Below, piece by piece: positions 1 to 64,000 of a stretch of 64,000 bases of DNA. Every line of letters starts with the position of its first letter. Position 1 is the first letter of the stretch. The notes under the pieces are model-generated. The model did no database searches. It saw only the letters and a program-made list of their open reading frames with translations, and was not told the DNA's origin. Both the position numbers and the translations under genes were made by a program. Origin of the DNA: Ideonella benzenivorans (GTDB lineage: Bacteria > Pseudomonadota > Gammaproteobacteria > Burkholderiales > Burkholderiaceae_C); the NCBI RefSeq assembly GCF_020387415.1, contig NZ_JAGWCB010000020.1:1-64000 (forward strand), in the 5' to 3' direction.

Positions 1-1
1 G

Positions 2-79
2 AACTGGCGCAGCCCCATTCAGGTCTTCGCAGAACTCATGCGCGGCTTGGCCCAAGCCCATCAGGCTACAGTCCACTGA
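2..79 (+). pseudogene. C-terminal end of a transposase (probably IS30 family), cut by the window edge
   Basis: The last 25 codons of an open frame enter from the left edge and stop at TGA 77-79. The visible peptide begins NWRSPIQVFAEL, which resembles the RPR..LNWRSP tail of IS30-type transposases; the catalytic part lies outside the window. The bases after the stop (about 90-130, containing TTGCACTTCAGATTTGAGA) look like the element's terminal repeat. The adjacent TIR gene loses family homology there, so this insertion probably truncated it. The family assignment is tentative. Confidence 0.4.
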
Positions 80-442
80 TCAAGCAACCCGGGTGGGGTG
101 TTGCACTTCAGATTTGAGAACGCCCAGGGACTTCGATTGCCGCATCCGCTGACGGAGCAGAGCCGCTGTCTCTGCGTTGACCTTGGACCGATCAAGCTGT
201 CGGTCGTGGCTCCAGTCCACGTAGACCGTGGCCCCCTGCTGCTCCAACAGTTGCTTCACACCGAGAACCAACTCAGCGTCAGCAATCGCGTGCGACAGAA
301 AGATGTCAAACGCCTCCGAGTCGCGCGCACTGGCGCGCACGGATTCCAGAATTTGTCCCGCGGACCGCGCAGCGAACTGTCGCGTTGCGCCCTGGGCAGC
401 CGCCCGTGCTTCCGCCTTTGTGAAATGACGCGTTGCCATCAC
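80..442 (-). pseudogene. Truncated TIR-domain protein (third TIR of the operon)
   Basis: The first ~105 residues look like a TIR protein: FDIFLSHAIADAE (beta-A strand), an alpha helix, then VYVDW (beta-B), as in the intact TIR protein at 3282-3782. Homology ends after MRQSKS, just where the next strand and the W-E catalytic region should follow, and the frame closes with an unrelated tail. The catalytic glutamate is therefore missing. The break coincides with the end of an insertion element entering from the left. Start is GTG 442 or ATG 439; it overlaps the stop of the upstream 40-codon ORF, so it was the last gene of the operon. Probably inactive. Confidence 0.65.
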
Positions 443-561
443 ATCCCCTGAAGTTCGTCGAGTGCCTGGATCACGGTGGGCTGCTGATTGGCCAGCGGCC
501 GGCTGGCGTCATTCATCGCGTGATCGTAGTACTCAAAGATAAAGAAATCTTTGCGAACCAT
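439..561 (-). CDS. Small 40-residue protein in the TIR operon
   Basis: A short frame with a good ribosome binding site (GAGGAAAGG four bases ahead of ATG 561). It sits 59 bp after the membrane-protein gene, and its stop overlaps the start of the truncated TIR gene. The peptide starts MVRKDFFIFEYYDH and has no signal peptide, membrane segment or cysteine. I recognise no family. Translational coupling to the next TIR gene supports it being real; a leader peptide or a small regulator of the TIR protein are both possible. Confidence 0.45.
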   Translation of the reverse strand: MVRKDFFIFEYYDHAMNDASRPLANQQPTVIQALDELQGM

Positions 562-620
562 ATTCCTTTCCTCAAGACTGGTTTTCGGTAAGTTCAGCGG
601 GCCATCACGGTCCGCGTCGC

Positions 621-1031
621 TCAGTGCAAGAAGAACGACAGCAGAATCATCAGGAGGGCCAAAGTGACGTAGTACGGGAACAAGGTCCGGGAAAACAATG
701 CCGAGATCCATTTATTTCTTGGGTCGGTCTTGTACGGCTCGGTGTTCATCGAGAAGTCGATTTCTTCCTCCTTGAGCTGCCGCACGTGCTCATACAACGA
801 ACGGAACCGCCTCTCCATCGAGAGGAAGTAGCCGTCCAAAAACCAGAAGATGAACAGCGGGAAGTAGGCCACGACGATGTAGGCCTGGTTTGTGTCCTTG
901 GCCGCCAAGGCGAAGAGAGCAGCGATAAGCGTAATGCTCCAACCCTTGAGCAAGAACAGGTTTCCCGACATCCGGCTGATCGACGCCTGGATGAACTCAA
1001 GGTGCTTGTGCTTGTTGGAGATGTCGGACAT
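621..1031 (-). CDS. Small membrane protein with three predicted helices, partner of the TIR operon
   Basis: 136 residues from ATG 1031. Hydrophobic segments lie at roughly 28-44, 49-68 and 117-135, with a charged cytoplasmic loop (MERRFRSLYEHVRQLKEEE) between the second and third. Start choice: ATG 1031 follows the stop of the DUF1863 gene by 19 bp; longer versions would run back into that gene. From memory, proteins of this shape (KGWSITL..ALFALAAKD) occur beside DUF1863 TIR-like genes. In this operon it is the only obvious membrane protein, so it is the best candidate for a membrane-damaging effector, but that role is inferred from position alone. Confidence 0.7.
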   Translation of the reverse strand: MSDISNKHKHLEFIQASISRMSGNLFLLKGWSITLIAALFALAAKDTNQAYIVVAYFPLFIFWFLDGYFLSMERRFRSLYEHVRQLKEEEIDFSMNTEPYKTDPRNKWISALFSRTLFPYYVTLALLMILLSFFLH

Positions 1032-1050
1032 GGCGCAGTGCTTGGCGGGT

Positions 1051-1530
1051 CTACCGGCGACGCGCGATGGCGTCATCGACCCATGCCGCCAGGTGGTCCT
1101 TGATGTGGTTGTAGGTGCCGTAGGCGGGCGGGTCATAGACCGGTGGCCGAACGATGTTGTTGCCGTCTCGGAAAGTGAACTGGTCGAACGGGTTGGTGCC
1201 CTTGGAACAGGTACCCTGACGGGGGCAGTTCAGGTTATGGATATGAATACCTAGCAGGCCGCGATTGTCCGTCCAGGCCTTGCGGATTTCATGCTGAATC
1301 CAGGGCCGCGCATGAGTCTCGGTGCCGATCAGCACGACCACACAGCGTTTGTATTTCATGTTGTCGTCGATCCAGTGCTCGACGGCCGCCGAGCCGCTGC
1401 GCTTGACCGTCTCCCAGTCGTTAGGGGACACGGGCTCGTCGCCGTCGATCATGCCCATCTGCCGGATCTGTTGCACCCGCATGACGTCGTTGTCGAAGTG
1501 AAAGCTATAGAACACCGGAACTCGTGCCAT
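1051..1530 (-). CDS. ThsB-like TIR protein (DUF1863 / MTH538 family)
   Basis: 159 residues from ATG 1530 with GGAAGAG upstream. It opens VFYSFHFDNDVMRVQQIR, the DUF1863 signature, then has SPNDWETVKR, VVVLIGTETHARPWIQHEI (with Glu81 at the TIR catalytic position) and a GLLGIHIHNLNC strand. DUF1863 is the TIR-like family of Thoeris ThsB, in which it makes a cyclic ADP-ribose-type signal from NAD on phage infection. The start overlaps the end of the SLOG gene by 26 bp, so the two are translationally coupled. NAD cleavage here is inferred from the family, not shown. Confidence 0.85.
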   Translation of the reverse strand: MARVPVFYSFHFDNDVMRVQQIRQMGMIDGDEPVSPNDWETVKRSGSAAVEHWIDDNMKYKRCVVVLIGTETHARPWIQHEIRKAWTDNRGLLGIHIHNLNCPRQGTCSKGTNPFDQFTFRDGNNIVRPPVYDPPAYGTYNHIKDHLAAWVDDAIARRR

Positions 1531-2134
1531 CGTCTCTTCCTTGGTCTGCGCGGGCTTCCCGCCTCTCGCTCGGCCGGATGCCAAGCCCACCGTACAAAAG
1601 CGCCACAAAATCCAGCGGCGCTAGGTCGTCTGGCGGTTCGTAGCTCAGGTCTGCGGCGAGCTGCACGGTCGCGCCACCGGTCTGGGCAATTGGGATGCAG
1701 GTGGCGTTAGGCCAGTACTGCGTGAACAGCTTGTGTTCGTCCAGGATGCCGTGCATGCCGCCGATGAACACCGCGGCCTCGAACTCGGTGGACGTGAACA
1801 TGGCCTTGCGCATCTGCAGCAGGCTCGCTTCCTGATCGTCGCCGACGGCGTCGATCAGCCTGACGTTGGCGAAGTACTTGTTCTCTGCCGGCAGCACCTT
1901 CGTGAACAGCCTGGACTGGAATAGCTCGACGGCGATCGTGTACTCCACGCCCACCGCCTGGGCGGCCGACCACAGCAGCGGCGTGATGGCGGGGTGGCCG
2001 CCCCAGACAAGCCTTCTGCGGCCGAGCACTACCTGGGCGAGCGCATTGATGGCAGCCTGGATCTCCTGCGGCCGGCAGTCCAGGCTGTAGGGCTCGCGCG
2101 TCGGCACGCTCGCGGACAGGAAGATCGCACCCAC
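1505..2134 (-). CDS. SLOG-domain protein (probable nucleotide-signal sensor)
   Basis: About 209 residues from GTG 2134, two bases after the upstream TIR gene. SLOG/LOG Rossmann features are visible: IFLSASVP at the N-terminus, LVWGGHPAITPLLW (glycine-rich ligand loop), AAVFIGGMHGILDE and TGGAT. SLOG domains sense nucleotides; in Thoeris ThsA a SLOG domain binds the cyclic ADP-ribose isomer made by the TIR protein. This one stands alone with no SIR2, HNH or membrane domain fused, which is unusual for an effector. Inferred role: receives the TIR-made signal and passes it to a separate effector. The start codon is uncertain, as a longer frame runs up to 2236 but would overlap the TIR gene. Confidence 0.75.
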   Translation of the reverse strand: MGAIFLSASVPTREPYSLDCRPQEIQAAINALAQVVLGRRRLVWGGHPAITPLLWSAAQAVGVEYTIAVELFQSRLFTKVLPAENKYFANVRLIDAVGDDQEASLLQMRKAMFTSTEFEAAVFIGGMHGILDEHKLFTQYWPNATCIPIAQTGGATVQLAADLSYEPPDDLAPLDFVALLYGGLGIRPSERREARADQGRDDGTSSGVL

Positions 2135-2136
2135 GC

Positions 2137-3273
2137 CTACGTCTCGATCTCGGCCAACTGCCAGTCGACCTCCCGGCTTCGGAGCCACTTGACGGCGCCG
2201 ACCCGGTTGGCGAGCCAGTCTAGATGGCGGCACCATTCCTTGCTGATGCCCAGGTGGTCATAGATCACGGCAGCCGCACGCGAGTCGCTCAGGTCGATGC
2301 AGTCGTGGACGTCGATCGAAGTGGGCACACCGACGACCGGGTAGGCGACGAGCGGTTTGCCGGAGGGCAACTTCAGGATGACTGAGCGCTTCGGGCCGAC
2401 GCCCTCGACGCTGCCGCCCAGGTCCTTGATGGCAGTGCGCAGCGTGCCGACCATGTTCGAGTGCCGCAGCGCCACGCCGACGCCGCGCACGCGCTCCAGC
2501 TCCAGTGCAACCTCCGCGAGCATCTCGGGCTTCAGGCGCGTCCCGTTGAAGTCGGCATCGGCCAGCTTCTTGGAAGTGGCCAGGTGGGACTCGCGCTCGG
2601 GAGAGTGCCCGGGCCATACTAGCTGCAGCATGGAGATGTGCTTGGAGATGGCACGTCCCCACTCGACCGTCGTCCAACGGCTCTTGAAGTAGCCCGGCGT
2701 ATCGAGCATGACCAGCACGTCGGAATCGCACAGCCGGTGCCAGAGGGCCGCCTGGAAGTCGGCGGCAACGGCGACCGAATGCGTGTCCAGGAAGACATCG
2801 AAGTGACGCGCCGACAGCGCCTCGAAGAGCTGCAGGGCGACGTCGGCGGATTCCTCGCGGCGGTAGCTGACGAACACGCGCCGCTGGGCCGGCAGCAAGC
2901 CCAGACACTGCAGCGCCGCCGTAACGACGCGGCGCAGGTGTGTGTCGGCCGCGTCGTGGAACATAGCATTGATGCTACGCAGCTCGGCAGGCAGCTCGGC
3001 ACTGACGCGCGCGGCCGCGCTTACCATGGGCACCACCGGCACGCCGAGCTTGGTCAACCTGGCGGCCTCCGGGTACACGGCGCCCTCGGCACCGAAAAAG
3101 ACGGCGACGGTGGCCGTGGTGTCGCTGAAGTCGTCCGTGATCCCGCGGTCGACCGTGTAGTCGCGGCCGCGCTGCAGCCCGAACAAGGCCAGGCACTCGT
3201 CGAAGGTGGCCACGAACGCCGCAGTCTGGTCCGTGCTCGGCGCCCCCAGCAACAGGCATTGGTATAGGGCCAT
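2137..3273 (-). CDS. TIR-domain protein with extra N- and C-terminal domains
   Basis: 378 residues. A TIR domain spans about 131-260: RRVFVSYRREESADVA, then FDVFLDTHSV, SDVLVMLDTPGYFKSRW and TTVEWGRA with the putative catalytic Glu204. The first ~125 residues form an alpha/beta domain of unknown type with a strand TVAVFFGAEGA. The last ~110 residues (ILKLPSGKPLVAYPVVGVPTS and a tryptophan-rich end) match nothing I know. It starts eight bases after the upstream TIR gene stops and ends two bases before the SLOG start. Expected activity is NAD cleavage or signal synthesis. The C-terminal domain could be the phage or ligand sensor. Confidence 0.8.
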   Translation of the reverse strand: MALYQCLLLGAPSTDQTAAFVATFDECLALFGLQRGRDYTVDRGITDDFSDTTATVAVFFGAEGAVYPEAARLTKLGVPVVPMVSAAARVSAELPAELRSINAMFHDAADTHLRRVVTAALQCLGLLPAQRRVFVSYRREESADVALQLFEALSARHFDVFLDTHSVAVAADFQAALWHRLCDSDVLVMLDTPGYFKSRWTTVEWGRAISKHISMLQLVWPGHSPERESHLATSKKLADADFNGTRLKPEMLAEVALELERVRGVGVALRHSNMVGTLRTAIKDLGGSVEGVGPKRSVILKLPSGKPLVAYPVVGVPTSIDVHDCIDLSDSRAAAVIYDHLGISKEWCRHLDWLANRVGAVKWLRSREVDWQLAEIET

Positions 3274-3281
3274 GCTGCCTC

Positions 3282-3782
3282 CTAGAAGCGGATGTTGCGA
3301 ACGGCCGTGCCCAGGCTTGAGCCCGCTTCGTGCAGGTACAGCTGGTTGAGCGAGTTGGAGTCCAGCCGGCGGTAAAGCTGCAAGTATTCGTTGCCGTAGG
3401 TGCCGCGGCCGTCAGCCGTCGGCACGATGGCGATCTGGTGCAGATTCTTCTTGCCATCGGCGTAGCCCAACTCCCAGGAACACCAGCGCGACGCCTTGGA
3501 ATTCGCAGTAGCCAGAAACAGGAACCAATCACTGTCTACGATGCGTCGCTGGATGCGCTGGGCGGTCTCGCGGTCGGGCGTCTCCGGCATCGTGCTGTCC
3601 TTCCAGTCGATGTACAGGTCCACCCCTTGCTCGGCCAGCCAGACCTGCAGGCCCTCGGCGAGTTCCTTGTCGACATGGCTGTGGCAGAGAAACGCCATGC
3701 GCTGACGACCACTATAGACCTGCGATTTGCGCAGCGGCTGCCGCTGGGCGGCGCGCTGAAGTTCAGATTGAGCAAGTGCCAT
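3282..3782 (-). CDS. TIR-domain protein, first gene of the defence operon
   Basis: 166 residues from ATG 3782, chosen because AAGAGAT lies just ahead; a TTG nine codons upstream is the alternative. A single TIR domain covers residues 26-160: RMAFLCHSHVDKELAEGL, VDLYIDWKD, SDWFLFLATANS and RWCSWELGYADG, with Glu104 in the W-E-L-G motif that carries the catalytic glutamate in bacterial TIR NADases. No transmembrane segment. It resembles the truncated TIR protein at the far end of the operon, so the operon held at least two TIRs of one type plus two others. The promoter should lie in 3783-3900, but I see no convincing sigma-70 boxes. Confidence 0.8.
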   Translation of the reverse strand: MALAQSELQRAAQRQPLRKSQVYSGRQRMAFLCHSHVDKELAEGLQVWLAEQGVDLYIDWKDSTMPETPDRETAQRIQRRIVDSDWFLFLATANSKASRWCSWELGYADGKKNLHQIAIVPTADGRGTYGNEYLQLYRRLDSNSLNQLYLHEAGSSLGTAVRNIRF

Positions 3783-3916
3783 GTGATCTCTTGTCTTATC
3801 CCTGTGCAATCACGGTAACTAAATGTTTATAGCCCGTCAATTCGGGGCGCGCGGGAGGTTGGCCCCTGCGCCGCGATGGGCAGAATACCTTGAGCAAAAC
3901 ACGACAGGGAGCCGTC

Positions 3917-4162
3917 ATGGGTGAGTGGGTTCTAATCCTCGCGCTGAACATCGCCAGCAGCACGCCAGGCGAAATCCGCGACGTCTCGCTCTCGACGATG
4001 GGCGGCTTCGGGTCCAAGGCCAGTTGCGAGGCTGCCGCCCAGACCCTGACCAGTCGCGCGGTCGCAGTCGTCGGCCAAGCGCGCATGCAGGGCGGCATCC
4101 AAGGCAACAGCGCCAAGTCGACACCGGTGTTGAACTTCGAGTGTGTATTTATCAAGAAGTGA
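3917..4162 (+). CDS. Small hypothetical protein with two cysteines, possibly exported
   Basis: 81 residues from ATG 3917, preceded by AGGGAG at 3906-3911. The N-terminus MGEWVLILALNIASS is hydrophobic and could be a signal or anchor. Two cysteines (in KASCEAAAQ and FECVFIKK) could form a disulphide in the periplasm. It is transcribed opposite to the TIR operon, and its start lies 134 bp from that operon's first gene, so the promoters are divergent. No family recognised; short host-borne proteins with a conserved SCE..A pattern are common in proteobacteria. Confidence 0.5.
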   Translation: MGEWVLILALNIASSTPGEIRDVSLSTMGGFGSKASCEAAAQTLTSRAVAVVGQARMQGGIQGNSAKSTPVLNFECVFIKK

Positions 4163-4416
4163 TGGGGCGAATGCCTCGCTCCCGTCAACGTGTAAGTTGG
4201 CTGCGGTCGCGTGAAGTCCGACGGACACACTGCCTTCTACCGGAGCACGCAAATGCGGCCGCTGGCAAGCGCCCGCTCTTGGCTGAAACTTGACTTCGTA
4301 GCAATTCGCCTAACCGGCAGTAATCGCTGCAGAGCGGAACGCGCTGCTGCCAGCACGAGCTTGATCGATCACAAGAGGTGTAAGCCATGACAAACCTGGA
4401 CGAATCCGGCCCGGGA

Positions 4417-5706
4417 TCAGAAGTCCGTGGCTATGTCCGTATTGCCCCCAACGACGCGGATCTGCAGGTCTTGCGCATTAAGCTGGGTCAGCGGCCATGC
4501 GACGTTGCCCTGCGCATTTTGCAACGCGATCTTCCGAGTCCCAATCACCGTCTTCGACGAGTGAACGAGCCAAGCGCGTAATGCGCGGGCCTCTTGCGGG
4601 GATCGAAGCGCGAGGCGTTCGAAAGTACCGGATTTTTCTTCGGTTTCTATCCGAATGGCTGCGCAACTCGCCGGCACTCCCGCGGTCGTTACGCACTTGA
4701 CCAAGCCATACCGAACGGCGGCGAGTTCATCTTCCTTGACTAGCGGGAAGGACACCTTGCCGAGGGGATATGGTTGAAAACTCACCCGATCGTCGCTTTC
4801 CGTGACCGTCTCGAAGCCTTCCACCGCAACGCGATTGAGCGCGATGCCGTCGACTGTCGCGACGATCTCCTTGGCACGCTCCGCATAGCTGTCGAGGCAA
4901 CGCTCGACACTTGCCTTTTCAGCGGTCAGGTCGGCCCCATCCTTGGACAGGGACAGCTTGTGGACATAAGACGGTGTGCGCGTGCTGGTTTCGACTTGCA
5001 ACGACACCACAGCGCTGAAGCTGCCGAACAGACCGATGAGCGGTCCTCCCTCGAGCAGCAGATCTGCTGCGCTGCCTCCTTCTGTGAGATTTCCGCCCAG
5101 CGTGATCTTGCGCATGGAGTAGGCAACCGTCTCCTGAAGCCCGCTCTCGTATTCGGCGCCCGCAGTGATGGACTCGGACGAGGCCTTGCCCAGGCTGGTC
5201 TTACCGCTCTGCGTGTACGTCGCCGAACCCAAGTTGTATGAGTCGTACTTCGTGTCGAAACGATCCCACGAAACGATCTTGGCGCTGGGCTGTTGCGGTT
5301 TCGTATCCGCGATGCGAAGGTGCAGGTCGACGCGATCGATGCGGTCGGCCTGATGCACCTGCTGACCACTTAGGTTGAACACGATGCGCTTCTTGAGCAC
5401 CAGCGGATGCGGTGCCCCACAATCCGGTCCATCAGGCCCATGGTCTTTGGCGACGAGCGCGAGGATGTCGTCGGGCTTCGCATCCTTAGCACTTGCAGCA
5501 AACGCCTGAATTAGCGCCGCCTGCCCACGATCGGAAAGCCCCCTGATGAACGCCGGGGCGTCGTCAGCTTGGGGCGTGATAGCGAACGCACTGATGGTCG
5601 GCGCCCTAAATTCGGGCGACTTGTCCAATACCTTATAGTGCAAGAGCTGCGACTGACATCCGGTCAGAAACAGTGCCAATGTGCCGATCGTAGTCGACTT
5701 GATCAT
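4417..5706 (-). CDS. Predicted lipoprotein of unknown function
   Basis: 429 residues from ATG 5706 with GAGGAGGAG upstream. The N-terminus is a lipoprotein signal, MIKSTTIGTLALFLTGCQS, with the lipobox cysteine in LTGC. The body has no motif I recognise; it contains several paired cysteines and a glycine-rich stretch (ITLGGNLTEGGSAADLLLEGG). It lies 11 bp after the small gene at 5718-5987, so the two are probably co-transcribed. It is probably attached to the outer membrane. Base composition is closer to the island than to the nif region, consistent with transfer. Confidence 0.65.
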   Translation of the reverse strand: MIKSTTIGTLALFLTGCQSQLLHYKVLDKSPEFRAPTISAFAITPQADDAPAFIRGLSDRGQAALIQAFAASAKDAKPDDILALVAKDHGPDGPDCGAPHPLVLKKRIVFNLSGQQVHQADRIDRVDLHLRIADTKPQQPSAKIVSWDRFDTKYDSYNLGSATYTQSGKTSLGKASSESITAGAEYESGLQETVAYSMRKITLGGNLTEGGSAADLLLEGGPLIGLFGSFSAVVSLQVETSTRTPSYVHKLSLSKDGADLTAEKASVERCLDSYAERAKEIVATVDGIALNRVAVEGFETVTESDDRVSFQPYPLGKVSFPLVKEDELAAVRYGLVKCVTTAGVPASCAAIRIETEEKSGTFERLALRSPQEARALRAWLVHSSKTVIGTRKIALQNAQGNVAWPLTQLNAQDLQIRVVGGNTDIATDF

Positions 5707-5717
5707 GACGCTCCTCC

Positions 5718-5987
5718 TCAAATCCGGTAACAGGCGAGTTGGATACGAGTGACACCGGCGATGCTGGCCGTCCAGGGTCCGCACGCGACCGCGGCGCCGT
5801 TTGCTTGCAGCGGGAACCACTTATCGACGTAGTTGTAGAGGGTGGCGCACTTCGTACACACCTCATCCTGATCGCAGTCCTGTGCAAATCCGTAGCAGAC
5901 CAACCCTCCGCCTGGCGCGGGGTGGGGAGTGGGGAACTCCATGATCGCGAACTTCGGAGTGGTCACCGCAATCGGTTGAGTCGTCAT
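5718..5987 (-). CDS. Small cysteine-rich hypothetical protein
   Basis: 89 residues from ATG 5987, which has AGGGAGG at good spacing; the ATG two codons earlier is too close. Six cysteines occur in CYGFAQDCDQDEVCTKCATL, a later ACGPW and the C-terminal ACYRI; CDQDEVCTKC could bind metal or form disulphides. No signal peptide or membrane segment is evident. It precedes the lipoprotein gene by 11 bp. I recognise no family. Confidence 0.5.
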   Translation of the reverse strand: MTTQPIAVTTPKFAIMEFPTPHPAPGGGLVCYGFAQDCDQDEVCTKCATLYNYVDKWFPLQANGAAVACGPWTASIAGVTRIQLACYRI

Positions 5988-6062
5988 CGTCATCTCCTCC
6001 CTGTCGTGCAATAGCCTAACTGCGCGATCCTTTGGCGGGGGGAGCCCTCAGGGCCAGCCTTC

Positions 6063-6257
6063 CTAAATCTTGAGGGTGTTACCTTGGACGTGATAGGTGA
6101 GCTTACGGGTCATCGTGACCAGGCCCCGGCGCAGTTCGACGCGGATGTCTGCTGATGCTGGTGCGGTCCCGGGTGCCACCGCGAGCGGCAGTGCGATGAA
6201 CTCACCTGCCTTGGCTGGCGCCGCCTTGCCCTCACGGGCCAACTGCCGCCACCGGTG
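6063..6257 (-). pseudogene. 3' part of an IS66-type tnpA, interrupted by IS21 insertion
   Basis: Reading on the minus strand from 6257, the frame gives RWRQLAREGK, a proline/alanine linker, EFIALPLA and SADIRVELRRG, the second half of the IS66 accessory protein TnpA. It joins exactly to the first half at 8931-9065 if the IS21 element and one target copy are removed: NVVHRWRQLARE is then continuous. After LRRG the usual IS66 ending is replaced, so the gene was already damaged at about 6105. Confidence 0.7.
6252..6257. repeat. Left target-site duplication of the IS21 element (CCGGTG)
   Basis: Matches CCGGTG at 8925-8930 on the far side of the element. Removing the element plus one copy restores an open tnpA reading frame. 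Confidence 0.85.
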
Positions 6258-6352
6258 TGTCACGGATCGCCGTAATGGAGCCAGGGATGTTCGGCGTAAT
6301 GGAGCCAGTTTCTGGCTGCTGAACAGGGCTCCCGAGGGGTTGAGGAACGGGG

Positions 6353-7138
6353 TTATTTTGCCGCTTTGGCGGGGGTGGGTTTGACGCTGCCGGGGGCGGT
6401 TCTGGGCGCGCGGTACGACGCGCCATCCAAGACCATGCAATAAGCGTTGTGGCGCAGGCGATCCAAGGTGGCGCTGGCCAGCAGTCGGTTGTTGGGGAAG
6501 GCCTGATCCCACTCCGGGAAGTCCAGGTTGCTCGTGACGATGGTGGCGGCCTGCTCATAGCGCTCAGCGATGAGGTCGTGCAGGTCCTCGTCTGCGGGCG
6601 AGCGCAGCGGTTTGAGGCCGAAGTCATCGATGATCAACAGCGGCACGCGCGCCAGCGTGGCGAGCTTGCGTTCGTAGCCGCCTGTGGCGCGCGCGGCGTT
6701 GAGACTCTGGGTGAGCGAAGCGCAGGTGGTGAAGATGACATCGACGCCCTGGCGCACGGCGCAGTGCCCCAGGGCCTGAGCCAGGTGCGACTTGCCGGTG
6801 CCGCAGGGCCCGACGATGAGCACGGGCGCCTTCTCTTGCAGATACCGTCCGGTGGCCAGGTCGTGCACGAGGCTGCGATTGAGGTTGGGCAGGCGCTCGA
6901 AGTCGAACTGGTCCAGCGTCTTGGTGGTGCGGAACTGGGCTCGGCGCAGGCGGGAGCTGAACTTCTTTTGCTCACGCCGTGCCACCTCGTCGCTGATGAG
7001 CAGGGCCAGGAAGTCGGTGTAGGCCAGCTTGCCCTGGATGGCTTCGCGGTTGCGGGCATCCAGGGAGTCGAGGATGCCCGACAGGCGCAGTTGCTTGAGT
7101 TGGGGACCCAGTTCGGGTGCGGGGTTCATGGTCGTCAT
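6353..7138 (-). CDS. istB: IS21 helper ATPase IstB
   Basis: 261 residues, full length for IstB. AAA+ motifs are present: Walker A GPCGTGKSHLAQALG at about 109-123 and Walker B LLIIDDFG; the N-terminal LKQLRLSGILDSLDAR helix is the IstB signature. IstB forms an ATP-dependent assembly on DNA that recruits and activates the transposase IstA. AAGGAG lies ahead of ATG 7138, and the gene starts 18 bp after istA. Confidence 0.95.
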   Translation of the reverse strand: MTTMNPAPELGPQLKQLRLSGILDSLDARNREAIQGKLAYTDFLALLISDEVARREQKKFSSRLRRAQFRTTKTLDQFDFERLPNLNRSLVHDLATGRYLQEKAPVLIVGPCGTGKSHLAQALGHCAVRQGVDVIFTTCASLTQSLNAARATGGYERKLATLARVPLLIIDDFGLKPLRSPADEDLHDLIAERYEQAATIVTSNLDFPEWDQAFPNNRLLASATLDRLRHNAYCMVLDGASYRAPRTAPGSVKPTPAKAAK

Positions 7139-7156
7139 GGCGATCTCCTTGGGTGG

Positions 7157-8701
7157 TCAATGCAGCGCGCTGGGCTGCGGGTTTGGGGTTGGAGCGGGGA
7201 AGAGTTCGGCAGCAGGCCGCGTGAAGCGGTTGGCACCGGCATAGGCTGGCGGGGTGTGGCTGTCGGCTTGAGCAGCCTGCACATCAGCCTTCGTGCTCAA
7301 GATGGTCTTGACGGTGCGGTAGTGCGGTGAGTCGTGCGCCAGGGCACGTGCGCAGGCGGCCTCCAGCCGCTTGGCGCCATAGGGCTTGAGCAGGCCCAGA
7401 ACGCCCTGGGCAGCCCGCAGCCGCTCCAGGACGTTGTCTGCCAGCAGCCGCTCAATGAGCGCGCGGCATTGGGGCCCGACTTGCACGGCCTGATTGACAC
7501 ACCACTGGCGGTCCTTGGCGAAGAAGGCCTGGGCTTCGGGCGGCAGGTGCGCCTTGCAGGTGATCCGCTGGCCGGGGCGTTGCCCTCGCGGGTGCGTAGC
7601 CACATGTCGGTAGTCCTCGTACAGGGCCACGGCCGCGTCGGTGGCCCGCAGCCACAGCGTCTTGCCCACCAGCGCGAACGGGGCCGAGTACAAGATGCGC
7701 TCGAGTTGCACGTGGCAATCCTTGTGCACGCTCACCCGGTGCCAGGTGCCCAGGTCTGGCGCGATGGCCGGCAGTGGCTTCAAGAGCGGCTGCTCCAGGG
7801 CGAATAGCGCCAGCGGTGGCTGGCGCGTGGTGCCGTGGATGCGCTGGCCCGCCGTCTCCATGACCCACGCCTTGGCCTGGGCATTGAGGTCGGCCAGGTC
7901 ACGGAACTCGCGTAGCGGCAGGAAGTTGCCCTTGACGTACTTGACGCCGGCTTCGACGATGCCCTTCTTCTGCGGGTCATGCGGCGGGCACGGGTCGATC
8001 TTGAAGCCGTAGCCCTCGGCACACTCGGCGTAAGCACGCTGCACGACCGGGTCCTGGGCGCAAGCCTTCGTGATCGCGCACTTGGCGTTGTCGATGACGA
8101 TGCGCTCGGGCACCCCGGCGAACCACTCGAAGGCTCGGCGGTGGCAGCCCAGCCAGGTGGCCACCGTCTGGTCCCAGACGAACTCCAGGTACTGGTGGCG
8201 GCTGTGCGCCAGGGTCATCACGAAGGCCCAGGTGCGTCGGGGCTTGCCGTCCGGGTGCAGCAAGATGGGGCCGGCACCGAAGTCCACCTGGGCAACTTCG
8301 CCCGGGGCAAAGTCCAGCCGGCAGGTGACCTCTGGGGGCAAGCTGGCGCGGATGCCGGCGACCATGCGGCGCACGGCCGAGTAGCTGCCCGTCCAGCCAT
8401 GCTGGCGCTGCAGCGCCTGGTGGATGGCTGTGCCGGGCACGTTCTGCTCGACCCAACTGGCCACCTTCGCGCGATGCTCTTCCAGGCTGGAGACGGTGGT
8501 GCTGGCACGCTTGGGTGGCTGCAGGGCGGCCGCCACAGCCTCATCGTCAGGCAGCGGCGCCTTAGCATCCATCCAGCCATGCGCCTGGGCCAGCGCACGC
8601 CAGTGGCCCGCCTTGCGCCGACCCATGATCTTGGCCTCGGCGATATCCCGGTCGGAGTCACCCTGACGCATGCGCAGCAGGGCCTGTCGGTAGTGATGCA
8701 T
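7157..8701 (-). CDS. istA: IS21 transposase IstA
   Basis: 514 residues from ATG 8701, chosen because GCAGGAG precedes it; an ATG seven codons upstream has no such site. An N-terminal helix-turn-helix region is followed by an rve integrase core: QVDFGAG (first Asp), IVIDNAKCAI (second Asp) and the Glu in KKGIVEAGVKYVK. A beta-barrel C-terminal domain follows. No frameshift is visible, so the element may still be active. Confidence 0.95.
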   Translation of the reverse strand: MHHYRQALLRMRQGDSDRDIAEAKIMGRRKAGHWRALAQAHGWMDAKAPLPDDEAVAAALQPPKRASTTVSSLEEHRAKVASWVEQNVPGTAIHQALQRQHGWTGSYSAVRRMVAGIRASLPPEVTCRLDFAPGEVAQVDFGAGPILLHPDGKPRRTWAFVMTLAHSRHQYLEFVWDQTVATWLGCHRRAFEWFAGVPERIVIDNAKCAITKACAQDPVVQRAYAECAEGYGFKIDPCPPHDPQKKGIVEAGVKYVKGNFLPLREFRDLADLNAQAKAWVMETAGQRIHGTTRQPPLALFALEQPLLKPLPAIAPDLGTWHRVSVHKDCHVQLERILYSAPFALVGKTLWLRATDAAVALYEDYRHVATHPRGQRPGQRITCKAHLPPEAQAFFAKDRQWCVNQAVQVGPQCRALIERLLADNVLERLRAAQGVLGLLKPYGAKRLEAACARALAHDSPHYRTVKTILSTKADVQAAQADSHTPPAYAGANRFTRPAAELFPAPTPNPQPSALH

Positions 8702-8924
8702 CTCGAATCTCCTGCGGGCCATCCCCTGTCTCCAGGCAAAAGCCCACAGGGTAGAGATGGCCCGAATCGATTCGGGAGGCTGTTCAGTCAGCGCAGACTG
8801 GCTCCATTACGCCGATCCGCCCCTGGCTCCAATACGGCGATCTCGCACTGGCGCCATAACGCCGATCATCGGCTGGCTCCAATATGCCGATCACGAAGTG
8901 GCTCCATTACGCCGGTCGGTGACA

Positions 8925-8930
8925 CCGGTG
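8925..8930. repeat. Right target-site duplication of the IS21 element (CCGGTG)
   Basis: Direct copy of CCGGTG at 6252-6257, abutting the ACA right terminus of the element. Confidence 0.85.
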
Positions 8931-9065
8931 CACGACGTTGGCATTGATGCCGTGCGCCATCGCCACCTTGGCTACCGACGCGCCGGGCTGGTCGCACGCA
9001 GCCACCACCAGGGCCTTCATCGCCGCGCTGTACCGCCGTCGGGTCTCCGCCTTCTCGCTTGTCAT
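8931..9065 (-). pseudogene. 5' part of an IS66-type tnpA, interrupted by IS21 insertion
   Basis: Starting at ATG 9065 (AGGTGG upstream), the frame reads MTSEKAETRRRYSAAMKALV, then GASVAKVAMAHGINANVVH, the N-terminal DNA-binding half of IS66 TnpA. It stops being colinear at the IS21 right end; the rest is at 6063-6257. No tnpB or IS66 transposase (tnpC) is present nearby, so this was already an isolated relic. Confidence 0.75.
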
Positions 9066-9094
9066 CGTGTCCACCTAAGTTACGTGGACACGAT
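9064..9094. repeat. Perfect 11-bp inverted repeat, probable IS-end junction
   Basis: ATCGTGTCCAC at 9064-9074 and its exact complement at 9084-9094, separated by nine bases. It lies between the IS66-type tnpA start and an IS3-type remnant facing the other way, so it probably marks two abutting element ends. Confidence 0.45.
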
Positions 9095-9139
9095 CCTTGC
9101 CGCCGCTTCGGGCCGCTTCAAGATGACTTTGCCGGACGC

Positions 9140-9331
9140 ATACTGCGCGGCAAGGTCGTGCGCACGACCATCAGCGATGCCAAGGCGCCGTGCCCGCTGG
9201 ACAGGGTCAATCGGCAGTTCCGCGCTGAGCGGCCCAACCAGTTGTGGGTCAGCGACTTCACGTACGTTTCAACCTGGCAGGGCTGGCTGTATGTGGCCTT
9301 CGTGATCGACGTGTTTGCCCGGCGCATCCAG
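9140..9331 (+). pseudogene. IS3-family transposase (OrfB) fragment
   Basis: About 64 codons match the integrase core of IS3-type OrfB: GKVVRTTISDAKAPCP, then RPNQLWVSDFTYV with the first catalytic Asp, and VAFVIDVFARRI. The homology stops at about 9331, before the second and third catalytic residues; both flanks are unrelated. A decayed relic between the IS66 remnant and the Tn7-like genes. From 9332 to the tniQ stop at 9393 I see nothing recognisable, and no transposon end. Confidence 0.75.
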
Positions 9332-9392
9332 CGTGATCACGCCACTACGTTGCCGCAGTCAAGGCCGCTCAAACGCGCGATGGTGCGGTTAC

Positions 9393-11249
9393 CTAGGAGC
9401 ACCCAACGGGGTTCTTCCTGATGCGCTTCCGCGGCACATAGCCCTTGCTGCGACGCAGCTGTTGGAGGTCGCCCCGCCTCTCCGGCACGGGGTCCTCGAG
9501 AGCCGGTAACGCCTTGCGAGAACTGCTCTTGGCGGCGCCACGGCGCGTCTCTCGCAATCGTTGGACAACCACAGGCATGTCTACCCGCCGGATGAAAACA
9601 TGATTGGTCGGGCGCAACTCATCCCGATACAGCCGCACCGCCACTTCGGTGGCCGCGATCGAAACCCACCGGGGCCCTGAATGCGCTGCAACCGCGACCT
9701 CTGCAATGCCTACGTAATCCTCGTTAAAGTGTTCGATCGCGTCGGCGTGAACGCGATATCCGGCGACGCACTTGTAGCTTCGAAGGATGCCCATCCGGCA
9801 AGCCGCGACAACCTTGGCCGCACTAATCCCGCCCAGCAATGCGGCAGCTTCGGCACAGCTCAAGGTTCCGCCAAATGTCGACCGCCGCAAGAACTGGCGA
9901 TGCTCTTCAGCCTGTGTCGCGTCCACAACCAAGTCTAAAAGCGAGGGGCCGTGCCGCTCAAAGCAGGAGATCGTGCCGTCGACGATAGCTGCTGCCAAGA
10001 TGCCCTTAGCATCACCTCGCAGCTTGCGCAGAAACAGCTTGCGGACGGGGACCATTTCCCGGTCAAGTGAGTCGCACAGGGGAATGCATGCCACTTTCTC
10101 CTCGAAGGCGGCCAGGTCAACAGTGCTGAACGCCGAGCTGAGAGCCGCTCGATGCTGATTTGAGAAGTGCCCCGTTCTTCTCAAATACTTCAGAACGCTA
10201 ACCGGAATGCCGAGTCGTGCTGCAGCCACCCTGCTGGGAACGGATGCGGCGCGGAGCGATGTTGCGCTCCGGCGCCTCGACGTACGGGCTCGCGCTTCTG
10301 GCTTCGCGCGCTGGGCGATGATCAGCGCTTCCCTCGCCTTAAGGTGATCTCCCGGGGTGTACTGCGCGAGAACGGACAGCATCGCTGCGACGTCGTTCGG
10401 GTCTGTAACCCTCTGATTAATGAGAGCTCGGTATGACGCCGGGGCCAACCGCTTGAGCAGAAGCCCTCCGGTGACACCTTCAAGGCGCTCGCCATTGGAG
10501 AGAATGTCAAGCGCACGATAAAGGTTCTTTGGCCAGTCTCTGAGCATGCGCGCGGCGCGCTGGCAAATGCTTAGCTCGGCGTCCGGAAAGACTCTGGCAT
10601 GCAAGGACGCGAGGCCACTGCAGAGGCCTGTCATGCGGTTCAGGGTCATTGCGGGCATGCCATTCAGAGGCAGGACGCCAACGGGCTCTTGACCACGCAC
10701 GAGGCCAACCAAGCTCTGGTTGAGCTCAGCATGATCCTGCGACACCTCGTCGTCCTCGTTGTGCGCAAAGTCGGCCCCGCAGATGCACTTCAGTAAGGAA
10801 GGCCGCATCAGGCGAAGCTCGCGGAGGCATGTCGAACAATGGGTCAATAGGTAGCGCTTGTGAACCGGACATGCGTCGATGATCTTCAAATCCATCCACG
10901 CGGGCATGTAGCCGAGTTCGAGAATACAAGTGACGCAGACGCGGCCCATGCCGACTTGCAGGTCGGTTGCAGCTAGGTCCCTCGCCGCTTGAAGCGAGAC
11001 TGTTCCGTCTTGCTCCGACATGTAGGGCCGCACAGTCTCGCCGTTAGCACCAAGCACTGCTCTAAGCTTGTCGCATTGAAGCTTCACGCCGTAGTATTCC
11101 AGTTTCTTCATCCCGGCAAGCAAGAACATCGTTGCAGGTCGGGAATAGCCATTGCTGGCAGAAAGCCTCAAGAAATATCCCCAAGTGCTCTCATCAGGTA
11201 GCTGTGGGGGCGTACGCGCCAGCAGATTATTTGCAGGCTCTTCGATCAT
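9393..11249 (-). CDS. TniQ/TnsD-family target-selection protein
   Basis: 618 residues. The N-terminus has the TniQ pattern DESTWGYFLRLSASNGY, and a zinc-binding region follows: CVTC, ACPVHKRYLLTHCSTC and CICG (about 104-170). The long C-terminal part has helix-turn-helix-like segments (SRVAAARLGIPVSVLKYL; SCAEAAALLGG), as in TnsD proteins that recognise a chromosomal attachment site. TniQ/TnsD links target DNA to TnsC. The ATG overlaps the tnsC stop by four bases. The length suggests site-specific targeting, not the small Cascade-type TniQ, and no CRISPR genes are present. Confidence 0.85.
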   Translation of the reverse strand: MIEEPANNLLARTPPQLPDESTWGYFLRLSASNGYSRPATMFLLAGMKKLEYYGVKLQCDKLRAVLGANGETVRPYMSEQDGTVSLQAARDLAATDLQVGMGRVCVTCILELGYMPAWMDLKIIDACPVHKRYLLTHCSTCLRELRLMRPSLLKCICGADFAHNEDDEVSQDHAELNQSLVGLVRGQEPVGVLPLNGMPAMTLNRMTGLCSGLASLHARVFPDAELSICQRAARMLRDWPKNLYRALDILSNGERLEGVTGGLLLKRLAPASYRALINQRVTDPNDVAAMLSVLAQYTPGDHLKAREALIIAQRAKPEARARTSRRRSATSLRAASVPSRVAAARLGIPVSVLKYLRRTGHFSNQHRAALSSAFSTVDLAAFEEKVACIPLCDSLDREMVPVRKLFLRKLRGDAKGILAAAIVDGTISCFERHGPSLLDLVVDATQAEEHRQFLRRSTFGGTLSCAEAAALLGGISAAKVVAACRMGILRSYKCVAGYRVHADAIEHFNEDYVGIAEVAVAAHSGPRWVSIAATEVAVRLYRDELRPTNHVFIRRVDMPVVVQRLRETRRGAAKSSSRKALPALEDPVPERRGDLQQLRRSKGYVPRKRIRKNPVGCS

Positions 11250-12256
11250 TTCGAAAACACCTGCGCTGCGGTGGTTGGGGCTTTGGAGCCGAAGCTCTTC
11301 TCACGTACCTCGCCGACGTGGCACCCTACCGTCGTAGCCGCGCCGATAGCTGCCTCATTCGGGTTGGCGTTCCATCGTTCGTCGAAAGGTGTCACTTCGC
11401 CCTTCGATGCACTACGTCTGTCCATCACCCAGATCGCCTGTTTGTAGGCCCTATCGAAGTCCTGTAAGCGGATCTTCGCCCTGTCATCATCTATTGCATT
11501 CCAGACAATCTGACGTAACGTATTGGTGAGGTAACCGATGAGGCCGCCAGTCGCACAGTAGAAGCGAAAGCCCATTTCTTCGCTGCAGAGAGACGGGAAA
11601 TCGAAGTGCTCGCGAAGCACGTCATCGAATCCCGCAAGGATTCCAAGCCACTCTGCCTGTTGCTCTTCGTTTGACCAGAAGAAGCGGGGCATAACAACAG
11701 GTGCTCCAAATCGCCCAGCAAGCTGTTCATTTTGATCAATGACGCTCTGCAGCGACTGAAGACCGCTGGCAACAAGCGCCACATGGCCCTCGGAAACAAT
11801 GTTCTTCAACCAGTCGGCAACATGGTGTTGAACCTTGTTCGAAGTCTTATCGTAAAAGTGGTGAAACTCATCCAGAATGAGTGTCACCACGCCACACTGT
11901 TCCAAGAGTTTGATAAGCCGCGCCGTCTTCTGAGGCTCGGTTCCCTTCTCCCAGTCCGTAACTCGTAGCTTCCTTAGAAAGTTTTCTGCGAGAGATTTCA
12001 CGGTGGGCTTGGACGGGACCGTGATCGCGAGAACAGGCGATAAGATCCCTTCTTGTGTGCGCTGCACAGGGTGGCGCCGGAGAATTCCCTCGATACAACG
12101 GCTCTTGCCAGTGCGCGACTCCCCGATGAGTGCCAAGCAAGCTGGCTCACGTCCTCCATATTTGACGTAATCAATTTTCTGCTCTGCTCGCCGCCCCGCC
12201 TCTTCGAAGGCACTATGCGAGATCAAAACGCACTCAACTAGGTTTCTCGGGATCAT
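11246..12256 (-). CDS. TnsC/TniB-like AAA+ transposition regulator
   Basis: 336 residues. Walker A is GESRTGKSRCIEGIL (about 45-59), Walker B is VVTLILDEFHHF, and a sensor-like LVASGL follows. This is the TniB_AAA layout: the ATPase that bridges the target selector (TniQ) and transposase (TnsB), forming filaments on DNA. ATG 12256 overlaps the tnsB stop by four bases and its own stop overlaps tniQ likewise, so the three are coupled. Confidence 0.9.
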   Translation of the reverse strand: MIPRNLVECVLISHSAFEEAGRRAEQKIDYVKYGGREPACLALIGESRTGKSRCIEGILRRHPVQRTQEGILSPVLAITVPSKPTVKSLAENFLRKLRVTDWEKGTEPQKTARLIKLLEQCGVVTLILDEFHHFYDKTSNKVQHHVADWLKNIVSEGHVALVASGLQSLQSVIDQNEQLAGRFGAPVVMPRFFWSNEEQQAEWLGILAGFDDVLREHFDFPSLCSEEMGFRFYCATGGLIGYLTNTLRQIVWNAIDDDRAKIRLQDFDRAYKQAIWVMDRRSASKGEVTPFDERWNANPNEAAIGAATTVGCHVGEVREKSFGSKAPTTAAQVFSK

Positions 12257-14319
12257 TGCATATCCTTCTCGGGCGCTTCGCGGTCGCCATCAACTGCAGG
12301 ATTTCGATCTTCGATGCGCACCTCGAAGCGGTGAATTGGTCGAGTTTTAGCGCGAGGCTCTGGCGCCGGCGAAGGTGCTGGAGTGGGCGACGCTTTACCG
12401 GTCACCAGTGGCGCCAGCTGATCGCCCAGGCTTGGGGGCTGAGCCTCAGGCTGATGCTGAGGCAGATCGTTCGCTTCGTCGCCTTGTTTTCCTCCTTTCC
12501 AACGGGCCATCCGTTCTCGGGAGACACCCTTCGCCTTTCCAACCTTGAGATCCGCACGAACGAGCTTGCTAATGGCATGAAACGCGTCGAGGTACGCATC
12601 CGGATCGTCACCACTGCCATGCTCCCTGGCGTAGCGTCGGCAGATTTTGTGTTGCCATTCTGTCAACCCTTCTGCGTAGTCAGGACGCAGGCACGGCACG
12701 CGAATGGGCGTCTTGCGCTCGGGATGCAGCACAATGACACTGCCATAGTTCGACCTATTGAAGCGAATTTCGACTTCGATGCGGTCCCCGTATATTCGAC
12801 GCAGTTCACCCATCTCCGGAGAGTTGTAGAGCAGGTTTGAGTATTCGATACCCTTGTGCGACAAGATGCGTTTGTCCGAGCCCGCCACGATTGCTTCGAA
12901 GCGAAGAGGGTCGGCGATCATCGGAATGTTGGTCGTCTTAGCGGAGTCCTTCCACATCTTCGCAGGCGAGCATCCGAGCGCGCGGTGCGGTTTCTGGTGG
13001 TAGACGTCGACGATCCACTTGTTAACGATTAACTCCAACTGAGATAACGTCACGATTGCGTGCTGAGTTGGGTCGTAGTCTTCCTTGTCGACGATTCCTT
13101 CGAACGTCTTGCCTGGCGCGAATGCAGATATTCCGCGGTTCAGCGTTCCCTGGACACGTTCAACCTTGCCTTTGAACCAAGGCGTCTTGCGAGGGGCAAA
13201 GACGGCTTCAATGTCGCACTCGAAGTAGATGCGCTCGAGTTCCTCTGATCGGAACTCAGCGCCGCCGTCAACCGTAATGCCACTGAATATCCCATACCCA
13301 TCCCAGTCGTTGACGATTTCCGGGAAGCGCTCCCGCAGTCCCTGCTTGGGCATGAAGGCATGGCGAAGACACTGCGCGACCGTTGCACGACTGGGTGGCT
13401 CGAAGCTGATGGCAATGCCAAGGATGTAACGCGAGTAAACGTCAATCAGTACGGTTAGCCAAGGTCGACCTAACGGGACTCCGGTATCGTCGTCAATTGC
13501 AAACAGGTCAAGACGGGTGTGGTCCATCTCACCGTGTTCGAGGATGGCCTCCGCTATACGAACCTTGGTGGAATTGCGAAACTTCTTGAGTGCCGCGTCG
13601 CGCCCATGACGGGCTCGGTAGACGTCGAATACTGGCAGAAGCCCAATGAGGCGCTTCAAAAGGCGGTCGGTCGGCTTCCTCAGCGCCTCGCGCGGGCTCC
13701 GGGTCTTGTTCACCGCCCGGACACGTGCTTGGCAGATCCTCGTGACGTCAGCGATGGACGGGCGTTCGAGCGTGAGGTATTCGGATTCAATGGTGTCTTC
13801 GCAAATCCACAGCACCTCCTTCTCGAACCGAGGCGTGCGATTTCCACGAGCGCTTACACTCGCGATGAGTGACAGAGGATTACCCTCTGAGCGTTCAAAC
13901 GCGCGCACCCACCTATAGACGCTTGTCCATCCGGGCGGACGGTCATGCCGAGGATCGAGCGCCTCCCAGATCTCTTGTATCCTCGGTTGGAGAACCGCCT
14001 GGGTTATTGGGAATCCCGCCACCCCACGCACAAACTTCAGTCGGTATTTCGCATCTGGATCGGAGCCTGCATCGACAGGGCGCTCCGGGAGAGGGGCTGG
14101 CCGTATTCTCCCGTCACGCAAGGAGACGATGGGTCCTGCCCTGAAAACGAAGTGTCCTGTCGCATACAGATTGACGATTTCATCCGTGTTCAGCTCAAGA
14201 GCTCTGTCGGTCTTCTCGTTGCGGAGAACCCAGATGCCGTCTTCGCACTGACGCTCAACGACGTGCTCCTCCTTTCGAATCAGGACTTTTACACCCGCCC
14301 TCAGGAATGCCTTACTCAT
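12253..14319 (-). CDS. TnsB/TniA-like DDE transposase
   Basis: 688 residues from ATG 14319, which has AGGA ahead of it and overlaps the tnsA stop by eight bases. The rve core shows the triad: Asp in EMDHTRLDLFAIDD, Asp in TVDGGAEFRSEE, Glu in FKGKVERVQG. A Mu-type C-terminal beta-barrel domain follows, then a proline-rich tail ending in RKMK-free acidic residues, probably the TnsC contact. N-terminal helix-turn-helix domains would bind the end repeats. Full length and uninterrupted. Confidence 0.9.
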   Translation of the reverse strand: MSKAFLRAGVKVLIRKEEHVVERQCEDGIWVLRNEKTDRALELNTDEIVNLYATGHFVFRAGPIVSLRDGRIRPAPLPERPVDAGSDPDAKYRLKFVRGVAGFPITQAVLQPRIQEIWEALDPRHDRPPGWTSVYRWVRAFERSEGNPLSLIASVSARGNRTPRFEKEVLWICEDTIESEYLTLERPSIADVTRICQARVRAVNKTRSPREALRKPTDRLLKRLIGLLPVFDVYRARHGRDAALKKFRNSTKVRIAEAILEHGEMDHTRLDLFAIDDDTGVPLGRPWLTVLIDVYSRYILGIAISFEPPSRATVAQCLRHAFMPKQGLRERFPEIVNDWDGYGIFSGITVDGGAEFRSEELERIYFECDIEAVFAPRKTPWFKGKVERVQGTLNRGISAFAPGKTFEGIVDKEDYDPTQHAIVTLSQLELIVNKWIVDVYHQKPHRALGCSPAKMWKDSAKTTNIPMIADPLRFEAIVAGSDKRILSHKGIEYSNLLYNSPEMGELRRIYGDRIEVEIRFNRSNYGSVIVLHPERKTPIRVPCLRPDYAEGLTEWQHKICRRYAREHGSGDDPDAYLDAFHAISKLVRADLKVGKAKGVSRERMARWKGGKQGDEANDLPQHQPEAQPPSLGDQLAPLVTGKASPTPAPSPAPEPRAKTRPIHRFEVRIEDRNPAVDGDREAPEKDMQ

Positions 14320-15115
14320 CAGCGCATCCTGCGTCGCCGCATTGCCGCGCAAGCCGTTCTTCATCGCAGATAGAGACCGCTTGCTCGCTTCTAGATGCGA
14401 TTCGTCGCAGCGTCACATCACGCTGAGACCACAACAAGTTGAAGTCGATCGAAAGCGTTCCCTCGAGGATGAGCCGACACGCACGTCCGGTGGTCAGCAC
14501 GCCTGCCAGTCCTCCCACGACATCTGCCCATTGCACCGAGTCGCGGTCTTGCAGGTATTGGCGGAGCTGCTCCCGTTCCACAAGGTCGATGTCCGTTCGC
14601 CCGAATCGGAGCACAAACTCAACATTTCGAAGTCGTGGCTGTCGTGCCGCGTCTTCCGAGAGAACGATGTCGTAGTCGTAGCCAAATCGCGGCAGCTCTC
14701 TACGCATGAGCTCAGTACGGGCGGAGACCTCAGGGTCGCGAGACTCGACCTCAGTCTTCACTTCAACAAGCCGCTTGTTCGCAAGCCGCACGACCAGAAG
14801 GTCAGGAAAGTGGCGATGGATCTCCCCACCCAGCCGATAGACAACGACGCAAGCCTGTTCCGCGAGCGAAAACACGCTAGCGTCTGCATCAAAAATCTTG
14901 ATGACGTTGCGCTCGCCTTCTGACTCCCAATGAATCATTCGGCGCATGCGAAAGCTGGGGTAAGCTCCGGAAGCCTTGGTCTTGGAACGCGTCTTAATCT
15001 CGCGAGCGCGAGTACCTTCAGGCGCAAACTGGACGCTCAATACTGCATCGGGACCATGCACGGGGTGACCGTAGCGCATTGACCTGACCGAGGTCTTTTT
15101 GGGACCTGCGCTCAT
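14312..15115 (-). CDS. TnsA-like endonuclease
   Basis: 267 residues from ATG 15115. The PD-(D/E)xK-type nuclease core is visible: HWESEGERNVIKIFDAD, then EIHRHFPDLLVV and KRLVEVKTEVE, giving the Asp and the E-x-K pair. TnsA cuts the 5' ends of the transposon so that Tn7-type elements move by cut-and-paste; elements lacking it form cointegrates. A C-terminal winged region contacts TnsB/TnsC. The gene overlaps tnsB, and its 5' side faces the presumed transposon end. Ribosome binding site is weak, so the start is moderately certain. Confidence 0.8.
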   Translation of the reverse strand: MSAGPKKTSVRSMRYGHPVHGPDAVLSVQFAPEGTRAREIKTRSKTKASGAYPSFRMRRMIHWESEGERNVIKIFDADASVFSLAEQACVVVYRLGGEIHRHFPDLLVVRLANKRLVEVKTEVESRDPEVSARTELMRRELPRFGYDYDIVLSEDAARQPRLRNVEFVLRFGRTDIDLVEREQLRQYLQDRDSVQWADVVGGLAGVLTTGRACRLILEGTLSIDFNLLWSQRDVTLRRIASRSEQAVSICDEERLARQCGDAGCADE

Positions 15116-15199
15116 GTCTGCACTGCATAGTACTGCCGCGGGGAGCAACGTCGCTGATTGAGCGCCGTGTGCTCGATGCACTCTACTTGGATGTGCGAC

Positions 15200-15480
15200 C
15201 AATATCGCCGCGAAATATCGCAGCTGCTCGAGATAAATTTACGCACAAACGCTCCTCGACAAAGTCGATATTCGGAGTGCGTCGGGTAAGCATTCGATCG
15301 CGTATTTACGGAGAAGGCCGCGGGAATCCGTAGCTGCCCTTATTCGTACGCCAGCACTTCAAGCTAATTCACCATAGCCTATCGGCCGCTTACGGCAGGT
15401 TGCTACCCTTTCCGGCGTACTTTTGAAGTATAGTCCGTTGATCGAAAAGATATCAATAGTCGTCGCCATCCGGTATTTCC
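15200..15480. other. AT-richer non-coding region beside tnsA, candidate transposon end
   Basis: No gene is visible here. Short motifs recur: AATATCG at about 15201, 15214 and (inverted) 15267, and TTTACG/TTACGG at about 15236, 15303 and 15390. Spaced short repeats next to tnsA are what TnsB-binding ends look like, but these copies are too short to be convincing. The drop in GC compared with the flanking chromosome fits a mobile-element terminus. Confidence 0.35.
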
Positions 15481-15664
15481 CTTGCATGTTCACTCCGCCG
15501 CCGCGCTCGTTGGCCACAGCGGCTTGATCGGCACGACGCCGCGGTGCACTCGAGCTCTATACCTCGGCCGTCGTCGCGGGCCTGCGCGGTCGGTGCGGCA
15601 TCCACCGGCACGAATTCCCGTCGTACGACCGCCGGCTCCGAGCAGCGCGCCCGCTAGCGCTAGC

Positions 15665-15790
15665 CGTGCACGATGTTTGCATTGATGGCGTGCGCCTGGG
15701 TGCCTTGGCCACCGACACGCTAGGCGCCTCGCACTCATCCAGGGTCTGGGCCTTCAACTCACTGCTATAGCGCCTGCGCTTGAGTGCCGC
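15665..15790 (-). pseudogene. Second IS66-type tnpA relic, frameshifted
   Basis: The minus strand reads RRRYSSELKAQ, then VSVAK, and after a frame change HAINANIV, the N-terminal signature of IS66 TnpA, like the copy at 8931-9065. It is too short and broken to work. It marks the right flank of the island. From 15800 to 16183 I find no gene, only decayed sequence with a rise in GC at the end. Confidence 0.6.
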
Positions 15791-16183
15791 GATGCCTGTC
15801 GCAGGACAGCCGCAGCGCGTCGAAACAACCATCTGATAACCGATCGCTGGCCACGGCTGGTTCAAGCTGTCTCGGATGGCTTCGCCAGAAAGCGCGATCC
15901 TTGGCTGGAAGGGGGCTTTCAATGCGCGTGGCACCCGATGAGTTCGGGCCATCGAACTATGCGCGGGCCTGAGACGAATCCATCTTCTGGGCTCGGCAAA
16001 AGGGGGGGCGGCGAGGCACGCCTAGCCTGACGAATTGTGACGCGTGAGGCCGCGCGTATACTTTCAGCTTATGCCGCAGTGTGCAGCGACACTTGCACGT
16101 TATGCCGGGCGAAGCTTTCGCAATATGGCCACCGTTCTGGAGGTCTGCCGGGCTAAGAGCTTTCACGTTTTGGTGCGACGCAC

Positions 16184-16762
16184 ATGAGCGGCCTCGCCGG
16201 CGCTCTGGCGGCGGGGCTGCTGATGGGCGCCGCCTCGGTGGGCGCAGCGCCCGCTTCGGCGCCGCCCGGGCCCAGCCTGGTGGTGTCGGCCGATGGCCGG
16301 ACCCTCCAGGACACGGTCCGGCCGCTGGTCTGGTCACGCTGCCCACTGGGCATGCGCCCGCACCCGGCGCGCTGCGCCGGGGACGCCACGCTGCTGAACT
16401 TCGCGCAAGCCCAGGCCCAGGCGCGACAGCTGGCGGCGGCCGGGGCGCCGGCCTGGCGCCTGCCCACGGTGACCGAGCTGCGCCGGCTCACCAACCAGCT
16501 GCGCGGCTCCCGCGAGGGGCGTGAGCTGCTGGCCAGCCTGGCGCTGCCGACCGACCGGCCCTGCTGGTCCGGCTCACGGGTGATCCACACCGGCGCGGTG
16601 AACCCCTATGCCTACGACAGCGTCGAGCTGGGTGTCACCGGGCGCCACCGCGAGGGGTTGTTGGCCGGGCAGGTCTGGACCGTGAATTTGCTGACCTCCG
16701 AGGCCCAGGAGCGCAGCCGGGAGGCCACCCTGCCGGTGCTGCTGGTGGCACCGGCCCGCTAA
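16184..16762 (+). CDS. Secreted DUF1566-like protein
   Basis: 192 residues with an N-terminal signal peptide (GALAAGLLMGAASVGAAPAS). The body has the Lcl/DUF1566 pattern: LVWSRCPLGM, a conserved cysteine pair, WRLPTVTELRRL, CWSGSR and W.VNLLTSE near the end. Function of the family is not established. It is the first gene after the mobile island; ATG 16184 has no clear ribosome binding site and the sequence ahead is island-like. The original promoter and perhaps the first codons may have been replaced. Confidence 0.7.
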   Translation: MSGLAGALAAGLLMGAASVGAAPASAPPGPSLVVSADGRTLQDTVRPLVWSRCPLGMRPHPARCAGDATLLNFAQAQAQARQLAAAGAPAWRLPTVTELRRLTNQLRGSREGRELLASLALPTDRPCWSGSRVIHTGAVNPYAYDSVELGVTGRHREGLLAGQVWTVNLLTSEAQERSREATLPVLLVAPAR

Positions 16763-16816
16763 AATCAGCCCTTTGCCGTCCGCGGGAGCGCACGGCGCGT
16801 CTGCTCCCCCCCTCTC

Positions 16817-17488
16817 ATGCGCCACAACCTCAAGACCCGCCTGGGCCGGCTGATCGCCCGCCTCGACATGTACCTGGTGGACCACGGGGCGTTTCGGGCG
16901 CTCTACAACAACCTGCACCACTTGGGCGGCGGCATGTACCGCCTGAGCCAGCCCAGCCCGGCCCAGCTGCGCCGCTACCGGCGCACGCTGGGGGTACGCA
17001 CGGTGATCAACCTGCGCGGCGTGAATCCGCAGCAGGGCGCCTATGCCCTGGAGGAAGACGCCTGCCGCCGTCTGGGGCTGACCCTGGTGAACCACTCGCT
17101 GGGATCCCGCCGCATGCCTTCCAAGGAGGAAGTGCTGGCGCTGCGCGACGCCTTCGAGACGATCGCGTACCCGGCCATGCTGCACTGCAAGTCGGGCGCT
17201 GACCGGGCGGGGTTGGCGGCGGCGCTGTACCGTCACTTCCACCTGGGCGAGCCGATCGAGCAGCTGACCGAACTGAACTGGCGCTACGGCCATTTCAAGT
17301 TCGGCAACACCGGGCGGCTCGACTATTTCTTCGACGCCTACCTGAAGGCCAACCGGGCCGCGCCGATCGCCTTCCTGGACTGGGTGCAGAACGTCTACGA
17401 CCCGCAGGCCCTGCAGGCCGAGTACGACCACCAGAAGCATTCCCGCCTGGGGGCCTGGTTCGTCGACAAGGTGCTGCGCCGCGAATGA
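16817..17488 (+). CDS. Tyrosine / dual-specificity phosphatase family protein
   Basis: 223 residues. The P-loop MLHCKSGADRAG gives the CX5R active site at about residue 119, and VRTVINLRGV matches the upstream strand of cysteine phosphatases. A related family acts on lipid or polysaccharide precursors. It lies 11 bp ahead of the msbA-like exporter, so a role in lipid A or envelope metabolism is possible, but the substrate cannot be read from the sequence. Confidence 0.75.
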   Translation: MRHNLKTRLGRLIARLDMYLVDHGAFRALYNNLHHLGGGMYRLSQPSPAQLRRYRRTLGVRTVINLRGVNPQQGAYALEEDACRRLGLTLVNHSLGSRRMPSKEEVLALRDAFETIAYPAMLHCKSGADRAGLAAALYRHFHLGEPIEQLTELNWRYGHFKFGNTGRLDYFFDAYLKANRAAPIAFLDWVQNVYDPQALQAEYDHQKHSRLGAWFVDKVLRRE

Positions 17489-17498
17489 GGGGGCTGCG

Positions 17499-19238
17499 AT
17501 GAACGATTCCGTCCAGGTCTACCGCCGTCTGCTGGGTTATGCCCGGCCCTACTGGCGCATCGCGGTGGTGGCGCTGCTGGCCATGGGGGCCGCGGCCGGC
17601 CTGGAGCCGCTGGTGCCCACCTTGCTGGAGGGCCTGGTGGACAAGGGCCTGATCGCGAAGGACCCGCAGGCCGGCTGGCGCCTGCCGCTGCTGCTGGCGC
17701 TGACCTTCGCCGCCAAGGGGCTGGTGGACTACATCGCCAACGTGGCCAGCCAGGCGGTGGCCCAGCATGCGATGTCGGACCTGCGCCAGCAGGTGTTCGC
17801 GCATCAGACCGGCCTGCCGCTGGCCGAGCACCAGGCCCGTTCGCACGGGCGCATGTTGAGCAGCGTGCTCAACGACATTCCGCTGCTCAGCCAGGCCCTG
17901 TCCTCGGCCTGGATCATCGTCATCCGCGACACGCTGATCATCATCGGCCTGACCATCAAGCTGTTCCTGCTGGCCTGGCACCTGACCCTGCTGATCCTGC
18001 TGGTGGCGCCGGTGGTGGCCCTGATGATCCGCGTGGCCAGCCGCAAGCTGCGCGTCTCCAACGAGACCATGCGCACCTTGGCGGGCCAACTGGCCGGCCA
18101 ACTGGAGGCGGGGCTGAACGGCATCAAGGAGCTGAAGATCTTCGGCGCCCGCGACTACGAGGCCAGCCGCTTCAACCACCTCAGCGAGGACTTGCGCCGG
18201 GCCACGATGCGGGCGGTGCGGGTGCAGTCGGCCAACGTGCCGCTGGTGCAGGTGCTGGCGGCCCTGGCGGTCTCGGGCGTGATCTTCGTCGTGATGACCT
18301 TGTCGGCGCGCAATCTGCTCACCCCCGGTGAGTTCTTCGGCTTCGTCACCGCGATGTCGCTGCTGTTCGAGCCGATCCGCCGCCTGACCAACGTCAACGG
18401 CACCATCCAGAGCGGCCTGGCCTCCGCGCGTGGCCTGTTCGACCTGCTGGACCAGCCGCTGGAGCCCGAAGGCCAGGGCACGCCGCTGCCGGCCGGCACG
18501 CCGCTGCAGCCCATCGTGTTCGACCATGTCACCTTCTCCTACCCGGGGCAGGAGTCGCCGGCCCTGCGCGACTTCAGCCTGACGCTGCCGCCGGGGCAGA
18601 CGGTGGCCCTGGTGGGCGCCTCCGGCAGTGGCAAGACCACGGTGGCCCAGCTGCTGGCGCGCTTCTACACGCCGCAACAGGGCGCCATCTGCTACGGTAC
18701 GCACGACATCGCCGGTCTGGAATTGCGCAGCTGGCGCGAACAACTGGCCTGGGTGGGCCAGCAGGTGGTGCTGTTCGATGACAGCGTGGCCGCCAACATG
18801 GCCTATGGCCGGCCGGACCTGCCGCGCGAGAAAATCCAGGCCGCAGCCCAGGCCGCCCATGCCTGGGAGTTCATCGAGCGCCTGCCGCAACAGCTGGACG
18901 CGCCCTGCGGCCACAACGGCGTGAACCTCAGCGGTGGCCAGCGGCAGCGCATCGCGATCGCCCGGGCCTTTCTGAAGGACGCGCCGGTGCTGATCCTGGA
19001 CGAGGCCACCTCGGCACTGGACAACGAGAGCGAGCGCCAGGTGCAGGAGGCGCTGGGCGCCTTGGCCCGGCACCGCACCACGCTGGTCATTGCCCACCGG
19101 CTGTCCACCATCGAGACGGCCGACTGGATCGTCGTGATGGACCAGGGCCAGGTGGCGGAGCAGGGCCGGCATGCCGAGCTGCTGGCGCAGGGTGGGCTGT
19201 ACACCCGCTTGCACCAATCCCAGTCCCAGGGGCGATAG
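17499..19238 (+). CDS. msbA: MsbA-type lipid A / phospholipid ABC exporter
   Basis: 579 residues, one half-transporter. Six transmembrane helices occupy roughly 20-310, then an ATPase domain with Walker A GASGSGKTT, signature LSGGQRQRIAIARAF and Walker B VLILDEATSALD. Length and layout match MsbA, which flips lipid A-core across the inner membrane as a homodimer. ATG follows GAGGGGG and lies 10 bp after the phosphatase stop. Other ABCB-type exporters look alike, so the lipid substrate is a family inference. Confidence 0.8.
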   Translation: MNDSVQVYRRLLGYARPYWRIAVVALLAMGAAAGLEPLVPTLLEGLVDKGLIAKDPQAGWRLPLLLALTFAAKGLVDYIANVASQAVAQHAMSDLRQQVFAHQTGLPLAEHQARSHGRMLSSVLNDIPLLSQALSSAWIIVIRDTLIIIGLTIKLFLLAWHLTLLILLVAPVVALMIRVASRKLRVSNETMRTLAGQLAGQLEAGLNGIKELKIFGARDYEASRFNHLSEDLRRATMRAVRVQSANVPLVQVLAALAVSGVIFVVMTLSARNLLTPGEFFGFVTAMSLLFEPIRRLTNVNGTIQSGLASARGLFDLLDQPLEPEGQGTPLPAGTPLQPIVFDHVTFSYPGQESPALRDFSLTLPPGQTVALVGASGSGKTTVAQLLARFYTPQQGAICYGTHDIAGLELRSWREQLAWVGQQVVLFDDSVAANMAYGRPDLPREKIQAAAQAAHAWEFIERLPQQLDAPCGHNGVNLSGGQRQRIAIARAFLKDAPVLILDEATSALDNESERQVQEALGALARHRTTLVIAHRLSTIETADWIVVMDQGQVAEQGRHAELLAQGGLYTRLHQSQSQGR

Positions 19239-19271
19239 GATGAACCAATCAGTCGGATTCGATCAATCAAT
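19235..19271 (+). promoter_or_regulatory. OxyR-like operator upstream of ahpC
   Basis: Four tetranucleotides at the OxyR spacing: ATAG-N7-CAAT-N7-ATTC-N7-CAAT, against the consensus ATAG-N7-CTAT-N7-ATAG-N7-CTAT. It ends 76 bp before the ahpC start. OxyR control of ahpC is common, but the third quarter fits poorly. Confidence 0.4.
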
Positions 19272-19347
19272 CCATGACATGATCATCGCGGCCTAACATT
19301 CATCCCGTACCGTTTTTCACCTCACCAACCACACAGAGGAGTGACGC

Positions 19348-19911
19348 ATGTCCCTGATCAACACCGAAATCAAGCCGTTCAAGACCCAGGCCTACCAAGA
19401 TGGCAAGTTCCTGGAAGTGACCGATGCCACGCTGAAGGGCCACTGGAGCGTGGTGGTGTTCTACCCCGCCGACTTCACCTTCGTCTGCCCGACCGAGCTG
19501 GAAGACCTGGCTGAGCACTACGCCGAATTCAAGAAGCTGGGCGTGGAGATCTACTCCGTGTCGACCGACACCCACTTCGCCCACAAGGCCTGGGCTGACA
19601 CCTCGGAAGCCATCAAGAAGGTCAAGTACGTGATGGTCGGTGACCCGACCGGCGCCATCACCCGCAACTTCGACGTGATGATCGAAGAGGAAGGCCTGGC
19701 CCTGCGCGGCACCTTCCTGATCAACCCGGAAGGCCAGATCAAGCTGTGCGAAATCCATGACAACGGCATCGGCCGTGACGCCAGCGAGCTGCTGCGCAAG
19801 GTCAAGGCCGCCCAGTACGTGGCCACGCACCCGGGCGAAGTCTGCCCGGCCAAGTGGACCGAAGGCGCCGCCACGCTGAAGCCCTCGCTGGACCTGGTCG
19901 GCAAGATCTAA
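19348..19911 (+). CDS. ahpC: Alkyl hydroperoxide reductase subunit C (peroxiredoxin)
   Basis: 187 residues, the usual length. The peroxidatic Cys47 is in [10 protein letters not shown] and the resolving Cys166 in GEVCPAKW. AhpC reduces hydrogen peroxide and organic peroxides and is recycled by AhpF, encoded 184 bp downstream. AGGAG precedes ATG 19348. A hairpin lies after the stop. In a diazotroph it would protect oxygen-labile nitrogenase, but it is a general housekeeping defence. Confidence 0.97.
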
Positions 19912-19934
19912 ACCGGTTTTCCATGACCCAAGCC

Positions 19935-19957
19935 AAGGCGGGCACCCAGTCCGCCTT
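19935..19957 (+). terminator. Hairpin after ahpC
   Basis: AAGGCGG at 19935-19941 pairs with CCGCCTT at 19951-19957 around a nine-base loop, followed by TAG with no long T run. It may reduce read-through so that ahpC is made in excess over ahpF. Confidence 0.45.
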
Positions 19958-20006
19958 TAGCCTCCCCCCGCGGAGCGGCGCTCCCGCCTCTCCCGGGGTG
20001 CTCAGG

Positions 20007-20053
20007 CCCCGTTGAAATCGTCCCGGTGTGTGCCGCGGGTGGTTTCAACGGGG
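20007..20053. repeat. 11-bp perfect inverted repeat between ahpC and ahpF
   Basis: CCCCGTTGAAA at 20007-20017 and TTTCAACGGGG at 20043-20053, with a 25-base GC-rich loop. It lies 43 bp ahead of the ahpF start. It could be an operator, an mRNA-processing hairpin or an attenuator. Confidence 0.5.
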
Positions 20054-20095
20054 TCGGGATGACCTCGCCTGAACACACCGCAGAAAGGACACGCC

Positions 20096-21667
20096 ATGTT
20101 GGACGCCTCCACCCAAGCCCAGCTCCAGGCTTATTTCGAGCGCATCAGCCAGCCCATCGCGCTGGTGGCCAGCCTCGACGACCGCCCGGCCTCGGCCGAG
20201 ATGCGCGAGTTGCTGACCGAGATCGCCGCCCTTGCGCCGGCCAAGATCAGCGCCCGCTTCGACGGCCAGGACGCCCGCCGGCCCAGCTTCCAGATCACCC
20301 GCGCCGGTGCCGACATGGGCGTGCGCTTTGCCGCCATCCCGATGGGCCACGAGTTCACCTCGCTGGTGCTGGCCCTGCTGTGGGCCGGCGGTCACCCGCC
20401 CAAGGTCGAGGCCGACGTGATCGCGCAGATCCAGGCCCTCGAAGGCGATTTCGTCTTCGAGACCTACATGTCGCTGACCTGCCACAACTGCCCGGAGGTG
20501 GTGCAGGCGCTCAACCTGATGGCGGTGCTCAACCCGCGCATCCGCCATGTGGCGATCGACGGCGGTCTGTTCCAGAACGAGATCGACGAACGCCAGATCA
20601 TGGGCGTGCCGGCCGTGTTCCTGAACGGCCAGCCCTTTGCCCAAGGCCGCATGGAGCTGCCCGAGATCCTGGCCAAGATCGACACCGGCGCCGCCGCCCG
20701 CGATGCCGCCAAGCTCTCCACCAAGGCACCGTTCGATGTGCTGGTGGTGGGCGCGGGCCCAGCCGGCGCGGCCGCGGCCATCTACGCGGCCCGCAAGGGC
20801 ATCCGAACCGGCATCGTGGCCGAGCGCTTCGGCGGCCAGACGCTGGACACCCTGGGCATCGAGAACTTCATCTCCGTGCCCGAGACCGAGGGCCCGAAGT
20901 TCGCCGCCGCGCTGGAAGCCCATGTGCGTGTCTATGACGTGGACATCATGGCCAACCAGAAGGTCGACCAGCTGGTGCCGGCCGCCCAGCCGGGGGGCTA
21001 TGCCACGGTCAAGCTGGGCAATGGCGCCGAGCTCAAGAGCCGCACCGTGATCGTGGCCACCGGTGCGCGCTGGCGCAATGTCAACGTGCCGGGCGAGCAG
21101 GAATACAAGACCAAGGGCGTGGCCTACTGCCCGCACTGCGACGGCCCGCTGTTCAAGGGCAAGCGCGTGGCGGTGATCGGCGGCGGCAACTCCGGCGTCG
21201 AGGCGGCCATCGACCTGGCCGGCGTGGTGGCCCATGTCACGCTGGTGGAGTTCGCCGACCAGCTCAAGGCCGACGCGGTGCTGGTGAACAAGCTCAAGAG
21301 CCTGCCCAATGTCGAGATCCACACCAACGCGCAGACCACCGAGATCACCGGCGACGGCCACAAGGTCAACGGCCTGAAGTACAAGGACCGCGTCTCCGGC
21401 GAGGAGCACACGGTGGCGCTCGAGGGCGTGTTCGTGCAGATCGGCCTGGTGCCCAACAGCGAGTTCCTCAAGGGCACGCTGGAGCTGTCCAAGTTCGGCG
21501 AGATCGTGGTGGATGCCAAGTGCCACACCAGCGTGCCGGGCGTGTACGGCGCGGGCGATGTGACGACCGTGCCCTACAAGCAGATCATCATCGCCACCGG
21601 CGAAGGGGCCAAGGCGGCGCTGTCGGCCTTCGACCACCTGATCCGCACCCCGGCGCCCCAGGCCTGA
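20096..21667 (+). CDS. ahpF: Alkyl hydroperoxide reductase subunit F
   Basis: 523 residues, full length. The N-terminal double thioredoxin-fold domain carries CHNC (about 128-131). The C-terminal thioredoxin-reductase-like part has the FAD motif [12 protein letters not shown], the redox pair CPHC, the NAD(P)H motif [12 protein letters not shown] and the terminal GVYGAGDVT. AhpF passes electrons from NADH to AhpC. AAAGGA precedes the start. Confidence 0.97.
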
Positions 21668-21698
21668 TGACGGCCTGAGTCTCCGGATCCCGGTCCCT

Positions 21699-21923
21699 TC
21701 AGGCGGCGGGTGGCTCCAGCGGGGCCCCCGCCGCCAGTGCTTTCAGGCAGGCCAGGCACAGGCAGCTGGGGTAGCGCTCGCGCAGGGCCGTCAGCAGCGC
21801 GGGGCTGAGCGTCAGCGAACCGCAGGCGCAGGGTTCGCTGTCCTGGCGGCCGCAATGGAAAGCGCCGCCACACCGCGGGCAGCGGTCGGTGGCGGCGGAC
21901 ACGGTGTCACACAGAGGGGCCAT
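21699..21923 (-). CDS. Cysteine-rich CWC family protein
   Basis: 74 residues with CPRCGGAFHCG, CACG and CLCLACL, the pattern of the small CWC family, probably zinc-binding. Function unknown. It converges on ahpF (32 bp between stops) and follows the chemoreceptor gene's far end; its own promoter lies in the 34 bp shared with the start-to-stop gap of the neighbour, or it is read from an internal one. Confidence 0.7.
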   Translation of the reverse strand: MAPLCDTVSAATDRCPRCGGAFHCGRQDSEPCACGSLTLSPALLTALRERYPSCLCLACLKALAAGAPLEPPAA

Positions 21924-21957
21924 GGACCCAGTGTGGCACAGCGGATGGGAGCGAGGC

Positions 21958-23763
21958 TCAGTGGCCGATGCGGAAGGTGCCCACCGCCTCGGCCAGGCGG
22001 GCGGCCTGCGCCTTCAGGCTGTCGGCCGCCGCAGCGCCCTGTTCCACCAGGGCCGCGTTCTGCTGCGTGACCTGGTCCAGCTGGCTGACGGCCTGATTCA
22101 CCTGGCCAATGCCATCACGCTGCTCGGCCGAGGCCGAGGCGATCTCGCCGATCAGATCGGAGACGCGGCGCACGCTGCCGACGATCTCCTCCATCACCGC
22201 GCCGGTGCGGCCCACCTGCTCGGCGCCGTCGGTGACCTGGCGGGTCGAGGTCTCGATCAGGCCCTTGATCTCCTTGGCGGCTTCGGCACTGCGCTGGGCC
22301 AGCTGGCGCACCTCGCCGGCCACCACCGCGAAGCCGCGGCCCTGCTCGCCGGCCCGGGCCGCCTCGACGGCCGCGTTCAGCGCCAGGATGTTGGTCTGGA
22401 AGGCAATGCCGTCGATCACGCCGATGATCTCGGCCATGCGGCGCGAGCTGCCGGAGATCTCGTTCATGCTGGCCACCACCTGGGTCACCACCTCGCCGCC
22501 CCGTTGGGCCGCCTCGGCAGCCGAGATGGCGAGCTGGTTGGCCTGGGTCGCGGTGTCGGCGGAATGGCCGACCTGCGAGGTCATTTCCTCCATCGAGCTG
22601 GCGGTCTGCTGCAGGCTGGAGGCCATGCTCTCGGTGCGCGAGGACAGGTCCTGGTTGCCGGTGGCGATCTCGTGGCTGGCCACCCGCACCGATTCGCTGG
22701 CGCCGCGGATGTCGCGCAGCGTGTGCTGCAGCTTGTCGACGAAGCGGTTGAAGCTGCCGGCGATGTCGGCCAGCTCGTCGTGGCCATCGGCCGGGATGCG
22801 CCGGGTCAGGTCGCCTTCGCCGGAGGCCACGTCGCGCATCGCGTCGCGCAGCTGGGTCAGCCGGCGCAGCCGGGCCGCGACCAGGCCGCCGACGACGCCC
22901 ACGGCCAGAGCCGCCAGGGCCAGGCTGCCGAGCAGGGACTGCCAGGCCATCGCGGTCACGCCGGCCAGGGCCTCGTCGCGGTCCAGGGCCACCACCAGGG
23001 TCCAGTCCGTACCGTCGATGGGCTGGGCGCCCAGCAGCATGTCGCGCTGGCCGATGCGCACTTCGCTCAAGCGGTCCGGCGAGGCCAGCGTGGCGGCATC
23101 CCCCAGGGCCGGGGCCAACTGGGCGGCCGGCTGCAGCACCTTGCTCACGTCCTCGTGGACCATGACCTTGCCGTCCTTGGCCACGATGAAGCCGAAGCTG
23201 TGCGGCGTGGGGCGGATGGCGGCCACGTTGCGCGAGACGCCGTCCATGAACACGTCGCCGGCGGCCACGGCCTGCACCGCACCGCCGTCACGCAGGGCCT
23301 GGGCAAAGGTGATCACCAGCTTCTTGGTGCTGGCGTCCACATAGGGCGCGGTGATGACCACGCCCTGACCGGCGGCGGCGCTGGTGTACCAGGGGCGGCT
23401 GGTCGGGTCATAGCCGGCGGGCAGCTCCTGCGGCTTGGAGAAGACGATGCGCTTGTCCGCAAAGCCGAAGTAGGTGGTGTCGAAGCCACCGGCCTGGTCG
23501 GCCTGGCGCAGACGTGGCACCGGATCGGCTTCGCTCACCGCGGGGGCGATGGACGCGACCACGGCGCGCCGCTGGGCCATCCATTCGGCGATCGCGCTGG
23601 CGTGGGCACGACCCAGCGCCAGGGTCTGGCCGGTCAGGCTCTGCAGGGCCGCGCGGTGTGCGGTCCACTGGTTGAGGCCAGCCAGCAACAACAGGCTGAC
23701 CAGCACGAGCGCGCCACAGGCGGCGATCAACCGCAGGCGCAGGGAGTGAAATCGGGACGGCAT
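21958..23763 (-). CDS. Methyl-accepting chemotaxis protein (dCache type)
   Basis: 601 residues. The first helix is at about 9-29, a periplasmic Cache-type sensor at 30-280 (FDTTYFGFADKRIVFSKP; YDPTSRPWY), the second helix at 283-305, then HAMP and the signalling domain. The hairpin tip [19 protein letters not shown] is perfectly conserved. FDTTYFG and DPTSRPWYT are typical of dCache_1 sensors of amino acids or organic acids. No CheR/CheB-binding pentapeptide at the end. Single gene; the ligand is unknown. Confidence 0.92.
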   Translation of the reverse strand: MPSRFHSLRLRLIAACGALVLVSLLLLAGLNQWTAHRAALQSLTGQTLALGRAHASAIAEWMAQRRAVVASIAPAVSEADPVPRLRQADQAGGFDTTYFGFADKRIVFSKPQELPAGYDPTSRPWYTSAAAGQGVVITAPYVDASTKKLVITFAQALRDGGAVQAVAAGDVFMDGVSRNVAAIRPTPHSFGFIVAKDGKVMVHEDVSKVLQPAAQLAPALGDAATLASPDRLSEVRIGQRDMLLGAQPIDGTDWTLVVALDRDEALAGVTAMAWQSLLGSLALAALAVGVVGGLVAARLRRLTQLRDAMRDVASGEGDLTRRIPADGHDELADIAGSFNRFVDKLQHTLRDIRGASESVRVASHEIATGNQDLSSRTESMASSLQQTASSMEEMTSQVGHSADTATQANQLAISAAEAAQRGGEVVTQVVASMNEISGSSRRMAEIIGVIDGIAFQTNILALNAAVEAARAGEQGRGFAVVAGEVRQLAQRSAEAAKEIKGLIETSTRQVTDGAEQVGRTGAVMEEIVGSVRRVSDLIGEIASASAEQRDGIGQVNQAVSQLDQVTQQNAALVEQGAAAADSLKAQAARLAEAVGTFRIGH

Positions 23764-23888
23764 GGGGCCTCGCCTCTCAGGGATAACCCTGAGCAGTATT
23801 CCGCGAGAGCCCGACGGGCGAAGGTCTGAAAAAGCACCCGATCCACCTCCATCTGAGGTGGATCAAGGCGCTGTGGGTTGATTTCGGC

Positions 23889-26459
23889 TCAGTGCAGCGG
23901 CGGTTCGCTCACCCGTTTCTGCAGATGGGCCAGGGCTTCCTCGACCTGGTCCACCAGCACCAGGCACAGGTCGCCCGGTTGCAGCCGGCCCAGGGCGGCG
24001 TCGATCGCGACGAACTCCCCGTGGATCTCCTCCACATGCGTGGTGCGCGGGGCACCTTTCAAGCCCTGCTGGAGCAGGGCCAGCACCTCGCCGTCGGCGC
24101 GGCCGCGCTGGCAGGCGTCCTGGTAGAGGATCACATCGTCGAAGGCCTTGCCCAGGATCTGGGTCTGCTCGCGGATGTCCTCGTCGCGCCGGTCACCGGC
24201 ACCGGAGATCACCACCGAGCGGCGGTTGCCTGGCATGGCCTCCACCGCCTGCACCAGGGCGCGCATCGCGTCCGGGTTGTGGCCGTAGTCGGCGATGATG
24301 GTGGCGCCGTGGTAGTCCATCACGTTGAAGCGGCCCGGGGCGTTGTCGGCGTCGTTGACGAAGCTGGCCAGGCCGGCCCGGATGGCGTCCCAGCTCAGGC
24401 CCGCGCCCCAGGCTGCACCGATGGCGGCCATGGCGTTCTCGACCTGGAAGCTGATCGCGCCGCCACGGGTCAGCGGAATGTCCTTCAGCGGCACGGTCTC
24501 GCGCCAATTGCCCTCGGCGGCGACGATGCAGCCATCGTCGACGAACACGCTGCGCTGGCCCTGGGCCCGGTGGGTGGCCAGCACCGGGTGGTGCCGGTTG
24601 GCCGCGAAGTAGATGACACCGCCCGGGCAGGTCGGCGCCATCACCACGCAGTGCGGGTCGGTGGCGTTCAGCACTGCGTAGCCCTGCGGGGCCACGTTCT
24701 GCACGATGACCCGCTTGAGCACCGTCAGGTCCTCGACCGTGGTGATGTAGTTCAGGCCCAGGTGGTCGCCTGCGCCGATGTTGGTCACCACCGCCACCTG
24801 GCATCGGTCGAAGCCCAGCCCTTCGCGCAGGATGCCACCGCGGGCGGTTTCCAGCACGGCAGCCTCGACGTCCGGGTGCATCAGCACGTTGCGGGCGCTC
24901 TTCGGGCCGGAGCAATCGCCCGAGTCGGTCTGGCGGCCGTCCACATGCACGCCGTCGGTGTTGGTCATGCCCACCTTCAGGCCGCTGGCAGCGAACAGGT
25001 GGGCGATCAGGCGGGCGGTGGTGGTCTTGCCGTTGGTGCCGGTCACGGCCACCACCGGCACGCGGCCGTCCTCGCCGGCCGGGAACAGGTGGTCCACGAT
25101 GGCCTCGCCCACCAGCCGGCCCTTGCCGAAGGAGGGCGAGAGGTGCATGCGCAGGCCGGGGGCCGCATTGACCTCGACGATGCCGCCGCGCTGTTCTTCC
25201 AGGGGCCGGCCCACGCTTTCGCAGACCACGTCCACACCACAGATGTCCAGGCCGATCATCTGGGCGGCGGCCACTGCGCGGGCGGCCACGTCGGGGTGGA
25301 CCTCGTCGGTCACATCGGTGGCGGTGCCGCCGGTCGACAGGTTGGCGTTGTTGCGCAGCACGACGCGGCGGCCCTTCTCGGGCACCGATTCGGGGGTCAG
25401 ACCTTGCAGCTCGAGCCGGGCCACCGCGATCTCGTCGAAGCGGATCTTGGTCAGCGAGGTGGCGTGGCCGGTGCCGCGGCGCGGGTCGGCGTTGACCTGG
25501 TCGACCAGCTGGCGCACCGTCTGCACGCCATCGCCGATCACATGGGGCGGATCCCGCCGGGCGGCGGCCACCAGCTTGTTGCCCACCACCAGCAGGCGGA
25601 AGTCGCTGCCGGGCAGGAACTTCTCGACCATCACATGGCCGATCTCGTCGGCGGCCTTGTAGGCGATCTCCAGGTGCTCGCGCGAGGCCACGTTGACCGT
25701 CACACCTTTGCCCTGGTTGCCGTCCTGGGGCTTGAGCACCACCGGCAGGCCGATCTCCTGGGCCACTTCCCAGGCCTCATCGACGCTGTCCACCGGCCGA
25801 CCGGTGGGCACCGGCACGCCAGCGGCGCTCAGCAAGGTCTTGCACAGATCCTTGTCCTGGGCGATGGACTCGCTCACCGCACTGGTGGAGTCGACCTCGG
25901 CCGCCCAGATGCGGTGGGCCTTGGCGCCCCAGCCCAGCTGCACCAGCGAGCCGCTGGTCAGGCGCCGGAACGGAATGCCCCGGGCTACCGCGGCGTGCAC
26001 GATGCAGCCGGTGGAGGGGCCCAGGCGCAGGTCTTCGTCGAGCTCGCGCAGGGCGTCGATGGTGCCGGCCACGTCGAAGCTGCCGCCCGCCAGCGCGGCC
26101 TGGATCAGGGCCTCGGCGGCGGCCAGGGCCTTGCGGCCGACCGCTTCTTCGCTGTACTGCACGACCACCTGGAAGGTGCCGTGCTCCACCGTTTCGGTGG
26201 TGCGCGAGAAGGTCACCGGGCAGCCGGCCTGGGTCTGCAGGGCCAGCGTGGCCAGCTCCAGCACATGGGCCAGCGAGGCCTGGTCGGGCTGGCGGCGCAA
26301 GGGGCCGAGGCCGGGGAAAAGGGCGCGCAGGCGGTCTTCGAAGCCGGGCAGCGTGGTCAGGGCATGTTCGGCCTCGCTGCAGGTGACGATGGCTTCGATG
26401 GCGGTGTGGCGGCTCCAGAGGTTGGGACCGCGCAGGGCTCGGATGCGGGAGATGTCCAT
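23889..26459 (-). CDS. cphA: Cyanophycin synthetase (CphA1 type)
   Basis: 856 residues, normal for CphA1. An N-terminal domain (MDISRIRALRGPNLWS) is followed by an ATP-grasp domain (VVLKPQDGNQGKGVTVN) that adds aspartate to the backbone. A Mur-ligase-like domain adds arginine side chains; its P-loop TGTNGKTTTARLI is intact at about 470-482. Product: multi-L-arginyl-poly-L-aspartate, a nitrogen reserve granule. It begins 30 bp after the CphA2-like gene, so they form one unit. Position near nif genes fits storage of fixed nitrogen. Confidence 0.95.
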   Translation of the reverse strand: MDISRIRALRGPNLWSRHTAIEAIVTCSEAEHALTTLPGFEDRLRALFPGLGPLRRQPDQASLAHVLELATLALQTQAGCPVTFSRTTETVEHGTFQVVVQYSEEAVGRKALAAAEALIQAALAGGSFDVAGTIDALRELDEDLRLGPSTGCIVHAAVARGIPFRRLTSGSLVQLGWGAKAHRIWAAEVDSTSAVSESIAQDKDLCKTLLSAAGVPVPTGRPVDSVDEAWEVAQEIGLPVVLKPQDGNQGKGVTVNVASREHLEIAYKAADEIGHVMVEKFLPGSDFRLLVVGNKLVAAARRDPPHVIGDGVQTVRQLVDQVNADPRRGTGHATSLTKIRFDEIAVARLELQGLTPESVPEKGRRVVLRNNANLSTGGTATDVTDEVHPDVAARAVAAAQMIGLDICGVDVVCESVGRPLEEQRGGIVEVNAAPGLRMHLSPSFGKGRLVGEAIVDHLFPAGEDGRVPVVAVTGTNGKTTTARLIAHLFAASGLKVGMTNTDGVHVDGRQTDSGDCSGPKSARNVLMHPDVEAAVLETARGGILREGLGFDRCQVAVVTNIGAGDHLGLNYITTVEDLTVLKRVIVQNVAPQGYAVLNATDPHCVVMAPTCPGGVIYFAANRHHPVLATHRAQGQRSVFVDDGCIVAAEGNWRETVPLKDIPLTRGGAISFQVENAMAAIGAAWGAGLSWDAIRAGLASFVNDADNAPGRFNVMDYHGATIIADYGHNPDAMRALVQAVEAMPGNRRSVVISGAGDRRDEDIREQTQILGKAFDDVILYQDACQRGRADGEVLALLQQGLKGAPRTTHVEEIHGEFVAIDAALGRLQPGDLCLVLVDQVEEALAHLQKRVSEPPLH

Positions 26460-26489
26460 TGTTCGGTGCGTCGTCGGATGGCGAGGGAC

Positions 26490-28688
26490 TCAGGCGAGCG
26501 GCAGTTCGAAGGTCTCGATGCCGGCGGCGATCAGCTCGGGCGAGATGCCGAAGGCCCAGGCGGTGGCGACCACGGCCAGCAGGGACTGCAGGCGTGCTTC
26601 GCCGGCCATTTGGCCGCGGCGGCGCAGGATCTGGCCCAGATCGACCGCCCCCTGTTCGGCATGGCCGCTGCGCAGGCTCACGCGCTGGCCGTCCATCACG
26701 GCGGCGCGGCCGCCCTGGGCCAGGTGGTCGGCCACAGGGCCGGGCAGGCCATCGGCCCCGGCGGTGGCGTAGAACAGCACCTCGCCATCGCACAGACCGG
26801 CCATTTCGGCGATGCGGGCGTCGTTGCCGTTGAGCACGCCCACGCCATCGGCCAGCACCACGTCGATCTGGGTGCGCAGCACCCGGTAGAGCTGGTCGGG
26901 CTCGGTGATGTCGTGGCGGGCCAGCGCCTCGGCGCCGCCGAAGTCGGTCACCAGGCCGACGTGGCAGCGGTCATAGGGCAGGCCGTGGTCCAGGATCAGC
27001 GAGGCCGGGTTTTCGAACACGGCGGCCTGGGCTTCACGGTTCATCAGCAGGCGGTGGCAGGCATCCCAATATTGCTTGCCGGCCTTTTCGGTGCGGCGGT
27101 GGCCCAGGAACAGGCCATCGGCGCAGGCCAGGGCGGTGGGGCGGCCGCCCAGGTGCACCAGCCGCGCCACCAGGCGGGCGATGAAGGTGCTGTCCTCGGT
27201 GCCGGCCACGCCGACGATGGGAATGCGGCCCGGGTGCGGCTCGTCCTCGTCGGTCGGGAACAGGTGCTCGACGATCTGCTGGCCCACCGGGCGGGGCGTG
27301 CCCTCGGCCGGCTTCAGGTGCATCAGCAGGCCCGGGCCGGCGTTGACTTCGACGATGGCGCCGCCCTGTTCGGCCAGCGGCTTGCCGATGTCTTCGCAGA
27401 CCAGGTCGATGCCGGCGATGTCCAGGCCGACGGCGCGGGCGGCCAGGCTGACCACATGGGCCACCTCGGGGTGAACGTCGTCGGTGCAGTCGATCGCCAC
27501 GTTGCCGTTGCGCTGCACCAGCACCCGCTTGCCGGCCGGCGGCACGTCGTTCGGGGCGAAGCCCTGGCGCTGCAGATCCAGGCGGATCACCTCGTCTTCC
27601 GCCACGTTCAGGCGGTTGAGCGGGTGGCCCTCGGTGGTGCCGCGGCGGGGGTCGGAGTTGATCTGGTTGTCGATCAGCTGCACGACCGTGCTCTTGCCGT
27701 CGCCGGTGATCCAGGCGCTCTCGCCGCGGGCGGCGGCGACCATCTCACCGCCGACCACCAGCACCCGGTGCTCATCGCCCGGGATGCAGCTCTCGACGAT
27801 CACCTCGCTGCCGTGGGTCTCGGCCAGCGTGTAGGCGGCCTCGATGTCGGCCTGCTGGCGCAGGTCCAGGGCCACGCCGCGGCCGTGGTTGCCGTCGCTG
27901 GGCTTGACGACCACCGGCAGTCCGAGGTCTTGGGCGGCTTCCCAGGCCTCCTCGGCGCTGTGGACGATCTGGCCCTCGGGCACCGGCACGCCGCAGGCCT
28001 TCAGCAGCAGCTTGGTCAGGTCCTTGTCGCAGGCGATGTTCTCGGCGATCGCGCTGGTCAGGTCGGTCTCGGCGGTCCAGATGCGGCGCTGGCGGGCGCC
28101 GTAGCCCAGCTGCACCAGGTTGCCGTCGTTCAGGCGGATGTGCGGGATGCCGCGTTCGGTGGCGGCCGAGACGATGCAGGCGGTGGACGGGCCCAGGTAG
28201 CAGTCGTCGATCGCGTCGCGCACCGCGTGCACGGCCGCGGCCACGTCAAAGGGCTCGTCGTTGATCGCGGCCGTCAGCAGGGCATGGCCCTGGGCCAGCG
28301 CGGTGCGGCCGACCTGTTCGTCACGGGCCCGGAACACCATGCGGTAGACACCGCGCTGGGAGACCGAGCGCGTCTGGCCGAAGCCGGTGGGCATGCCCGC
28401 CAGGTTCAGCAGCTCGATCACGCAGTGCTCCAGGATGTGGCCGGCCCAGGTGCCTTCGCGCAGGCGCTCGATGAAGCCGCCGCGCTCGCCGACACCACAG
28501 TGGTGCTCCTCCAGCGCGGGCAGCAGCTTGAGCAGCCGGTCGGTGAAGCCGGGCAGCTTGTTGGAGGGATAGTCCTCCAGTTCACCGAGGTCCAGCCAGA
28601 CCTCCATGGCCGGACGGTAGGTCCAGATGTTCGGGCCACGCAAATAGGTGATGCGCAGCAGCTCAATGGCCTTTTTCTTGTCGCTCAT
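26490..28688 (-). CDS. Cyanophycin synthetase paralogue (CphA2 / CphA' type)
   Basis: 732 residues from ATG 28688. The N-terminal LRITYLRGPNIWTYRPA and ATP-grasp segment (VVVKPSDGNHGRGVALD) match CphA, but the Mur-ligase part is ~100 residues shorter. Its P-loop is destroyed: where CphA1 has GTNGKTT this has GTEDSTF (about 490-497), so the lysine is gone. CphA2 enzymes keep one active site and join beta-Asp-Arg dipeptides made during cyanophycin breakdown; the lost P-loop fits that. Proteobacterial CphA' could differ in substrate. Confidence 0.8.
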   Translation of the reverse strand: MSDKKKAIELLRITYLRGPNIWTYRPAMEVWLDLGELEDYPSNKLPGFTDRLLKLLPALEEHHCGVGERGGFIERLREGTWAGHILEHCVIELLNLAGMPTGFGQTRSVSQRGVYRMVFRARDEQVGRTALAQGHALLTAAINDEPFDVAAAVHAVRDAIDDCYLGPSTACIVSAATERGIPHIRLNDGNLVQLGYGARQRRIWTAETDLTSAIAENIACDKDLTKLLLKACGVPVPEGQIVHSAEEAWEAAQDLGLPVVVKPSDGNHGRGVALDLRQQADIEAAYTLAETHGSEVIVESCIPGDEHRVLVVGGEMVAAARGESAWITGDGKSTVVQLIDNQINSDPRRGTTEGHPLNRLNVAEDEVIRLDLQRQGFAPNDVPPAGKRVLVQRNGNVAIDCTDDVHPEVAHVVSLAARAVGLDIAGIDLVCEDIGKPLAEQGGAIVEVNAGPGLLMHLKPAEGTPRPVGQQIVEHLFPTDEDEPHPGRIPIVGVAGTEDSTFIARLVARLVHLGGRPTALACADGLFLGHRRTEKAGKQYWDACHRLLMNREAQAAVFENPASLILDHGLPYDRCHVGLVTDFGGAEALARHDITEPDQLYRVLRTQIDVVLADGVGVLNGNDARIAEMAGLCDGEVLFYATAGADGLPGPVADHLAQGGRAAVMDGQRVSLRSGHAEQGAVDLGQILRRRGQMAGEARLQSLLAVVATAWAFGISPELIAAGIETFELPLA

Positions 28689-28905
28689 GGGCGGGAGGGC
28701 GGGGTGGAGGGGAAAAACAGGCGGTATCTGACCGCAGCATGACACATTGTGCGCCGGGTGGGGCCGCTCGAAGCGGTGCGGCGAGGACAGGACGCCACAA
28801 GGGCTTGGGTGGCGTGGTGGAATCGCCGAAAATCGCTGTGCGCCTACCGGAACGGCGCAGGACCCGCCGGGTCGCTGCCGGCTCCGGGCGGTGCCTCCAC
28901 CCACC

Positions 28906-31212
28906 ATGCATCACTCCCATCCAGAACATCGCGCCGGGGAATCGACCTCGGCCCTGCCCATGCTGGGTGCTGGTGAAAACGTGCTGGCCAGCCTGACGGT
29001 TGACCTCACGGACGACCAGCACTTCGGCCAGGGCGAACTGCGGCTGACCGAGCGCCGCCTGCTGGCCCGGGCCCACGGCCAGACCGAGTGGGTGGCCTAC
29101 CCGCTGCAGGCCGACTGGCTGCTGCGCCACCACGACCATGCCGGCGTGGGCACGCTGGAGTTGCTGTCCACCACCCAGCGGGTGGCCCAGTGGCATTTCA
29201 CGCTGGCGGTGAACGTGCAGGCGATCCGCTTCGCCCGCCGCTTTGCCCAGGTGATCGAGGCCCTGGCCACGGGCCGGATGGCCGAGGGCGAGGACCCGAC
29301 CCGCTGCCCGTCCTGCCACGCGCCGCTGCCGCCTGACAGCGACGAGTGCCCGATCTGCACCCGCGAGCTGAACACGCCGCCCTCGACCTGGGTGCTGCTG
29401 CGGCTGTGGCGCTTCGCCAAGCCCTACCAGGGGCGGCTGCTGGCCGGCTTCCTGCTGATGCTGGCCTCCACCGCGGCCACACTGGTGCCGCCCTACCTGA
29501 CCATCCCGCTGATGGACGAAGTGCTGATCCCGTTCCAGAACGGCCAGCAGATCGACCCGCACTATGTGCTGCTGCTGCTGTCGGGCCTGCTGGGCGCGGC
29601 CTTGCTGGCCTGGAGCCTGGGCTGGGCCCGCACCTACCTGCTGGCGCTGGTGTCCGAGCGCATCGCCGCCGACCTGCGCACCACCGCCTTCGAGCACCTG
29701 CTGGGCCTGTCGCTGGACTACTTCGGCGCCAAGCGCACCGGCGACCTGATGGCCCGCATCGGCTCGGAGACCGACCGCATCTCGGTCTTCCTGTCGCTGC
29801 ATGCGCTGGACTTCATCACCGACGTGCTGATGATCGGCATGACCTCGGTGATCCTGTTCTCGATCAACCCCTGGCTGGCCCTGGTCACCCTGGTGCCGCT
29901 GCCCTTCATCGCCTGGATGATCCACACCGTGCGCGACCGGCTGCGCACCGGTTTCGAGAAGATCGACCGGGTCTGGGGGGAGGTCACCAATGTGCTGGCC
30001 GACACCATCCCCGGTATCCGGGTGGTCAAGGCCTTTGCGCAGGAGAAGCGCGAGGCCACCCGCTTCAAGGAGGCCAACCAGGCCAACCTGGTCGTCAACG
30101 ACAAGCTCAACAAGACCTGGAGCCTGTTCACGCCCACCGTCTCGCTGCTGACCGACATCGGCCTGCTGGTGGTCTGGGCCTTCGGCATCTGGCAGGTCAG
30201 CCAGGGCCAGATCACCGTCGGTGTGCTGTCGGCCTTCCTGGCCTACATCGGGCGCTTCTACAGCCGGCTGGACTCGATGAGCCGCATCGTCAGCGTGACC
30301 CAGAAGGCCGCGGCCGGCGCCAAGCGCATCTTCGACATCCTGGACCATGTCTCCAACGTGCCCGAACCGGCCCAGCCGGTCTCGGCCGAGGGCCTGCAGG
30401 GCGGGGTGACGATGGACGCGATCGGCTTCCGCTATGGCACGCGCTCGGTGCTGCGCGGGCTGGACCTGGCCATCCGGCCGGGCGAGATGATCGGCTTGGT
30501 GGGCCACAGCGGCTCGGGCAAGAGCACGCTGGTCAACCTGATCTGCCGCTTCTACGACGTGACCGAGGGCGCGATCAAGGTCGACGGCACCGACATCCGG
30601 CGCTTTGCCGTGTCCGACTACCGGCGCCACATCGGCCTGGTGCTGCAGGAGCCCTTCCTGTTCTTCGGCACCGTGGCCGAGAACATCGCCTACGGCAAGC
30701 CCGGCGCGACGCGCGAGGAGATCGTCGCCGCCGCGCGCGCTGCGCATGCGCACGACTTCATCCTGCGCCTGCCACAGGGCTACGACTCGGTGGTGGGGGA
30801 GCGCGGCCAGGGCCTGTCGGGCGGTGAGCGCCAGCGCATCTCGATCGCCCGCGCGCTGCTGATCGACCCCAAGATCCTGATCCTGGACGAGGCCACCTCG
30901 GCGGTGGACACCGAGACCGAGAAGGAAATCCAGAAGGCGCTGGACAACCTGGTGCAGGGCCGCACGACGATCGCCATTGCGCACCGCCTGTCCACGCTGC
31001 GCAAGGCCGACCGGCTGGTGGTGATGGACCGTGGCGAGATCGTCGAGGTCGGGCCGCACGACGAGCTGATGGCCCGGCAGGGACATTACTGGCGCCTGTA
31101 CGAGGCCCAGGCCCGCAAGGCCGAGGCCGACGAGGACGAATCCGACTACGACGCGGCGCTGCTGGCCAGCCACCTGCCGCAGCCTCCGGCCCACGACGCG
31201 GCCACGGCCTGA
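28906..31212 (+). CDS. ABC exporter linked to cyanophycin metabolism, with a zinc-ribbon N-terminal domain
   Basis: 768 residues from ATG 28906. Residues 1-160 are a soluble extension ending in a zinc ribbon (CPSCHAPLPPDSDECPIC). A six-helix exporter domain follows (about 170-470), then an ATPase with GHSGSGKST, LSGGERQRISIARAL and ILILDEATSAVD. It is divergent from the cphA pair and 17 bp ahead of a DUF1854 gene. The pairing of this ABC type with DUF1854 beside cphA recurs in betaproteobacteria. Substrate unknown; peptides or arginine-containing products are guesses. Confidence 0.85.
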   Translation: MHHSHPEHRAGESTSALPMLGAGENVLASLTVDLTDDQHFGQGELRLTERRLLARAHGQTEWVAYPLQADWLLRHHDHAGVGTLELLSTTQRVAQWHFTLAVNVQAIRFARRFAQVIEALATGRMAEGEDPTRCPSCHAPLPPDSDECPICTRELNTPPSTWVLLRLWRFAKPYQGRLLAGFLLMLASTAATLVPPYLTIPLMDEVLIPFQNGQQIDPHYVLLLLSGLLGAALLAWSLGWARTYLLALVSERIAADLRTTAFEHLLGLSLDYFGAKRTGDLMARIGSETDRISVFLSLHALDFITDVLMIGMTSVILFSINPWLALVTLVPLPFIAWMIHTVRDRLRTGFEKIDRVWGEVTNVLADTIPGIRVVKAFAQEKREATRFKEANQANLVVNDKLNKTWSLFTPTVSLLTDIGLLVVWAFGIWQVSQGQITVGVLSAFLAYIGRFYSRLDSMSRIVSVTQKAAAGAKRIFDILDHVSNVPEPAQPVSAEGLQGGVTMDAIGFRYGTRSVLRGLDLAIRPGEMIGLVGHSGSGKSTLVNLICRFYDVTEGAIKVDGTDIRRFAVSDYRRHIGLVLQEPFLFFGTVAENIAYGKPGATREEIVAAARAAHAHDFILRLPQGYDSVVGERGQGLSGGERQRISIARALLIDPKILILDEATSAVDTETEKEIQKALDNLVQGRTTIAIAHRLSTLRKADRLVVMDRGEIVEVGPHDELMARQGHYWRLYEAQARKAEADEDESDYDAALLASHLPQPPAHDAATA

Positions 31213-31229
31213 AGAAGGAGCAGCGTCCG

Positions 31230-31697
31230 ATGATCGACTTTCAACTGCATCGCAATCCCCTGGGCCAGCTGGTGTTCACCGGGGCCGATGGCGTGGCCCG
31301 CGCGGGCATCACCCCGGTGCGGGCCTTTCCGCTGTCTGCGCCGGACGAGGGCGTCTCGCTGGTCAGCACCGAGGGCCAGGAGCTGGCCTGGCTGCCCCGG
31401 CTGTCCGAGGTGCCACAGCCGCAGCGCGGCCTGCTGGAGGAAGAACTGGCCGGCCGTGACTTCATGCCGGTGATCCAGCGCCTGCGCAGCGTCTCCACCT
31501 TCTCCACCCCCAGCACCTGGGAGGTCGACACCGACCGCGGGCCGGCCACGCTGGTGCTCAAGGTCGAGGAGGACATCCGCCGCCTGCCGCAGCGCGGCCG
31601 GTTGCTGATCACCAGCGGCCACGGCATCGTCTTCCTGGTGCCGGATCTGACGGTGCTGGATCGCGCTTCCAAGCGTCTGTTGGAGCGCTTCCTTTAA
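31230..31697 (+). CDS. DUF1854 protein, cyanophycin-associated
   Basis: 155 residues. RAFPLSAPDEGVSLV, DFMPVIQRLRSVSTFSTPS and the end GIVFLVPDLTVLDRASKRLL are the DUF1854 pattern. It starts 17 bp after the ABC exporter, behind GAAGGAG, and is probably translated with it. No enzyme motifs or membrane segments; a partner or regulator of the exporter is the simplest idea. Confidence 0.85.
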   Translation: MIDFQLHRNPLGQLVFTGADGVARAGITPVRAFPLSAPDEGVSLVSTEGQELAWLPRLSEVPQPQRGLLEEELAGRDFMPVIQRLRSVSTFSTPSTWEVDTDRGPATLVLKVEEDIRRLPQRGRLLITSGHGIVFLVPDLTVLDRASKRLLERFL

Positions 31698-31701
31698 CGT
31701 C

Positions 31702-31717
31702 ACGGTGTTTTCACCGT
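31702..31717 (+). terminator. Small hairpin after the DUF1854 gene
   Basis: ACGGTG and CACCGT around TTTT, starting five bases after the stop. No T run follows, so termination strength is doubtful. Confidence 0.35.
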
Positions 31718-31954
31718 CGGGTTGACCTGAACCCGGGGGCAGGACCGCCTGCTTTTCTTGACCTGGGATCAGCGGATTGAAAAGTGCAGGGTTTCCCAAC
31801 CTTTCTTTTCGACTTGTCCTGCCGATCTCCCACAACACACTGCCAGCACGTTCCCAGCGGCGGGAACCGGAAGTAGATGGGTTGTGCACCGGGCGTGCCC
31901 ACGTCTCTCCGTCGCCGCTGTATTTCATTCAGACGGGCAGACAAGGAAGCACGC

Positions 31955-33700
31955 ATGTTCGGATCCCTGACCTTCAAACGCAAGATCTTCGCGCTCGGTG
32001 GCGCCGCCATGGCCGCCCTCGTGGTGATGGCCGTTCTGGCCCTGGTGATGGTGGCGCGCTACATCGAAAGCGGTCGCCGGGCCCAACTGGTCGAGGTGGT
32101 CCGTTCCGCCTACACCATTGTCGAGGGCTACCACAGCAAGGCGGCGGCCGGGCAGATGAGCGAGGCCGATGCCCAGAAGGCGGCCGCCGACGCCTTGCGT
32201 TCGCTGCGCTATGGCGACTCGGGCAAGGACTATGTCTACATCTGGACGATGGATGGCCGCACGGTCATGCACCCGTTCAAGCCGGAATGGACCGGCCAGT
32301 CGATGATGGGCAAGATCCCTGACGGCATGGGGGGCGACCTGATCCAGCGGATGACCCAGGCGGTGGGCGCCAGCAAGGATGGCACCGCGTTCGTGGATGC
32401 GAAGTTCCCCCGCCCGGGCCAGACGGAGGCCGTGGACAAGCTGCAGTACATGCAGAAGGTCGAGGGCTGGAACTGGTTCGTGGGCTCCGGCCTGTACATG
32501 GATGACGTGGCCGCGATGGTCCGTGCCGCGGCGCTGCAGACCGGTCTACTGGTCCTGGTGCTGCTGGCGGTGCTGAGCGCGGTGGCCTACGGCGTCGGGC
32601 GCAGCGTGCTGCGGCAGATCGGCGGTGACCCGGCCGAGGCGCAGCGTGCGATGGACGAGGTGGCCCGTGGCAACCTGGCCGTCTCCCTGCCGCCGGCCGA
32701 GACGGGCAGCCTGATGGGCGCTCTGCACCAGATGGTCGGCTCGCTGCGCGAGACGGTGACCCAGGTGCTGCAGTCGGTGGAGAGCATCTCGGTGGCGGCG
32801 CGCGAGATCGCCACCGGCAATGCCGACCTGAGCGCCCGCACCGAGCAGACGGCGTCCAACCTGCAGGAAACGGCCAGCTCCATGGAGCAACTGACCAGCA
32901 CCGTGCGCCAGAGCGCCGATGCCGCCCGCACCGCCAACCAGCTGGCCTCGTCGGCCGCGGGCGTGGCCGAAGAAGGGGGCCGGGTGGTGTCGAATGTGGT
33001 GCACACGATGAACGACATCAACCAGGCCAGCCAGAAGATCGCCGACATCATCGGCGTGATCGACGGTATTGCCTTCCAGACCAACATCCTGGCGCTGAAC
33101 GCGGCCGTCGAGGCGGCCCGGGCCGGTGAGCAAGGCCGCGGCTTCGCGGTGGTGGCCGGTGAGGTGCGCTCGCTGGCCCAGCGCAGCGCCGAGGCGGCCA
33201 AGGAGATCAAGACCCTGATTGGCGCCAGCGTTGAACAGGTCGAGACCGGCGCGCGCCTGGTCAGCCAGGCGGGCGACACCATGTCGCAGATCGTCTCCTC
33301 GGTGGGACGGGTGACCGACGTGGTGGGCGAGATCACCGCCGCGGCGGCAGAACAGAGCCAGGGCATCGGCGAGGTCAACCAGGCCGTCACCAACCTCGAC
33401 CAGATGACGCAGCAGAACGCCGCACTGGTGGAGGAATCGGCGGCCGCGGCGGAAAGCCTGCGCGAGCAGGCGCACCGCCTGTCCGAGGTGGTCAGCCGCT
33501 TCCGCCTGGGGCATGAAGTGGCCACCCGTGCGACGCCGATGGCGGCGCCGGCACCCCGTGCGGCGAGCGTGTCGCGCCCGGCGCTGAAGCCGGTGTCGTC
33601 GGCCCGCCCGGCGGCCAGGCCGGTGACCGTGACCAAGCCGGCGGCCGCGCCAGCGACGGCCGTGGCGGCCGAGGGCGGCGACGACTGGACCACGTTCTGA
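31955..33700 (+). CDS. Methyl-accepting chemotaxis protein (single-Cache sensor)
   Basis: 581 residues from ATG 31955 (AAGGAAG upstream). First helix about 10-32; a short periplasmic sCache_2 sensor (33-185) with [17 protein letters not shown] and [15 protein letters not shown]; second helix about 190-212; HAMP and signalling domain with [20 protein letters not shown] long alanine/proline tail ends in GGDDWTTF, resembling the CheR-tethering type of C-terminus. sCache_2 sensors often bind short organic acids. Monocistronic. Confidence 0.92.
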
Positions 33701-33761
33701 GCCCACGGGCCCCACACGGGGCTGGGATATGCTGGCTGCGGCATCGTGCCGATCTGCAGCC

Positions 33762-34664
33762 ATGACCTCTACCGCCCCGGCCCCCGCTTCCCCCACGCCG
33801 TCCCGCACCGATGAACTGTTGACCCCGCTGGGGCGTCCTCAGGCGGGCTGGCGGCTGCGGCTCTACACCATCATCTTCGAGGCCGACACCCGGGCGGGGC
33901 GCCTGTTCGATCTGGGGCTGATCGGGCTGATCCTGCTGAGCATCGGCGTCGTGATGGCCGACAGCATGGCCAGCCTGCGATCCGAGCATGGGGTCCTGCT
34001 GTCGGTGCTGGAATGGACGCTGACGGGGCTGTTCAGCGCCGAGTACCTGGCCCGCCTGCTGTGCGTGCGCCATCCCTGGCGCTACGCGCGCAGCTTCTAT
34101 GGCGTGATCGATCTGCTGGCTGTGCTGCCCACCTATCTGGCGGTGCTGGTGCCCGGCCTGCACGCGCTGATCGACGTGCGCGTGCTGCGCCTGCTGCGCA
34201 TCTTCCGGATCCTGAAGCTCGGCGCCTACGTGGCCGAGTACGGCGCGCTGGGCACGGCGCTGTGGGCCACCCGGCGCAAGATCCTGATCTTCCTGACCTT
34301 CGTGCTGATGATGGTGGTGGTGCTGGGCACGCTGATGTATGTGGTCGAGGGGCCGGCCAACGGCTTCACCAGCATCCCGGTGTCGGTCTACTGGGCCATC
34401 ACCACCGTGACCACGGTGGGCTTCGGCGACATCACGCCCAAGACCGACCTGGGCCGGCTGATCTCATCGGCCATGATGCTGCTGGGCTGGGGCACGCTGG
34501 CGGTGCCCACGGGCATCGTCAGCGCCGAGTTCGCTGCGCGCCGCGGCCAGGAGCCGACCACGCGCCACTGCCCCGAATGCCTCAGCGAGGGCCACCTGCC
34601 TTCGGCCCGTTACTGCCGCGATTGCGGGGCCCGCCTGCCCCCCTGGCAGCGCGATCCGGCCTGA
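33762..34664 (+). CDS. Voltage-gated potassium channel with C-terminal zinc ribbon
   Basis: 300 residues from ATG 33762. Six helices S1-S6, with S4 carrying spaced arginines (RVLRLLRIFRILKLG, about 140-154) and the selectivity filter TVTTVGFGD at 215-223. The last 30 residues hold CPEC (270/273) and CRDCG (285/288), a likely zinc ribbon in the cytoplasm. Its 3' end overlaps the convergent proQ gene by 83 bp, so the zinc-ribbon codons are shared with the ProQ tail. Confidence 0.88.
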   Translation: MTSTAPAPASPTPSRTDELLTPLGRPQAGWRLRLYTIIFEADTRAGRLFDLGLIGLILLSIGVVMADSMASLRSEHGVLLSVLEWTLTGLFSAEYLARLLCVRHPWRYARSFYGVIDLLAVLPTYLAVLVPGLHALIDVRVLRLLRIFRILKLGAYVAEYGALGTALWATRRKILIFLTFVLMMVVVLGTLMYVVEGPANGFTSIPVSVYWAITTVTTVGFGDITPKTDLGRLISSAMMLLGWGTLAVPTGIVSAEFAARRGQEPTTRHCPECLSEGHLPSARYCRDCGARLPPWQRDPA

Positions 34665-35331
34665 ACGGCCGCTCGAGCCGGCCTTCCCGCGGGCCGCGGG
34701 GGTCGTGGCGCGGGTCGCGCGGTGGGGCTTCGGCCGCTTCCTGCCGGGCCTGGGCCAGCGTGGTCTGCAGCGCCTCGGCCGACAGGCCCTTCAGCGCGCA
34801 GAAGTTCGCCTCGGTCAGCGTGGTCTTCTCGAAATCGCGCAGCAGGTGCGCGCGCTCGCGGCGGGCCTGGTCTTCCTCGGCCCGGCGGGCCTGGGTGATG
34901 GCGCGGCGGCGGGCCAGTTCCTCGACAGCGGCCTGGCGGTGCTCGTCGCTGACCGGATCGGTGGGCTGGCCGTCCAGGTCCAGACGGTGGCTGGCCTTGC
35001 TCAACGCCACCAGATAGCTGGTCGCCCCGGTGTGCCGGCGCAGGAAGGCCGACAGCGCGGCCTTGGGGAAGACGCCGGGCGCCCGGGCCTGGATGTCGGC
35101 CTGCACGCGCAGCTTGATGGGCTTGGGCGCGCCGCCGAACAGGGCCGGGAAGCGTTGCTTGAGCTGTTCGGCGCATTCGGCCGCGCTCATCGCCGGGGCC
35201 GCGCCTTGCGGGCTGCTGGGCGGTGCGCTCTCCGGCGCGCTCTGCGGAGCGCTCTGGGGGGCCGCGGTGTCGACCGCGGACGGGGTCGACGGATCTGCCG
35301 CGGGCGGCGTGGGCATCGAGGTCATGGACAT
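34582..35331 (-). CDS. proQ: ProQ/FinO-family RNA-binding protein
   Basis: 249 residues from ATG 35331 (ATG 35325 is equally possible). After a Pro/Ala/Ser-rich head, the ProQ/FinO domain spans about 45-165: LKQRFPALFGGAPKPIKLRVQADI, then FLRRHTGATSYLVALSKASHRLDLDG. The basic, Arg/Gly-rich tail is disordered. ProQ proteins bind structured small RNAs and mRNA 3' ends. The tail overlaps the K+-channel gene on the other strand. It follows modE by 73 bp. Confidence 0.85.
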   Translation of the reverse strand: MSMTSMPTPPAADPSTPSAVDTAAPQSAPQSAPESAPPSSPQGAAPAMSAAECAEQLKQRFPALFGGAPKPIKLRVQADIQARAPGVFPKAALSAFLRRHTGATSYLVALSKASHRLDLDGQPTDPVSDEHRQAAVEELARRRAITQARRAEEDQARRERAHLLRDFEKTTLTEANFCALKGLSAEALQTTLAQARQEAAEAPPRDPRHDPRGPREGRLERPFRPDRAARGAGGPRNRGSNGPKAGGPR

Positions 35332-35404
35332 CCGGAAAAACTGACGGAAGCGAGATTGTGCCCATCCCGCGCGGGGCGGTCGACCTCCGCGGGGTTCGGC
35401 CAGG

Positions 35405-36220
35405 TCAACGGAAGGTGACGAGCACCGCGCTGTCGGTGGCAAAGCTGGCCCAGACCGGATCGCCGGGGGCCAGGGCGGTGGCCTCCTCGTTGGGCACCGT
35501 GGCCTCGAGCCGCAGGCCGCCGGTCAGCGCGACCGTGCAGCCGGTGTGGGTGCGGCGCGGCTGCAGGGACACCAGCTGGCCGGACAGCCGGTTGCGGCTG
35601 GCCTGGCGGCGCGGCGCCCGCAGGCTGACCTGCACCCAGGGGGCCTTGATCAGCGCGTACAACTCGTCGCCGGGGCGCAACTCCATCGCCTGGGCCGAGG
35701 TGGGGGTGATGGTGGCGACGATCGCATCGCCCTGGCCCAGGTCCAGGCGCACGTCCACCAGCCCGCCGCGGTCGGTCAGGTCCAGCACATGGCAGGCCAG
35801 CTGGTTGCGCGCACTGGTGCGCATGCTCATGCGGCGGATCAGGGTGCGCAGTGCTGGTGCATCGCCTTCGGTCGGCACGCCGGGCAGGCGGTTGAGGATG
35901 TCCTGCTGCGAGCTCTCCATCGCCCGGTAGAGGGCCACCAGCTGACGCGCGTAGTCGGTCAGGCGGGTGCCGCCGCCGCCCGCCCCACCGGTGGCGCGCA
36001 CCACCAGCGGCTCCGGGGCGTGCTGGTTCATCGTGTCCAGCGCATCCCAGGCGGCCTTGTAGGACAGCGGCACCTCGCGCGCCGCGCGGTTGAGCGATCC
36101 CACCCGGTCGATCGCTTCCAGCAGGCGGATGCGGCTGTCGCTGAGCACCGCGCCCAGCGGCGTCTGCAACGAGATGCTTCCCTTGAGGGCGGGACGCGCG
36201 GCGCGACGGGAACTGGCCAT
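35405..36220 (-). CDS. modE: Molybdate-responsive transcription regulator ModE
   Basis: 271 residues. An N-terminal winged helix (IRLLEAIDRVGSLNRAAREV, then SYKAAWDALDTMN) is followed by two molybdate-binding TOBE/Mop repeats starting near SARNQLACHVLDL and SRNRLSGQLVSL. ModE represses molybdate transport and tunes molybdo-enzymes when molybdate is present. Beside nif genes it fits control of the molybdenum nitrogenase. It is divergent from the sigma-54-controlled gene at 36357. Confidence 0.92.
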   Translation of the reverse strand: MASSRRAARPALKGSISLQTPLGAVLSDSRIRLLEAIDRVGSLNRAAREVPLSYKAAWDALDTMNQHAPEPLVVRATGGAGGGGTRLTDYARQLVALYRAMESSQQDILNRLPGVPTEGDAPALRTLIRRMSMRTSARNQLACHVLDLTDRGGLVDVRLDLGQGDAIVATITPTSAQAMELRPGDELYALIKAPWVQVSLRAPRRQASRNRLSGQLVSLQPRRTHTGCTVALTGGLRLEATVPNEEATALAPGDPVWASFATDSAVLVTFR

Positions 36221-36308
36221 GGCAATCGGGATCCGTGTGAGGAGGGGTCAGGGTTGGCCCGGCTGGTGCCGAGCAAGGGGCAGGCGCAGTCTAGCGGGCT
36301 GCACAGGC

Positions 36309-36323
36309 TGGCACTAAACATGC
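36309..36323 (+). promoter_or_regulatory. Sigma-54 promoter of the HepT-like gene
   Basis: TGGCACTAAACATGC: GG at 36310-36311 and GC at 36322-36323 with exactly ten bases between. The -24 box is perfect, the -12 box (ATGC) is one base off TTGC. It lies 33 bp ahead of ATG 36357. No clean NifA site was found upstream. Confidence 0.65.
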
Positions 36324-36356
36324 TGAGGTTGGGATGCAAATGCAAGGAGGCACGCC

Positions 36357-36710
36357 ATGATCACCGCCGCGATGTTGGGGTCCATCGAGGAAGCCGGCTC
36401 GGCCGTGCTGACGCTGACCGAGGGGCTGGAAGAGGGCGAGCTGCTGGGCTCGCGCCTGACCCGCGGCGAGGTCACGCGGCAGCTGGGCGTGCTGGCGGCG
36501 ATGCTGCGCGATCTGCCGGGCACCACCATCCAGGCCATGCCCGAGATCGACTGGGCGGGCTGGCGTGGCATGAGCATCGCGTTGCGTGAGGAAGGCCCGG
36601 CGCGGGACGACGCGCTCTGGTTCGGCGTGCGCTCGCTGGTGCCCGCCACCCTGAGCTGGCTGCGTGTGTACCGCCAGTCGCAGCCCGAGCTGTTCCGCTT
36701 CGCGGCCTGA
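36357..36710 (+). CDS. Small nif-associated protein with a HEPN/HepT-like look
   Basis: 117 residues, helical, no membrane segment. AAGGAGG precedes ATG 36357. The stretch MPEIDWAGWRGMSIALREEG followed by LW..VR.LVP..L.WLR resembles the end of HepT/DUF86 proteins (PEI.W..I.GMRN.L), but the RX4-6H nuclease motif is missing, so it would not be an RNase toxin. It has its own sigma-54 promoter, which ties it to nitrogen fixation. The HepT relation is a guess from pattern; otherwise unknown. Confidence 0.7.
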   Translation: MITAAMLGSIEEAGSAVLTLTEGLEEGELLGSRLTRGEVTRQLGVLAAMLRDLPGTTIQAMPEIDWAGWRGMSIALREEGPARDDALWFGVRSLVPATLSWLRVYRQSQPELFRFAA

Positions 36711-36765
36711 GCCGCGCGGCGGCGGCCGCCCGACCGAGGGCCCATGTCACCGGCCTCGGACGCTG

Positions 36766-37257
36766 TCAGCGCCCCGGCGCCTGTGCGGCCGCCAGCAGGC
36801 TGGCAATCACCTCGCCGCCCACGCTGGCCTGCGGGTCGAGCCACCGGATCTGATCCAGCAGGGCCTGTGCCTCCTCGGGCCGGCCACTGCGCACCGAGAT
36901 GAAGGCCAGGGCCTTCAAGGTGAAGAGCCAGAAACGTTGCGGCCCGGTGCCGCCGAAATCCGACATGCCCGGTTGGACCAGGCGCCAGTTCTCGGGCAGG
37001 CCGGCCTGGCGGGCGGCTTCGGCCAAGCCCGTCCGGGCCGCCTTCTCGGCCAGCGCGAACTCCCGCAGCCCGGCGTGGCATTTGTAGAGCAGGTAATAGA
37101 CCGCCAGCGCCTGCGGGGCGCAGGCCTGCGCGGTCCACAGCAGGCTGGACACCTGATCGCGCGGCAGCGCCTGGGCCTGGTCCAGCAGCGTCCGGATGTG
37201 GGGAGGGGGCTCGCCGCCGAACAACTCGTGGGCGGCCTCGCCGGTGAACAGGTTCAT
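36766..37257 (-). CDS. TPR-like nif-associated protein (paralogue of the gene at 57042)
   Basis: 163 residues from ATG 37257, preceded by CAGGAG. Helical repeats are visible: ALAVYYLLYKCHAGLREFALA, GLPENWRLV, FWLFTLKALAFISVRSGRPEEA and LDPQASVGGEVIASLL. Each block has a counterpart in the 203-residue protein at 57042-57653 (GLPACWRDV; RFYLFTLKGYAYLSLRLGDETEA; LDPDDRVGG), so they are paralogues. It has a likely sigma-54 promoter divergent from that of iscS. Role unknown; a scaffold for nitrogenase maturation is possible. Confidence 0.75.
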   Translation of the reverse strand: MNLFTGEAAHELFGGEPPPHIRTLLDQAQALPRDQVSSLLWTAQACAPQALAVYYLLYKCHAGLREFALAEKAARTGLAEAARQAGLPENWRLVQPGMSDFGGTGPQRFWLFTLKALAFISVRSGRPEEAQALLDQIRWLDPQASVGGEVIASLLAAAQAPGR

Positions 37258-37289
37258 CGTCATCTCCTGGTGGGCTGCGCTGCTGGCAA

Positions 37290-37304
37290 GCAGATTGGGT
37301 GCCA
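37290..37304 (-). promoter_or_regulatory. Probable sigma-54 promoter of the TPR gene (minus strand)
   Basis: Read on the minus strand: TGGCACCCAATCTGC, with GG and GC ten bases apart. The -24 box is perfect; the -12 box (CTGC) deviates at one base. The start of transcription would fall about 20 bp before ATG 37257. Confidence 0.5.
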
Positions 37305-37350
37305 TCGCGCGCCCACGAGGGCAGCCGCCATCGCCGGCATGGCTGACGCG

Positions 37351-37366
37351 CGTCGAAATGCCGACA
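37351..37366. promoter_or_regulatory. Possible NifA upstream site shared by two divergent promoters
   Basis: CGTCGAAATGCCGACA, one base from the TGT-N10-ACA consensus. It lies 47 bp behind the minus-strand -24 box and 127 bp before the iscS -24 box, both workable distances for an enhancer site. Confidence 0.4.
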
Positions 37367-37493
37367 AACGCCACAGGCCCGGCCGACGACGCGACGAGGT
37401 GGGGGGCGGGCATGGCCATGATGACCATGTGGTCTTGTCGGAAATCCGTATCAGATCAAGGACTTGCAAGATTTTCTCGGACGGGCCTGGGGC

Positions 37494-37508
37494 TGGCACG
37501 GTGGTTGC
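37494..37508 (+). promoter_or_regulatory. Sigma-54 promoter of the nif-linked isc operon
   Basis: TGGCACGGTGGTTGC: GG at 37495-37496, GC at 37507-37508, ten bases apart. Both boxes match the consensus. It lies 36 bp before ATG 37545 of iscS, placing the whole isc set under RpoN and, probably, NifA. Confidence 0.85.
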
Positions 37509-37544
37509 GATTTGGGGCATGAACAGCCCTCGGGAGTCGCTACG

Positions 37545-38759
37545 ATGGAAACCGTCAAGCCGATCTATCTGGACTACGCTGCCACCACGCCGGTGGACCC
37601 GCGGGTGGTCCAGGCCATGGTCCCTTACCTGTACGAGCAGTTCGGCAATCCCGCCTCGCGCAGCCATGCCTACGGCTGGGCCGCCGAAGAAGCGGTGGAG
37701 ATTGCCCGCGAGCATGTGGCCGCGCTGATCGGTGCCGACCCGCGCGAGATCGTCTGGACCAGTGGGGCCACCGAGTCCGACAACCTCGCCATCAAGGGCG
37801 TGGCCCAGTTCCACCAGAGCAAGGGCAAGCACCTGATCACGGTGCAGACCGAGCACAAGGCTGTGCTGGACACCATGCGCGAGCTGGAGCGCGCGGGCTT
37901 CGAGGTCACCTATCTGCCGGTGCAGGCCAACGGCCTGATCGACCTGGCGGTGCTGGAAACGGCGATGCGTCCTGACACGATCCTGGTGTCGGTGATGGCC
38001 GTCAACAACGAGATCGGCGTGGTGCAGGACATCGACGCCATCGGCCGGCTCTGCCGCCGCAAGGGCGTGCTGTTCCATGTGGACGCGGCCCAGGCCACCG
38101 GCAAGATCCCGCTGGACATGCACAGCCAGTGCATCGACCTGATGAGCCTGTCGGCCCACAAGAGCTACGGGCCCAAGGGCATCGGCGCGCTGTACGTGCG
38201 GCGCAAGCCCCGCGTGCGCATCGAGGCCCAGATGCACGGCGGCGGCCATGAGCGCGGCATGCGCTCGGGCACGCTGCCCACGCACCAGATCGTCGGCATG
38301 GGCGAAGCCTACCGCCTGGCCAAGGAGCACATGGCCACCGAGAACGTGCGCATCCGGGCGCTGCGCGACCGGCTGCTGACCAGGCTCGCCGACATCCCCG
38401 AGGTCATCGTGAATGGCGACCTGACCCGGCGCATCCCGCACAACCTGAACATGAGCTTCACCTTCGTCGAAGGCGAGTCGCTGCTGATGGGCATCAAGGG
38501 GGTGGCGGTGTCCTCGGGCTCGGCCTGCACCTCGGCCAGCCTGGAGCCCAGCTACGTGCTGCGCGCCCTGGGCCTGTCCGACGAGGTGGCGCACAGCTCG
38601 ATCCGCTTCTCGATGGGGCGCTTCACCACCGAACAGGACATCGACCGCGCCGCCGCCCAGGTGCGCGAGACCGTGGAACGCCTGCGCGGCCTGAGCCCCC
38701 TGTGGGACATGCACCAGGCCGGCATCGACCTCAACTCGGTCCAGTGGGCCGAGCACTGA
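37545..38759 (+). CDS. iscS: Cysteine desulfurase, IscS type
   Basis: 404 residues from ATG 37545. PLP-binding Lys is in [12 protein letters not shown], the sulphur-carrying Cys in [10 protein letters not shown], and the C-terminus [18 protein letters not shown] is the IscS-specific IscU-docking tail, absent from NifS. It takes sulphur from cysteine for Fe-S assembly. First gene of an isc operon with a sigma-54 promoter and no iscR, so it is a nitrogen-fixation copy. A separate nifS lies at 59594. Confidence 0.93.
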
Positions 38760-38791
38760 CCCGACCCCACAACCCCTTTCAGGAGCACCCC

Positions 38792-39217
38792 ATGGCATAC
38801 AGCGACAAGGTCATCGACCACTACGAGAACCCGCGCAATGTGGGCGGCTTCGAAACCGCCGATGAAGGCGTCGGCACCGGCATGGTGGGCGCGCCGGCCT
38901 GCGGCGACGTGATGAAGCTGCAGATCAAGGTCAACCCGGCCACCGGCGTGATCGAGGATGCCCGCTTCAAGACCTACGGTTGCGGCTCGGCCATCGCGTC
39001 CAGCTCGCTGGTGACCGAATGGGTCAAGGGCAAGACGCTGGACCAGGCGCTGGAGATCAAGAACACCCAGATCGCCGAAGAGCTGGCGCTGCCGCCGGTG
39101 AAGATCCACTGCTCCATCCTGGCCGAGGACGCCATCAAGGCCGCGGTCAACGACTACCGCACGAAGACGGGGGCCAGCACGCTGGAACAACCCGCCTGTG
39201 CGCCGGCCAACGCCTGA
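38792..39217 (+). CDS. iscU: Fe-S cluster scaffold protein IscU
   Basis: 141 residues from ATG 38792 behind AGGAG. Ligand cysteines are in [19 protein letters not shown] and KIHCSIL, and the HscA-binding motif LPPVK is present, so it can hand clusters to the HscA encoded downstream. It assembles [2Fe-2S] and [4Fe-4S] clusters with IscS. Slightly longer at the C-terminus than usual ([10 protein letters not shown], an extra cysteine). Confidence 0.95.
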
Positions 39218-39273
39218 AGGCGGCGGTCCCCAACGCGCTCCCCCCGAACCCCTCACCCGACACGGAGATTCCC

Positions 39274-39693
39274 ATGGCCTGTCAGTCCCAACCCAATGGC
39301 GCCGCCAGCAGCTGCAGCTCCACCCCGGCCACGCCGCCGGTGATGCCCGTCTTCGCCGAGGGCCAACCGCCCATCAGCATCAGCGACGCCGTCGTCACCA
39401 AGGTGGGCGAACTGCTGGCCGAGGAGAACGACCCCAACCTGCGCCTGCGCATCTTCGTCACCGGCGGTGGCTGCTCGGGCTTCCAGTACGGCTTCTCGTT
39501 TGACGACACCGCCAAGGAAGACGACCTGGAAGTCGAGCGCGGCGCCATCAAGGTGCTGGTCGACGCGATGAGCCTGCAGTACCTGGCCGGCGCCGAGATT
39601 GACTACGAAGACAGCCTGGAAGGCTCGCGCTTCGTGATCCGCAACCCCAACGCCACCAGCACCTGCGGCTGCGGCAGCTCGTTCTCGGTCTGA
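39274..39693 (+). CDS. A-type Fe-S carrier, ErpA-like
   Basis: 139 residues from ATG 39274 (GGAG ahead). After a Ser/Pro/Cys-rich head of ~30 residues, the A-type fold has [14 protein letters not shown] and the C-terminal CGCGSSF, the three metal-ligand cysteines. [17 protein letters not shown] and the length of the insert are closest to ErpA. It would carry clusters from IscU to apo-targets. A second A-type carrier follows 11 bp later, so the operon has both types. Confidence 0.88.
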
Positions 39694-39704
39694 AGGAGAC
39701 GGCC

Positions 39705-40028
39705 ATGACGCTCAGCGTGACGCCCAAGGCGGCCAAGCAGATCCAGAAGGCGCTGACGCAGCGTGGCGGCGGCGTCGGCCTGCGCGTGGCCGTGAAGACC
39801 AGCGGCTGCTCCGGCTATGCCTATGCGCTGGAGTTCGCCGATGTGGCCAACCCCGAGGACCAGGTCTTCGAGACCGAAGGCGTGAAGGTGCTGGTCGACG
39901 CCCAGAGCCTGCCGCTGGTGGACGGCACCGAGCTGGACTGGGTGCGCGAAGGCCTCAATGAGGGCTTCAAGTTCCACAACCCCAACGCCACCGCCAACTG
40001 CGGCTGCGGCGAGTCCTTCGCGGTCTGA
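39705..40028 (+). CDS. iscA: A-type Fe-S carrier IscA
   Basis: 107 residues, the normal IscA length. [17 protein letters not shown], then [15 protein letters not shown] and NCGCGESF supply the three cysteines. AAGGAG precedes the start. It acts with the ErpA-like protein in delivering clusters, here presumably to NifB, ferredoxins and nitrogenase. Confidence 0.93.
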
Positions 40029-40042
40029 CGGACCACCCCGTA

Positions 40043-40113
40043 CCGCCTTCGGCGGCCCCCTCAAGGGGGCGCCACCAGCGGCCCGGCCAAGCCGGTTCCG
40101 CGGTGGCCGCTGG
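40043..40113. repeat. REP-like palindromic cluster between iscA and hscA
   Basis: Three adjoining hairpins: CCGCC-TTC-GGCGG (40043-40055), CCCCCT-CAA-GGGGGC (40056-40070, imperfect at one end) and CCAGCGGCC (40075-40083) with GGCCGCTGG (40105-40113). Such clusters occur as dispersed intergenic repeats in Burkholderiales. It could lower expression of hscA relative to iscA or stabilise the upstream mRNA. Confidence 0.55.
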
Positions 40114-40145
40114 ACGGAGGCGCGAACCACCAGGAGTGCTTGACC

Positions 40146-42101
<1,956 letters not shown>

Positions 42102-42131
42102 GCCTTCATTCATCTTGTTCCGGAGCCGACC

Positions 42132-42518
42132 ATGACCGCCACCTCTGACGCCCCGGCCGCTGAATCCACCAAGCCGGCCAAGCCGCCCACCTCGGTGACG
42201 GTGCTGCCGCATCCGGAGCTCTGCCCGGTCGGGGTGTCCTTCGAGGCGCGCACCGGGCAGAAGCTGGTGGACGCGCTGCTGGCGAACGGCGTGGCGATCG
42301 AACACGCCTGCGAGAAGGTCTGTGCCTGCGCGACCTGCCATGTGCACATCCGCGAGGGCCTGGCCGGCCTGCCGGCGGCCGACGAGGACGAGGAAGACCA
42401 ACTGGACGACGCCTGGGGCCTGGACGCCCAGTCGCGGCTGTCCTGCTGCGTCAAGCTCAACGGCACACGGCTGGTGGTGGAACTGCCGAAGTACTCGAAG
42501 AACCACGCGCGGGAGTGA
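42132..42518 (+). CDS. fdx: [2Fe-2S] ferredoxin of the ISC system
   Basis: 128 residues. The cluster ligands are in HACEKVCACATCHVHI and SCCVKL, the adrenodoxin-like CX5CX2C..C pattern of ISC ferredoxins. An N-terminal Ala/Pro/Lys-rich extension of ~20 residues is extra. It gives electrons to IscS/IscU during cluster assembly. Last gene of the isc operon; a large inverted repeat follows at 42553. Confidence 0.93.
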   Translation: MTATSDAPAAESTKPAKPPTSVTVLPHPELCPVGVSFEARTGQKLVDALLANGVAIEHACEKVCACATCHVHIREGLAGLPAADEDEEDQLDDAWGLDAQSRLSCCVKLNGTRLVVELPKYSKNHARE

Positions 42519-42552
42519 TGTTTCCCTCGTGGCGGGCGCTTGCCCCGGCGGC

Positions 42553-42778
42553 GGGCGGCTGCCCGTGTCCGGGGGCGATCGGGTGGTCCTCGCCTTCGCT
42601 CGGACGTTCCTCGGGCTGGACGCGGCGGGCCGGCACCGTGGAACTCGCTGCGCGCGCCAGGCGCGCTCCGCTCAGACACCCACGGTGAGTCAGACGGGAA
42701 GGGCGCGCTGACGCGCCCCCCGGCCCGCCACCCCCATCCCTCGGCACCCTCCACGCCCCCGGACACGGGCAGCCGCCC
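42553..42778. repeat. 226-bp element bounded by perfect 25-bp inverted repeats
   Basis: The arm at 42553-42577 (starting GGGCGGCTGCCCGTG) is the exact complement of 42754-42778. The interior holds smaller palindromes (GGCGCG-CTGA-CGCGCC near 42702; CCGTGG near 42635 with CCACGG near 42680) and no gene. It lies between fdx and the nifV promoter, where it could end transcription or be a MITE-like element. I see no target duplication. Confidence 0.6.
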
Positions 42779-42828
42779 ACCGCTGCCCACCGTCGTCGCC
42801 AGGCTCCCTGCCTGAGCCAGCCGCCAGC

Positions 42829-42844
42829 TGTCGGCAACGCGACA
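42829..42844. promoter_or_regulatory. NifA upstream activator site for nifV
   Basis: TGTCGGCAACGCGACA, a perfect TGT-N10-ACA, 79 bp before the -24 box at 42923. Confidence 0.8.
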
Positions 42845-42922
42845 AAACCCACAGCCGCTTCGGGCATGGCGGATCGGCAGAAAAACCCAATGAAATCAAT
42901 CGATTGGGTGCTGTGAGAGGGG

Positions 42923-42937
42923 TGGCACACCGCTTGC
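42923..42937 (+). promoter_or_regulatory. Sigma-54 promoter of the nifV-nifW-fixABCX unit
   Basis: TGGCACACCGCTTGC: GG at 42924-42925, GC at 42936-42937, ten bases apart, both boxes on consensus. It lies 31 bp before the nifV ATG and is served by the NifA site at 42829. Confidence 0.88.
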
Positions 42938-42968
42938 GTTGAGAGGTCCATCCAACGAGGACGCCGAC

Positions 42969-44129
42969 ATGGACACCTTCGACCGGACCTGGCCTTTCAC
43001 GATCAACGACACCACGCTGCGCGACGGTGAGCAGACCGCTGGCGTGGCCTTCACCGATGAGGAGAAGCTGGCCATCGCCCAGGCGCTGGACACCGCCGGC
43101 GTGCCGGAGATGGAGATCGGTATCCCCGCGATGGGTGCGCACGAGGTCGAGCTGATCCAGGCCATCGTGGGCCTGCGGCTGAAGGCCCGCACCATGGTCT
43201 GGGCCCGCATGTGCGAGGCCGACCTGCAAGGCGCGCTGCGCTGCGGCGCCGACCTGGTCCACCTGTCGATCCCGGTCTCGGATCTGCAGATCGAGCGCAA
43301 GCTGGGCCGGGACCGCGCCTGGGTGCTGTCCAGCGTGATCCGCCATGTGCACCGGGCCACCGATGCCGGCGCGCTGGTCAGCGTCGGTTTCGAGGATGCG
43401 TCGCGGGCCGATGACGGCTTCCTGGCCAAGGTGGCGGCCGCGGCCCAGCATGCCGGCGCGGTGCGGGTGCGCTACGCCGACACCCTGGGCATCCTCGACC
43501 CCTTCGAGACGGCCCACCGCATCGGCGCGCTGCGCCGCGAGGTGGACATCGCCATCGAGATGCACGCCCACAACGACCTGGGCCTGGCCACCGCCAACAC
43601 GCTGGCGGCCTGGCGGGCGGGGGCCACGCACGTCAGCACCACGGTCAACGGCCTGGGTGAGCGGGCCGGCAATGCGGCGCTGGAAGAGGTGGTGATGGCC
43701 ATGCGCCATCTCTACGGGGTGGAGAGCGGGGTGAACGGCCTGGCACTGGCGGGCATCTCCGATCTGGTGGCCCGCGCCTCGGGCCGGCCGGTGGCCCAGA
43801 ACAAGAGCATCGTCGGCGAGGCGGTCTTCACCCACGAGTCGGGCATCCATGTGGACGGCTTGCTCAAGGACCCGCGCAACTACCAGGGCTTCGACCCGGC
43901 CGAGCTGGGGCGCCACCACACCCTGGTGCTGGGCAAGCACAGCGGCTCGCACGCGGTCATCGCGGCCTACGGCCAACTGGGCCTGACGCTGGGTGGCGAC
44001 GAGGTGCCGGTGCTGCTGGAGCGCATCCGTGCCCACGTGCTGGCCACCAAGCACCCGCCCGACAACGCCGATCTGCTGCGCTTCCATGCGGATGTCCGCA
44101 CCACCTTGTCCCCCCGTCTGGCCGCCTGA
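42969..44129 (+). CDS. nifV: Homocitrate synthase NifV
   Basis: 386 residues from ATG 42969. Motifs of the family: [17 protein letters not shown] near the start, [18 protein letters not shown] (metal-binding HxH) and [19 protein letters not shown]. It joins acetyl-CoA to 2-oxoglutarate to make homocitrate, the organic ligand of FeMo-cofactor. Preceded by a perfect NifA site and sigma-54 promoter; nifW follows after 16 bp. Confidence 0.96.
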
Positions 44130-44145
44130 CGGTCTGGAGCCTCGT

Positions 44146-44523
44146 ATGAACGACTTCATCACCCAGCTCAAGGCGCTCTCCAGCGCCAACGAGTTCCTCG
44201 ACTTCTTCGGCATCGCGTACGACGAGCACGTCGTCAACGTGAACCGCCTGCACATCCTCAAGCGCTTCTACCAGTACCTGCACAAGGCCGAGGGCCTGGG
44301 CGGGCTGGACGAGCTGGCGATGTTCCAGCGCTACCGCGAGCTGCTGGTGCACGCCTACCAGGACTTCGTGCAGTCCGACGCCGCCACCGAGAAGGTCTTC
44401 AAGGTCTTCCAGGACGCCGGTGGCCAGCAGCATGTGTCGCTGTCCAAGCTGCGCGACAGCCTGGCCGAACGCCGCGAAGGCGCGCCCGCCGCCACCCCTC
44501 CCGCCAACCTGCGCGCTGCCTGA
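44146..44523 (+). CDS. nifW: Nitrogenase-stabilising protein NifW
   Basis: 125 residues from ATG 44146 (GGAG upstream). ALSSANEFLDFFGIAYDE, VVNVNRLHILKRFYQYL and LLVHAYQDFVQSDA are the NifW signature. NifW interacts with the MoFe protein and helps protect or mature it under oxygen. Normal length with a short Pro/Ala tail. Confidence 0.95.
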   Translation: MNDFITQLKALSSANEFLDFFGIAYDEHVVNVNRLHILKRFYQYLHKAEGLGGLDELAMFQRYRELLVHAYQDFVQSDAATEKVFKVFQDAGGQQHVSLSKLRDSLAERREGAPAATPPANLRAA

Positions 44524-44550
44524 GCCGCACCACCTCCACCGGAGACTTCC

Positions 44551-45399
44551 ATGCACATCGTCGTCTGCATCAAGCAGGTGCCGGATTCGGCGCAGATCCG
44601 CGTCCACCCGGTGACCAACACCATCATGCGCCAGGGCGTTCCGGCCATCGTGAACCCCTATGACCTGTTCGCGCTGGAAGAGGCCCTGCGCCTGAAGGAC
44701 CAGTTCGGCGGGCGCGTCACGATGCTGTGCATGGGCCCGCCGCAGGCCGAGGAGGCGCTGCGCAAGTGCATCAGCTTCGGCGCCACCGACGCCATCCTGG
44801 TGACCGACCGCGCCTTCGCCGGCGCCGACACCCTGGCCACTTCCTACGCGCTGACCTCGGCGATCAAGAAGATCCACGAAGAGCAGGCGGTGGACCTGGT
44901 CTTCACCGGCAAGCAGACCATCGACGGCGACACCGCCCAGGTGGGCCCCGGCATCGCCAAGCGCCTGGGCTGGAACCTGCTGACCTACGTCAGCCGCATC
45001 GTGAAGGTGGATCTGGAGAACCGTCGCATCCAGGTGGAGCGCCGCGCCGAGGGCGGTGTGCAACTGCTCGACACCACGCTGCCCAGCCTGATCACCATGC
45101 TCGAAGGCACCAACGAGATGCGCTTCGCGACCATGGACGACATGCTGCGCGCGGCGCGCTTCCAGGTGCGCAAGTGGAACAAGGACGATGCCGGCATCGA
45201 GGACGTCACCAAGATCGGCCTGAAGGGCTCGCCCACCGTGGTGAGCAAGGTCTTCGGCCCCACGCCGCGCAGCGAGAAGGCCGACATGCTGAGCGTGGCC
45301 GACACCAGCCTGAACGACGTCACGCTCAACCTGCTCGACAAGATCTTCACCCAGCACCCGATGCTGGAGCAGGAGATCGTGGACCACCTTTCTGCTTGA
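44551..45399 (+). CDS. fixA: Electron transfer flavoprotein beta subunit FixA
   Basis: 282 residues, the usual length. MHIVVCIKQVPDSAQIRVH at the N-terminus and TGKQTIDGDTAQVGPGIAKRL are ETF-beta/FixA motifs. With FixB it holds the flavins that bifurcate electrons from NADH to quinone and ferredoxin/flavodoxin. It starts 27 bp after nifW, so it shares the nifV promoter. Confidence 0.95.
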   Translation: MHIVVCIKQVPDSAQIRVHPVTNTIMRQGVPAIVNPYDLFALEEALRLKDQFGGRVTMLCMGPPQAEEALRKCISFGATDAILVTDRAFAGADTLATSYALTSAIKKIHEEQAVDLVFTGKQTIDGDTAQVGPGIAKRLGWNLLTYVSRIVKVDLENRRIQVERRAEGGVQLLDTTLPSLITMLEGTNEMRFATMDDMLRAARFQVRKWNKDDAGIEDVTKIGLKGSPTVVSKVFGPTPRSEKADMLSVADTSLNDVTLNLLDKIFTQHPMLEQEIVDHLSA

Positions 45400-45424
45400 C
45401 GCGCCGCCCCAAGGAGCACCTGCC

Positions 45425-46522
45425 ATGAGCAATGCAAACGCCCCCCTGAAGCCGGCCGGCCGCGGCCGCAATCTGGAACTGCCCGAACACCTCAAGAGCT
45501 ACAAGGGCGTCTGGGTCTTCATCGAACACGACCGAGGCCAGGTTCACTCCGTGAGCTGGGAGCTGATGGGCGAGGCCCGCAAGCTGGCCGACAAGCTGGG
45601 CGTGTCGGTGGCCGGTGTGGTCATGGGCGGCCCCGACGAGAAGCTCGACGAGTTCGCCAAGGAGGCCTACACCTACGGCGCCGACAGCTGCTACGTGATG
45701 CGCGATCCGGTGCTCAAGGGCTACCGCAACGAGCCTTTCACCAAGGGCATGACCGACCTGGTCAACCAGTACCAGCCCGAGATCCTGCTGCTGGGCGCCA
45801 CCACCATGGGCCGCGACCTGGCTGGCTCGGTGGCCACCACGCTGGGCACCGGCCTGACGGCCGACTGCACCGAGCTGAACATCGACGGCACCACCCGCGC
45901 CCTGGCCGCCACGCGGCCGACCTTCGGCGGCAGCCTGCTGTGCACCATCATGACCCTGGCCTACCGGCCGCAGATGGCCACGATGCGCCCGCGCACCGCG
46001 CCGATGCCGCGCCGCGACGACAGCCGCAGCGGCAGCATCACCGAGGCCACGCTGGGCATGGTGGAGACCGACATCGTCACCAAGCTGCTGGACTTCATTC
46101 CCGACGCCAACCGCAACACGGTCAACCTGGCCTATGCCGACGTGATCGTCTCGGGTGGCAAGGGCCTGAAGAACCCGGACAACTTCAAGCTGGTGTGGGA
46201 CCTGGCCCGCGTGCTGGGCGCCGAGGTGGGCGCCACCCGCCCGGTGGTGCAGGCCGGCTGGGTGGAGGCCGAGCGCCAGGTCGGCCAGACCGGCAAGACG
46301 GTGCGGCCCAAGCTCTACATCGCCGCCGGCATCTCCGGCGCCATCCAGCACCGGGTGGGCATGGAGAGCTCGGACGTGATTGTGGCCATCAACACCGATG
46401 CCAACGCGCCCATCTTCGACTTCGCCCATTTCGGCATCGTCGGCAATGCCCTGCAGGTGCTGCCGGCTCTCACCAAGGCCTTCGAGGCCCGCCTCGCCAA
46501 GCAGATCCGCAAGGTGGCTTGA
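45425..46522 (+). CDS. fixB: Electron transfer flavoprotein alpha subunit FixB
   Basis: 365 residues. The FAD-binding C-terminal domain is clear: [29 protein letters not shown] then [12 protein letters not shown] and [16 protein letters not shown]. The N-terminal extension (about 20 residues) is normal for FixB. AAGGAGC precedes the start. Forms the bifurcating heterodimer with FixA. Confidence 0.95.
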
Positions 46523-46546
46523 CCCTTACCCCTCAGGAGAACAACG

Positions 46547-47860
46547 ATGTCCGCTACCAAAGAGAAGTTTGACGCCATCGTCGTCGGCGCCGGGGCCTCG
46601 GGCAATGCCGCCGCCTACACCATGGCCAAGGCCGGCCTGAAGGTGCTGCAGATCGAGCGCGGCGAGTACCCGGGCTCGAAGAACGTGCAGGGCGCCATCC
46701 TCTACAGCGATGCGCTGGAGAAGATCATCCCCGACTTCCGCGAGGACGCGCCGCTGGAGCGCCACATCATCGAGCAGCGCATCTGGGTGATGGATGACGA
46801 CAGCTTCATCGGCACCCACTACCGCAGCGACGACTACAACAAGCCGCCCTACAACCGCTACACCATCATCCGCGCCCAGTTCGACAAGTGGTTCTCGAGC
46901 AAGGTGCGCGAGGCCGGCGCCCTGCTGGTCTGCGAAACCACGGTGGACGAGCTGCTGCTGGACAAGGACCGCGTGATCGGCGTGCGCTGCGACCGCCTGG
47001 GCGGCGAGGTCTATGCCGACGTGGTGGTGCTGGCCGATGGCGTCAACAGCACGCTGGCGCGCAAGGCCGGCTTCCACCCCGAACTGCAGGCCAAGAACGT
47101 GGCCCTGGCGGTCAAGGAAATCCTCTTCCTGCCCGAGGAAGTCATCCAGCAGCGCTTCAACATCAAGGACGAAGAGGGCGTGGTGATCGAGCTGATGGGC
47201 AAGGTCACCGAGGGCATGGTCGGCACCGGCTTCCTCTACACCAACAAGGACTCGCTGACCATCGGCATCGGCTGCCTGCTGTCGGACTTCAAGGCCAACC
47301 CGAACCGCACCAGCCCCTACGCCCTGCTGGAGAAGCTCAAGGCCCACCCCAGCATCGCCCCGTTGATCGAAGGCGGCGAGATGAAGGAGTACGCGGCCCA
47401 CCTGATCCCCGAGGGCGGCTACAACGCCGTGCCCAAGATCTACGGCAACGGCTGGATCATCGTCGGCGACTCGGGCGGCTTCGTCAACGCGGTGCACCGC
47501 GAGGGCTCCAACCTGGCCATGACCAGCGGCCGCCTGGCGGGCGAGACCATCGTCGCGCTCAAGCAGGGCAACAAGGCGCCCACCGAGGCCAACCTCAAGC
47601 TCTACAAGACCAAGATGGACGAGTCCTTCGTGATGAAGGACCTGAAGAAGTACAAGGCGATGCCGGAGGTGTTGCACACCACGCCGCAGTTCTTCACCAC
47701 CTACCCCGAGCTGATCAACCGCGCGGCCAAGACGATGTTCACCGTCGATGGCGTGGACAAGAAGACCAAGGAGCGCGAGATCCTCGGCAGCTTCAAGGGC
47801 GCCCGCCGCCTCACCGGCCTGGTGAGCGATGCCTTCAAGTTCTGGCGCGCCTTCCGCTGA
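46547..47860 (+). CDS. fixC: FixC flavoprotein (ETF:quinone oxidoreductase-like)
   Basis: 437 residues. The N-terminal FAD motif is [36 protein letters not shown] near 305-325 completes the site. FixC delivers the high-potential electron to quinone while FixA/B passes the low-potential one to ferredoxin for nitrogenase. Spacing of 24 bp from fixB; ACAGGAG-type site ahead. Confidence 0.95.
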
Positions 47861-47897
47861 GGCCGCCACCCTTTCCTCACACTGACCGGAGAGCGCC

Positions 47898-48197
47898 ATG
47901 AGCACCGCTGCTGTCAACGTCGAGAACAAGCTGTTCCAGAACCGCTACAAGGTCGACCACGGTCGGCCGCACATCCAGATCAAGGCCCCGGAGGTCTGCG
48001 CCAACGACTGCCAGTCCCAGGCCTGCACCTACGTCTGTCCGGCCTCCTGCTACAAGACCGAGGGCAACCGCACGGTGACGCTGATCACCGACGGCTGCCT
48101 GGAATGCGGCAGCTGCCGGGTCATCTGCACCGAGCACAGCAATGTCGCGTGGGAGTACCCGCGCGGTGGTCACGGCATTCTTTTCAAGTTTGGCTGA
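47898..48197 (+). CDS. fixX: Ferredoxin-like protein FixX
   Basis: 99 residues. Cysteines in CANDCQSQACTYVCPASCYK and CLECGSCRVIC provide one or two [4Fe-4S] clusters as in FixX, which docks on FixC. The stop is one base from the next start, so the following ferritin-like gene is coupled. Confidence 0.95.
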   Translation: MSTAAVNVENKLFQNRYKVDHGRPHIQIKAPEVCANDCQSQACTYVCPASCYKTEGNRTVTLITDGCLECGSCRVICTEHSNVAWEYPRGGHGILFKFG

Positions 48198-48198
48198 C

Positions 48199-48654
48199 AT
48201 GCACGACGTCGACGTATTCCTCGCGCACGCGATTTCCCTGGAGCGCGAGGCGGCCCGCCGCTACGAAGAGCTGGCGGCGGCCATGGGCACCGAAGGCAAT
48301 GCGGAGCTGCGCCGTTTCTTCACCGAGATGGCCGGCTATTCGCGCAAGCACCTGGCCGAGGCCGTGGCCCGCGGCGGCTTCCGCGAGCTGCCCGAGCTGA
48401 CCCCCAGCGAGTTCCAGTGGCCCGACGGCGTCTCCCCCGAGGTGGCCGACTGGGTCGGCGTCGATGCGTCACTGGACGCGCGCGGCGCGCTGCAGCTGGC
48501 GCTGGACAGCGAGCGCCGCTGCCATGCCTGGTACGCCGCCATCGCGGCCACCACGCCCGATGCCGAGCTCAAGGCCCTGGCCCGCGAGTTCGCGGCCGAA
48601 GAGGCCGAGCACATGGCGGCCCTGGAGAAGCGCCTGAACGCCTTGCCGGCCTGA
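48199..48654 (+). CDS. Ferritin-like / rubrerythrin-type protein next to fixX
   Basis: 151 residues from ATG 48199, one base after fixX. Four-helix pattern with carboxylates at diiron positions: EREAARRYEELA, EMAGYSRKHLAEA, SERRCHAWYA and EFAAEEAEHMAALEKR. No rubredoxin domain. Likely a diiron peroxidase or oxygen scavenger shielding nitrogenase electron carriers; such genes sit beside fixX in other diazotrophs. The exact reaction is not known. Confidence 0.85.
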   Translation: MHDVDVFLAHAISLEREAARRYEELAAAMGTEGNAELRRFFTEMAGYSRKHLAEAVARGGFRELPELTPSEFQWPDGVSPEVADWVGVDASLDARGALQLALDSERRCHAWYAAIAATTPDAELKALAREFAAEEAEHMAALEKRLNALPA

Positions 48655-48723
48655 CCCCATCTCCCCACGCGGCTGGCAGGCCCCTGGCCGCTTGGCCGCC
48701 CGACTGGAAAGGAACTCTCCACC

Positions 48724-49047
48724 ATGACCCGTCCCACACGCCATGTCTTCGTGTGCAGCCAGCAACGTCCGCCAGGTCACCCGCGCGGCAGTTGCGCCGC
48801 CAAGGGGGCATCGCCTTTGCTGCAGGCCTTCTGGGGGGAGCTGCAGAAGCGCCAGGCCTACGAGCAGGTGGCGATCACCTATTCCGGCTGCCTGGGCCCC
48901 TGCGATGGCGGGCCCAATGTGCTGGTGTATCCCGAAGGGGTGCTCTACCAGGGGGTGACGCCGGCCGACGTGGTCGAGATCTTCGACAGCCACCTCGAAA
49001 AGGGTGAGCCGGTGCAGCGCCTGCTGGCCCCCGCCGCCACCTGGTGA
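48724..49047 (+). CDS. Thioredoxin-like [2Fe-2S] ferredoxin
   Basis: 107 residues. HVFVCSQQRP, GSCAAKG, YSGCLGPCDGGPNVLVYPEG give the four cysteines of the thioredoxin-fold [2Fe-2S] ferredoxin, as in the Clostridium pasteurianum/Azotobacter type found in nif regions. It probably serves nitrogenase maturation or electron supply. AAAGGAAC precedes the start. Last gene of the nifV unit before nifA. Confidence 0.88.
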   Translation: MTRPTRHVFVCSQQRPPGHPRGSCAAKGASPLLQAFWGELQKRQAYEQVAITYSGCLGPCDGGPNVLVYPEGVLYQGVTPADVVEIFDSHLEKGEPVQRLLAPAATW

Positions 49048-49069
49048 GCGAGCCCCTGCGTGCTCACGT

Positions 49070-49083
49070 TTGACCTGTATCAA
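49070..49083. promoter_or_regulatory. FNR/Anr-type box upstream of nifA
   Basis: TTGACCTGTATCAA, one base from TTGAT-N4-ATCAA. It is the only such palindrome I noticed in the 215 bp between the ferredoxin gene and nifA and suggests oxygen control of nifA by an FNR-type regulator. Confidence 0.55.
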
Positions 49084-49262
49084 CCCCATGCGAAGGAGTC
49101 CTCTTCGGAGGCGGTGACGGGGCGCGAGACGGCAGGAATCTTGCAGTTATTCGTCCAGGCCCGGCCCGCCATGCGCCCCATGCGCTGTGACGAGGCATGG
49201 ACTTGGTGCCAAGGCGGTGACATGCACCGCAACGGCTCCCCAAGGACTGCTGGAGGTGCACC

Positions 49263-51029
<1,767 letters not shown>

Positions 51030-52166
51030 GCTGGGCGCGGCGCATGCGCGTGCGCCGCCACCACAGCCAGGCCGCGCTGCCCAGCAGCACCGCGGGCAGC
51101 AGGCCGAACACCGTCCAGAGCAGGCGAGCCAGCCCGCCCAGGGCCTCGGCCGAGTGCAGCGGGAACACCCAGTCCAGCACCCGGTTGCCCGGGGCGCTGT
51201 GCAGCGGGTCCTGGACCGACAGCACACGGCCATCGGCGCTCAGCCGGATCCGGGTGTTGCCCGTGTCGGCCCGGGGCTCGCCGGTCTGCAGCAGGCGCAG
51301 TTCCCACGGCGCGCCCGGACGGGCGGGCAGGCTCAGGCGGGACCAGCGCGCCCCGGGAAAGACCGCCTCGCCACGGGCCACCAGGGCATCGGGGGGCAGG
51401 GCCGGTCCGGTCGGTGGGGTGTCGGCCCGGGCGGCGTGCGCTGCGGGCTGCAGCGGCCAGACGGCCCCCACCAGGGCCCGGCTGCTGTCCTTGAAGACCA
51501 TCATCGCGCCGGTGCCCGCCAGCAGCAGGGCCACCGGCAGTCCCCACAGGCCCAGGGCGCGGTGGGCGTCGAACCACAGGCGCACCCGCGAGGCGTCGGT
51601 GCGGATGCTCAGCGTCCGGCGCCAGGCGGCCCGGCTGCCCGGCCGGGGCCAGGCCAGCCAGGCTCCGCTCAGGCTCAGGCCCAGCAGCAGCAGGCCGCCG
51701 GTGCCCACCACCTTGTGCCCGGCATCGCCGGCCAGCAGATGGCTGTGCAGTTCATAGAGCGCGGGCACCAGGTGGGCGCGGTCGGCCCGGGGTGCGCCCC
51801 GGTCGCGCCAGCCCAGCGCGCGGCCGCAGACGGGGTCGATGAAATGCTCGCGCCGCCAGCCGGTGCGCGGGTCGCGGGCTTCCCAGACGCGCCAGGCGGC
51901 GCCGGGCTGCTCGGGCGCCAGCACCACGGCGGGCCGGGCTGGCGGGGCACTGCGCCGCAGCACCGCCAGCGTGGCGGCAACGGGCTGCGCCGGCGCCGGG
52001 CCCGGGCACAGGGCCTGCGGGCCCAGCCAGGCCGGGTTGAGGGCCCGGTCCAGCTCGGCCTGCCAGACCATCAGCGCGCCGCTCAGGCCCAGCAGGACCA
52101 TCAGCAGGCCGGCCACCAGGCCGGCCCAGCGGTGCAGCCACACCCACCCGGGACGGGTCGACCGCA

Positions 52167-54344
52167 TCAGAACCGACGCTTCCAGGCCAGGGTCACGGTG
52201 CGGCCACGGCCGGCGTAGTAGTCGTCGTTGGTGCCGGAGTAGTTGGCCTGGCCGTAGTAGGTGAAGTACTGGCGGTTCAGCAGGTTCTCCACGCCCAGGC
52301 TCCAGTTGCCCTGCGCGGTGTGCCAGGTGCCGGCCAGGTCCACCACGGTGTAGCCGCTGAAGTGCTCGGCCAGCGAGGTGGTGCCGGAGAGCTTGCCCTC
52401 GTTGGCGTCGCGCGGACGGAAGTGCGACAGCGTGAGCTGGCTGTCCAGCGCGTCGTTCAGGCGCCACTGGCCGCTCAGCACCAGCTTGTCCGGACCCTGC
52501 GAGCGGGCACCCAGGTCCAGGCTCAGCGGCGCGCCGGCCGACGCGGCGGTGCGGCCCCGGGTCAGGGCGTACAGGGCGTTGAGGGTCAGCCCGGGCGCGG
52601 CCCGCCATTGGCCGGTGAACTCGAAGCCCTTGACCTCGATGGGCACGCGCTGCACCGAGCCGATGCCGTTGCTGACCGTGATCTGGCTGCCCAGCGAGGA
52701 GCGCGAGTCATAGACCGAGGCGGTGAAGCTGCCGGCGCTGCCCCGCCAGGCCACCCCCAGCTCGCGGTTGTAGGTGAGGATGGGCTGCAGATCGACCAGG
52801 CTGTCCACCGACTGGCCCGCGGTCTTCACCGCGCGCAGGATCAGGCCCACGTCCGGCATGCCGAAGCCTTCGCTGTAGGACGCGAAGCTGGACCAGCCGC
52901 TGTCACCCCAGCGCCAGACGGCGCCCAGGTTCTTCACGAACTGGTCGGACCGGCGCGTGCCGCCCGCCACCTGCCGGCTGCCGTAGAAGGCCAGGGTGGT
53001 GTAGCTGTCCACGTCCAGCTGGCTGTCCTCGTGGCGCAGGCCGCCGCGCAGCGTCAGGTCGCCCCAGCTGTACTCCAGCTGGGCAAAGGGGGCCAGGCTG
53101 CGGTACTTCAGGGGCGGCACCCAGGTGCGGCCGGTCATCGTCAGGGTCTGCGAGGAGGTGTCGTGCAGCAGGTCCACGCCGGTGGTCAGTTCCAGCCCGC
53201 GCCAGCCCAGATCGGGCCGCACCCAGGTGCTGCGCAGGCCCCATTTGTCGGCATTGATCTGGCTCTGGTCTACCAGCGTGCCCACCGGGGCGATGCTGGC
53301 GTCCTGGAAGGTGGTGATGACGCCGCCGGTGTAGCGGGCGCGGAAGTCCTGCTTGAACAACTGCACCGAGGCCATGCCGCCGGCCAGGTCATCGTCGTCC
53401 CAGCCCAGGCTGGCCGAGCGGACCCGGCTGCGGGGCGGCGCCCAGGCCAGGCTGCCCTGGGCCGAGGTGGTGGGCAGGCCGGTGCTGCGGTCGCCCGGCA
53501 CGTCCACCCAGTCGCTGAAGCCGTCGGCATGGAACTGGTTGACCATCAGCTGGAACTGCTGCGAGCCCACCCGCTGGCCCAGCTTCAGGAAGCCGTCGTT
53601 GGCCGTGTGCAGGGATTCCGTGGCCAGCGTGCGCCCCTGCGCGTCGGTGCCGATGTCCTGTTCGCGACGGCCCACATACAGCAGCGCCGACCACGGGTCC
53701 TCGCCCTCGCTCAGGTGCTCCAGCATGTAGCCGGCCTTCCAGCCCTGGGTGTGGCTGCGGCCCTGGCTGCTGCCCTTGAGCTCCAGGGTCTGGTGGGTGC
53801 CGGTCTCGGTGGGCGTGCGGGTGATGGTGTTGATGATGCCGCCGGTGGCGCCCATGCCCTGCACCGCCGAGGCGCCGCTGACCACTTCGATGCGGTCGAT
53901 GATCAGGGCGTCGGCGAAATAGCCCTCGCGGCCGCCGTAGCGCAGGGGATTGGTCTGGGGAATGCCGTCGAGCAGCAGCAGGGCGTTGCGGCCCCGCAGC
54001 CCCTCGCCGAAGCTGCTGAGCTTCTGACGCGACGGCGCGTAGCCCGGCACCTGGGTGGCCAGCAGGGCGCTGGGGTCCTCGCTGACCAAGGTCTGGGTGT
54101 CGATGTCCTGCCGGCTGATCACCGCCACCGCGCCCGGGATCTTGTCCAGGGCCTTGCCGCTGCGGGTGGCCGTGACGATGACCTGCTGGGTCGACGGGGG
54201 CGCCGGATCGGCTGCAGCGCCGTCGGCGCCCGGCAGCGCCTGGGCGTGGGCCGCGGAACCCAGGGCGGCCGTGGCCAGGGCCCAGGACAGGGGGGAGGGG
54301 CGCCGCATCCGGCGGCTTCGGGCAAGGGGGCGGTGAGTCTTCAT
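52167..54344 (-). CDS. TonB-dependent outer-membrane receptor
   Basis: 725 residues from ATG 54344. Signal peptide (LSWALATAALGSAAHAQA), TonB box region QQVIVTATRSG, plug domain (ALLLLDGIPQTNPLRYGG; VVSGASAVQGMGATGGIIN) and a 22-strand barrel ending in aromatic F (TVTLAWKRRF), for outer-membrane insertion. Probably takes up a ferric siderophore. A Fur-like box lies upstream. It separates nifA and nifB, perhaps feeding iron to nitrogenase. Confidence 0.92.
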   Translation of the reverse strand: MKTHRPLARSRRMRRPSPLSWALATAALGSAAHAQALPGADGAAADPAPPSTQQVIVTATRSGKALDKIPGAVAVISRQDIDTQTLVSEDPSALLATQVPGYAPSRQKLSSFGEGLRGRNALLLLDGIPQTNPLRYGGREGYFADALIIDRIEVVSGASAVQGMGATGGIINTITRTPTETGTHQTLELKGSSQGRSHTQGWKAGYMLEHLSEGEDPWSALLYVGRREQDIGTDAQGRTLATESLHTANDGFLKLGQRVGSQQFQLMVNQFHADGFSDWVDVPGDRSTGLPTTSAQGSLAWAPPRSRVRSASLGWDDDDLAGGMASVQLFKQDFRARYTGGVITTFQDASIAPVGTLVDQSQINADKWGLRSTWVRPDLGWRGLELTTGVDLLHDTSSQTLTMTGRTWVPPLKYRSLAPFAQLEYSWGDLTLRGGLRHEDSQLDVDSYTTLAFYGSRQVAGGTRRSDQFVKNLGAVWRWGDSGWSSFASYSEGFGMPDVGLILRAVKTAGQSVDSLVDLQPILTYNRELGVAWRGSAGSFTASVYDSRSSLGSQITVSNGIGSVQRVPIEVKGFEFTGQWRAAPGLTLNALYALTRGRTAASAGAPLSLDLGARSQGPDKLVLSGQWRLNDALDSQLTLSHFRPRDANEGKLSGTTSLAEHFSGYTVVDLAGTWHTAQGNWSLGVENLLNRQYFTYYGQANYSGTNDDYYAGRGRTVTLAWKRRF

Positions 54345-54411
54345 GGGGCAGGGGTGATGACCCGGCCGCAGGGGCCTGCAGCCGGGCCGGCATGAACAGC
54401 AAGTGCACGAA

Positions 54412-54440
54412 TGTAAATGAAAATGATTTGCAATCAAATA
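54412..54440. promoter_or_regulatory. Fur-like box upstream of the TonB receptor
   Basis: A/T-rich stretch within GTAAATGAAAATGATTTGCA, similar to GATAATGATAATCATTATC, 68-96 bp before the receptor start. It stands out from the GC-rich surroundings. Confidence 0.5.
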
Positions 54441-54534
54441 AATGACTGCCACAGACAAAGGGCACCTGTTGACGCGCGTCAACGCCGCAGGCGTGCGGCG
54501 GTGGAACGGAAGGAAACAGGCCGCTTGTCGCTTT

Positions 54535-54550
54535 TGTGATGACCTGCACA
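54535..54550. promoter_or_regulatory. NifA upstream activator site for nifB
   Basis: TGTGATGACCTGCACA, a perfect TGT-N10-ACA, 56 bp before the -24 box; closer than the usual 80-150 bp but within known range. Confidence 0.7.
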
Positions 54551-54605
54551 GCGGTGGACAACGGAACAATCAACGCAAGCCATTGATTCACATGGAAAAA
54601 CTGAC

Positions 54606-54620
54606 TGGCACGGCTCTCGC
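54606..54620 (+). promoter_or_regulatory. Sigma-54 promoter of the nifB operon
   Basis: TGGCACGGCTCTCGC: GG at 54607-54608 and GC at 54619-54620, ten bases apart. The -12 box reads TCGC in place of TTGC. It lies 36 bp before the nifB start. Confidence 0.78.
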
Positions 54621-54656
54621 AATGGACTTGGCACCTGCCACCACACGAGGTGCCCC

Positions 54657-56237
54657 ATGTCCGCCAACACCACGTTCGTATCGATCGGCGATCTGAAGAA
54701 GGGTCGTCAAGCCGTCAGCGAAGTCGTCGAGACCGGAGGGGGCTGTGGCTCCACCGGCGGGGACGGCAAGGCCAGCTGCGGCACGTCCGCCGGCCCGGAC
54801 GACATGCCCGCTGAAATCTGGGACAAGGTCAAGAACCATCCCTGCTATTCGGAAGAGGCCCACCACCACTACGCCCGCATGCACGTGGCCGTGGCCCCGG
54901 CCTGCAACATCCAGTGCAACTACTGCAATCGCAAGTACGACTGCAGCAACGAATCGCGCCCCGGCGTGGTGAGCCAGAAACTGACGCCCGATCAGGCCGT
55001 CAAGAAGGTGCTGGCCGTGGCCAGCGAGATCCCGCAGATGACGGTGCTGGGCATCGCCGGCCCCGGCGACTCCCTGGCCAACCCGAAGAAGACCTTCGAC
55101 ACCATGCGCATGCTCCACGAGCAGGCGCCCGACATCAAGCTGTGCCTGTCCACCAACGGCCTGGCCCTGCCGGATCTGGTCGACGAGATCTGCAAGTACA
55201 ACATCGACCACGTCACGATCACCATCAACATGGTCGATCCGGAAGTGGGCGCCAAGATCTACCCCTGGATCTTCTGGGACCACAAGCGCGTCACCGGCGT
55301 CGAGGCCGCGCGCATCCTGCACGAGCGCCAGATGCTCGGCCTGGAGATGCTGACCGCCCGCGGCGTGCTCACCAAGATCAACTCGGTGCTGATCCCCGGC
55401 ATCAACGACGAGCACCTGATCGAGGTGAACCGCGAGGTCAAGAAGCGCGGCGCCTTCCTGCACAACATCATGCCGCTGATCTCGGAAGCCGAGCACGGCA
55501 CGGTGTTCGGCCTGACCGGTCAGCGCGGCCCGACCGCCCAGGAGCTCAAGGCCGTGCAGGACGCCTGCATGGGCGGCGCCAACCTGATGCGCCACTGCCG
55601 CCAGTGCCGTGCCGATGCGGTCGGCCTGCTGGGCGAGGACCGCTCCGAGGAGTTCACCCTCGACAAGATCGAGGAGATGGAAGTCGTCTACGACCTGGAC
55701 AAGCGCAAGGCCTACCAGGACAAGGTCGAGTCCGAGCGCCAGGCCCAGGTGGCGGCCAAGGCCGAGGCGCTGGCCGCCGCGGCCAACGACGACGGCGTGG
55801 ACCCGGACATGAAGGTGCTGGTCGCCGTGGCCACCGAAGGTCATGGCAAGGTCAACCAGCACTTCGGCCACGCCACCGAGTTCCAGATCTTCGAGGTGAG
55901 CAAGGCCCAGGCCCTGTTCGTCGGCCACCGCCGCGTCGACCTGTACTGCCAGGGCGGCTATGGCGAGGACGAGCAACTGCCCTCCATCGTCAAGGCCATC
56001 AACGACTGCCACGCCGTGCTGGTGGCCAAGATCGGCGCCTGCCCGCGCGACGAGCTGAAGGCCGCCGGCATCGAGCCGGTCGACCAGTACGCCCACGAGT
56101 TCATCGAGAAGGCCGCGCTGTCCTGGTTCACCGACTACCGCCAGCGCATCGCCAGCGGCCAGCTCGTCCACCAACCGCGCGGTGACGCGCAGATCCGGCA
56201 AGGTGCCTTCACTGGCACGGCCGAAGCGGCCGCCTGA
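54657..56237 (+). CDS. nifB: FeMo-cofactor biosynthesis protein NifB
   Basis: 526 residues. Radical SAM cysteines Cys83, 87 and 90 are in [25 protein letters not shown] and later Cys residues ([17 protein letters not shown]) bind further clusters. The C-terminal third (from about 385, [20 protein letters not shown]) is the NifX/NafY-like domain of full-length NifB. It makes NifB-co, the [8Fe-9S-C] core of FeMo-co. First gene of a long operon with its own NifA/sigma-54 control. Confidence 0.98.
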
Positions 56238-56291
56238 GCCATTGCGCCAAGCGGTCGCCCCTTCCCCAGCCCCTAGCCAAGGAGTCCCATC

Positions 56292-56486
56292 ATGGCCCTG
56301 AAGATCATCGCCTCCATGTGCACCGGCTGCTCCGCCTGCGAGCCCGAGTGCCCCAACGTCGCCATCCGTGAAAAGGGCGGCACCTTCGTGATCGACCCCA
56401 AGAAGTGCACCGAGTGCGAAGGCCAGTTCGACGCACCCCAGTGCGTGTCGGTCTGCCCGGTGGACGGCTGCATCAAGCCCGCCTGA
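56292..56486 (+). CDS. fdxN: 2[4Fe-4S] ferredoxin FdxN
   Basis: 64 residues. [13 protein letters not shown] and [18 protein letters not shown] give two [4Fe-4S] sites with the insert typical of NifB-linked ferredoxins. It is thought to supply electrons to NifB or nitrogenase. AAGGAG ahead; 54 bp after nifB. Confidence 0.94.
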
Positions 56487-56497
56487 ATGGGGCACCC

Positions 56498-56521
56498 GGT
56501 CCCGGGGTGAACCCCGGGACC
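56498..56521 (+). terminator. Strong hairpin after fdxN, with flanking repeat
   Basis: GGTCCCGGGG (56498-56507) and CCCCGGGACC (56512-56521) around four bases; a second stem GGGCCGC/GCGGCCC lies at about 56540-56559. The phrase ATGGGGCACCCGG occurs on both sides (about 56487 and 56578). No T run, so it may act as an mRNA stabiliser that raises nifB-fdxN over the downstream genes. Confidence 0.5.
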
Positions 56522-56634
56522 ACCCGCCGGGCGGGTGCGCGGGCCGCTTGGGGCGGCCCGGCGCTGGCCCACGGGGAATGGGGCACCCGGCCCACGTTGT
56601 CCGCTTCTGACCTCTTTTGAATGACGAGCTGAAC

Positions 56635-57015
56635 ATGATCCTGCCCAACGTCACTGTCACGCCCGCCGCGGCCAAGTTCATCCGCCGCATGGTGCGTTTC
56701 TCCGAACACCCCGCCGGCGGCATGCGCCTCCTGGTGACGCCGGGCGGCTGCTCCGGCTACAGCGCCGAGTTCTCGGTGCTGGCGGCGCCGCTGGACGGTG
56801 ATGCGGAGCTGCTGCTCGGCGACGTGCGCGTGTTCCTGCCGGCCGAGAGCCGTCTGGTGCTGGACGGCGTCACGATGGATTTCAGCGAGAGCCCGACCCA
56901 TTCCGGCCTGAGCTTCTTCAACCCGGCAGCGGCGCCCTGCGCCTGCTCCAGCTCGGGGGATGCGGCCAAGCCGGCGCAGGCCACGGTCTCGCTCGATTCG
57001 CTCAAGCGCCACTGA
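56635..57015 (+). CDS. Nif-type A-domain Fe-S carrier (IscA/HesB-like)
   Basis: 126 residues from ATG 56635; a TTG six codons earlier is less likely. VTVTPAAAKFIRRMVRF, then TPGGCSGYSAEFSV and PCACSSSG carry the three cysteines. The spacing (C-A-C rather than C-G-C) and the longer tail set it apart from the IscA at 39705. It probably delivers clusters to NifB or nitrogenase. Confidence 0.85.
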   Translation: MILPNVTVTPAAAKFIRRMVRFSEHPAGGMRLLVTPGGCSGYSAEFSVLAAPLDGDAELLLGDVRVFLPAESRLVLDGVTMDFSESPTHSGLSFFNPAAAPCACSSSGDAAKPAQATVSLDSLKRH

Positions 57016-57041
57016 GCGCCCGGCATCACAGGGGCCACGCC

Positions 57042-57653
57042 ATGACCGTCGCGACCACCGGCACCCTCGGCGTGGACTTCGATGACGCCGTGCTGGGCCT
57101 GGGCTTGCCGCCGTTGGCCGAGGCCGCGCTGCGCGAGGCCGGCGAGCACCGCAGCGATGCGCCGCGGTCCATGGCGGCGCTGATGCGGGCCCAGGCCCTG
57201 GCGCCGGAGCACCCGGCCGTGCTGATCGCGTTCTACCGCCACCACTTCTACGGCCACCGCCTCGGCCCGGCCCGCGACGTGGCCCGCCGGGCGCTGGTGG
57301 CCGGGGCCCGGGCCTTGGGCCTGCCGGCCTGCTGGCGCGACGTGCCGCGTCAAGCCCTGGCGGGCGCACGCGACGAGCCGATCACCCGGTTCTACCTGTT
57401 CACCCTCAAGGGCTATGCCTACCTGAGCCTGCGCCTGGGCGACGAGACCGAGGCCCGCGATGCGCTGGCCTTGCTGCGTCACCTGGACCCGGACGACCGG
57501 GTGGGCGGCGCCCTGGTGGAGGCGGTGCGTCAGCGCGCCCTGGTGGGCGAGGACGAGGACGCACCCAGCGCACCGCCGGCCTTCGGGGCCGCGGCCTGGG
57601 CCCGGCTGGCGCCGCAGCGTCCGTCGGGCGTTCACCCCGCGGCGCCGGCCTGA
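57042..57653 (+). CDS. TPR-like nif protein (paralogue of the gene at 36766)
   Basis: 203 residues. Helical blocks match the 36766-37257 protein: AFYRHHFYGHRLGPARDVA, GLPACWRDVPR, FYLFTLKGYAYLSLRLGDE and RHLDPDDRVGG. It has an extra N-terminal 50 residues and a proline-rich tail. Soluble, no catalytic motif. It follows the A-type carrier by 26 bp in the nifB operon. A docking or scaffold role is inferred only from the repeats. Confidence 0.78.
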   Translation: MTVATTGTLGVDFDDAVLGLGLPPLAEAALREAGEHRSDAPRSMAALMRAQALAPEHPAVLIAFYRHHFYGHRLGPARDVARRALVAGARALGLPACWRDVPRQALAGARDEPITRFYLFTLKGYAYLSLRLGDETEARDALALLRHLDPDDRVGGALVEAVRQRALVGEDEDAPSAPPAFGAAAWARLAPQRPSGVHPAAPA

Positions 57654-57667
57654 GCCCGAGGTTCGAC

Positions 57668-58519
57668 GTGAACACCACCGCCACGCCCCCCACCGCCCGC
57701 GCTACGGTCCGTCCGCCGGCCGGGGACATCCCGACGCGGGACTGGCAGGGCCTGCCGGTGGACTGTGCGCGCTGCCCACACCAGGACCTGCGGACCGAGG
57801 GCGGCTGCGAGCCCGGCCACAGCTGCATGCAGGACGCCTATGCGCGCCGCATCGACCGCTTCTTCCGTGCCCACCGCGACCTGGCCGGGCAGCACCTGGA
57901 CCATCCGTACTTCGAGGTGCGCGCCATCGCCGCGCGCTATGTCGACATCTTCCAGCTGGGTCCGCTGCGGCAGGATCCGGATGAAACGGTGCGCCTGCAG
58001 GTGGCCCTGCGCGTGCCGCAGCGCCTGCTCTCGCCGATGTGCGACGACCCGCACCGCGAGGTCCGCATCCGCGTGGCCCAGCGCATCGACACGCCCGAGC
58101 TCAGCCGCCTGATCCACGACCCGGACTACGAGGTGCGCACCGTGGTGGCCCGCCGCCTGCCCGTGGCCCTGCTGCCCCTGCTGGCCGGGGACAACGACGA
58201 GCAGGTGCGCCGCGTGGTGGCCGAGCGCCTGGAGATGCCGGCGCTGTGGCGCCTGGCGCAGGACCCGTCCGGCCGGGTGCGCCGCAGCGTGGCCGAGCGC
58301 GCGCCGCAGCCCCTGCTGTCCGCCTTTCTGACCGACCCGGACTGGGCCGTGCGCTGGACCGTGGCGCACCGGGCCGACGCCCGCCAGCAGCGCGAGTGGC
58401 TGTTGCGCCTGTCCGAGGACGCCGACCCCGAGGTGCGCGCCCAGGCGCAGGAACGTCTGGCCGAACCGACCCCCTTGTCATTGCCTGCAGGAGCGCCCCA
58501 TGGTGGACATCGACCGTGA
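57668..58519 (+). CDS. [4Fe-4S] leucine-rich-variant (LRV) repeat protein
   Basis: 283 residues from GTG 57668. An N-terminal cluster motif CARCPHQDLRTEGGCEPGHSC is followed by about eight 24-residue LRV repeats (DP..EVR..VA.R.), such as HPYFEVRAIAARY and DPDYEVRTVVARRL. The Azotobacter LRV protein has this architecture and also lies beside nif genes. Function unknown. Its end overlaps nifZ by 20 bp. Confidence 0.9.
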   Translation: MNTTATPPTARATVRPPAGDIPTRDWQGLPVDCARCPHQDLRTEGGCEPGHSCMQDAYARRIDRFFRAHRDLAGQHLDHPYFEVRAIAARYVDIFQLGPLRQDPDETVRLQVALRVPQRLLSPMCDDPHREVRIRVAQRIDTPELSRLIHDPDYEVRTVVARRLPVALLPLLAGDNDEQVRRVVAERLEMPALWRLAQDPSGRVRRSVAERAPQPLLSAFLTDPDWAVRWTVAHRADARQQREWLLRLSEDADPEVRAQAQERLAEPTPLSLPAGAPHGGHRP

Positions 58520-58835
58520 CGACGACATCATCGAGATCGCGCTGCCGCCCCGCTTCGAGATGGGCGAGCGCGTGATCAGCCGCACCGTGATCCGCAACGA
58601 CGGCACCTACACCGGCAAGGACATCGGCGAGGTGCTGGTCAACAAGGGCGACATCGGCTACGTGCGCTCGATCGGCACCTTCCTGCAGCAGTTCTACATC
58701 TACGCGGTCGAGTTCACCGACTCGGGCCACCAGGTGGGCATGCGGGCCAAGGAGCTTTGCACGCTGGACCACCTGCCCGAGGAGATCCTGGCGCAGCTGG
58801 GCGAGAAGGCCCAGCGCCTGGTCGACCTCCGCTGA
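58500..58835 (+). CDS. nifZ: NifZ, P-cluster maturation protein (copy 1)
   Basis: 111 residues. PPRFEMGERVISRTVIRNDG, then GEVLVNKGDIGYVRSIGTFLQQFYIYAVEF match NifZ, which helps form the second P-cluster of the MoFe protein. Coupled to the LRV gene by a 20-bp overlap. A second NifZ-domain gene follows. Confidence 0.92.
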   Translation: MVDIDRDDDIIEIALPPRFEMGERVISRTVIRNDGTYTGKDIGEVLVNKGDIGYVRSIGTFLQQFYIYAVEFTDSGHQVGMRAKELCTLDHLPEEILAQLGEKAQRLVDLR

Positions 58836-58871
58836 ACCGTCCGTTTCATTCCCCTCCCCAGGAGCCTCACC

Positions 58872-59159
58872 ATGATGGAACCCGCCCAGCCCAAGTACGA
58901 ATGGGGTCAGCGCGTGCGCGCGGTGGCCGATCTGGTCAACGACGGCAGCTTCCCCGAGGCGGCCGAGGGTGAGCTGCTGGTGCCGGCCGGCGGCATCGGC
59001 GAAATCGTCAACGTGGGCCTGCACACCGAGGCCAATGTGCCGGTCTACCTGGTCGAGTTCGGCCCGCGCCGCGTGCTGGGCGTGCTGGAAGACGAGATCG
59101 AGCTGGACGTGCCCGGTGCGCCGCGCAGCGCACCGGCCCCGGCGGGCGAGGTGGCGTGA
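58872..59159 (+). CDS. Second NifZ-domain protein
   Basis: 95 residues. YEWGQRVRAVADLVNDGSFP, then ELLVPAGGIGEIVNVGLH and VYLVEFGPRRVLGVLEDEIE fit the NifZ domain but differ from copy 1 (ending EIELDV instead of CTLDHLP). Tandem NifZ-like genes occur in some diazotrophs. Its stop overlaps the next start (TGATG). Confidence 0.88.
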   Translation: MMEPAQPKYEWGQRVRAVADLVNDGSFPEAAEGELLVPAGGIGEIVNVGLHTEANVPVYLVEFGPRRVLGVLEDEIELDVPGAPRSAPAPAGEVA

Positions 59160-59569
59160 TGGCCAGCGCCTCCTGCTCCGGTCGCCGCCCGCCCGACGAG
59201 CCTGGGCGACCCGCGGACAGCGGCAGCCTGGTGGGGGGCCAGGTCTTCGTGCTCGACCGGGTGCGCATCGAGGTCGCGCTGGAGCAGCGCAGCCGCTACA
59301 AGTACGTGCACCCCCGCGTGCTGCGCGAAGGCCTGGGCTGGAAGGTGGTCAGCCCCAACTGCTCGCGCAACATCGAGCGCGACGGTGGCGAGATCGACAT
59401 CGCCTGGCTGGTGCCCACCCAGACGCCCGACAGCGGCGTGCCCGGGGCCTGGCTGCTGCATGCGCGGGACCATGTGAATGGCTGCTGGGTGCTCAAGCAG
59501 CGTGCGCCCACGCTGGCCGCCGCGTTGGACACCCTGGTGCGCGACGAAGCGCGCGATTACTGGGTCTGA
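59159..59569 (+). CDS. DUF3024-like nif-associated protein
   Basis: 136 residues from ATG 59159, overlapping the upstream stop by one base. RYKYVHPRVLREGLGWKVVSPNCSRNIERDGGEIDIAWLVP is the DUF3024 pattern, split here as R(Y)KYV, GWKVVSPNCSRN and GEIDIAWL; a later WVLKQRAPTLAAALD fits too. One conserved cysteine (SPNCSR). Unknown function; the family occurs outside nif clusters as well. Confidence 0.65.
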   Translation: MASASCSGRRPPDEPGRPADSGSLVGGQVFVLDRVRIEVALEQRSRYKYVHPRVLREGLGWKVVSPNCSRNIERDGGEIDIAWLVPTQTPDSGVPGAWLLHARDHVNGCWVLKQRAPTLAAALDTLVRDEARDYWV

Positions 59570-59593
59570 CCCGGCACGACGCAGGAGGCCACC

Positions 59594-60754
59594 ATGATTG
59601 ACCTGGACCACAACGCCACCACCCGCCCGCTGCCGGCGGTCGTCGCGGCCATGGTGCGGGCCATGGAGGGCACCTGGGCCAACCCCTCGTCGATGCACGA
59701 GCCCGGCCAGGCCGCCCGGCGCGCGCTGGCCGAGGCCCGCGCCCGTGTCGCCGCGCTGCTGGGCTGCCAGCCGGTCGAGCTGGTGTTCACCAGCGGCGCC
59801 ACCGAGGCCAACCACCAGGCCGTGCTGGGCGCACTGGCCCGCGGCCGCGCGCTGGGCCGCACCCGCTTGGTCGTGTCGGCCGTGGAACACGCGGGACTGC
59901 TGGCCCTGGTCGAGCGTCTGCAGCGCGAGGGCACACCGGTGGACCGCATCCCGGTGGATGGCGAAGGCCGGTTGGACCTGGACGCCGCGGCGCGCCTGAT
60001 CGGCCCGGACGTGGCCCTGCTGTCGGTGATGGCGGCCAACAATGAGACGGGGGTGTGGCATCCGCTGGCCGAACTCTCGGCCCTGGCCCGAGCGCAGGAG
60101 GTGCCCTTCCATGTCGATGCCACCCAGGCCGTGGGCAAGTCGCTGCTGCGCTTCGACGCCAGCGGGGCGGACCTCTGGTCCTGTTCGGCCCACAAGCTGC
60201 ACGGCCCGCAAGGCGTGGGCGCGCTGGTGGTGCGCAAGGGCCTGGCCTGGCCCGCGCTGATCGAGGGCAAGCAGGAGCGCAAACGCCGCGGCGGCACCGA
60301 GAACGGCCCCGGCATCGCCGGCTTTGCCGCGGCCGCCGAGGTGCTTGGCGCCACACTGGCCGAGGACGTGGCCCGCATGACCGACCTGCGCCAGACCCTG
60401 GAGCAGGGCCTGCTGGCCCTGCACCCGGCCATCGCGCTGCTGGGGCAGGGCGCTGAGCGCATGCCCAACACCGTGTGTGTGCGCTTTGGCGAGCGCGATG
60501 CCGAACAGGTGCTGGGCAAGCTGGAGCGGGCCGGCGTGGTGGCCAGCAGCGGCGCAGCCTGTGGCGCCGGCAGCACCCAGCCTTCCCACGTGATGCTGGC
60601 CATGGGCCTCACGCCCGCCCAGGCCAAGGCCGAAGTGCGTTTCTCGCTGGGGCGTGACACCACGGCGCAGGACATCGGCCAGGCCCTGGCCGCCGTGCGG
60701 ACCAGCGTGCTGCCCCTCTTGCTCGAAGACCAAGCCCTGGCCACCGCGGCCTGA
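59594..60754 (+). CDS. nifS: Cysteine desulfurase NifS
   Basis: 386 residues. MIDLDHNATTRPLPAVV at the start, the PLP Lys in SCSAHKLHGPQGVGAL and the sulphur-transfer Cys in SSGAACGAGS. It lacks the IscS tail, so it is NifS type. It supplies sulphur for nitrogenase clusters. No nifU is present beside it; the isc operon at 37545 may provide the scaffold. Confidence 0.95.
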   Translation: MIDLDHNATTRPLPAVVAAMVRAMEGTWANPSSMHEPGQAARRALAEARARVAALLGCQPVELVFTSGATEANHQAVLGALARGRALGRTRLVVSAVEHAGLLALVERLQREGTPVDRIPVDGEGRLDLDAAARLIGPDVALLSVMAANNETGVWHPLAELSALARAQEVPFHVDATQAVGKSLLRFDASGADLWSCSAHKLHGPQGVGALVVRKGLAWPALIEGKQERKRRGGTENGPGIAGFAAAAEVLGATLAEDVARMTDLRQTLEQGLLALHPAIALLGQGAERMPNTVCVRFGERDAEQVLGKLERAGVVASSGAACGAGSTQPSHVMLAMGLTPAQAKAEVRFSLGRDTTAQDIGQALAAVRTSVLPLLLEDQALATAA

Positions 60755-60786
60755 CCGAACCCCTCTCACCATCCCCCGGAGTTCCC

Positions 60787-60999
60787 ATGAAAGTGATGAT
60801 CCGCAAGAGCGCCGCCGGTGTCCTGTCCGCCTACGTGGCCAAGAAGGACCTGGAGGAGCCCATCGTCTCGCACGAGAAACCCGATCTCTGGGGCGGCACC
60901 GTGACCCTGGCCAACGACTGGGTGCTGGCCCTGCCGGAGATGCCCGAAGGCACCAGCCTGCCGATCACCGTCGAGGCCCGCCGCCTCTCCGGCGACTGA
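60787..60999 (+). CDS. nifT: NifT/FixU
   Basis: 70 residues. MKVMIRKSAAGVLSAYVAKKDLEE, with the end ITVEARRL, is NifT. The role is undefined. AGGAG-like CCGGAG lies before the start; nifS is 32 bp upstream. Confidence 0.93.
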   Translation: MKVMIRKSAAGVLSAYVAKKDLEEPIVSHEKPDLWGGTVTLANDWVLALPEMPEGTSLPITVEARRLSGD

Positions 61000-61010
61000 A
61001 GGGGACCGCC

Positions 61011-61292
61011 ATGAACGCCTCCGCCGACGTGCGCTCCCCCACCGCCTCGCTGGCCGAGGCGCTTGCCTTGGCCGACAGCGCCAACACCGTGCGCGAGGCG
61101 GCCCTGCTGCTGCGCGAGCGCTTCGCCCCGCTGCGGGTGATCGTCGTCGATGCCTTCGACATGCGCGGCGAAACCCCGGCCGCCAGCGGCGAACGCCGCC
61201 TGCTCTGGGGCGCCGTCAGCGACGGCCACTGCTGGCAGATCAGCACCGACCTGTCGGCCTTGTCCGGCTTCTATCTGGCCGACAAGGCCTGA
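61011..61292 (+). CDS. Small nif-operon protein of unknown function
   Basis: 93 residues from ATG 61011, 11 bp after nifT (AAGGGG ahead). Features: an amphipathic start, LRERFAPLRVIVVDAFDMRGE and LLWGAVSDGHCWQISTDLSALSGF, with a single cysteine. No membrane segment or known motif. Its place in the operon suggests a nitrogenase accessory protein. Confidence 0.7.
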   Translation: MNASADVRSPTASLAEALALADSANTVREAALLLRERFAPLRVIVVDAFDMRGETPAASGERRLLWGAVSDGHCWQISTDLSALSGFYLADKA

Positions 61293-61315
61293 ACCCCCAA
61301 GCAAAGGTCGCCGCC

Positions 61316-62605
61316 ATGAACAGCCCCGCCACCCTGATCGCCGATGCGGCGCACGTCACCCCGGTGCCCGGCGGCAATGCCGAGGGCAGCGATCCCTTTG
61401 CCGCCATCGGCCAGGACGGCCTGGTGGCCGACGAGCAGCCCGAGAGCGATGCGCTGTTGGGCGACGACTGGATCGTGCTGTCCGACCCAGACCTCTCGGC
61501 GCTGGAGCTCAAGCTGGTCGAGACAGCCATGTCGGGCTCGCGCCTGACGGCCGGTCCCATGGTCGAGCGCTTCGAGCAGAGCTTTGCCCGCTGGGTGGGG
61601 CGCGCGCATGCGGTCTCGGTGGCCAGCGGCACCCTGGGCACCTGGCTGGCGCTGCGGGCCCTGGGCATCGGCCCGGGCGACGAGGTGATCGCCTCGCCGC
61701 ACGGCTGGCACCAGGTGGCGCAGGCGGTGAGCCTGGCCGGCGCCACGCTGGTGTTCTCGGACATCCATTACTGGACGGGTTGCCTGGACCCGGTGCGGGC
61801 CGAGGCCCGCATCACCCCGCGCACCAAGGCCATCCTGGCCGGCAACATCAACGGCCACCCGGCCGCCTGGGGCCCGCTGCGCGCACTGGCCGACCGGCAT
61901 GGCATCGCCCTGATCGAGGACTCCACCGAGGCCCTGGGCTCGCGTTACCAGGGCCGCCAGGTCGGCAGCTTCGGGGATCTGGCGGTGTTCGATTTCTCGC
62001 AACCCAGCGCCCTGTCCTGCGGCGATGGGGCCATGGTCGTCACCGACGACGACCGTCTGGCCATCGAGCTGCGCTACCTGCGTCAGCGTTCCATCAAGGA
62101 CCGCAACTCGCTGTCGGTGGGCGCCCGCGTGCCGCTGCAGGCCGGCATCAGCGAGCTGACCGCTGCCATGGGCGTGGGGCAGCTGGCCCGCATCGACGAG
62201 CTGCTGGAACGCCGCAAGGTCGTGGAGGCCCTCTACCGCGACCTGATGAACAGCTTCGAGGGCATCAAGCCGCCCTACATCGCCGACGAGGTCGACGAGG
62301 TGCACTGGATGGTCTGGCAGGTGCACCTGGGCACCCGCTTCACCGCCAGCGCCCGCAAGCAGATTGTCGACGACCTCAACCGCGAGCACATCGAGGCGGC
62401 GCCCTTCTGCAAGCCGCTGCATCAGCAGTTCTTCTACCAGCAGCAGGGCTGGAAGCGGGGCGACCTGCCGCTGGCCGAGCGCATCGGCGACCGCGCCCTG
62501 GCCCTGCCCTTCCACGCCCAGCTCGACGAGGACGCGGTGCGCTTCATCGTCGGGGCGCTCAAGGACATCGCCACCAACATCGGGGCCGGCGTGCCCATCT
62601 ACTGA
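61316..62605 (+). CDS. DegT/DnrJ/EryC1-like protein lacking the PLP lysine
   Basis: 429 residues. The DegT fold is clear (GSRLTAGPMVERFEQSFARW; ASGTLGTWLALRALGIGPGDEV; IEDSTEALGS). The lysine that binds PLP should be the seventh residue of the FSF...K segment; here the segment is FDFSQPSALSCGDGAMV with Ser231 at that place. So ordinary transamination is unlikely. A 50-residue N-terminal extension is also extra. Start at ATG 61316 is 23 bp after the previous gene. Function unknown. Confidence 0.8.
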   Translation: MNSPATLIADAAHVTPVPGGNAEGSDPFAAIGQDGLVADEQPESDALLGDDWIVLSDPDLSALELKLVETAMSGSRLTAGPMVERFEQSFARWVGRAHAVSVASGTLGTWLALRALGIGPGDEVIASPHGWHQVAQAVSLAGATLVFSDIHYWTGCLDPVRAEARITPRTKAILAGNINGHPAAWGPLRALADRHGIALIEDSTEALGSRYQGRQVGSFGDLAVFDFSQPSALSCGDGAMVVTDDDRLAIELRYLRQRSIKDRNSLSVGARVPLQAGISELTAAMGVGQLARIDELLERRKVVEALYRDLMNSFEGIKPPYIADEVDEVHWMVWQVHLGTRFTASARKQIVDDLNREHIEAAPFCKPLHQQFFYQQQGWKRGDLPLAERIGDRALALPFHAQLDEDAVRFIVGALKDIATNIGAGVPIY

Positions 62606-62618
62606 CCCGGAGATGCCC

Positions 62619-63464
62619 ATGACCTTCACCACCCTGGACCACCTGCCCGACGATGTCGCGGCCGGTCTCATCGCCGGCTCGCTGGCCCCCTACCTGGGCC
62701 CCGGCATGCTGGGCCTGGTGGCCGACCTGCCGGTGCCCGGCGACCCGCTGGCCCTGGCGACCGTGCTGACCACCCGCAACAGCGTGCCCGGCAAGATCAA
62801 GCACCGCCTGACCCAGGCCGCCCAGTTCATCGAGAACTTCAAGCACCGCAAGACCCTGGTCAGCGGCATGGACCTGGCCTTTGCCGCTCTGCCCGCGCCC
62901 AGTGCGCTGCACCGTTGGGTCGCCAGCCTGAAGGCCCCGCTGATCGTGGACGCCTGGTACGACGACACCATGCGCGGCGCGCTGAGCGCGCGGGCGGACT
63001 GGGCCGAGGTGCAGGGGCTGTCGCAGAGCGAGCACTTCGGCACCTGGTTCGGCTGGTATGGCGCCGATGGCCAGCCGCTGACCGAGGAGCCGGTGGACAT
63101 GGCCACCGTGTACTACAAGCCCTGGGGCGGCCACCTGCCGGCCAGCAACTACCTGGTGTCCGACACGGACCATGTCGAGGTGCTGACCGAGATCGACATC
63201 CAGACGCCCATCCCACCGGTGGTGCAGGCCCGCCGCGCCCGCCTGGGCTTCGTGTTCCTGGGCTGCCGCTTCAACGACCAGCTGCCGCGCACTTTCGCGC
63301 GCCAGATCATGAAGCGCTCCGGCGGCCCGCACTACGCCGTCCTGCCCGACGAGCCCACCCGCATGGAGGCCCGCTTCCTGGAGGAGCAGGGCGTCACCCG
63401 CATTGCGCTGCCGTTGGCCGAGGTGGCCGCACAGCTCACCCGAGGCGTGGCCGTCCCGGCCTGA
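62619..63464 (+). CDS. SIR2-like family protein in the nif operon
   Basis: 281 residues from ATG 62619 (GGAG six bases ahead; an ATG two codons earlier is too close). IAGSLAPYLGPGML resembles the SIR2_2 N-terminal loop, and ALPAPSALHRWVASLKAPLIVDAWYDD and GFVFLGCRFNDQLPRTFARQI match the core of SIR2-like proteins. The histidine/asparagine NADase residues are not evident. Could bind NAD; perhaps senses or modifies nitrogenase. Assignment moderate. Confidence 0.65.
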   Translation: MTFTTLDHLPDDVAAGLIAGSLAPYLGPGMLGLVADLPVPGDPLALATVLTTRNSVPGKIKHRLTQAAQFIENFKHRKTLVSGMDLAFAALPAPSALHRWVASLKAPLIVDAWYDDTMRGALSARADWAEVQGLSQSEHFGTWFGWYGADGQPLTEEPVDMATVYYKPWGGHLPASNYLVSDTDHVEVLTEIDIQTPIPPVVQARRARLGFVFLGCRFNDQLPRTFARQIMKRSGGPHYAVLPDEPTRMEARFLEEQGVTRIALPLAEVAAQLTRGVAVPA

Positions 63465-63499
63465 GCCCCCTCTCTTTCCCACACGACAAGGAGAACACC

Positions 63500-63808
63500 A
63501 TGACCACCCTGACCATCCTGCCTTCGGGCACCACCCTGGACGTGAGCGAAGGCGCCAACCTGCTGCAGACCCTGCTGGCGGCTGGCGAGAAGCTGGTGAG
63601 CAAGTGCGGCGGCCAGGCCAAGTGCGGCGCCTGCCACGTGTTCATCAAGGAGGGTCGCAAAGGCGTCTCCAAGATGACCTCCGAGGAAAACGCCAAGCTC
63701 GACAGCCTGGTGGGCGTGGGCAGCAAGTCCCGCCTGGCCTGCCAGGTCAACATCCTGGGCACCGAGCCGGTCACCGTGGAGTTGCTGGGCGCGCTCTCCG
63801 GCTTCTGA
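63500..63808 (+). CDS. [2Fe-2S] plant-type ferredoxin
   Basis: 102 residues. KCGGQAKCGACHVFI and RLACQVNI provide the CX6CX2C..C ligands of plant/[2Fe-2S] ferredoxins as in nif-linked FdxD-like proteins. AAGGAG precedes ATG 63500. Probable electron donor to nitrogenase or to the flavoprotein that follows. Confidence 0.9.
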   Translation: MTTLTILPSGTTLDVSEGANLLQTLLAAGEKLVSKCGGQAKCGACHVFIKEGRKGVSKMTSEENAKLDSLVGVGSKSRLACQVNILGTEPVTVELLGALSGF

Positions 63809-63849
63809 GCCGGGCTTCCGATTCCCACCCCCCGGCCGCAGGAGGCCCC

Positions 63850-64000
63850 ATGGACAAGATGCTGGACGTGGCCATTGTCGGTGGCGGCGTGTGCGGGCTG
63901 GCGCTGGCGCACAGCCTGCAGGCCCGCCGCCTGGACTGGGCCTTGTTCGAGGCGCGTGAGCGCCTGGGCGGCCGGGTGCTGACGGCCACCGGCGCCCAGG
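63850..64000 (+). CDS. FAD-dependent oxidoreductase (amine-oxidase type), N-terminus only
   Basis: The first 50 codons from ATG 63850 (GGAGG ahead): DVAIVGGGVCGLALAHSL is a Rossmann FAD motif, and FEARERLGGRVLTA is the second signature of the amine-oxidase/desaturase flavoprotein group. The gene runs off the window. 41 bp after the ferredoxin, so the ferredoxin may be its partner. Confidence 0.8.
   Translation, partial: MDKMLDVAIVGGGVCGLALAHSLQARRLDWALFEARERLGGRVLTATGAQ

Follow-up and report, generated by a model that had tools for sequence, protein, structure and literature searches.

A DegT-family protein without the PLP lysine in the nifB-nifT region of diazotrophs: a candidate accessory factor of nitrogenase maturation

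Analysis of a 64,000-nucleotide stretch of the Ideonella benzenivorans genome (contig NZ_JAGWCB010000020.1, positions 1 to 64,000; hereafter the window) revealed a gene of the DegT family that stands among nif genes and whose product carries a serine where aminotransferases of this fold carry the lysine for pyridoxal phosphate (PLP). We propose that the product is a pseudo-aminotransferase maintained by selection, probably no PLP enzyme, that serves as a binding or assembly factor in nitrogenase maturation, a reading to which we assign a probability of about 0.6. Judged by their sequences, this protein and its relatives appear to form a branch of pseudoenzymes within the DegT family.

The 429-aa product (P0001; 61316-62605, + strand; assigned from the open reading frame, Pfam, alignment and a model) belongs to the DegT/DnrJ/EryC1/StrS family by sequence family and predicted fold, and its reading frame, start, stop and strand as given in an initial annotation were borne out. 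Pfam DegT_DnrJ_EryC1 (PF01041) matched residues 61-415 (E=4.3e-88), and the nearest solved relatives were the perosamine synthetases 3dr4 and 3bn1 (phmmer 1.7e-53 and 2e-53, respectively), the former also being matched by profile at 1.3e-71. An AF2 model (pLDDT 70.1, pTM 0.72; low confidence at residues 1-58, 259-274, 370-372 and 424-429) matched perosamine synthase with a Foldseek E of 3.3e-29, and the same enzyme was the best match by VIA-align (Z 43.0, rmsd 2.6, 349 residues). The likeness to GDP-perosamine synthase of Caulobacter (3bn1/3dr4) thus extends over the fold of these 349 residues, with about 31-33% identity, and includes the Asp and the aromatic residue of the PLP site; the Lys-less family differs in having no Lys, Asp for the FSF Ser and mostly Gln for the Asn of the partner subunit, and in having nif genes as neighbours. 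Among the NCBIfam sugar-transaminase equivalogs the best was PseC, at 211.8 bits below its curated cut-off of 423.5, and the protein also scored under the curated cut-offs of ArnB, LegC, DesI and RffA/WecE.

Relatives were sampled from 299 genomes of the window's family (E<=1e-70; 24 with a match) and, with an 11-row profile, from 399 genomes of the order (E<=1e-100; 32 matches), 369 of the class (E<=1e-100; 8 matches) and 398 of the phylum (E<=1e-90; 6 matches), samples that overlap and each of which contains the window's genome. The set of 70 rows used below comprises 69 different sequences (L032 is identical to L009). Outside it are a near-copy (L008), repeats (L014, L042, L043), three further profile matches (the second copy in G345, G549 and G430) and the outgroup (L010-L013 and L015-L018).

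The residues on which the argument turns are the following:

61988-62008, + strand: FDFSQPS motif, residues 225-231, read from the translation
61991-61993, + strand: codon of the invariant Asp226, at the FSF Ser position, by alignment
62006-62008, + strand: codon of Ser231, at the PLP-lysine position, by alignment
62576-62602, + strand: C-terminal NIGAGVPIY, with N421, G423, A424, G425, I428 and Y429 invariant in 70/70 rows, by alignment

Both the translation and the alignment with 3bn1 upheld the placement of Ser231, the last residue of FDFSQPS, opposite the PLP Lys of perosamine synthetase (FSFFGNK); 3dr4, titled a K186A mutant, has Ala in this column. What the initial annotation had noted for one gene is, across the sequences compared, a trait of the whole family: position 231 was Ser in 46, Gly in 16, Ala in five, Leu in two and Gln in one of the 70 rows and Lys in none, no ColD-like His occurred there, and in 0/70 rows did residues 219-244 include any Lys. 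Copies on plasmids had Ser at this position in Paraburkholderia sprentiae, Methylococcus sp. EFPC2 and Paraburkholderia aromaticivorans and Leu in Bradyrhizobium sp. BWA-3-5; the annotated ones are labelled aminotransferase. A sequencing error or an oddity of one genome was ruled out by the 70 relatives without Lys. The claim made at the outset, that the protein cannot be a normal aminotransferase, is supported by the lack of Lys at this site and close to it in 70/70 relatives and has nearly all the certainty that sequence can give.

The surroundings of position 231 are far from random. Asp202, Glu205 and Asn177 were invariant in 70/70 rows, position 131 was Trp in 66/70 and Phe in 4/70, Thr106 was retained in 61/70, and most members kept the SGT loop, a feature of the PLP site; we take Asp202 to be the residue facing the pyridine nitrogen and W131 to be the stacking aromatic. 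The FSF Ser position, occupied by Ser in 3bn1 and in 7/7 paralogues compared (four from the window's genome and three from elsewhere), was Asp226 in 57/57 rows of the alignment made with 3bn1 and the paralogues and in 70/70 rows of the family set, and the position of the cross-subunit Asn was Gln in 59/70. In ArnB-type enzymes the FSF Ser and this Asn presumably contact the PLP phosphate. Position 231 itself, with five different residues, lay at the 62nd percentile of variability. A strongly constrained pocket around a drifting catalytic position is what would be expected if an enzyme had been turned into a binding protein, and the alignment indicates that the site of this family is rebuilt rather than merely broken. 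In the genome to which the window belongs, four DegT paralogues were detected, three with Lys and one (L018) with His, and a quick tree separated the 70 rows from the eight Lys- or His-bearing outgroup proteins with 98% SH-aLRT, a separation that is weak because long branches meet.

The gene lies in the following series:

54535-54550, + strand: NifA-box-like TGT-N10-ACA upstream of nifB (pattern scan; position only)
54606-54621, + strand: sigma54-like site upstream of nifB, one mismatch from the pattern used (position only)
54657-56237, + strand: nifB (TIGR01290, 3.3e-205)
56292-56486, + strand: fdxN (domain searches)
56617-57015, + strand: HesB/IscA-like gene (domain searches)
57042-57653, + strand: ORF203 (domain searches)
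57668-58519, + strand: FeS-binding LRV repeat protein (domain search)
58500-58835 and 58872-59159, + strand: two nifZ genes (domain search)
59156-59569, + strand: DUF3024 protein (domain search)
59594-60754, + strand: NifS-like cysteine desulfurase with Lys201 and Cys323 kept (domain search and alignment)
60787-60999, + strand: nifT/fixU (Pfam NifT, 1.3e-28)
61011-61292, + strand: small open reading frame, 93 aa, directly upstream of the DegT-like gene
61316-62605, + strand: Lys-less DegT-family protein
62619-63464, + strand: SIR2-like protein, 281 aa (Pfam SIR2_2, 1.5e-15)
63500-63808, + strand: 2Fe-2S ferredoxin (domain search)

The assignment of the gene to a nifB operon was right as to its setting, all genes from nifB to the 2Fe-2S ferredoxin being on the + strand in this order, and they probably form one transcript. 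The small open reading frame had no Pfam match; a Bradyrhizobium gene in a comparable position encodes DUF6129. Scanning for promoters gave no exact sigma54 pattern (0.4 expected), ten sigma54-like sites with up to two mismatches (9.8 expected) and five NifA-box-like sites (6.5 expected), counts that match expectation, so that only their position upstream of nifB favours the two sites listed. Between a nifA-like gene and nifB, a TonB-dependent-receptor-like gene, named from its translation, lies on the minus strand (52167-54569). After the ferredoxin, from ~63850 to beyond 64000, FAD-dependent oxidoreductase-like and AAA-ATPase-like genes, named by reading, follow in the same direction; they were matched in 16/58 and 6/58, respectively, of the loci described below, whose flanks were often too short to reach them.

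Presence of the gene followed that of nifB closely within the window's family: in the 299 genomes the gene was found in 24, nifB (TIGR01290) in 24 and both in 23. One genome (G052) carries the gene and has a nifB truncated where its 8.1 kb contig ends; another (G248) has nifB without the gene and is a real exception, since ~5.3 kb past fdxN holds none of the operon genes. In a sample of 230 genomes of the order, 18 of the 36 with nifB were on the carrier list of the 399-genome search, within which the 230 may not all fall, and tblastn revealed no copy in the regions fetched around nifB from the remaining 18. Since half of the nifB genomes of this sample are not among the carriers, nitrogen fixation as such does not require the gene. 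Two carriers (G424 and G494) had no nifB match at E<=1e-10; in G424 (flanks in L120) nifT, the NifS-like gene and the SIR2-like gene nevertheless stand beside the DegT-like gene.

Comparison of loci with and without the gene suggested which neighbours belong with it. Among 58 carrier loci, which have finite flanks, are in many cases related and include near-copies (e.g. L003/L083 and L009/L095), the fetched stretch contained nifT in 58, the SIR2-like gene in 57, fdxN in 54, the NifS-like gene in 53 (51 without one opposite-strand and one displaced copy), nifZ in 52-53, DUF3024 in 50 and the 2Fe-2S ferredoxin in 48; nifB lay inside it in 47. The DegT-like gene stands several kb from nifT and the SIR2-like gene, across nifB, in L129 and L131. 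Genomes without the gene gave 19 nifB loci, of which seven had nifT within the fetched stretch; these held the SIR2-like gene in 6/7, the NifS-like gene in 0/7 and DUF3024 in 0/7. For the last two genes, a Fisher test against the carrier loci, uncorrected for descent, gave p values of roughly 5e-6 to 9e-6. The 12 without nifT, kept out of this comparison, had DUF3024 in 0/12 and a NifS-like match (40-42% identity) in three (L147, L150 and L157). The NifS-like and DUF3024 genes thus co-vary with the DegT-like gene and seem to make up a module with it that some loci have and others lack, outside which stand the SIR2-like gene and nifT, found with or without the DegT-like gene. Three of the seven nifT-bearing loci lacking the gene (L140, L144 and L151) have a protein of ~900 aa between nifZ and nifT; that of L140, the one scanned, has dCache and CheW domains. 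In Paraburkholderia sprentiae WSM5005 (L135, 2675-3190 and 8036-10495), the DegT-like gene is kept in a stretch with the NifS-like and SIR2-like genes as fragments only and with NifA-like pieces.

The SIR2-like protein encoded directly downstream may likewise have lost its chemistry. A profile alignment related it to the NAD hydrolase ThsA (E 0.006); a single-sequence PDB search gave no SIR2 match, only one unrelated chain (E 0.61). We take the Asn of TTNYD and the His of HG to be the catalytic residues of ThsA. In a set made up of the window's copy and those of 55 loci (L003 and L009 were left out), the Asn column was Trp113 in the window and Trp in 56/56 rows, the chain of entry 8bto having Ala there (TTAYD), and the His column was Trp169 in the window and Trp in 17, Ile in 18, Leu in 17, Phe in two and His in two of the 56 rows. 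Unlike ThsA, then, the neighbour is without the Asn and nearly always without the His, and this loss of the catalytic columns makes NAD hydrolysis or deacetylation by the copies examined unlikely. The NifS-like PLP enzyme encoded close by, which serves as a control taken from these loci, has retained its Lys and catalytic Cys in 53/53 rows (the window and 52/58 loci). Its AF2 model was weak (pLDDT 57.6), and the Foldseek matches to KomBC, AVAST5, ThsA and DSR2 were given no weight beyond the profile. SIR2 genes of nif clusters appear in the consulted parts of several published reports, including PST_1325 of Pseudomonas stutzeri (PMC11332353), a gene of Rhodovulum (PMC9412634), rcc03262 of Rhodobacter capsulatus, whose product is listed beside NifT and was not found in a nifA double mutant (PMC6925177), and ZMO1821 of Zymomonas, which increases under N2 fixation and was interpreted as a probable deacetylase (PMC8600466, PMC8594446). 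The deacetylase reading of the Zymomonas protein may need checking.

These results are consistent with a model in which a DegT-fold protein gave up PLP transaminase chemistry and was retained under selection for a part in nitrogenase maturation, most likely that of the metallocluster or cofactor. The former PLP/sugar pocket would now accommodate a different ligand or a protein partner, and the product would work by binding, whether as a carrier, as an assembly platform or as a sensor, in concert with the products of neighbouring genes. It is the gene neighbourhood alone that points to maturation. A scaffold role, one of two possibilities raised in the initial annotation, is plausible. As a tentative and more specific version, two retired enzymes, the PLP-less aminotransferase and a sirtuin without NAD chemistry, might make up a hitherto unrecognised maturation factor of the nifB-nifT region of diazotrophs, whose former cofactor pocket would carry or sense an intermediate in metallocluster assembly.

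The other possibility raised at the outset, that PLP is bound without a Schiff base, fared less well. In such a case the protein could bind PLP or PMP non-covalently, either trapping a PLP-amine adduct as a sensor or performing lysine-free chemistry like that of the PMP-dependent dehydrases ColD and E1 (RfbH), which share the DegT-family fold without the usual Lys. Lys-to-Ala mutants of the fold can hold PLP, to judge from the titles of 4oca (ArnB K188A) and 3nys (WbpE K185A), and with Asp202, the stacking aromatic W131, the SGT loop and in most members T106 still present, some form of B6 binding is possible. However, the invariant Asp226 for Ser, at a position that we assume adjoins where the PLP phosphate would lie, and the Gln for Asn argue against ordinary PLP binding. 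ColD/E1-type dehydrases carry His in place of the PLP Lys, whereas the Lys-less family has S/G/A/L/Q at this site and no conserved base, the ColD-type His being seen instead in paralogue L018. We therefore consider PLP or PMP binding of this kind unlikely. A still less likely role is that of an inactive subunit in a hetero-oligomeric PLP enzyme, where it would supplement or regulate an active PLP partner. The adjacent NifS-like protein is the best partner candidate: it co-varies with the gene (51-53/58 versus 0/7 loci) and keeps Lys and Cys as stated above, and a DegT-family chain, 8y96, is titled a heterooligomeric aminotransferase. Yet the NifS-like protein belongs to Pfam Aminotran_5, a family other than DegT, and the hetero-oligomeric PLP-enzyme precedents known to us pair close relatives. 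Moreover, six loci (L110, L111, L124, L125, L130 and L131) have the gene without an operon NifS-like gene, and the three NifS-like matches noted above occur in loci without it. The parallel is with SPT1/LCB1 of serine palmitoyltransferase, the counterpart of the Lys-bearing SPT2/LCB2, described in the consulted part of one report as a PLP-family protein that lacks the conserved PLP lysine and is needed for the activity of the complex (PMC6148460); it is of a different family, and the window has no DegT-family partner gene beside the Lys-less one.

Two simpler accounts have very little in their favour. An ordinary transaminase using another lysine, the finding named beforehand in the initial annotation as the refutation of its claim, was sought and is most improbable: K318 is the sole Lys invariant in 70/70 rows, but it aligns with a Thr in the 'TKPH' stretch of 3bn1, in the C-terminal part and distant from the motif in sequence, and the motif region is free of Lys throughout. 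A decaying, functionless relic is hardly credible. A frame-broken copy does occur in a nif cluster of Bradyrhizobium sp. BWA-3-5, a peanut nodule isolate (L137, 8874-9990), and one stop codon each was found in L036, L046, L055 and L058, by open-frame lengths at the N-terminal edge. Nevertheless, all other listed matches are open, the 70 rows share 45 invariant residues, and in the family sample the gene follows nifB. Its dN/dS was 0.081 (L002), 0.337 (L003), 0.216 (L082) and 0.435 (L085), compared with 0.110-0.219 for nifB in the same four pairs; these values are rough because of the high GC, and the short nifZ gave 1.06 in one pair. Conservation and dN/dS refute the relic as a general account and indicate that the gene is under purifying selection.

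A DegT gene in a bradyrhizobial nif region was already listed in 2011. BRADO5411 of the photosynthetic Bradyrhizobium ORS278 is given in Table 3 of that report as 'putative Aminotransferase, DegT/DnrJ/EryC1/StrS family', with the same kinds of neighbours as here, namely 2Fe-2S ferredoxin, NifZ, LRV and SufA-like genes (PMC3899966). It is called an aminotransferase there and is likened to the Lys-less gene here by gene order alone, which makes it a probable orthologue. According to the consulted part of the same report, BRADO5411 is among the genes specific to nod-independent photosynthetic bradyrhizobia, the cluster shows up-regulation in Azorhizobium bacteroids, and an operon of the nearby BRADO5414, 5416, 5418 and 5424 is conserved in nod-independent photosynthetic bradyrhizobia and Azorhizobium and not in rhizobia without free-living nitrogen fixation (PMC3899966). 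The missing lysine of a nif-linked DegT protein found no mention in the literature searched, which was largely without subscription papers, and the Lys-less gene is not dealt with in the consulted parts of Azoarcus expression and Tn-Seq papers or of PMC8305402, PMC3912193 and PMC9009326.

In sum, the active-site residues suggest that neither the aminotransferase nor the deacetylase label fits as a catalytic function for the members seen here. The Lys-less DegT protein is conserved, appears catalytically dismantled and, within one bacterial family, follows nifB; its probable orthologue BRADO5411 is listed, in the part of the report consulted, with nif genes said to be missing from rhizobia without nitrogen fixation in the free-living state (PMC3899966). 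These properties make it a candidate for a missing accessory factor, one that would bear on moving nif genes into new hosts.
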